Below, piece by piece: positions 1 through 34,590 of a DNA stretch of 34,590 bases. The stretch is from Synechococcus sp. (GTDB lineage Bacteria > Cyanobacteriota > Cyanobacteriia > PCC-6307 > Cyanobiaceae). Location: assembly GCA_012270465.1 (NCBI GenBank), contig JAAXIH010000019.1, positions 1 to 34,590 of the forward strand. Reading direction: 5' to 3'. A model generated the notes under the pieces. The model did not search any database and was not told where the DNA came from. It worked only from the letters and a program-made list of their open reading frames with translations. The stretch's first letter is position 1. The number at the start of each line of letters is the position of its first letter. The translations under genes and the position numbers were made by a program.

Positions 1-2
1 TG

Positions 3-329
3 GTGCTGGTGAAGCCCGGCTCCATCACCCCTCACACCAAGTTCGAGGGTGAGGTCTATGTCCTCAAGAAGGAAGAAGGCGGCCGCCACACCCCCTTCTT
101 CGCTGGTTATCGCCCGCAGTTCTACATCCGTACAACTGACGTGACCGGCCAAATCACCGCTTTCACCGACCGCGAGGGCGGCAACGTGGAAATGGTGATG
201 CCCGGTGACAACATCAAGATGACCGGTGAGCTGATCTGCCCCGTCGCCATCGAGCAAGGCATGCGCTTCGCTATCCGCGAAGGCGGCCGCACCATCGGTG
301 CCGGCGTTGTGACCAAGATCATCGAGTGA
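3..329 (+). CDS. tuf: Elongation factor Tu, C-terminal part (gene truncated by window start)
   Basis: Reads [49 protein letters not shown]...[19 protein letters not shown], the classic EF-Tu domain 3 sequence; 5' end lies outside the window. Confidence 0.98.
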
Positions 330-450
330 TCGAACTGGGTTGGGTCCTCAGCCACTGCTGGCTGGGGGCTCAACCCCTATTTCATTGCCGCCACCAGGGC
401 GGCCGCACCTCGACAACCCATCCCCCTCAGCGTTTCGACGCTCCTAAACC

Positions 451-771
451 ATGTCCACGGCTATTGCTCAGCAGAAGATCCGCATTCGCCTGAAGGCGTT
501 TGACCGCCGCATGCTGGATCTGTCCTGCGACAAAATCATTGAAACGGCCGACCACACCGCTGCAACGGCGATTGGCCCCATCCCCCTGCCCACCAAGCGC
601 AAGATCTATTGCGTGCTGCGCTCGCCTCACGTCGACAAGGATTCCCGTGAGCACTTCGAGACCCGCACCCACCGTCGTTTGATCGACATCTACAACCCCT
701 CGTCGAAAACCATCGACGCCCTGATGAAGCTGGATCTTCCCAGTGGTGTTGATATCGAAGTGAAGCTCTGA
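451..771 (+). CDS. rpsJ: 30S ribosomal protein S10
   Basis: 106 aa; [76 protein letters not shown] are typical S10; follows tuf. Confidence 0.98.
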
Positions 772-829
772 TTCAGCAGGCCCGAAGGCCCTGAATGCTT
801 CTTAGGATGGCTCCCGTTCTCCCATCGCC

Positions 830-1477
830 ATGACAGAACTGGCCGTACGGGAGCTTCCTCTTTTCCCACTGCCAGACGTGGTGCTCTTCCCCCAGGAAGT
901 GCTGCCACTGCATATTTTTGAGCACCGTTACCGCATGATGTTGCGCACGGTGCTCGATAGCGACCGTCGCTTCGGGGTGGTGCGTTGGGATCCCGAATCC
1001 AAGCAAATGGCGCAGATCGGCTGCTGCGCAGAGATCCTCAAATGTGAAACCGGTGACGACGACCGCAGCAACATCGTCACCATGGGCCAACAGCGCTTCC
1101 GCGTGTTGGAAATCGTGCGAGAAGCCCCCTTCATGGTGGGCTTGGTGAGCTGGATGGAAGACGAACCTCCGGTGGACGACATCCAACCCCTGGCTGCTGA
1201 TGTGCAAGTGGCCTTGAAGGATGTGGTGGATCTCTCCGCCAAATTGCTGGGTCACAACACCGTGCTCCCCGATGACCTGCCGGATCTACCGCGGGAGTTG
1301 TCGTTCTGGGTTGGCGGCCACCTCGGTGGTGCTGTTGCCGACCATCAGCAACAGCTATTGGAACTCACCTCCACCGGCGAACGGCTGCAGTTGGAATTTG
1401 AGCTGTTGGATCACACCCGCCGCCAATTGGCTGCCCGCACCGTGCTCAAAGACACCTTCAAGGACCTGGAGGGATGA
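830..1477 (+). CDS. LON peptidase substrate-binding (N-terminal) domain protein
   Basis: 215 aa; ELPLFPLPDVVLFPQEVLPLHIFEHRYRMML is the Lon N-domain signature; no AAA/protease domain present. Confidence 0.9.
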   Translation: MTELAVRELPLFPLPDVVLFPQEVLPLHIFEHRYRMMLRTVLDSDRRFGVVRWDPESKQMAQIGCCAEILKCETGDDDRSNIVTMGQQRFRVLEIVREAPFMVGLVSWMEDEPPVDDIQPLAADVQVALKDVVDLSAKLLGHNTVLPDDLPDLPRELSFWVGGHLGGAVADHQQQLLELTSTGERLQLEFELLDHTRRQLAARTVLKDTFKDLEG

Positions 1478-2418
1478 GCCTGCTTGTCACAGGGCTGGTG
1501 ATTCTCACCGGCCTGCTGGTTGTGGGACTGGTGGTTTGGTACGTGCTGCCTAGGCGTTTTCGCGGCAGTGAAAGCGTGGCCTCCGCCTACGACAACTGGA
1601 CCCAAGACCAGTTGCTGGAACGCCTCTGGGGAGAGCACATCCACCTCGGCTACTACGGCGATCCTCCGCAAGGGCGCGATTTTCGCGGGGCCAAACAAGA
1701 TTTCGTTGATGCCCTAGCCCAATGGGGCGGCCTGGAAGGCTTGCCCGCTGGCACCAAGGTGCTGGATGTGGGCTGCGGCATTGGCGGCAGCAGCCGGCGC
1801 TTAGCCAGCCGCTACGGCTTTGACGTGCTCGGCGTCAGCATCAGCCCCGGGCAGGTGGAGCGGGCCCAGCAGCTCACGGCTCCCGATCTGTCGTGCCGCT
1901 TTGCGGTGATGGATGCCCTCAAGCTCGATCTCCCAGATGCCTGCATGGATGTGGTGTGGACCGTGGAGTGCGCGCCCCACATCGCTGATAAGCAGGGATT
2001 TGCCAATGAATTGCTGCGCGTGCTCAAACCTGGCGGGCAGCTGGTCGCCGCCGATTGGAACCAGCGCGATCACGTGGGGCGGCCCTTCAATCGGGGGGAG
2101 AACTGGGTGCTCGAGCAACTTCGGGTGCAATGGGCCCACCCCGCCTTCTCCAGCATCAACTCCTTCCGCCGCAATCTGGAGCAGAGCGGCGTGCCCCTCG
2201 AGCAGCTGGACACAGGGGATTGGAGTCGCCAAACCCTGCCCTCCTGGTGGGCCTCCATCGAAGAAGGCATTCGCCGTCCAATGGCGGTGCTCAGCCTTGG
2301 GCCAAGCGCCGTCTTGAAAGGGCTGAGGGAAGTGCCAACCCTGCTGTTGATGCAATGGGCCTTCAGCTGCGGACTGATGCAGTTCGGCCTGTTCAGGGCG
2401 AAACGGTGTCGTCCGTAA
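1474..2418 (+). CDS. SAM methyltransferase, MPBQ/MSBQ methyltransferase-like (tocopherol/plastoquinone pathway; Sll0418 type)
   Basis: N-terminal TM segment, then VASAYDNWTQDQLLERLWGEHIHLGYYGDPP and VLDVGCGIGGSSRRLA; overall pattern resembles cyanobacterial Sll0418. Confidence 0.82.
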   Translation: MSLLVTGLVILTGLLVVGLVVWYVLPRRFRGSESVASAYDNWTQDQLLERLWGEHIHLGYYGDPPQGRDFRGAKQDFVDALAQWGGLEGLPAGTKVLDVGCGIGGSSRRLASRYGFDVLGVSISPGQVERAQQLTAPDLSCRFAVMDALKLDLPDACMDVVWTVECAPHIADKQGFANELLRVLKPGGQLVAADWNQRDHVGRPFNRGENWVLEQLRVQWAHPAFSSINSFRRNLEQSGVPLEQLDTGDWSRQTLPSWWASIEEGIRRPMAVLSLGPSAVLKGLREVPTLLLMQWAFSCGLMQFGLFRAKRCRP

Positions 2419-3271
2419 TCGGGTAAGAGCCAAAGCAGGTCAGCCGTTCACACAGCGGTTGCAGCGCAGCGCAAACCTCATCCACGGGCGCACCTGCAGC
2501 CTCGAGATCGACAAAGAACACGTACTCCCCCAGTTCCCGTTTTGAGGGGCGTGATTCGATCCGGCTCATGTTCAAACCGCGGGCCGCAAAGATCTCCAGG
2601 GCCTGCAGCAATGCGCCGGGGGCGTTGGCATGCAGCGAAAAAGCCAGGCTGGTGCGGCTGGCGTGGGCTTGCTGAGGCTGCGGGCCGCGCCGCAGCAGCA
2701 AAAACCGGGTGCAATTGCCCGGTTGATCATTGATGGGATAGGCCAGCTCAGCCACACCCTGCTCTTCCCCGGCCTGGCGTGAGGCCACCGCAGCGCGGAA
2801 ACGCGAGCCGCGCACCAAGCGGGCGGCTTCGGCGGTGGAACTGGTGGGGAGCTGCAGGGCTTGAGGCAGGTTTTGCTGCAACCAACCGCTGCACTGCGCC
2901 AAGGCCTGGGGATGGGAGAGCACCTCGGTGATCTGCTCGAGGCTGCCATCAGCCAGCAGGGCATGGCGAATTGGCAGGATCAAGGCATGCTCAATGGCCA
3001 GAGCCCCATCGCCCTGGAGGCCGGATTGCCACAGCAGATCCGAACAGCTCGTCACACCGCCTTCCACGGAGTTCTCCACCGGCACCACCGCGGCATCCAC
3101 CCGCTGCTCCAGCAGCGCCATCACCACCGCACGAATCGTGGCCTGCGGGCAGCGCTCAGCCTCTGGCGCACCACACAGCGCGGCTAAGCGACGGCAAGCC
3201 TGTTCGCCGTAGGTACCCGCCGGCCCCAAAAAGGCCATAGAAGTCAACATCGCAGGACGGGACCAGGACAC
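2393..3271 (-). CDS. pheA: Prephenate dehydratase (likely real start at an internal Met, MAFLGPAGTYGEQ...)
   Basis: MAFLGPAGTYGEQACRRLA; VPVENSVEGGVTSCSDLL; C-terminal ACT domain with ALEIFAARGLNMSRIESRPSKRELGEYVFFVDLE. Confidence 0.93.
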   Translation of the reverse strand: MSWSRPAMLTSMAFLGPAGTYGEQACRRLAALCGAPEAERCPQATIRAVVMALLEQRVDAAVVPVENSVEGGVTSCSDLLWQSGLQGDGALAIEHALILPIRHALLADGSLEQITEVLSHPQALAQCSGWLQQNLPQALQLPTSSTAEAARLVRGSRFRAAVASRQAGEEQGVAELAYPINDQPGNCTRFLLLRRGPQPQQAHASRTSLAFSLHANAPGALLQALEIFAARGLNMSRIESRPSKRELGEYVFFVDLEAAGAPVDEVCAALQPLCERLTCFGSYPITDDTVSP

Positions 3272-3300
3272 ACCGATAGGATCCCACCGCGTCTAGGTCA

Positions 3301-3852
3301 GTGGGAATGGTTCTGGCCTTCCGTGCAACGCAAAGCCTGAATCTGGCGGTCCGCCAAGGCACCGAGGACCTGCCGGCCTACCTACAAGAGCAGCAGCGTG
3401 TGGTGGGTGCCCTGCTGAGCCCTGACCAGCTGGAGCCCCTCGGCGAGGGGCGCTACCGCTACAGCGTCAGCCCCTTGCAACTGTTTCAGTTGCGCATCAT
3501 GCCCACTGTGGAAATCCAGGTGGAGCAACAGGCCAGCCGCCTGGAGATGCGTTCGCTGGAATGCAATCTCGACGGGGTACCTGGACTCGACGACGATTTC
3601 CAGCTCTCGCTGAGTTCCTGGCTGGAAGCCACAGCCAATGGGCTGGTGGGCGAGGCCAAATTGGGGGTTCAAGTGACCCAGCCAGCGGTGTTGCGGCTGA
3701 TCCCAACCCGCCTGCTGGAGAGCACCGGAGAATCGCTGCTCAATGGCATCCTGCTGACCATCAAAGGCCGCGTTGGCCAGCAGCTCATTCAGGATTTTCA
3801 GAGCTGGCGCCGGCAGGCGAGCCGCTCTTCAGTTCTGGCGCCAGAAAACTGA
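3301..3852 (+). CDS. DUF1997-like cyanobacterial protein
   Basis: 183 aa with [28 protein letters not shown]...[41 protein letters not shown], typical of the cyanobacterial DUF1997 family. Confidence 0.7.
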
Positions 3853-4393
3853 GGCGGTGCAAGGGGGTGGGCCCCCACTGCAGCAGCGCCGTGCGGTGCG
3901 CTTTGGTGCCATAGCCCTTGTGCGAAGCCAGGCCATAACTGGGCCAGCGCTGATCGAGCCGTTGCAGCAGGGCATCGCGGCCCTCTTTGGCGAGGATGCT
4001 GGCGCAGGCAATCGCCAAGCAATGGCTATCGCCCGCCACCACGCTCTCCTGGGAGCCAGGCCAAGGCCGCAAAGGCAGCGATCCATCCACCAGCACATGA
4101 TCCGGTGAGGGGCAGAGGCGCTGCAAAGCCCGCAACATGGCCAGCTCAGTGGCAGCGCGTATCCCGATGGCATCGATACAGGCCGCCGAGGCCTGACCCA
4201 GCCCATAACTGAGGCAATGGGCGTGGATCTCAGGCAACAACGCCTGCCGCCGTTTGGCGCTCAGCGCCTTGCTATCGGTGACACCCAACTCCGGCAAACG
4301 CTCAAAGGCCTCGGCTTTCAAAATCACCGCAGCAGCCCAGACAGGGCCAAACAAGCAGCCCCGCCCGACCTCATCGACACCGGCAACAATCAC
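3785..4393 (-). CDS. rnhB: Ribonuclease HII
   Basis: [25 protein letters not shown]...[13 protein letters not shown]...LVDGSLPL...SILAKEGRD; RNase HII catalytic motifs. Confidence 0.95.
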
Positions 4394-6306
4394 CCCGCCG
4401 AACGGCGGCGGCGGCGGCGACGGCCCTCTCCTTCGGATTCAGCCTCCGGCTCTGGCTCTGGGCTGGCCTCGGCTTCCGGTGCAGCAACAGGCTCGGCGGG
4501 CTCGCTCTGCGGGGTGCTGACGACGAGCGGTGCAATCTCCACCAAGGCAGGCTCAGCTGAGGCCGATTCCGGATCGGGCAGTGGTGTGATCTCCACCGGG
4601 ATCGATCCGCTCGCCTCTTCTGCAGCAGCCACTGGGCCATTGCCACTGCCGCGGCCACCGCGGCGGCGGCGGCGACCACCACTAGCTGCCAGCTCTTGCT
4701 TAGCGGCTTCCATCACCGCATCGGCGTCATCGCCAGGACGCACAACCCGGGAGACCACGTTGTCGAGATCTTCCGGTGCGGGATCAGCCAGCAACGCTGG
4801 ATTAAGGCCCAGCCAACCGAACACCAGTTCTTGGTCAGCATCCATCGGCACAGCCACCACCTGGGGGTCTTGGCGGCGCGGTTCAGCGCCGGCCTGAGCG
4901 CCCGAACCACCGAGTTCCTGATCGGAATCCACCTGATCCACAGGCTCGGTGGCAGCGCGTCCACCACCGCGGCGGCGGCGGCGGCCGCCGCCACCATCGC
5001 CATTGCTGGGGCTAGACACCTCAGCTCGCGCTGAAGCAGCAGAACGCACCAAGCCAGGCAACGACGCCAGGGGCTGCAAGGTGTCTTTCCCAGGCAGGGT
5101 CACCACATGACCCAAGCCTCCGCAGCTGGGGCAGGCACGGCCAAACAGCTCATAGATGTTTTGCCCCTGACGCTTGCGGGTGAGCTCCACCAAGCCCAAT
5201 TCGGTGATCTGGGCGATCTGCGGCCGGGCCTGGTCATCCCGCATGGCCTGGGTGAAATGCTCCAGCAACATCAGCTGGTCGCGGCGCGACTCCATATCGA
5301 TGAAGTCGATGATCACCACGCCGCCGATGTTGCGCAGCTTCAGCTGACGAGCAATCTCGGTAGCGGCTTCACAGTTGGTCCACAGCACCGTCTCGCGGGC
5401 GTTCGCCGAGCGGGTGAAGGAACCGGAGTTCACATCCACCACCGTGAGGGCCTCGGTGGGCTCGATGATCACGTAGCCGCCGGAGGGCAGATCCACCCGG
5501 GGCTTGAGGGCATCACGGATAGCCGCGTTGACCTTGTAGTGCTCAAGGATTTCGCTGGCATCCTCGTGGTGCTCAACGATCAAGTTGGCTTGATCGGGGC
5601 CAAGGAAGCGATTGACGCGCGCCACCGCGTCCTCGGAATCCACCACAACCCGCAGCACATCGGTGCTGTAGAGATCACGCAGCACCCGATGAATGAAGTC
5701 TTCATCGCGGTTCAGCAGAACCGGCGGGTGGGCTGTTTCAGCCGCCTGTTGGATCGCTTCCCACTGGCGCAGCAGGGATTCGAGGTCATCAATGATCTGC
5801 TCTTCACTGACGCCATCGGCCTCAGTGCGCACCAGCAGGCCCGTGCCTGGGGGCTTGATCAGCACCGCCAGGGCACGCAGGCGGTTGCGCTCGGTTTCAC
5901 CGCCGATGCGCCGCGACACATTCACCCCCTGCCCATGGGGTTGCAGCACCAGGAAACGACCTGGCAGCGAGAGGTTGCCGGTGAGCCGCGGGCCCTTGGT
6001 GCCCGTGGGCTCCTTCATCACCTGAACCAGCACCTTCTGGCGCGGTTCCAGCAGCTCAGTGATCCCAGCGCCGCCTTTCTTCAGGCGCAACGGGCCGAGG
6101 TCGGTGATGTGAATGAAACCGTTTTTTTCGCTCTCGCCGATGTTGACGAAAGCGGCATCGATGCCGGGGAGGACGTTTTCAACGGTGCCCAGATACACAT
6201 CACCGATCTGGTGACGACCTTGCGCAACGATTAATTCATCAACCCGTTCGTCGTTGAGAACTGCGGCAATGCGCAGCTGCTCAGCGATGACGATCTGCTG
6301 TGGCAT
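4390..6306 (-). CDS. rne: Ribonuclease E/G with Arg/Gly-rich C-terminal region
   Basis: 638 aa; S1 domain [31 protein letters not shown]; catalytic DVNSGSF and [11 protein letters not shown]; Zn-link [16 protein letters not shown] blocks and a terminal [11 protein letters not shown]. Confidence 0.96.
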
Positions 6307-6573
6307 GGGCTGAGGCCACCCCTGACGGGGTCACCGAAGAGGACAGGGAGAGGAACAAAAATGCTGTGCAGCAATCAGCTGTTGGGGGCTGAGGCGGCGC
6401 TTCAACGAATGAACCTGGAGATATCACGACATTGGCCTTCCAGTGGAAAGCCACACCCTGGGAAAACCGTGCTGTAGAGCCCTTGGGTCTGCTGCAGGCG
6501 CAGGGGAAGGACAGTGTTCAAAGCCCTTGGACGACTCGCGTCCCGCGGGCGGATCCACCGCCTTGTCTTGAAA

Positions 6574-9189
6574 CTAGCACGCAAGTTTCAGCGCCACGCG
6601 CCGCAGCTGTGTTTGCTGCAGCTCGCAGCCGAGGCGTTGAGCCAAGAGCTGACGCAACTGATCCGGTTTCAAACTGCGGCCATTGGCCTGCACCAGAGTT
6701 TCCAGCCCCAGCTCCAGTCGTTGGGGACTCCAGTGATGCCAATGCAGATCCAGCAGCAGCGGCCGCAAATCACGGCGGCGGCGGCGGCCCTGACGATCCA
6801 ATTCCTCCAAAGGAAGAGCCTCAGCACCCAGCAACTCGCCCAGTGCCTCTTGGCAGCGCCGTTCAGCCGGCAACCGATCAGCCCCGCTGGGCTCCAAGCA
6901 CAAACGCCAATGGGCTGACTGCAGCATTTGCGAGAGGGCTGGCGACTTCACCGGCACCCCATGGGCCTCCAGCAGCGCAAACCCTTGCGGCAGCAGGGGC
7001 GCCAATCGATCCATCAGCTGCTCCGGCTGCACCACTTCGGTGAAGCTCAAATCCAACCAATCGGAATCGGCTTCCGCACCCAGCGGCAAGGCCAGGGCCA
7101 GTTGCAGGCGGGGCAGCGGATGGAAACCACCGGTGAACGACACCGGCAGCTGACTGCGGCGCAGCGCCCTCTCCAGCATCCGCACCAGATCGAGATGGCT
7201 CAGCAGCGCCATCTCACCGGTTTTGGCAAAGCGCACCCGCAAACGCCCCACTTGCTCACTGGGGGGTTTGCGCGGCGGATCAATGGTGGGAATCGGCGGC
7301 GGCGGCACCACCACGTTGTGCCCCAGGCCTTCGCCGCAGACGCCGCAATGGCTGCAGCCATCAAACGAACAATCAGGAACCACCACCGCCTCAAGGGCCC
7401 GCTCAAGGTCTTCCTGCAACCACTGCTTGCTGACCCCCGAATCGATGTGATCCCAGGGCAAGGGTTCGGCGCAGCGCTGCCGGCGTTGCTCCGGCGTCAG
7501 CGCTTGCAGCTCAGCCCAACTGCCGAGTTCCAGCTCGCGGTAACGACCGCCCAAGCCGGCCGCTTCAATCGCCTCACACCAGGCGCCATGGGTGCGCTCG
7601 ATGTTGTCGAACCAGGCATCCATCCCGGCGCCCGAGCGCCAAGCGGCTTCGATCACTGGAGCCAAGCGCTGATCCCCACGCCCGATGAAGTCCTCCATTG
7701 CTGAGAGGCGCACATCGGTGTAGTTGACCTTCAAAAAGCGCATGCCCGCAAAACGCTGGCGCAAGATCCCTTGCCGCCGCTTGAACTCAGCGGTGGAAAC
7801 GCTGTGCCACTGAAATGGCGTGTGGGGCTTGGGGGTGAAGTTGCTGATCGTCAGATTCAGCTCCAGCCGGCCGATATCGCGCATTTCAAAGCGCAAGCGC
7901 TCGACGGTGTCGGCGATGCCATGGACGTCGGCATCGGTTTCACCCGGCAAGCCGATCATGAAATAGAGCTTCACCTTGCGCCAGCCGTTGCGCATCGCCG
8001 TCTCGATGCCAGCGCTGAGCTCCTGATCCGTCAGTCCTTTGTTGACGATGTCGCGCATGCGCTGGGTTCCCGCTTCCGGCGCAAACGTGAGACCGCCCTG
8101 GCGCGTGCCGCCCAGGATGTGGGCAATGTTGTTGTCAAAACGGTCGATGCGTTGACTCGGCAGCGAGAGGCTGACGTTGTGGTCTTGCAGGCGATTGCGC
8201 AGCTCCACCCCCACGGCGGGCAAGGCGAGGTAATCGCTGCAACTCAGCGACAGCAACGAAAAATCGCTGTAGCCGGTGCGCACCATGCCGGTCTCAACGG
8301 CTTCCACCACCTCCTCGGGATCCACGTCGCGGGCCGGGCGGGTCAACATCCCCGGCTGACAGAAGCGGCAGCCGCGGGTGCAGCCCCGACGAATTTCCAC
8401 CGTGAGCCGGTCATGCACCGTCTCCACATGGGGCACCAGGCCCATGGCGTAGTGCGGCATCGGAGTTGCCACCCGGCGCACAACACGGCGATGGCCCAAC
8501 GCCGGCACGTAAACGCCGGGCACCTCCGCCAGGTCGCGCAGCAGCGCTGAGCGGGGCAGGCCAGCCGCCTTGCCCTCCTCCAACACCAAGCCAATCTCTG
8601 GCAACAGCTCTTCGCCATCGCCTAGGGCGATGAAATCGAAAAAGGGTGCGTAGGGCTCCGGATTGCTGGTGGCCGTCTGGCCGCCGGCAAAGATCAACGG
8701 CAGGGCGTCTTGGGAGCCAAGCGGCGCATCGCCGCGGTCACGGGCGTAGAGCGGCAACCCGATGAGATCGAGCATCTCCAGCACGTTGGTGGCGCTGAGC
8801 TCGTAGCTGAGGCTGAAGCCAAGGATGTCGAAGCTGTTGAGGGGCCGGCGACTCTCCACGGCAAACAACGGCGAGCCCGTGCTGCGCAGCCGCTCAGCAA
8901 GATCAGGGGCCGGCAGGTAAGCGCGATCGCACAACTGCCGCGGCTGGGCGTTGAGGATCGAATAGAGAATGATGTGGCCGAGATTGCTGGCACCGACCTC
9001 ATAGACCTCGGGGTAGGTGAGGGCCCAGCGGATCGTCGCGGCGCCCCAATCCCTTGGCTCCACCCCCAGCTCATTGCCGAGGTAGCGGCCGGGGCGAGAG
9101 ATTCCGGCATTGACCAGCTCAGCAAAAGCGGTCATCGGCGCGGTAGCACTGTCTTGAGTATGGGGCTCCGCATAGGACAATCCCGCCAT
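6574..9189 (-). CDS. TIGR03960-family radical SAM protein fused to a TIGR03936-like C-terminal domain (ORF opens at 9222; likely start at 9189 or 9135)
   Basis: [25 protein letters not shown] carries the CxxxCxxC cluster motif; [14 protein letters not shown]-terminus; C-terminal [44 protein letters not shown]. Confidence 0.92.
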
Positions 9190-9202
9190 CGCGATCCTCC
9201 CT

Positions 9203-10429
9203 ATGGCCCTCGTCAACGGCAATTACCTCAAGCTCAAAGCCGGTTACCTGTTCCCTGAAATTGGCCGGCGGGTCAAGGCGTTTAGCGAGGCCAATCCCAA
9301 CGCCGCCCTGATCCGCCTCGGTATTGGCGATGTCACCGAGCCCCTGCCGCAGGCCTGCCGGGACGCGATGAAAAACGCCATCGACGAGATGGGAACCCGC
9401 GAAGGCTTCCATGGCTATGGGCCGGAGCAGGGCTACGCCTGGCTGCGCGAAGCGATTGCCAAACACGATTTCCAAAGCCGCGGCTGTGACATCAGCGCCG
9501 AGGAGATCTTTGTCTCCGACGGCTCCAAGTGCGATAGCAGCAACATCCTCGACATCCTTGGCGAGGGCAATCGCATCGCCGTGACCGACCCGGTCTATCC
9601 GGTGTATGTCGACAGCAACGTGATGGCAGGCCGCACCGGTGATGCCAATGAGGGAGGGCAATACGGCGGCCTGAGCTACCTGCCCATCACCGCTGCCAAC
9701 GATTTCACCGCGCCGCTGCCCAGCACCCCGGTTGATCTGATCTATCTCTGTTTCCCCAACAACCCCACCGGGGCTGTCGCTAGCCGCGAGCAACTCAAGA
9801 GCTGGGTGGACTACGCCCTCGAGCACAAGGCGCTGATCCTGTTCGATGCGGCCTATGAGGCCTTCATCCAAGATCCGGCCATCCCCCACTCGATCTTTGA
9901 AATTGAGGGGGCGCGCCAATGCGCCATCGAATTCCGCTCCTTCTCCAAGAACGCTGGCTTCACAGGCACCCGCTGCGCACTCACCGTGGTGCCCAAAGGC
10001 CTGATGGGCACCAGCGCCAGCGGTGAGCAGGTGGAGCTCTGGGCGCTCTGGAACCGCCGCCAAAGCACCAAATTCAATGGCGTCAGCTACATCGTTCAGC
10101 GTGGCGCTGAAGCGGTGTACTCCGAACAGGGCCAGGCCGAGGTCAAGGCGCTGATCAGCTTCTACATGGAGAACGCCTCGATCATTCGCAGGGAGCTCAC
10201 CGCCGCTGGCCTCACCATCTATGGCGGCGAGCATGCGCCTTACGTGTGGATCAAGACCCCGGAAGGCATGGATTCCTGGGGCTTCTTTGATCACCTGCTC
10301 AACAAGGCCAATGTGGTGGGAACCCCCGGCAGTGGCTTTGGCGCCGCTGGCGAGGGCTACTTCCGCCTCTCGGCCTTCAACAGCCGCAGCAACGTGGATG
10401 AAGCCATGCGCCGCATCCGCGCTCTTTAG
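9203..10429 (+). CDS. dapL: LL-diaminopimelate aminotransferase
   Basis: 408 aa; [73 protein letters not shown]. Confidence 0.97.
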
Positions 10430-10460
10430 ATTGCCGTCGGTTCTGCGATCTGCCCCCGCC

Positions 10461-10784
10461 ATGACGCACGCCAGTGAAACTCCGGTGCGCTCCCCTGGTG
10501 GGGGAGCCGCCGTGATGGAGCGGCAGCCCGAAACGGTGCGAAAACCATCGCCCCGTTACCGGGTGCTGCTCCACAACGATCCGGTCAACTCGATGGAGTA
10601 CGTCGTCACCTCCCTGCGGGAGGTGGTGCCGTCGTTGAGCGAGCAAGATGCGATGGCCGTGATGTTGGAAGCCCATAACAGCGGTGTGGGCTTGGTGATC
10701 GTCTGCGATATCGAGCCGGCTGAGTTCTATTGCGAGAGCCTCAAGGCCAAAGGTCTCACCAGCACGATCGAGCCGGAGGAGTGA
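10461..10784 (+). CDS. clpS: ATP-dependent Clp protease adaptor ClpS
   Basis: Internal start of ORF 10221..10784: RYRVLLHNDPVNSMEYVVTSLREVVPSLSEQDAMAVMLEAHNSGVGLVIVCDIEPAEFYCESLKAKGL. Confidence 0.94.
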   Translation: MTHASETPVRSPGGGAAVMERQPETVRKPSPRYRVLLHNDPVNSMEYVVTSLREVVPSLSEQDAMAVMLEAHNSGVGLVIVCDIEPAEFYCESLKAKGLTSTIEPEE

Positions 10785-11551
10785 GGCCCCACTGGCGCGG
10801 CACGCTCCTCTACCCCGCCTCCTTGGTGGCGTTGTTTCTAGGCCTGCAAGGTCTGTTCGGCCTGCTGGGTGTTCCCGTTACCCAGCAAGCGTCCCTGGCA
10901 GCGCTTCCCAGCGTTGCGGTGTTGCTGATCTCACTGCCTTGGCGATTGCAGCGGGCCTGGGGTGAACGCCAGGCCTGGAAACGCCTTGGTGTGCGCTGCA
11001 GCTGGTTGGACTTCGCCCAAAGCCTGAGCCGCGGTGTGGTGCTGGCCGCAGCACTGCTGCTGGTCATCGTGGTGGCCTTGCTGCTCGCTGGCGCCCAGGG
11101 CGAGCTCAAGCTCACACCAGCGTTGCTGCTCAATGCGGTGGTGTTGGGCCTTGGGGTGGGCTTTGCCGAAGAGTTGCTGTTCCGCGGCTGGTTGTTCGGT
11201 GAGCTCAGCCTGCTGCTGGGCCACCAGCGCGCCCTCTGGCTGCAGGCCGCGATTTTCAGCCTTGTGCACACCCGGTTTCACCTACCCGGGCTGGAACTGC
11301 TGCTGCTCCTCGGTGGTCTAGCTCTCTTCGGCGTTCTGCTCGCCGAGCAACGCGATCGCGATCAAGGCGTGCTGTGGGGTGCCGTTGGGCTGCATGGAGG
11401 AGCCGTTGGCGGCTGGTTCCTGCTCAGCCAGGGGATTTTGGATGTGCAAAACGTTGGTCCAGCCTGGCTTTTAAGCCCGGCCAACCCCATCGGCGGAGCG
11501 GTGGGCTGGATCGCTTTGGTGATTCTGCTGCTGACGTTGAAACGCTCCTAA
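10781..11551 (+). CDS. CPBP family intramembrane metalloprotease (GTG start overlapping the clpS stop by 4 nt)
   Basis: Multi-TM; AEELLFRGWLFGEL, AAIFSLVHTRFHLPG and the downstream segment match the CPBP/Abi motif order. Confidence 0.88.
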   Translation: MRPHWRGTLLYPASLVALFLGLQGLFGLLGVPVTQQASLAALPSVAVLLISLPWRLQRAWGERQAWKRLGVRCSWLDFAQSLSRGVVLAAALLLVIVVALLLAGAQGELKLTPALLLNAVVLGLGVGFAEELLFRGWLFGELSLLLGHQRALWLQAAIFSLVHTRFHLPGLELLLLLGGLALFGVLLAEQRDRDQGVLWGAVGLHGGAVGGWFLLSQGILDVQNVGPAWLLSPANPIGGAVGWIALVILLLTLKRS

Positions 11552-11557
11552 CCAGCG

Positions 11558-13150
11558 TCAGGCGGTGGCAGTGGCCATGGCCTTGCGGCCTTCCACAGGA
11601 GCATGCAGCGCCTCCTCGAGGGGAGCACAGCCGTAATCGCGCTCCAGCAGATCCATCACCGTGCGGCCGAAGTCAGCCGGATTGCGCTCAAAGGCTTCCA
11701 AGCACACCCGGCCAAAGGTTTGGCCCATGGGCTCGGGGTTCCACAGCAATTGGCGAGCCGTCCAAGGCAGCATGCTCATCGGGTTGTAACCGGGCTTGAT
11801 CAAGCCCTGGTCAAAGCCGTACTGCTCCAGATGGGTGTGGGGCTGAAGGCCAATGAAGAAGATGGCGGGCTCCACCTTGTCGGCACCAAAGGCTGCCTCC
11901 AAAGCGCGGTGGTAGGCAACGGTTTGGCGGATTGTCTCGGGCCGCTCGTCGATCACGTTGAACGAGTAATTGACTGAGACGTGATGGCGGAAGCCAGCTC
12001 GGGCCAGCAAGCGGCAGTTCTCCAGCACGGTGCGCAGGTTGTAGCCCATGCGCATCTTGCGAACGAGCTCCTGGGAGCCGGAGGTAATGCCGATCTCGAA
12101 GTACTCCATCCCCGTGGCCACCATCAGCTCGGCCAGCTCGGCATCAAGGTTGTCGGCACGGATGTATGCCGCCCAGCGGATGTCATCCCATCCCTGCTGC
12201 TGCACCGCCCGCAGGAGCTCCTTGGCGTCTTCGATGTAGCGGCGGGCTGGGATGAACTGGGCGTCGGTGAACCAGAAGCCGCGCACGCCACGGTCATAAA
12301 GCTGACGCATCTCAGCGATGACTTCATCAACGGGGTTCACCCGCACCGCCTTGCCTTCAACAACGGTGTAAACGCAATAACAACAGTTATGGGGACACCC
12401 TCTCTTGGTCTGCACGCCGACGTAGAAGTCGCCCGCTTCGAGGTACCAGTTGAGCTGCGGCCAAATCGATTCGATGTAGTCGTAATCGCAGGCGGTTTTG
12501 ATCAGACCCGAAGGCTGCTCATGGATCAAGCCAGGGCGAGGCGCTTCGCCGGCGCGGAAGCAACGCTCACCAGCCAGTGACTCACCGCGCAGGAGCTTCT
12601 CCAACAGCGGCTCGCCTTCGCCAACGGAGACCACCGTGCCTTTGGGGAGCAACGGCGCCAGCTGCTCGTAAAACACGCTGGTGGCGCCACCACCCAAAAC
12701 AGCCTGGGCTTGCGGGCAGTGGTGGCGGGCACGCTTGAGGCCCCGCCGGATCAAGCGCAAGTTGCGCCAAAGCTCGCCATAGAACGAGCCCATCAACTTC
12801 ACTCCCCCCAAGGCACCACGCAGGCGCCTCAGTGGATTGCGGGCATAGAAGACTTCAAACGAGTGCTGCAGCGGATTGCCGCCGCGCCCATCTACAGGCG
12901 CATAGATCTGGATATCTCGCCAGGAGAACACCAGCAAGGTGGGGCGAAAGGCATCAACCGTGGCCCGCAGCACCCGGTCAACATCCAGCAGAGGGACTGC
13001 CGCTAGGTCGAGCAGCCGCTGCTGCAGCTGGGGAAATTGCTTGTGCAGGTGATCGGCCAGATAGATCGGCCCGATCGGAAAGATGGGATTACAGGGAAGG
13101 CGTACCAGCAGGACGCGATCAGCCGAAGTCGGTGTTGCGCTCTCAGACAC
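11558..13150 (-). CDS. B12-binding/radical SAM protein of the photosystem II high-light-acclimation type
   Basis: 530 aa; [24 protein letters not shown] carries the radical SAM CxxxCxxC; cobalamin-binding-like N-terminus; divergent from psbA. Confidence 0.85.
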
Positions 13151-13214
13151 CGCTCCAGCACAAGGAATTGGACCTTAACAAGGCCATTGCCGCGCCGGAG
13201 CCTGAAAAAGTTGG

Positions 13215-13242
13215 TTTACATCCCGCAATGTTGCTTTACAAT
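13215..13242 (+). promoter_or_regulatory. Candidate sigma70-type promoter of psbA (TTTACA - 16 bp - TACAAT)
   Basis: TTTACA at 13215-13220 and TACAAT at 13237-13242, each one mismatch from consensus; ~60 bp upstream of the psbA ATG. Confidence 0.6.
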
Positions 13243-13302
13243 TCGGGGACCGGAAATTGTTCCGGGAATCCATACCGCCTTCGGGCACAGCTAAACGCAC
13301 TC

Positions 13303-14382
13303 ATGCAAACCACCATTCAGCAGCGCTCCGGCGCCTCTGCGTGGCAGCAGTTCTGCGAGTGGGTCACCAGCACCGACAACCGCCTCTATGTGGGTTGGTT
13401 CGGTGTTCTGATGATCCCGACTCTGCTGGCTGCCACCACCTGCTTCATCGTTGCCTTCATCGCCGCTCCCCCGGTTGATATCGACGGCATCCGCGAGCCC
13501 GTCGCCGGCTCCCTGCTCTACGGCAACAACATCATCTCCGGTGCTGTTGTTCCTTCCAGCAACGCCATTGGCCTGCACTTCTACCCCATCTGGGAAGCTG
13601 CTTCCCTCGATGAGTGGCTGTACAACGGCGGTCCTTTCCAGCTGGTGATCTTCCACTTCCTCATCGGCATCTACGCCTACATGGGCCGTGAGTGGGAACT
13701 CTCCTACCGCCTGGGCATGCGCCCTTGGATCTGCATTGCTTACAGCGCCCCTGTGGCTGCTGCTTCTGCAGTGTTCCTGGTCTACCCCTTCGGTCAGGGT
13801 TCTTTCTCTGACGCCATGCCCCTGGGCATCTCTGGCACCTTCAACTACATGCTGGTGTTCCAGGCCGAGCACAACATCCTGATGCACCCCTTCCACATGC
13901 TGGGTGTGGCAGGCGTCTTCGGCGGCAGCTTGTTCTCCGCCATGCACGGCTCCCTGGTGACCTCCTCCCTGGTGCGTGAAACCACCGAGAGCGAGTCCCA
14001 GAACTACGGCTACAAGTTCGGCCAAGAGGAAGAGACCTACAACATCGTGGCTGCCCACGGTTACTTCGGTCGCCTGATCTTCCAATACGCCTCCTTCAAC
14101 AACAGCCGCAGCCTTCACTTCTTCCTGGCTGCCTGGCCTGTGGTTGGCATCTGGTTCACCGCCCTCGGCGTGAGCACCATGGCCTTCAACCTGAACGGCT
14201 TCAACTTCAACCAGTCCATCCTGGATTCCCAGGGTCGTGTTCTGAACACCTGGGCTGACATCCTCAACCGTGCCGGCCTCGGCATGGAAGTGATGCACGA
14301 GCGCAACGCTCACAACTTCCCCCTCGACCTGGCTGCTGCTGAGAGCGCCCCTGTGGCTCTCCAGGCTCCTGCCATCGGTTGA
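13303..14382 (+). CDS. psbA: Photosystem II D1 protein, Glu130 (D1:2) form
   Basis: 359 aa from [34 protein letters not shown]. Counted residues: E130, Y161, D170, H190, H198, S264, H332, E333, H337, D342, processing site A344. Genuine start is at 13303, not the 12832 ORF opening. Confidence 0.99.
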
Positions 14383-14422
14383 TCTGGAATCAACAAACGA
14401 TTCAGATCAACTGAATCGGAAG

Positions 14423-14449
14423 GCCCCCTCCTCGGAGGGGGCTTTTTGT
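14423..14449 (+). terminator. Rho-independent terminator of psbA
   Basis: gccccctcctcggagggggcttttt hairpin plus T-run just after the psbA stop. Confidence 0.92.
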
Positions 14450-14636
14450 TGTTTATAGATGTTGAAAGTTGGAAATGATGGATTGACATCTGCATGTCGC
14501 CGCAGGTGCAGTCATGCGCAATAACGCCAATGTGCTGCACTGTGGGTGGTTATGCAGATTGATTGATTTGTGAGGGCTGGTTTATTCCTAGTGATGTGCT
14601 GCCTCCACTGGGAAATAAATTCAGTGCGATGAGTGA

Positions 14637-15008
14637 ATGACGGATTTAGTCAATGTGTTGGGAGAGCCGTTGCATCAGTGTGGGTGCCAACCAATGGCAG
14701 GTTGGTACCAAGACGGATTTTGTAGAACTGATGACTCGGACTTTGGTCAACATTCGATCTGTAGTGTCATGACCAAAGGATTCCTGAGTTACACCTTGGC
14801 GCAAGGTAATAATCTCATTGATCCAAATCCTATGTTTGACTTTGATGGATTAAAGCCTGGTGACCACTGGTGTTTGTGTGTATTTCGATGGGAGCAAGCC
14901 AGAAATGATTGCATGGCTCCCCCTGTGATTCTGGAATCTACCCACGTCTCAACATTGCAGATGATTCCTTTGGAGATTTTGAAATGCTATGACTCCAGCA
15001 CGAGCTAA
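14637..15008 (+). CDS. DUF2237 family protein
   Basis: 123 aa; NVLGEPLHQCGCQPMAGWYQDGFCRTDDSDFGQHSICSVMTKGFL...GLKPGDHWCLCVFRWEQA...APPVILESTHVSTLQMIPLEILK. Confidence 0.85.
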   Translation: MTDLVNVLGEPLHQCGCQPMAGWYQDGFCRTDDSDFGQHSICSVMTKGFLSYTLAQGNNLIDPNPMFDFDGLKPGDHWCLCVFRWEQARNDCMAPPVILESTHVSTLQMIPLEILKCYDSSTS

Positions 15009-15328
15009 TATTGATTGCCTGATCTAAAGTCAAACTCCTCTTCTTTTAAATTTGCAGAGCTGCATGTCGATTGTGAGTAATCGATCAAGTTGCTGAATCC
15101 CTCTGGTATTAAGCCTGGGCATAGTCGTCCTACTTCAATGGCTTGAGGACAGAAATAAACTCCTTTCCAGCGGTTGATGAATCGACCCTTGATCTCGTCA
15201 GAAAAATTAAATCCACTTTTGGCAGCAAAGTTGATGATTTCTTGTGGATTGAGTTCTTTTAATTGCTTTCGGAATGCTTCGTCAGACCGCGCTCGATCAA
15301 TAAATGCATGCAATTCAGATTTTGACAT
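15005..15328 (-). CDS. Nif11-domain protein with conserved three-Cys C-terminal region (copy 1)
   Basis: MSKSELHAFIDRARSDEAFRKQLKELNPQEIINFAAKSGFNFS is Nif11-like; C-terminal RFINRWKGVYFCPQAIEVGRLCPGLIPEGFSNLIDYSQSTC...LKEEEFDFRSGNQY is shared with 33718..34044. Confidence 0.82.
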   Translation of the reverse strand: MSKSELHAFIDRARSDEAFRKQLKELNPQEIINFAAKSGFNFSDEIKGRFINRWKGVYFCPQAIEVGRLCPGLIPEGFSNLIDYSQSTCSSANLKEEEFDFRSGNQY

Positions 15329-15668
15329 CTCAGAACAGCGGCTTCAATTTTTTTACCGCCGTTGATGTCCTGATTAGGACAGAATCGCAAAATTCCATTT
15401 AATGGAACCGCAATTTCGAATTGATGAATTGCAGCATGACGCAATGCTGCTGTTTTCGGTTTGGAAGCTGCCTTCTCGAGCTTCTGCCAGCACAAACCGC
15501 TAGTCGCTCAAGCCGAATAAAGCAATGACCTGATGCTTTGGCTCAAAGCAGTGGTTGTCTTGCACCATCCAATGGCTTAAAGGAACTACATGAAGCATGT
15601 GCCTGAATTGAAGACAGTTAAAATCAAAATACCTTTGACGAGATTCAAAGCCCTTACAGAGCATTGGT

Positions 15669-16700
15669 ATGAGAGCGAAAAAGGCAAAAGAATATGTGTT
15701 TAGTGATTTATTGGGCATGGAGGCATATTGCAAAAGTCACTATGCTGAGTATTATTCCAAATCTAATTTTTCTTGCAATGTTACTCAATTAACCAAGGGT
15801 GAGCTCCTGACAAGCTCTATTTGTGCGCCAATTAATGATGTACACCTAGAGTTATTTAAGTCGAACCAGACGTTGTTATATGAAGAGGATGCCAATCAGA
15901 GCTCAGTTGCATTTTGCTGGATTAATGATCCTAATCGGGTGTCTGAAAGCAATACCATTATTGGCGGTCATAAAATGCGAGAACTCAGTATTGCTGGCTT
16001 TAATCGCTTAAACAAAACAGGCGGTAATACTTGGGACATTGTTGGGGCTAATACTGTCTTGTGTTGTATGAGCTTGAAGTGGGATAAATTGAAAGAGCAA
16101 ATTGATAAGATGAATGCTTACAATGCCTACGCCAGGCTTGAAGAGTGCATTGGGATTGATTCAGAGGCTCCATCTAGTTCTCAGTTGAGAGGACTTTTCG
16201 ACAAGCATTTCCAGCATGGCGTTAAATGCAGTCAAAGTTTTTATGATCTTGCGATTGCAACATTAGAAGATTCACCTGAGAGCGAAAACCTCTTTACTGT
16301 TAGGTCTGACAAGACAGATTTAATCGAGGATCTGGTGAAGCTTCTTCATGAGGATCGACCAGGATTACCACCTTTGACGATTGCTCAAATTACTCAATAT
16401 CTCAATTCAGATTCAAAATCACTCAGGGAGTCTTGCCAAGCCAGTTTTGATATGAGTATTCTTCAGCTCATTAAAAGTATTCGATTAGAGCAGGTCAAGA
16501 AATCGTATTTAAATCCCCACGTTCCCAAGGGATTGCGCAAGTTTACGATGAAGCAGAATGCTTTGTATTATGGCTTTAATAACTGGAACTCGTTTGAAAG
16601 ACTGTACTTTCAAACATTTAGCGAAAGTCCAGAGGAGTCAATTGATAAAGCCGGAGCAATATCAGTTTTAGTCTCTGATCTTCTGAGGCAGAGAAAGTGA
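15669..16700 (+). CDS. AraC-family-like regulator, first of a tandem pair (fciA/fciB-like)
   Basis: 343 aa; C-terminal helix-turn-helix region ILQLIKSIRLEQVKKSYL...TMKQNALYYGFNNWNSFERLYFQTFSESPEES; aligns along its length with the downstream ORF; adjacent to an mpeZ-type lyase. Confidence 0.8.
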   Translation: MRAKKAKEYVFSDLLGMEAYCKSHYAEYYSKSNFSCNVTQLTKGELLTSSICAPINDVHLELFKSNQTLLYEEDANQSSVAFCWINDPNRVSESNTIIGGHKMRELSIAGFNRLNKTGGNTWDIVGANTVLCCMSLKWDKLKEQIDKMNAYNAYARLEECIGIDSEAPSSSQLRGLFDKHFQHGVKCSQSFYDLAIATLEDSPESENLFTVRSDKTDLIEDLVKLLHEDRPGLPPLTIAQITQYLNSDSKSLRESCQASFDMSILQLIKSIRLEQVKKSYLNPHVPKGLRKFTMKQNALYYGFNNWNSFERLYFQTFSESPEESIDKAGAISVLVSDLLRQRK

Positions 16701-17647
16701 TGAAACTATCTCTCTCTTACAAGGATCCGCTTCATCTGTCAGAAACTCTTGCGGAGCTAGGACAGAACACAAGGATTACTCAGTTAGATCTTGGTGAGGG
16801 CACCTACAGCATGAGTCATGCTATGTCGTCAGGCGTGTCAATTGCTGAAATTAAGGCATCAAAAACCCTTCTCTATGAGGGTTGGGGCACGGATTGGTCA
16901 GTTGATTTCAACTGGATTACACCTATAAAAGCCAGCACTAATCCCTTTGGTTATTGTGAAGGTTATGAGATGCGTTCCAATAGTATTGGAGGTCTCAATA
17001 CCATTAATTCCACTCCTGGAAGCTCGTGGGGAAAATATTCTGAATCTTGCTCTTCTACGGCATGCATGCTGGATAAGGTTACTTTGATTGACTCGCTAAA
17101 AGCATGTAATGCTCAAATTGCTCTTGAAAACCTCTCCAATAAGCGAGGAATTGATGTAGAGCATTCTGCTGCTTTGCAACTGAGGAAGTTAGCAGGAAGA
17201 GATATGTCTCAAGGAATTGTGCATGCTGCAAAATACTATGACCTAATTACTGCCTGCTTAGAAGAAGGAGCAGTCAGGCATTACAAGAAAAGCGAATTGA
17301 AAAATCTTGGTTTGTTGTCTGAGATCGTCAACCTCTCTCATAGCAACGACGTTATGCAGTCTCCAATGTCGTTGACTGATGTATGCAAATACTTGGATGC
17401 TGGCCAAGCCTCCCTTTATCGAATTTGTCAGGAATATTTCGGTATGGGCATTATTGAGATGATGATGCAAGTCCGCCTAGAAGAGTCAAGAAGGGCTTTG
17501 TTGCGGCAAAAAGATCGTTCGCAATCGGATGAAACAACCATCCGTGAAGTTGCTATTCGCTATGGATTTAAGCATGCAGGTCGTTACGCGAGGAGGTATT
17601 TCACCAGTTTTGGCGAGCTTCCTAGTCAAACCATTCAAGGTTCCTAG
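16697..17647 (+). CDS. AraC-family regulator, second of a tandem pair (fciA/fciB-like)
   Basis: 316 aa; C-terminal MMMQVRLEESRRALL...TTIREVAIRYGFKHAGRYARRYFTSFGELPSQT is typical AraC HTH; start overlaps the stop of the upstream regulator (gtgatg). Confidence 0.85.
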   Translation: MMKLSLSYKDPLHLSETLAELGQNTRITQLDLGEGTYSMSHAMSSGVSIAEIKASKTLLYEGWGTDWSVDFNWITPIKASTNPFGYCEGYEMRSNSIGGLNTINSTPGSSWGKYSESCSSTACMLDKVTLIDSLKACNAQIALENLSNKRGIDVEHSAALQLRKLAGRDMSQGIVHAAKYYDLITACLEEGAVRHYKKSELKNLGLLSEIVNLSHSNDVMQSPMSLTDVCKYLDAGQASLYRICQEYFGMGIIEMMMQVRLEESRRALLRQKDRSQSDETTIREVAIRYGFKHAGRYARRYFTSFGELPSQTIQGS

Positions 17648-17896
17648 CTGTTTTGCGCTGAAGCATGGAAATCTGATTTTTCCTTGTGGTGGTGAGGCAG
17701 CCATCGCTTAAAAGTCCCATCCACCTGGTCAACAGTCCTTCGGCTGCAAATTTGGATATGTGCTTAGGTATTTATACTCGCTAGGTATTGCGCTTTGTAA
17801 AGCCCGGCCATACGCCTATCCACTTCTTATCAAAAGAAGTAAAATGGGCTCACGTTCGGGGGCTGACCCTTTGGCTCGTCATCGGCTTGACTTGAT

Positions 17897-18064
17897 ATGA
17901 AAAGGGTGACCTTTGAGCTTAGTGATGAGCTCCATAAGAAACTAAAGCTTCTTTGCTATACAGAATCTGTTTCCATAGGACACATACTTCGCGAGTGCGT
18001 AGCTGACTTTTGCAATAAGCATGATGCTCATTTAATCGAGTTGATTGATAAGCGGGCAAGGTAA
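17897..18064 (+). CDS. fciC: 55-aa ribbon-helix-helix (CopG/Arc-like) protein, candidate FciC
   Basis: Not in the ORF track (<60 aa). Translated by eye: MKRVTFELSDELHKKLKLLCYTESVSIGHILRECVADFCNKHDAHLIELIDKRAR*. RHH pattern (VTFELSDELHKKLKLL), located between the AraC pair and the bilin lyase as expected for CA4-A. Confidence 0.72.
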   Translation: MKRVTFELSDELHKKLKLLCYTESVSIGHILRECVADFCNKHDAHLIELIDKRAR

Positions 18065-18335
18065 CTAGTCGTTAGGGAAGGGTAATTTGTGCGTCCTGCT
18101 TTTAGGGCAGTATTTTCGTCTGGTAGTTTTCTGTCGTTTTTGATTTGGTATTCGTATGTGCATCGTTGTGCTGTTATGCGGTGATGCATTGTTTCTATTA
18201 GGCCTTTCAGTAATGAGTGAAACATAGTTTGCTGCTGCTTATTTTCTGAACTTGGGTTCTCGTTTTTAGGAGTTGCTTGTTTGCTGATAATGAGGCTCCA
18301 TTTTTATTAGGTTTGGGTCTGACTGATGCGAGTCA

Positions 18336-19580
18336 ATGGCCGAGCGTTTTGATGTTTTAGTCCTGGGTATTTCTGAGAAGGATGCGCTTTCCTTGCTGTT
18401 CGCTAAAACGGCTGATGTCCCGCGCCCTTCTGATCGCTATTTTGCTGCGACTCGCTTGGGTTTGTGTGGTTGTGACAAGACTTTCGATGCGCTGATTCGT
18501 GCAACTTATGACCTCACGACCGATGAGCTTTTTGACAGGATCACTCGGCGTAAGGCAATTGAAGCTCTCGGGCGCCGGAAAGATATCAGGGCTGTTCCTG
18601 CTCTTGTTGATGTTTTGGCCTGTTCTGATACTGAGGCTGTGATTAATGCAATCTCTGCATTAACAAGGATCGGTTGGTCTCCAGCGCCAGCTGAGCACGA
18701 CCGGCTTTTGCATTTGCTTGAAAGTGAGGATGTCACCCTGTCACGGGCTGTGATTCAGGCATTCGCCAGGTTGTCGATTAAGAGCTCAGCTTCTCATTTG
18801 CGAATTCGTGAACTCTGCGGCCATGAAAGTGCCTTGGTCTTTGGTGCTGCACGAGCTTGCCTCTGCAAGTTGTATGGAGAAACAGCTTTGATGCAGCCGT
18901 TGTTGCCTCAGTTGACCGATCTGGTTGCTGGCAAGCGACGTTCTGCTGTTATTGATATCGGTGACTCCGGTGATCATGGCCTTCTTTCTGCTTTGGTGAA
19001 GGCACCGGTCTCAATGTCGCTAAGAGCAAAAAGTTTTTTGCAGATTGTGGAGGCTGGTGGCCTGTTGGAGATCGATCTATACCAAGAGCTTTTTCAGCGT
19101 CTTTTGTTGGATGATCCTTTGCTTTTAGAGCTCAACGATGACTGGAAGTGTGGCCTCTCGCCAGAGGATATTGAGCAGAATTTGAGTCATCGAGATGAGG
19201 CGCGGCAGTATGGCGCTGCCGCAAGTTTGATGAGGATTGGTCGTGAAGAGTGCCTTGAGCTAATTGACAGCATGCAAGAACGTTTGTGGTCGGACTATGT
19301 CACTCATTACTATTTGACTTGTGTTATCGGTTTGCGTGGCCTTCATGAGAAAAGTTATTTAGTACGAGCTGCCTTGGCTGAAACAACGCCTCAGTACACA
19401 AAATCCAGGGTTGCCGCAGCTTGGGCTTGTGTGCGGTTGCACCTTGATGATCAGCTTGAGCTTTTGTACGAGTTGTCCAACTCATCGCCTTGGGTTCCCC
19501 TTCGCTGGACTTGCCAGCAAGCGTTTGCTCAATTGATTGAGAAGCAGCAAACCTCCGGTGATCTTCTTGCTCGTTGTTAG
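18336..19580 (+). CDS. mpeZ: HEAT-repeat phycobilin lyase of the E/F clan (CpeY/MpeY/MpeZ/MpeW group), most likely MpeZ-type lyase-isomerase
   Basis: 414 aa; RYFAATRLGLCGCDKTFDALI...DELFDRITRRKAIEALGRRKDIRAVPALVDVLACSDTEAVINAISALTRIGW is CpeY/MpeY-family N-terminus with HEAT repeats; fci-like neighbours. The mpeZ vs mpeW choice rests on the RHH ORF. Confidence 0.72.
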   Translation: MAERFDVLVLGISEKDALSLLFAKTADVPRPSDRYFAATRLGLCGCDKTFDALIRATYDLTTDELFDRITRRKAIEALGRRKDIRAVPALVDVLACSDTEAVINAISALTRIGWSPAPAEHDRLLHLLESEDVTLSRAVIQAFARLSIKSSASHLRIRELCGHESALVFGAARACLCKLYGETALMQPLLPQLTDLVAGKRRSAVIDIGDSGDHGLLSALVKAPVSMSLRAKSFLQIVEAGGLLEIDLYQELFQRLLLDDPLLLELNDDWKCGLSPEDIEQNLSHRDEARQYGAAASLMRIGREECLELIDSMQERLWSDYVTHYYLTCVIGLRGLHEKSYLVRAALAETTPQYTKSRVAAAWACVRLHLDDQLELLYELSNSSPWVPLRWTCQQAFAQLIEKQQTSGDLLARC

Positions 19581-19591
19581 GTCTTATCAGA

Positions 19592-20383
19592 TCAGCTGCT
19601 AAGCCATTGGTTCACAGCTAGTGCCCAACCTTCGCTATGGGGGGCTTTCGCTAATTGAAAGCGGCCACTGGCAATGAACTCTTGGAATATCGGGTGTGGA
19701 CCTTGAGCGCCTGGCACCACAACGGCTTGGTCCACGGCTTCGAGCATGGGCAAATCATTGGGAGAGTCGCCAAGCCCAAGCACCACAACATCGGGTTGCT
19801 GCAAATGCTGTTTGAGCACCTCCACCGCACGGCCCTTATGGCTGCCGCCACTGAGCAAATGGCTCATGCGATTGCCTTGCACCACCAGCAGCTGATGCTG
19901 GGCTGCAAGTTGTCGCAGTGGTTCTCGCAGCTCTTCAGGGGCCGTGAGAAAGGGAACGCTCCACTCGCGGCGCTGCGCTGAGGCCAGCGCCTGACCGCGC
20001 AAACCCGTCAACGCCTCGCCCTGCTCTGCGCTGAGATCTTCCAGGGCCACCAGCTCATGGCCCAAGGCTTGGCTGAGTTCATCCAACTTCGGCCTTAAGA
20101 CGCTGTGGGCTGCCCCCAAGGGCACCACCCATTCGCTGCCATCGGCGTTGTTGCCATAGATGGCTCCACCGTTTTCGACAATGAATGGATCGCTCAGCTC
20201 AGCGTCTTGGCGAAAGGCTCTGACCTCCTCAGCGGTTTTGCTGGTGCAGGGGATCACCAAAACCCCCTGCTGCTTGAGCGCGGCCACGGTGCTGCGCGCA
20301 GGCTCCCAGCTGTAGCTGTGATCCAGCAGCGTGCCGTCGAGATCGGTGACCACCCAGCGCGTCATCAACCCAGCTCCAGCCAA
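19592..20383 (-). CDS. HAD-family mannosyl/glucosyl-3-phosphoglycerate phosphatase
   Basis: WVVTDLDGTLLDHSYSWEPARSTVAALKQQGVLVIPCTSKTAEEVRAFRQ...PFIVENGGAIYG; typical MPGP-type HAD; next to gpgS. Confidence 0.88.
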   Translation of the reverse strand: MAGAGLMTRWVVTDLDGTLLDHSYSWEPARSTVAALKQQGVLVIPCTSKTAEEVRAFRQDAELSDPFIVENGGAIYGNNADGSEWVVPLGAAHSVLRPKLDELSQALGHELVALEDLSAEQGEALTGLRGQALASAQRREWSVPFLTAPEELREPLRQLAAQHQLLVVQGNRMSHLLSGGSHKGRAVEVLKQHLQQPDVVVLGLGDSPNDLPMLEAVDQAVVVPGAQGPHPIFQEFIASGRFQLAKAPHSEGWALAVNQWLSS

Positions 20384-22098
20384 TGCACGGCGAACGGCTC
20401 CAATTCGAGGTATGGGCCGCTGATTCTGGTGCCATTGAGCACGTCAGACCAGCTCAGCTCGATGGCTTCTGAGGGGATTTGCAGCATCCGCGCCAAGGGG
20501 AAGCTCACCCGCCGGTTGCTGAAATTGTGCACGGCCCAAAGCGCTTGGCTTGGTGTTCCACGCTTCAAGATCACCACATCGCTGCGGTCGCCGCTCAGCA
20601 ATTCCATTGGCGCTTCGGGATCCATCGCCGCACGCTGGCTGCGCAGCTGCATCGCCGCTTGCAGTCGCTTCAAAATCTTGCTGGCCGGTTGGTCGGGATC
20701 AGCGAGCTGGCGCTCCAAGCGCTCCGCTTGAAATTTGGGGCGGTTGAGATCGCGGCGGTGCCCCGTGCTGCGGAACTGCTTCATGTCGTTGGCGGCGGCT
20801 AGTAAGGCGGGCAAATAAAACGCTGGAACCCCTGGCAGGGCCATCACCAGCAGTTGGCTCAATAGGAATCGCTGCAGCTGGAGATGGGAGGGATCCACGC
20901 CGCCATCGGCCATGGCGCTCCACCAGCTGATGTTGATCTCATAGGGGGATTCTTTGCCGCTGGCGAGGCGCCGGTGGCTGACCAGCCCGCCGCGCCGTTC
21001 ACAAGCCACCAGCAGCTCATGCAAACGCTCGGGCGGCATCAGGCCTTCGAGTGGACGCAAGCCAATGCCGTCGTGGCAAGCACTGAAGTTCAGCAGGCTC
21101 GATCCCGCGGGAAGCTCGGGCCAACCGGCCAACCATTGGTTCAGCAGATCGGCGCGGCGGCTGATTAAGGCCTCCACCAATAGAGGGGGGAGCGGAAAGT
21201 TGTAGGCCAGATGGGCATCGTTGCCGCTACGCAGATAAGAGAGGTTTTCCTGCTCAGGAACGTTGGTTTCGGTCACCACAACGCCCCGGCTCGTGACCGT
21301 CTCCAGCAGTTGGCGCAGGATGCGCACCACCGTGTAGGCCTGCGGACGATGCAGGCATGTGGTGCCCTCTTCTTTCCACACAAACCCCACGGCATCGAGG
21401 CGGAGCCAGCTCACCCCATGACGGCTGAGCCGGCCGAGGAGTTCGCTGAAGCCCAGCAACACCTCAGGCTCGCTCCAATCGAGATCGAGTTGATCAGGGC
21501 CAAAGGTGCTCCATACCGGCCTCGGCCCGTCTTCGGTGGCCAAGGTGGTGAACAGGCTGGTGCTGCGCGGGCGGATCACGTTGGCCCAGCCACCGTCTGG
21601 ATCAGGAGCCAGGATGCAGCTCCGTCCCGGTTCGCTCCGCTGCAGAAATTGCAGCACCCATGGGTGGGAGGCTGAAACGTGGTTCAAGACCAGATCAGCC
21701 ATCACCGTTCGTCCTTCGGCGAGTGCGGCGAGATCGGTCCATTCGCCGAAGCCTGGTTCCAGTTCGCTGTGGCTGGCCACCGCAAAGCCGCCATCGCTGC
21801 TGGCCTTGAGGAAGGGCAACACGTGCACCACTCCATCGAGAGCGCTGAAGTGGCTGTTGAGAACGCCTTGGAGCGTTGTGAGGCCGCTTTCACCCTCCCG
21901 TTGCAAGGTGTTGGCGTAGGTGATCAGAACGGCGGTGCTGGCATCCCAGCGAGGCTGCTGGGTTCTCTGCTTTGTGCTGGTTTGCAGAGATTGCAGCAAT
22001 TGCGACGACAGTTCTTGGATGAACTCTGAAGACTTCTCCCGATAGAGCTCACGCAGGAGTGCGTCCATCTGGCCGCTTTGTAGGGCACTCCCCTGCAT
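20365..22098 (-). CDS. GH13 sucrose phosphorylase-like enzyme, probable glucosylglycerate phosphorylase
   Basis: 577 aa; VMADLVLNHVSASHPWV, WLRLDAVGFVWKE, VVVTETNVPEQEN, FSACHDGIGLRPLEG, PGVPAFYLPALL; GH13_18 motifs, clustered with gpgS and the phosphatase. Confidence 0.82.
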   Translation of the reverse strand: MQGSALQSGQMDALLRELYREKSSEFIQELSSQLLQSLQTSTKQRTQQPRWDASTAVLITYANTLQREGESGLTTLQGVLNSHFSALDGVVHVLPFLKASSDGGFAVASHSELEPGFGEWTDLAALAEGRTVMADLVLNHVSASHPWVLQFLQRSEPGRSCILAPDPDGGWANVIRPRSTSLFTTLATEDGPRPVWSTFGPDQLDLDWSEPEVLLGFSELLGRLSRHGVSWLRLDAVGFVWKEEGTTCLHRPQAYTVVRILRQLLETVTSRGVVVTETNVPEQENLSYLRSGNDAHLAYNFPLPPLLVEALISRRADLLNQWLAGWPELPAGSSLLNFSACHDGIGLRPLEGLMPPERLHELLVACERRGGLVSHRRLASGKESPYEINISWWSAMADGGVDPSHLQLQRFLLSQLLVMALPGVPAFYLPALLAAANDMKQFRSTGHRRDLNRPKFQAERLERQLADPDQPASKILKRLQAAMQLRSQRAAMDPEAPMELLSGDRSDVVILKRGTPSQALWAVHNFSNRRVSFPLARMLQIPSEAIELSWSDVLNGTRISGPYLELEPFAVHWLELG

Positions 22099-22168
22099 TC
22101 ACTCCTCCATTCCTTGCCTACACGGTATGGAGAAATGAGCTCTTCGCTGTTGTCGCACGAACCATCGA

Positions 22169-23467
22169 GTGGATTTCCAACAGGGGCCCATCACCACCAT
22201 CCACGACTACGGGACCGACGCTGATGCGGCGGGGCTGTTGCGTCAGGGATTGCAGCAGCGGCCAACGAGCCTGTTGATTCCCTGTCTGATGGAGGAGTTC
22301 AGCCGGCCAGCCCTGGGTCTGATTCGTGAGGTGTTGCGCGAGCTCGATGGCCTGCAGGAGCTGGTCATTGCTCTGTCAGCTGGAACCGCCGAAGAGGTGT
22401 TGCAGGCGGAGGCATTCTTTGCCGATATGCCGTTCCCGGTGCGGGTGCACTGGACCAACGGTCCAGCGGTGAAGGAGCTGCTGGCCTCACTGCAGGAGTT
22501 CAATCTCGAGGTGATGGGCCCACCGGGCAAAGGCTGGGCTGTTTGGCAGGGTCTTGGTGTTGCCACCCGCCAAGCTGAGGTGGTTGGCCTCTTTGATGCC
22601 GACATCCGCACCTTCTCGCCGCAGTATCCGGCGCGGATGCTGGCGCCTTTGCTGGATCCCTCCCAAGGCATTGCCTACGTCAAAGCCTTCTACAGCCGCT
22701 TGTCGCTCGAGACCCGCGCCTTGCAAGGCCGCGCGACGCGGTTGTTTGTGAATCCTCTTCTGGTCAGCCTTGAGCGGATGTTGGGTGAGCTCAACTATCT
22801 GCGCTATCTGCGCGCGTTCCGCTACCCCTTGGCCGGTGAATTCGCGTTCACCACTGATTTGGCCATGAACCTGCGCATCCCCAGTGATTGGGGATTGGAA
22901 GTGGGGCTGCTTTCAGAGGTCTATCGCCAGGTCGCCATCAGCCGGATTGCGCAGGTGGATTTGGGCTTGTTTGATCACAAGCACAAAGAACTCGGCAGCA
23001 CCCCCAAAGAGGGTTTGCAGCGCATGTGTGGCGAGATTCTCTCCACGGTGCTGCGGGGCTTGATGGAACACGAAGGTGTGGCCTTGGCCGAGGCCCATGT
23101 GCCCGCCCTGGAGGTTCTCTATCGCCGCGTTGGTGAAGACCGCGTGCGTCAGCACGGCCTGGATTCCAGCGTGAATGGCTTGCCTTATGACCGCCATGGC
23201 GAAGAGTTGGCCGTGCATGAATTCGCCAACTTGATTCGCCCGGGCATGAATCAGTTCTTGCAGCAACCGGTGTCGCTGCAACTGCCCTGCTGGTCGCGCT
23301 TGTTGAGCTGCTCCGCATCGCTGCGTGAAGATCTGGCCCTGGCTGGATCGCAGGGCCGCCAAACCCGGTTGGTCAATGTGCCCTTGGCACCCAAGCCGAA
23401 GTTGGAGGTGGGCAGGGCTCAGCCCGCCCCTTGGCATCAGCCCGCTGCCAGCGGTTCAGCCCGCTAA
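22169..23467 (+). CDS. gpgS: Glucosyl-3-phosphoglycerate synthase
   Basis: 432 aa GT81-like glycosyltransferase; LIPCLMEEFSRPALGLIREVLREL, GKGWAVWQGLGVATRQAEVVGLFDADIRTFSPQYPARML. Confidence 0.88.
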   Translation: MDFQQGPITTIHDYGTDADAAGLLRQGLQQRPTSLLIPCLMEEFSRPALGLIREVLRELDGLQELVIALSAGTAEEVLQAEAFFADMPFPVRVHWTNGPAVKELLASLQEFNLEVMGPPGKGWAVWQGLGVATRQAEVVGLFDADIRTFSPQYPARMLAPLLDPSQGIAYVKAFYSRLSLETRALQGRATRLFVNPLLVSLERMLGELNYLRYLRAFRYPLAGEFAFTTDLAMNLRIPSDWGLEVGLLSEVYRQVAISRIAQVDLGLFDHKHKELGSTPKEGLQRMCGEILSTVLRGLMEHEGVALAEAHVPALEVLYRRVGEDRVRQHGLDSSVNGLPYDRHGEELAVHEFANLIRPGMNQFLQQPVSLQLPCWSRLLSCSASLREDLALAGSQGRQTRLVNVPLAPKPKLEVGRAQPAPWHQPAASGSAR

Positions 23468-23522
23468 ATCCATTTGGATTGGTTCGGCTCCGTAACATCA
23501 GCCCCCAAGCAAGCAGGCGCTG

Positions 23523-24188
23523 ATGGAGGTTCCCCCCAAGCTGATCGCACTGGGTGATAGCGGTGTTTTTGGCTGGGGTGATCTCGAGGCCGGTGGCTGG
23601 GCGGAACGGCTGCGTTGCCATTGGATGCCCAGGCCCCAGGCACCAGTGGTTTACAACCTCGGCGTTCGCGGCGATGGGCTGGAGCGTGTGGCTGCCAGGC
23701 TCCAGCAGGAGTTCAGCGTGCGCGGAGAGCTCAGGCGTCAGCAGCCTCAGGGGATGTTGTTGGGCGTTGGCCTCAACGATTGCGCCCGGGTGGGCCGCAG
23801 CGATGGCCGCCTGCAGTTGGAGCCTGAGGCCTTCCTCTTTGGCTTGGAGCAATTGCTCAGCCAAGCGGTGCAACTGGCCCCGGTGTTTGTGTTGGGGCTG
23901 ACGCCTGTGAATGAAGAGGCCATGCCCTATGCCGGTTGCCTTTGGTATGGCAATGGCGATGTGGCTCGGGCGAATCGCTTGATCGAAGAAGCCTGCCTGG
24001 AGAAGGACGTGCCGTTTTTGCGCTTGTGGGATGGCGATGCCGTTGGGCCGCAATGGCTCGCTCGCCTCAGTCCGGATGGATTGCATTGCAACAGCGACGG
24101 TCACCGTTGGATTTTTGAGCGGCTGCGCAGCTGGCCTGAACTCTTGCAGTGGGCTGGCTTACCGCCAGAGGGTGCCTGCAAGCTTTAA
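23523..24188 (+). CDS. SGNH/GDSL-family hydrolase
   Basis: LIALGDSGVFGWGDLEAGGWAERLR, VGLNDCAR, and DGLHCNSDGHRWIFE. Confidence 0.85.
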   Translation: MEVPPKLIALGDSGVFGWGDLEAGGWAERLRCHWMPRPQAPVVYNLGVRGDGLERVAARLQQEFSVRGELRRQQPQGMLLGVGLNDCARVGRSDGRLQLEPEAFLFGLEQLLSQAVQLAPVFVLGLTPVNEEAMPYAGCLWYGNGDVARANRLIEEACLEKDVPFLRLWDGDAVGPQWLARLSPDGLHCNSDGHRWIFERLRSWPELLQWAGLPPEGACKL

Positions 24189-24225
24189 CCCAGAGCTATG
24201 ACAGGCGTCTTGGCCTTTGTCTGCG

Positions 24226-24393
24226 ATGAATCCCTTTTTGCTGCTGCTTTACACCCTGATTTTTTGTGTGGTGTATGGAGCCGCCTATGGCGCTGCGCTG
24301 ACCGGCAAGATCGCCTGCATCAACCGCAACTCGGCGATCACAGCTCTGGTCTTTGCGGTGGTGCTTTGGCTGTTGAACAAACCCTTCGGCTGA
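24226..24393 (+). CDS. 55-aa membrane protein
   Basis: Below the track cut-off: MNPFLLLLYTLIFCVVYGAAYGAALTGKIACINRNSAITALVFAVVLWLLNKPFG*; two hydrophobic segments. Confidence 0.6.
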   Translation: MNPFLLLLYTLIFCVVYGAAYGAALTGKIACINRNSAITALVFAVVLWLLNKPFG

Positions 24394-24396
24394 CGC

Positions 24397-24921
24397 TCAT
24401 AAAAACGACGCTACAAATTGCGAGCGCAGCAATGTCTCGCCAGCGGAGCGGTTCACACCGCTTTGTCGAAATAGCTCCGCGACCGCTTCGAAGCTGGGCT
24501 CCCTTGGCATCGATGGGGCGCTGCAGTACTGAATTCCGATCAAGCGCAGCACCGTTCCGCAGCCCATTCCGTCTTGCTGCAAATAGGGCTTTTGCTGCAT
24601 GGCCAGCCGCACTAGCTGATCGCCTTGGGCTGGAAGCTCATCACCTATCCAGGGCTGACAGTCGCTATCAAGCCTGTGGGGGCGCGTTGCATTACTCCAT
24701 TGCAGGGCGATGGCATGGCAGTGCTCGTCGTGGGGAGTCCAAGGGGTGGGCAGGCACTGACCGCCACGTTGTTGAACGCTCTGAAGTACGTGCTGCAACT
24801 GCTCATCGCGATCCTGCTGCAGTTCATTGATCACGAAGTTTGGAACCAAGGCAATCAGGCTCTGCCCATGGCTCTCCAGCAGCCGGACCGGGTCTGGGGT
24901 CAGAAACACTTTGGTGGTCAT
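24397..24921 (-). CDS. Hypothetical protein
   Basis: 174-aa ORF with coherent coding character; no family recognised. Confidence 0.6.
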   Translation of the reverse strand: MTTKVFLTPDPVRLLESHGQSLIALVPNFVINELQQDRDEQLQHVLQSVQQRGGQCLPTPWTPHDEHCHAIALQWSNATRPHRLDSDCQPWIGDELPAQGDQLVRLAMQQKPYLQQDGMGCGTVLRLIGIQYCSAPSMPREPSFEAVAELFRQSGVNRSAGETLLRSQFVASFL

Positions 24922-25014
24922 TCAGCCGTTATCCAGCCCTGGGCTGGCCTCCATGCTGGCTGATGGGTCCACAACAACAGGCTTCTTTAGTCTGAATTGA
25001 TCTGAGAGTGCCCC

Positions 25015-25314
25015 ATGCCTTTGCTCTGGGAAAACCTGGCGCGCCAACTCGACAGCGTGCGTGCAGCAGACACCACAGCGAGTGTTGTGACCGACGGCAC
25101 TGGTGGTTTGTCCCGTCAACAGCGTTTGCAGGCAGCCCTTGCTGCAATCCAAGACAAGGGCAATCCGCTCATGGTCGAGTCACTCAAGGCTGCCCTTGAG
25201 GGCAGAGAACCTCGGATGGAGTTGCCTGAACTCCCCCAAGGCCTGGAGGCAGAACTCAGTGGCCCGGAGGCCTATCTCCGTTCGATTCCCAAGCAGTTTC
25301 AGCCCAAGCAATAG
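25015..25314 (+). CDS. Conserved hypothetical protein
   Basis: 99 aa, MPLLWENLARQLDSVRAADTTASVV...QQRLQAALAAIQDKGNPLMVESLKAALEGREPRMELPELP. Confidence 0.6.
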   Translation: MPLLWENLARQLDSVRAADTTASVVTDGTGGLSRQQRLQAALAAIQDKGNPLMVESLKAALEGREPRMELPELPQGLEAELSGPEAYLRSIPKQFQPKQ

Positions 25315-25347
25315 CGTTGAGTTCCGCCTGAATGGTTGGCCGGCTGG

Positions 25348-25512
25348 CTATTCAATGTCCATCTCAGTGGCGTCGAGCACCTGCCAGTCCCCATCCCCCT
25401 CTTGGTCGCAAAACTCGGTGGCATCCGCTTCGTTTGTGAAGCTAGCGATCTCCCGGTAGATGCCTTCGCTGGCGGTTGGTGCCATCACCACCCAACGCTC
25501 GTCAGTATCCAT
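25348..25512 (-). CDS. Small acidic hypothetical protein (54 aa)
   Basis: Translated by eye: MDTDERWVVMAPTASEGIYREIASFTNEADATEFCDQEGDGDWQVLDATEMDIE*. Confidence 0.5.
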   Translation of the reverse strand: MDTDERWVVMAPTASEGIYREIASFTNEADATEFCDQEGDGDWQVLDATEMDIE

Positions 25513-25615
25513 TAATCAAAAAGGGCTGATGTCATCAAGCCAGCTTGATTGTGAAAAGTTTAAGTGCCACCTTTCGGATGAATCGATCTTGGCTTGAAAA
25601 TTTCAATGCGAGACG

Positions 25616-25640
25616 TCCCGGCTAGCCCGGGGCTTTTTTT
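25616..25640 (+). terminator. Putative rho-independent terminator
   Basis: cccggctagcccggggc followed by ttttttt. Confidence 0.6.
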
Positions 25641-25688
25641 GTCTTTTTCTCATGGCTGGCGCCATGATGTTGCTCTTTCTGGCCGGCC

Positions 25689-25862
25689 ATGGCTGACCCC
25701 AACGAGGAGCAATTGTCGAAGTTGAGGCTGGTCCTGGCGGTGGCCGAGAAAAACGGAAATCAGCTGTTTATCGACAACATCAAGCGCGATATCGAGGCCC
25801 TAGAGCGCGGCGAGGAATCTCCGATCATTGCTGAATACCTCACCGATGAGGAGCGCAGTTGA
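25689..25862 (+). CDS. Small hypothetical protein (57 aa)
   Basis: MADPNEEQLSKLRLVLAVAEKNGNQLFIDNIKRDIEALERGEESPIIAEYLTDEERS*; followed by a terminator. Confidence 0.6.
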   Translation: MADPNEEQLSKLRLVLAVAEKNGNQLFIDNIKRDIEALERGEESPIIAEYLTDEERS

Positions 25863-25887
25863 GCTGCAGCTCACGCTGAATCGTGTT

Positions 25888-25915
25888 GCCCCTGCTTGCT
25901 CAGGGGCTTTTTGTT
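25888..25915 (+). terminator. Rho-independent terminator
   Basis: gcccctgcttgctcaggggctttttg. Confidence 0.8.
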
Positions 25916-26409
25916 GCGCTCCACAGCGCCAAGCCGCCGCCCCGGCCTCTAGCGACGAGCCATTGGTTCTGCTCGACAGCGATTAAGGCAAAAAATGGCG
26001 TTCGCTTTGGCTTGGGTTCGGGCAACGGACGCTGAAACAGGGTGGTTCCGCCAAGCTCGAGCGTGAGCCGCTCAAAGCGAAAACACAGCAAAGGCCGTTT
26101 GCCTTGTAGCCAGCCTGGCCCGTTGAAGCTCAGCTTCAGTGGCCCCAGGCTGATTGAGTTGGCAATGCTGAGATCGCCCGGCTGATTCTCTTCGGAGCCG
26201 CTGATCGAGAGGCGAGCGTTCAGCCATTGCAGCAACTTCGTTTGGCCTTGGCTCTCCTGTTGTTCCCCTTTGCCCCAAAGTCGTTGGGGGCTCCACTCAC
26301 CCAACAGAGCTGTGGCTTGGATCCCCGATCCATGGCTGCGGGCCAGCGCTTCTTGCTCGAGAAGACCAGCGAGAGTGATCGTTTTGATGTCGCCAGGGGC
26401 GTTGGGCAT
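25900..26409 (-). CDS. Hypothetical protein (ORF opens at 26466; likely start MPNAPGDIKTITLAGLLEQ)
   Basis: Long ORF; C-terminal half FFALIAVEQNQWLVARGRGGGLALWS. Confidence 0.55.
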   Translation of the reverse strand: MPNAPGDIKTITLAGLLEQEALARSHGSGIQATALLGEWSPQRLWGKGEQQESQGQTKLLQWLNARLSISGSEENQPGDLSIANSISLGPLKLSFNGPGWLQGKRPLLCFRFERLTLELGGTTLFQRPLPEPKPKRTPFFALIAVEQNQWLVARGRGGGLALWSATKSP

Positions 26410-26514
26410 GGTGATGTTTCGGCGATTTTGCCCAATTTTTGCGTTATGTATCGCGCTGAACGACACGGGGTGATTGTCAGCCGATAAAACACGGGTGTAG
26501 CAACCGCTACAACA

Positions 26515-26575
26515 CGTTCACCTCGTTTCGGCGAGGCGCAGTTCGATCCAGGCCATGGAACGGGGACCTGGACTG
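26515..26575 (+). ncRNA. Putative glutamine-II (Downstream-peptide) riboswitch
   Basis: CGTTC(26515-26519)/GAACG(26558-26562) P1; CCTCG(26521-26525)/CGAGG(26532-26536) P2; CCAGG(26548-26552)/CCTGG(26667 offset: 26567-26571) pseudoknot-like pairing; directly upstream of a 33-aa ORF. Confidence 0.65.
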
Positions 26576-26592
26576 ACTCAGAGGAACCTCCC

Positions 26593-26694
26593 ATGACCCT
26601 GACCTACCGCGGCCAGCAGTACGTGCAGTCCAAGGCTGCCGTTGATCACCAGAAGCCTGCCCTGACCTACCGCGGCGTTGCTTACGCCAAGTGA
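26593..26694 (+). CDS. 33-aa DUF4278-type peptide with internal LTYRG repeat
   Basis: MTLTYRGQQYVQSKAAVDHQKPALTYRGVAYAK*; not in the ORF track; flanked by the structured leader and a terminator. Confidence 0.78.
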   Translation: MTLTYRGQQYVQSKAAVDHQKPALTYRGVAYAK

Positions 26695-26720
26695 TCAGGC
26701 CGTAAGGCTGAATCCCATCA

Positions 26721-26746
26721 GCCCCCGCTTCGGCGGGGGCTTTTTT
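26721..26746 (+). terminator. Rho-independent terminator
   Basis: gcccccgcttcggcgggggctttttt, perfect 8-bp stem with TTCG loop. Confidence 0.92.
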
Positions 26747-26823
26747 GTTGCTTTGTCTGTTGCCTGGCTTGGCTGCCCAGCAACTTGCGTTAGCCTTAAT
26801 CGATCGTTAATCAATAAATCCTT

Positions 26824-26967
26824 TTGAACCTGGAGAAGCAGCAGCGAAAACTGGTCAAGCTGAAAGAGAAGGCTGAACTGTGCGTGAGCCGTGATCAGGC
26901 CCAGGCGATCATCCGCAAGGCGGAGAAGGCTCAGCGCAAAATTCAGCGAGCGCAAACAGAAGCCTGA
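26824..26967 (+). CDS. Small Lys/Arg-rich helical protein, paralog A (TTG start)
   Basis: (M)NLEKQQRKLVKLKEKAELCVSRDQAQAIIRKAEKAQRKIQRAQTEA*; aligns with 29706..29846. Confidence 0.6.
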   Translation: MNLEKQQRKLVKLKEKAELCVSRDQAQAIIRKAEKAQRKIQRAQTEA

Positions 26968-26970
26968 ACC

Positions 26971-27141
26971 ATGAATCCCGATCTCGCTGATGCCCTGCAG
27001 GCTTTGGTGGCTGTCGCGATTGAAAGCACCGTTGGTCTGGAAGATCACACCCAATCAGCTGCTGTGGCTGATGCCATGCGCGCTTGTACCGCTCAATTGC
27101 TCAGCGTTGCTGAGCAATTCCAAGACAGCGATTTGGATTGA
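26971..27141 (+). CDS. Small hypothetical protein (56 aa)
   Basis: MNPDLADALQALVAVAIESTVGLEDHTQSAAVADAMRACTAQLLSVAEQFQDSDLD*. Confidence 0.5.
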   Translation: MNPDLADALQALVAVAIESTVGLEDHTQSAAVADAMRACTAQLLSVAEQFQDSDLD

Positions 27142-27170
27142 CGATCTCCAGCACTCAGCTGGGCTTGCCT

Positions 27171-27302
27171 TCACTTGGGCCGTTTGGTGATGTCACCGAA
27201 GTCGTCGTCGTTGGGCTGCAGAAATTGCCACACCACAGGAACGGTGAACAGCACGGTTAAACCAATCGTGGCCCAGATGGCCACTGTGTAATCGCCGTTC
27301 AT
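27171..27302 (-). CDS. 43-aa single-TM hypothetical protein
   Basis: MNGDYTVAIWATIGLTVLFTVPVVWQFLQPNDDDFGDITKRPK*. Confidence 0.55.
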   Translation of the reverse strand: MNGDYTVAIWATIGLTVLFTVPVVWQFLQPNDDDFGDITKRPK

Positions 27303-27327
27303 TCCCAAGGATTCAACCGCCCAGACC

Positions 27328-27510
27328 TTAACCGTTGCCGCCAGCCAGTTCGCTTTTCAGCTCACGCCGAATCGTTCGCAGCGATTGCAGCTTGAGGCTG
27401 GCTGTTTCCCAGAGGCGGCGATGCCCGTCGTTAAAGAGGCCGTCCACCAGGCTTTGATGCTCGGCGATGGCGACCTCCACTTGATTCAATGCGATCTGCA
27501 GTTCGCTCAT
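27328..27510 (-). CDS. Small hypothetical helical protein (ORF opens at 27534)
   Basis: MSELQIALNQVEVAIAEHQSLVDGLFNDGHRRLWETASLKLQSLRTIRRELKSELAGGNG. Confidence 0.5.
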   Translation of the reverse strand: MSELQIALNQVEVAIAEHQSLVDGLFNDGHRRLWETASLKLQSLRTIRRELKSELAGGNG

Positions 27511-27645
27511 CTGCCAGCACACGTCGACACCCACGAGTCAGCCACAGCTTGATGTCGAGTGCAAGGGAGCCATGTGCATCTACGAGATGCTCATGGCTGA
27601 TCATTTTTGGCAGCATGCTTATGCAGGGAGTAGCGCAATCTCTCC

Positions 27646-29028
27646 ATGACTCTCCGTGAGGCTTTAGTTGCGATCAATCCGGCTACGGGATTGACCATGG
27701 GTCACTATCCGGTTCTGGATGTTGCTGAGACCGACGCGAGCGTTCTTGGCTGTCATCGGGCCCATCAAGCTTGGGGGAATGTTGGAATCGGACAGAGGGC
27801 TGAGCTTCTTCTGCGATTGGCAGGCCAGCTTGAGGATCAGCGTGAACACCTCGCCCGGCTCATCACTGGAGAAATGGGTAAACCCCTGGCTCAGGCAGAA
27901 GCTGAGGTCGATAAATGTGCCTGGGTATGCCGCTATTTCGCTGAATCGGGTGAGGCTTTTTTGCGGACCGAGGAGATTCAGCTAGAGGGATCAGTCGCCT
28001 CAGTTGTTCCCAGGCCTTTGGGCGTCATCTTGGCGATCATGCCTTGGAATTTTCCGTTTTGGCAGGTTTTTCGAGCGCTTGCTCCAGCCTTAATGGTGGG
28101 GAATGGAATGCTCCTCAAAGGCGCTTCCAATGTGCCTGGATGTAGTCAAGCGATTGCCCAATTGCTCGCATCCCTCGACGTTCCAGCTGGCCTGCTTACG
28201 AACTTGCCGATTCACGCCTCTGAGGTTGAGAGGGTGATCGCGAACCCATTGGTACGTGGTGTGACCCTGACTGGGAGTGAAGCCGCCGGCCGCGCGGTTG
28301 CGGCAATGGCTGGCACTTATCTCAAGAAATGCGTTCTCGAATTGGGTGGACAAGATCCTTATATCGTCCTGGCTGACGCTGACATTGCCCTGGCAGCGCA
28401 AAAGTGCGTGCAAAGCCGGATGCTTTGCTCTGGCCAAGTTTGTATAGCTGCCAAACGGTTGATCGTTGTTGATGCGGTCTACGACACGTTCAGGTGTGAG
28501 GTTCTCAAGCTGCTCGAGACCTATCCCATGGCTCATCCCTCAGAGCAAGCTTGTCGTCTCGGTCCATTGGCGCGAAAAGATCTTCGCGACCAGGTGCATG
28601 CCCAGGTTGTTGACAGCATCGCTGCTGGTTGTCGCTTGCTCCGTGGTGGAGTGATTCCAGATCAACCAGGTTGGTGGTATCCGGCCACCGTGTTGGAAGG
28701 CGTTGAGCCTGGCACTCCAGCTTTTGATGAGGAGGTGTTTGGCCCAGTGGTGAGTTTGATTCGTGCCAGCGATGAAGAGCAGGCGTTAGAGCTGGCTGCT
28801 GAGAGTCGCTTTGGTTTGGGGGCTGCAATCTTCACAGCACGGCAAGACCATGCGCAGCATCTTGCGGCTGAGCGGATTGAATCAGGTTCAATCGCAATCA
28901 ATGATTTTGTTAAAAGTGACCCCCGTGTTCCTTTTGGCGGGATGAAAGACAGCGGTTTTGGTCGTGAACTCGGTCGACTTGGTATGCAGGAATTTGTGAA
29001 TCACAAAACTATTGTTTTTCCTGCCTAA
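27646..29028 (+). CDS. gabD: NAD(P)-dependent succinate-semialdehyde dehydrogenase / aldehyde dehydrogenase
   Basis: 460 aa ALDH; MPWNFPFWQVFRALAPALMVGNGMLLKGASNVPG, VTLTGSEAAGRAVA, LELGGQDPYIVLADADI, GQVCIAAKRLIV. Confidence 0.9.
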   Translation: MTLREALVAINPATGLTMGHYPVLDVAETDASVLGCHRAHQAWGNVGIGQRAELLLRLAGQLEDQREHLARLITGEMGKPLAQAEAEVDKCAWVCRYFAESGEAFLRTEEIQLEGSVASVVPRPLGVILAIMPWNFPFWQVFRALAPALMVGNGMLLKGASNVPGCSQAIAQLLASLDVPAGLLTNLPIHASEVERVIANPLVRGVTLTGSEAAGRAVAAMAGTYLKKCVLELGGQDPYIVLADADIALAAQKCVQSRMLCSGQVCIAAKRLIVVDAVYDTFRCEVLKLLETYPMAHPSEQACRLGPLARKDLRDQVHAQVVDSIAAGCRLLRGGVIPDQPGWWYPATVLEGVEPGTPAFDEEVFGPVVSLIRASDEEQALELAAESRFGLGAAIFTARQDHAQHLAAERIESGSIAINDFVKSDPRVPFGGMKDSGFGRELGRLGMQEFVNHKTIVFPA

Positions 29029-29039
29029 GGGGGGCACGG

Positions 29040-29213
29040 ATGGATCAGCAAACCTGGGCTGTAGCCCAGAGCTCGGGCACAGCGTGTGAGGGCTCATTGC
29101 AATGGCATCTGATCGCGTCGTTCCCTTCTCAAGCCGAGGCTGAGGCCTATCGCGATGCGTTCTGCCCAGATGATCCGGCCATTGAAGTCATGCCGTTGGA
29201 TTTGCTGAGCTAG
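29040..29213 (+). CDS. Small hypothetical protein (57 aa)
   Basis: MDQQTWAVAQSSGTACEGSLQWHLIASFPSQAEAEAYRDAFCPDDPAIEVMPLDLLS*; 3' end overlaps the opposite-strand ORF. Confidence 0.45.
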   Translation: MDQQTWAVAQSSGTACEGSLQWHLIASFPSQAEAEAYRDAFCPDDPAIEVMPLDLLS

Positions 29214-29577
29214 TGCTCAAGGGTTTGAGCTCCCAAACAACACCGCTGGGGTCGTAGCCATCCACCAAAAACTTGCAGAACAACGGATCAATCACGAGGG
29301 GCTCAACACCCTCCTCTCGCCACTCAACCCAATGGTGTTGTCCTTTGCCTTGCTGTCCCATGGCAGTGGGGTGATGGAGTTCCCCCGATTCTCTGAACAG
29401 GTGTTCACCCCAGGTTTCGTCGTAGGCAACCATGGCGGCCAGGGTGATCCAACTGGCTTCCTCGCAGTCACTCCAGCTGAGCCCTTGAGAGCCAACGGCT
29501 TGAAGCGCCATGCCGCTGCGCACCAGATCAAGGTGGCTGAGATCTCTGAGCGCCGTGTTGTCTGGGGTCAAAAACAA
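29188..29577 (-). CDS. Hypothetical protein
   Basis: 129 aa; coherent sequence with DETWGEHLFRESGELHHPTAMGQQGKGQHHWVEWREEGVEPLVIDPLFCKFLVDGYDPSG. Confidence 0.6.
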   Translation of the reverse strand: MFLTPDNTALRDLSHLDLVRSGMALQAVGSQGLSWSDCEEASWITLAAMVAYDETWGEHLFRESGELHHPTAMGQQGKGQHHWVEWREEGVEPLVIDPLFCKFLVDGYDPSGVVWELKPLSTSSANPTA

Positions 29578-29705
29578 GCCGCAACCTTGGGCGTCTTAGC
29601 CACGATTGCTGGCGGGTTGGAAGAACTGCTGCCCAGTTACCCATCTCGTTCCATGGGGCTGGAAAGGCCCGATAAAGTTGTGCAACTAGCCGTGGCGTTA
29701 TTCCA

Positions 29706-29846
29706 GTGGATCTGGCCAAGCAAGAGAAGAAGTTGCGCAAGCTTGAGCAAAAAGCCGAAGAGTGTTTGACCCGCGAACAGGCTCAGAAAATCATTCGTAA
29801 GGCTGACAAAGCGCAGCGCAAGATCAACGACGCCGAGGCGTCCTGA
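29706..29846 (+). CDS. Small Lys/Arg-rich helical protein, paralog B (GTG start)
   Basis: (M)DLAKQEKKLRKLEQKAEECLTREQAQKIIRKADKAQRKINDAEAS*; not in the track; paralog of 26824..26967. Confidence 0.6.
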   Translation: MDLAKQEKKLRKLEQKAEECLTREQAQKIIRKADKAQRKINDAEAS

Positions 29847-29912
29847 GCCCTACTGCGCAACTGAAACAGCACCGAGCCCCTTCCATCGGCTTCGATCGAT
29901 CGAGAAGATGAG

Positions 29913-30371
29913 GTGTCTCCGGAATTCACAACAACGGTGAGGATCAGCCATCCCTTCGCGTTTGTTGGTCTGCTTGTGCTGGCCGCTTGCTCAAGCCCAT
30001 CACCGGATCCGGCGCCACCGGTTGCTCCAGAGCCTGCCAAGCCTGCGCCTGAGATCTCCAAGCCCATTGAGGAGCCGCCAGCTCCAGCGCATCAGGCGGC
30101 GATTAATGCTGGTGCACTCACCCCCTACAGCGAGGATCAAGCTCCTGAGCTCGTCAGTCGTTTTTCGGCTCGATTGGATGAGGTGGAAGCGTTTCGCCAG
30201 CTTGCCGCTGACTCCGCGGCGGCCAATCCGGATTGCCAGGTGATTTCCATGGTGGAAGTGGCGAGCACCAGCACCTCGGATGACTTGCGTTTTTGGGTGG
30301 AGTGCAGCGATACCAACGGTGATCCAGTCCGCTACAACTTCAGCGAGGTTGATCTCACTCCAGAGCGCTGA
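29913..30371 (+). CDS. Putative lipoprotein
   Basis: Hydrophobic N-terminus with lipobox-like FVGLLVLAACSS, then a Pro-rich linker; start uncertain. Confidence 0.65.
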   Translation: MSPEFTTTVRISHPFAFVGLLVLAACSSPSPDPAPPVAPEPAKPAPEISKPIEEPPAPAHQAAINAGALTPYSEDQAPELVSRFSARLDEVEAFRQLAADSAAANPDCQVISMVEVASTSTSDDLRFWVECSDTNGDPVRYNFSEVDLTPER

Positions 30372-30388
30372 TCAGAGCGAATGACGTC

Positions 30389-30700
30389 CTAGGCGTCGCT
30401 GCTGATGAGCACCGTGTTGATCAATTCACAGGCCACCTCTTCGGTGGTGTCTTGCAGGATTTGGCAGGCCTGCAAGACAGCCATCTCCATCTCAGGGCTC
30501 ATGGTGTCTGCGCGCATGGCAAGAAGCACTTTCTGCTTCTGCAGTTCGGTTGCTTCCTGTTCCAGGATTCTCTGAACGCTGCGGGCGAGCAGTGTTTCAA
30601 CGGCCTGGCCGACGGGATTGGTGGCGTTGCTCTTCAACGATCTCGTTCGGCTGAGGCCATGCTTGCCAAGCTGAAGTCTGGCTGTGGCTGCCAGACACAA
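30389..30700 (-). CDS. Hypothetical protein
   Basis: 103-aa ORF; helical C-terminal half; no family recognised. Confidence 0.5.
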   Translation of the reverse strand: MCLAATARLQLGKHGLSRTRSLKSNATNPVGQAVETLLARSVQRILEQEATELQKQKVLLAMRADTMSPEMEMAVLQACQILQDTTEEVACELINTVLISSDA

Positions 30701-30712
30701 AACAGCACCTGA

Positions 30713-30889
30713 TCAGGCGACGCGGCAGCCGAGATTTACTTGCCCCTCATCGATCAAGCGACCAAGCCGAATGGCTGTGGCCACTTCTGCGCGGCTGAAA
30801 TCATCTTGGTGGGCGCCGACCCAGGCCATCTCCTGGATAGTGATGACGCCAGTGGAGATCGACTCCAAGAACACTTCACCGAGAGTCAT
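30713..30889 (-). CDS. Small hypothetical protein (58 aa)
   Basis: MTLGEVFLESISTGVITIQEMAWVGAHQDDFSRAEVATAIRLGRLIDEGQVNLGCRVA*; not in the track. Confidence 0.55.
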   Translation of the reverse strand: MTLGEVFLESISTGVITIQEMAWVGAHQDDFSRAEVATAIRLGRLIDEGQVNLGCRVA

Positions 30890-31129
30890 TGGTTTGTAAC
30901 GATTCCGTTACATGCTGGCGCGGCCCGGCTCCGGCCGTGGCTTTTTCTGGCATCGGCTGCCCTTTAAGGGCTAATTCCGAAACCGTGCCCGTTCCGACAA
31001 AAAAATTCATTCCTCGGTCTAAAAATGGCCCCATCCCTGGCGGGAAACCGGGGACGCGTCGAGCGATTGGGAGGCCTGTGGGAGGGCCTTCCTTTTTTTT
31101 GTTCTTCAATTGAATTGCCAAGTCCAGCA

Positions 31130-31345
31130 ATGGCCTCGTTTTTGGTTGTGATCGGGCAGGCTGAAGCGATGGATCAGTTCACTGCGGGGTATTGGCAGCT
31201 GGGCCTGTTGGCGCTGGTGTTCGCTGGGCTGCAGCTCTGGTGGATTGGCAGCACCTTGCGCCGCAACCGCCAGCGGGATTTGGCGCGGCCCCTGAGCGAG
31301 CGGGAGTTCAAGCGCTCGTTGGAGCGAATGTTCAAAGACTCCTGA
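31130..31345 (+). CDS. Small membrane protein (likely real start of ORF 31025..31345)
   Basis: MASFLVVIGQAEAMDQFTAGYWQLGLLALVFAGLQLWWIGSTLRRNRQRDLARPLSEREFKRSLERMFKDS; one clear TM helix. Confidence 0.65.
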   Translation: MASFLVVIGQAEAMDQFTAGYWQLGLLALVFAGLQLWWIGSTLRRNRQRDLARPLSEREFKRSLERMFKDS

Positions 31346-31411
31346 GCTGAAGGGATGCTGCTTAGCACTTCGTCACATTTGCGTTAATATTTCTTCATCT
31401 GCACTACTCAG

Positions 31412-31609
31412 ATGACTTCATCCGCTTCCACCAACAGCTGGTATCAGGATGCTGCGGCAGCCCAAATCAAGTCAGAGCGACTTGGCAAAGCTGAGCTTCT
31501 CAATGGCCGCGTGGCCATGCTCGGTTTTGTGATCGGTCTGCTGACCGAAGCCATCACGGGTAACGGCATCGTTAGCCAGATCACCTTTGGCGCCTTCGGC
31601 TGCAACTGA
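31412..31609 (+). CDS. hli: High-light-inducible protein (HLIP/Scp, chlorophyll a/b-binding motif)
   Basis: SERLGKAELLNGRVAMLGFVIGLLTEAITGNGIVSQI has the ExxNGRxAMxGF motif. Confidence 0.92.
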   Translation: MTSSASTNSWYQDAAAAQIKSERLGKAELLNGRVAMLGFVIGLLTEAITGNGIVSQITFGAFGCN

Positions 31610-31731
31610 TGACCGACTATTCCTTAGCGATCTATGGATTGATCGCCGTCACGGCCGTCATCACCGCTGCTGTCGTGTTTGTGCTGCGTCAGCCTTCCGA
31701 TTTGCCTGCTTTTAAGAAGCAGCGTGATTGA
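31609..31731 (+). CDS. 40-aa single-TM protein overlapping the hli stop
   Basis: MTDYSLAIYGLIAVTAVITAAVVFVLRQPSDLPAFKKQRD*; ATG overlaps the hli TGA (TGATG). Confidence 0.6.
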   Translation: MTDYSLAIYGLIAVTAVITAAVVFVLRQPSDLPAFKKQRD

Positions 31732-31753
31732 GCGAATCTTTGCGATCTCGCTT

Positions 31754-31785
31754 TTGCCCTCGCTTCGGCGGGGGCTTTGTTTTTC
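31754..31785 (+). terminator. Putative rho-independent terminator
   Basis: gccctcgcttcggcgggggctttgttttt. Confidence 0.75.
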
Positions 31786-31803
31786 TGGCCTCTGAGATCC
31801 TTT

Positions 31804-32061
31804 TTATGTGTGGCCAGAAATGATCTTGACGGTAGGTTCGGCGCTCCAGTCGGGCCCTTTCTTGCAGTACTCATTCGGTGCCCAGCTGCTGCAGCGGCGG
31901 TTGTAATGGGCCTTGGGTGCCAGCACCATTTTTCTGGCTTGGCAGCTCGCCAACGTTCCTTCCCACAGCACAAATTTTGCGCAATAAAGGCAGCGCTTCC
32001 AGGGTTGCTCTGCTGGCAATTCAGGCATCAGGAAGCCCTGCTCCCAGCTCTGTTCGAGCAT
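31804..32061 (-). CDS. Cys-rich small hypothetical protein
   Basis: 85 aa; CLYCAKFVLWEGTLASCQARKMVLAPKAHYNRRCSSWAPNEYCKKGPDWSAEPTVKII. Confidence 0.55.
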   Translation of the reverse strand: MLEQSWEQGFLMPELPAEQPWKRCLYCAKFVLWEGTLASCQARKMVLAPKAHYNRRCSSWAPNEYCKKGPDWSAEPTVKIISGHT

Positions 32062-32123
32062 TGCTGCATTGGTAGATATGTACCACTTCTAGCTTGGGGT
32101 GGCGGTCGTTTGTGCTCGCTTGC

Positions 32124-32330
32124 CTAATCGAGCACAAACTCGTTGCGCAGGGCTCTTGCATCTTGAATTCTTTGCGCAGCCGCCAGAGTTCTCAGGCGAG
32201 TGTCGAGCCAGCGCCGCAGGCGGGTCGACCACATTGATTTGTTGAGGAGATCGTCTGACGGCTCTGGCTCGCCAAAAGGGATCGTCATCGAGCCGTGGCG
32301 GTCGTCAACGATAGAAACTTCTGGTGCCAA
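32124..32330 (-). CDS. Hypothetical protein
   Basis: 68 aa; DDRHGSMTIPFGEPEPSDDLLNKSMWSTRLRRWLDTRLRTLAAAQRIQDARALRNEFVLD. Confidence 0.45.
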   Translation of the reverse strand: MAPEVSIVDDRHGSMTIPFGEPEPSDDLLNKSMWSTRLRRWLDTRLRTLAAAQRIQDARALRNEFVLD

Positions 32331-32341
32331 CGTTGCGACCG

Positions 32342-32446
32342 TTAGCGCTGGGAGCTTGCGTTCAGCGTTTGCGCCACAGCACGAAATGCAAAGGCGGCGG
32401 CGATGGAGACAGCGGCAGCCACTGCGGCAGAAACAACGATGAACAT
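32342..32446 (-). CDS. 34-aa single-TM peptide
   Basis: MFIVVSAAVAAAVSIAAAFAFRAVAQTLNASSQR*; not in the track. Confidence 0.35.
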   Translation of the reverse strand: MFIVVSAAVAAAVSIAAAFAFRAVAQTLNASSQR

Positions 32447-33269
32447 CGGAGTGTCTCGTATTCCATCAGCGTGGCTCAAGACGCTGTGGTTACGCATCCC
32501 TTGCAGGGCATACCAACTTCAATCGGCCTGATTGAGACAAGGCTTTGCAAGGGGGCGTCTCGGCTGAGTGGCTGCCTGTGATGAGGTTCGTTCGCTCCAA
32601 GTTCCTCGGCTGGGGGGTCTTGATGAAGCAAGCCGAAGTTCCATGAATCACCGTTGCAGGTAGGTGGTTCTTTCTGTGTTGTCGAGTAGAAAATCCTTGG
32701 CACCCACCTCTAGGCCCAAGGAGCGACAGAGCCCATGCTCGGAACCCTGTCCTCAACAAATAACTCCTAGTACGGCTTTGCCGCGAGCAAAAAGCCAGTA
32801 TTTATCAAAGGCACTCCTGGCTTCGTTCGTGGCCAATCAAGAGGTGGTTGCTCGTTTGTTCCCGCCTGGCTGGTGAATTTTTTTGGGGCGTTTCGATGGT
32901 GTGCGTGCGCTGGGCACACCATCCTGAATTCGAACGAATCTGGACGTTGGCCACAAAGCTGGCGTCATTTTTGTCTCGGGTCATGAATCCGGGCTAGGCA
33001 AGATTCATGGACGTCATGGCTGGGGCGCGAAAGTACTTATTGGTCGGTTGCGTTTCAACCTCCGTAAGGAGTCGAGAGATGGTCGGTATTAGATGAAGCT
33101 TCCACTCTTTAGAGCTTTTAGTCCCCTTCTGTAGGTGCGTTCGTTAGGCGCAGCTGGTCGCTCATCCATTTGGGCGCTGTTGCATAGTCTCATCGGGCAT
33201 TCGCATGGTCATCTGGTGATGCGGAGATGCATTACAAAAGTTAGATGAAAATCACTTCAGCAGTCAGGA

Positions 33270-33467
33270 TTGGGCATAGCAACCATGCTCTTGATGAATC
33301 AATCTGCAACTTGGAAGAGTGGCCCGCCTGCTAACTATGAAAAGCTTTGGCGTGGTCTTGCTTTGGTCGGTGCAGCACACCTGGCTGGCATGCTCCTCAA
33401 TGTTCTCTCTCAAATGGCTGGCATTCATGCCTTGGACCGAATCCCAGCCATGTTTTTGGGGCTTTAG
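33270..33467 (+). CDS. Small hypothetical protein with one TM segment
   Basis: 65 aa; ...YEKLWRGLALVGAAHLAGMLLNVLSQMAGIHALDRIPAMFLGL; terminator downstream. Confidence 0.5.
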   Translation: MGIATMLLMNQSATWKSGPPANYEKLWRGLALVGAAHLAGMLLNVLSQMAGIHALDRIPAMFLGL

Positions 33468-33518
33468 GTCTGCCAATCAGTAGCCCATAGATCATTATTT
33501 GGCCTAGCCATTGAACAA

Positions 33519-33545
33519 GCCCTTGCTTAGGCAGGGGTTTTTTTA
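33519..33545 (+). terminator. Rho-independent terminator
   Basis: gcccttgcttaggcaggggttttttt. Confidence 0.75.
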
Positions 33546-33717
33546 TGGCTGTCTAGGCCTTATGGCGGCTTATGCAATTGCGCCGTTTCGCAACTGCAGT
33601 CATTATCGTCTTGACGAAGCACTTTTTGCTGAAGCAGAAATAAGAAAAAAAGTAATTGATATTCAGCTCTGCCGAGGTCTTGTTTGAGGTATTGCTTGGG
33701 AGGGTATTTATGTTGCG

Positions 33718-34044
33718 ATGTCTCACTCTGAGTTGCTTGCTTTTCTAAGGCGAGGAAGAGTCGACTCTGGTTTTCGTCAACAGCTTTCAAATCTGAATAG
33801 TCCGGAGGAAATCCTCGGTTTTGTTGAGAGTAGTGGCTTTTCTTTTTCGAGTGAAGTGCGCGGGAGATTCCTTAATCGATGGAAAGGAGTTTATTTTTGT
33901 CCTCAAGCCATAGAGGTGGGTGAGCTATGTCCAGCCTTGGTTCCTAGGGGTTACCGCAATTTAATTCATTATTCCCAGTCAACTTGTGCTTCGCCGGAGC
34001 TGAAGGAAGAAGAATTTAACTTCCGCTCAGGAGAGCGTTACTGA
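33718..34044 (+). CDS. Nif11-domain protein with conserved three-Cys C-terminal region (copy 2)
   Basis: MSHSELLAFLRRGRVDSGFRQQLSNLNSPEEILGFVESSGFSFSSEVRGRFLNRWKGVYFCPQAIEVGELCPALVPRGYRNLIHYSQSTCASPELKEEEFNFRSGERY; clear paralog of 15005..15328. Confidence 0.85.
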   Translation: MSHSELLAFLRRGRVDSGFRQQLSNLNSPEEILGFVESSGFSFSSEVRGRFLNRWKGVYFCPQAIEVGELCPALVPRGYRNLIHYSQSTCASPELKEEEFNFRSGERY

Positions 34045-34130
34045 GTTTGTGTTTGATGAAAACCTAAGTTTGTTTTGTCTGTCTAGTTGAATCTCTTGTC
34101 CGTCTTGTCGCGTTGGCTGTTCTATAGCGG

Positions 34131-34364
34131 CTAAGTGATGATCCAAGTCGCTTCGTCGGGAATGGTGGGCGCTTTTTTGAAGTCGCCTGGTTCGTCTTTG
34201 CTAATACGCCACTCGGGCATTACGCAGTCTTTGAAATCACCGTGCTGACAAAGGATGCCTTTGTCGGTGGTAGTGGCCACAAACCCGCCGCGCCATTCGC
34301 CACCGTCAAGGCCTCCTTTGAACCACACCCAGACTTTGGTACGGGCGTATTCCATGGTTTCCAT
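34131..34364 (-). CDS. Hypothetical protein
   Basis: 77 aa; TKVWVWFKGGLDGGEWRGGFVATTTDKGILCQHGDFKDCVMPEWRISKDEPGDFKKAPTIPDEATWIIT. Confidence 0.5.
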   Translation of the reverse strand: METMEYARTKVWVWFKGGLDGGEWRGGFVATTTDKGILCQHGDFKDCVMPEWRISKDEPGDFKKAPTIPDEATWIIT

Positions 34365-34590
34365 TTGGCCTCACCACCTTATGGGAGTCGGGTGCCTCGG
34401 GTTTCGCTTGGTATGGATTGGCCTGGCTAGTCGCTCTTGTCTCGCCGCACCAGGACACCAACTCAACTGTTCGCGCGGATACACAGTTGGTGCTCGTCGC
34501 GACATAAGGGTTCATGGCGATACATCAAAATAAGAAAACCGTGGATGGGGATTCACGGTGCGTCGAACCTTGGGGCGGCTGTTTGGGGGC

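Follow-up and report, generated by a model that had tools for sequence, protein, structure and literature searches.

A Glutamine-II riboswitch and a putative NtcA site ahead of a 33-aa YRG-repeat peptide gene in Synechococcus sp.

Analysis of the window, that is, the whole 34,590-nucleotide stretch of Synechococcus sp. DNA, revealed a Glutamine-II riboswitch, near certainly genuine, in the leader that precedes an ORF for a 33-aa peptide. There are good grounds for viewing the locus as a one-gene nitrogen-excess unit, in which an NtcA-type block of transcription and a glutamine ON switch together govern the production of a YRG-repeat peptide. A paper of 2010 described the Downstream-peptide motif, together with its link to the RNA Yfr6 and its short ORFs, which are 17-100 aa long (PMC2864571). 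According to a review, the type 2 glutamine riboswitches bind glutamine and activate expression, and in marine picocyanobacteria they lie upstream of DUF4278 genes (PMC6316151). A link between this riboswitch and DUF4278 mini-ORFs is already in the literature (PMC2864571, PMC6316151); an earlier note on this DNA had mentioned tiny ORFs behind Downstream-peptide RNAs. The locus is one more member of a described family.

Aptamer and encoded peptide

The earlier note had recognised a Glutamine-II (Downstream-peptide) riboswitch from the letters and named a covariance-model search as the check. This search (cmscan, Rfam) returned RF01704 Glutamine-II on the + strand with 73.7 bits and an E value of 3.3e-16, against a gathering score of 33 bits; the copy covers the model end to end (positions 1-60) and is the sole Rfam match at threshold in the whole window. 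The positions that had been given for CGTTC/GAACG, CCTCG/CGAGG, CCAGG/CCTGG, GAGGAA, the ATG and the stop codon are all correct (Table 1), but CGTTC/GAACG, which had been read as a simple enclosing helix, is a pseudoknot. The pairings of P1, P2 and the pseudoknot are all perfect, and the ORF starts 20 nt 3' of the aptamer end. The copy shares its P1/P2/pseudoknot organisation and its distance to the short ORF with the type 2 glutamine riboswitches of RF01704, with nothing significant differing, and as a member of this family it is likely to be a glutamine-binding ON switch.

Table 1. Coordinates of the predicted elements of the riboswitch-peptide locus
Feature	Position	Strand	Remark
Upstream promoter motif GTATCGCGCTGAACGAC	26448..26464	+	centre ~42 bp 5' of inferred start
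Candidate -10 element GATAAAAC	26483..26490	+	inferred from position
Inferred transcription start (G)	26497	+	ATG is nucleotide 97 from there
NtcA-type palindrome GTAGCAACCGCTAC (GTAN8TAC)	26497..26510	.	about +1 to +14, directly 5' of aptamer
Glutamine-II riboswitch aptamer (P1, P2, pseudoknot)	26512..26572	+	RF01704 full length
Pseudoknot 5' strand CGTTC	26515..26519	+	partner GAACG 26558-26562
P1 hairpin CCTCG 26521-26525 / CGAGG 26532-26536	26521..26536	+	
P2 CCAGG 26548-26552 / CCTGG 26567-26571	26548..26571	+	pseudoknot 3' strand in loop
Ribosome-binding site GAGGAAC	26581..26587	+	complementary (2-nt bulge) to GTTCACCTC 26516-26524
33-aa DUF4278 / Yfr6-type peptide, two LTYRGxxY repeats	26593..26694	+	ORF and Pfam
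Intrinsic terminator AGCCCCCGCTTCGGCGGGGGCT, then T run	26720..26741	+	9-bp GC-rich hairpin

The peptide, MTLTYRGQQYVQSKAAVDHQKPALTYRGVAYAK, contains both of the LTYRGxxY units that had been pointed out, and its assignment to the DUF4278 type is borne out by a match to positions 1-34 of the 57-position Pfam profile (PF14105; 33 bits, E 7.6e-08, curated cut-off 25.3). DUF4278 is the only match in Pfam and NCBIfam, libraries that may not hold an IF7 model. Among the 41 sequences of the 33-aa class, residues L3, Y5, R6, G7, Y10, L24, Y26, R27, G28 and Y31 are invariant, and pN/pS among the closer pairs is 0.44; the ORF is under purifying selection. An AlphaFold model of moderate confidence (pLDDT 70.8, pTM 0.33) predicts two beta hairpins, each carrying one YRG turn, with a short helix between them; no solved structure related by sequence was found. 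The gene has its own strong terminator, as had been claimed, located just beyond the range given in the earlier note.

In a sample of Cyanobiaceae, RF01704 was detected in 92 of 151 genomes, representing 41 of 59 genera, and in a sample of 195 genomes from the class as a whole, the 20 genomes with a match all belong to this family. The genome under study carries three copies, one of which is interrupted by a contig end. From 132 collected loci, 131 were analysed (111 nonredundant); 128 of these encode YRG-repeat mini-proteins and three encode other products. The two-repeat type of 33-35 aa accounts for 45 loci in 43 genomes, at least three YRG/YRR units are present at 60 loci, and the remaining YRG-type loci are variants. 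The number of repeats differs between paralogues while YRGxxY is kept. In a second architecture a helix-like N-terminal segment (MNxLxxxK...) precedes the YRG units (L002, L039, L046, L048, L139, L145 and L147), and at L003 this segment occurs alone. At L123 and L146 (genomes G067 and G056) the gene behind the riboswitch encodes a protein of 104-109 aa that lacks YRG repeats and seems to contain a transmembrane segment, possibly a different target gene of Glutamine-II. A further DUF4278 gene of the same genome as the window, with three repeats, is found on contig C93 (L159, 913-1125), and no Glutamine-II match was found in its leader.

These comparisons bear on the possibility that the locus functions primarily as a regulatory or bifunctional RNA, with the peptide being secondary. 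Yfr6 was first described as a strongly structured 244-nt RNA overlapped by the antisense RNA Yfr14, and the authors considered a role in a toxin-antitoxin system (PMC1242208, PMC2518516); its mapping in 2005 noted a possible 33-aa ORF at nucleotide 97 and a lower RNA level upon nitrogen depletion (PMC1242208). The locus shares with Yfr6 of Prochlorococcus MED4 and SS120 the 33-aa ORF, a start codon at transcript nucleotide 97 (counted here from the inferred +1), a TATA-like element, a G start and the Downstream-peptide leader (PMC1242208, PMC2864571), although the genome is a different one. However, the RNA structure is accounted for by the aptamer, synonymous change is favoured in the ORF, and a variable number of repeats around a constant YRGxxY is what is expected of a protein module and not of a base-pairing RNA. 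It is therefore highly improbable that the locus is an RNA of this kind, which might form a toxin-antitoxin pair together with an antisense RNA.

Promoter region

The transcription start was placed at the G in Table 1 because the ATG then falls at the same nucleotide as in the mapped Yfr6 of Prochlorococcus MED4. It coincides with the first base of an NtcA-type palindrome, which, like the motif further upstream, had been overlooked in the earlier note. An exact GTAN8TAC is present upstream of 126 of the 131 loci (108 of the 111 nonredundant ones) compared with 2.1 in shuffled sequences, and nearly all of these sites are located 14-20 nt 5' of the aptamer; the invariance of GTA and TAC among the loci follows from their being the search pattern. 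A hexamer resembling TATAAT is present in 90 of the 126 loci, its end lying 6-7 bp 5' of the site; a consensus scan for a full sigma-70 promoter found none. At 74 of the 126 loci the upstream motif, with the asymmetric family consensus TGTATCN4TGAACNACA, is present 48-50 bp 5' of the NtcA-type site, and the copy in the window is the only exact match to this consensus in the 1.78-Mb genome. Some loci without the motif have a TTGxx element near -35 instead.

The same assembly contains 26 GTAN8TAC sites, compared with 289 for the reversed control pattern. By eye from the sequence, we take the genes adjoining several of these sites to be nirA, cynS, glnB and that of a nitrate-type transporter. Because this consensus adjoins such genes, the genomic set, in which the site of the window was compared with those of L157 and L162, looks like an NtcA regulon. 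A GTAGCN4GCTAC on contig C103, located inside a predicted coding frame, was taken as a chance occurrence. According to a review, the promoter of the DUF4278 gene PMM1846, which is under riboswitch control, also contains an NtcA motif (PMC6316151). Since the palindrome covers the positions from +1 to +14, a bound regulator should act as a repressor, and NtcA probably binds here and represses under nitrogen starvation.

Being situated at the inferred +1, GTAGC-N4-GCTAC could in principle form a 5' hairpin in the mRNA, with a 5-bp stem and a 4-nt loop, instead of serving as a DNA site. Pairing in RNA does not appear to be kept, since C-A mismatches at the fifth pair (11 loci) outnumber T-G wobbles (6 loci), and the hairpin was rejected on these counts; the occurrence of the same consensus at nitrogen-assimilation genes of this genome also argues against it. 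A hairpin in place of an NtcA site is thus considered improbable.

From the aptamer to the ribosome-binding site

The segment GTTCACCTC, which overlaps the pseudoknot 5' strand and the 5' strand of P1, is proposed as a candidate OFF-state partner of GAGGAAC. The best duplex of GUU(CA)CCUC with GAGGAAC in the window has a predicted energy of -8.9 kcal/mol, but in the nested minimum-energy fold of the window copy the start codon is masked by another helix, CCAUGG...GGGG (26553-26565) with CCUCCCAUG. In the two-repeat class the complementarity between the strand comprising the pseudoknot 5' and P1 5' parts and the ribosome-binding region exceeds that of shuffled sequences (z -4.7). Among the longer peptides, the GGACTC class shows such an excess over shuffles for the J strand GCAGUUCGA, which is complementary to UCGGACU (z -7.4). 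The P1 3', P2 5' and pseudoknot 3' strands have no comparable complementarity to the ribosome-binding region. When partners were permuted within classes, with kinship ignored, the observed mean was reached in 3 of 200 permutations for the two-repeat class and in 0 of 200 for the longer one; when all loci were permuted together, the preference of the pseudoknot/P1 strand for its cognate partner was weak (z -0.9 and z -1.8). The preference for cognate pairs is support for a masking model, not proof, and part of the complementarity may be merely Shine-Dalgarno pairing with CCUC.

The crystal structure of a ligand-bound aptamer revealed that the pseudoknot strand is engaged in the fold, and formation of the pseudoknot was proposed to free the ribosome-binding site (PMC6698751). 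That the aptamer strands are tied up in the ligand-bound state fits such a release upon glutamine binding, and the comparative data fit a translational ON switch whose OFF state is reached by a different sequence solution in each of the two classes. Control by transcription attenuation, to which the strong intrinsic terminator within the unit might point, is very improbable: this terminator lies 3' of the stop codon and thus outside the leader, no leader terminator was found on the + strand, only about 20 nt separate the aptamer from the start codon, and published work favours translational control (PMC6698751).

Phage copies and the possible role of the peptide

The riboswitch is also found directly before YRG mini-ORFs in the cultured Synechococcus phages S-CBS2 (L182, 2425-2483; 66 bits) and S-CBS4 (L181, 1430-1486; 44.9 bits). 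In PSS2, inspection by eye suggests what we take to be a degenerate copy, below threshold, before a homologous gene. Glutamine-II is present in 12 IMG/VR contigs, of which L165 and L168 resemble host islands and L167 is S-CBS2, and the combination with a YRG mini-ORF was found in L033, L034 (5656-5716), L163, L164, L166, L167 and L169-L172. In L034 the cassette lies downstream of a gene (4994-5338) that by eye is presumably plastocyanin-like. The search pattern GGNAACGGGGAC misses the core that occurs most often, CATGGAACGGGGAC, and drew unrelated bacteria; seven pattern matches on viral contigs were dropped, being without an RF01704 match. The phage YRG mini-proteins are related to PHROGs 545, 5049 and 6192; some combine one repeat with a charged helix, and the single-repeat peptide of L171 is just 20-25 aa long. 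The peptide and DNA of the window itself gave no phage match. Marine phages have been reported to carry glutamine riboswitches of the glnA type (PMC9004378), and an incomplete literature search gave no publication that describes the type 2 cassette in a phage.

The proposed sequence of events is as follows. Transcription would start at or near the inferred position, inside the NtcA-type palindrome, so that NtcA probably blocks it under nitrogen starvation. At low glutamine the pseudoknot would be weak, and the freed aptamer strands could pair with the ribosome-binding and start region; at high glutamine the pseudoknot would form, the ribosome-binding site would be released and the 33-aa peptide made. 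With both inputs in place, the peptide is likely to be made only when nitrogen is plentiful. By analogy with the DUF4278-containing IF17, the most likely role of the peptide is to reduce nitrogen assimilation by binding to a protein. The PF14105 match and control by a glutamine riboswitch are shared by the window peptide and DUF4278 proteins, among them IF17 (gifB) with its N-terminal part, but the 33 residues of the window peptide are too few for an IF17-like C-terminal part, and its leader is of type 2 and not of type 1 (glnA). IF17 reportedly inhibits glutamine synthetase without needing its DUF4278 part (PMC6316151), and homology does not therefore show that the peptide inhibits this enzyme. 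The unit is also reminiscent of another nitrogen-excess system, a small protein whose promoter carries NtcA sites and which is reported to be absent from marine picocyanobacteria (PMC8092223).

A more specific role, in which the peptide is the picocyanobacterial substitute for PirA or for IF7/IF17 and directly binds PII or glutamine synthetase, is conceivable but somewhat doubtful. IF17 is covered by DUF4278 in its N-terminal part, the DUF4278 protein PMM1846 has been proposed in a review to act like an IF (PMC6316151), and PirA and the IFs are reported to be absent from the picocyanobacterial clade (PMC8092223); on the other side, the profile libraries link the peptide to DUF4278 only, and no solved relative was found by sequence. 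More tentative still is the wider proposal that YRG mini-proteins form a doubly gated nitrogen-excess effector regulon, with two solutions for the OFF state, and that the cyanophage cassettes steer host nitrogen assimilation.

The instance in the window is by itself one further member of the family. The comparative results make testable how Glutamine-II reaches the ribosome-binding site, through two class-specific pairings, and whether YRG peptides may replace the glutamine-synthetase inactivating factors reportedly missing in picocyanobacteria. S-CBS2 and S-CBS4, cyanophages in culture whose hosts are known, provide a tractable system with their copies of the cassette.
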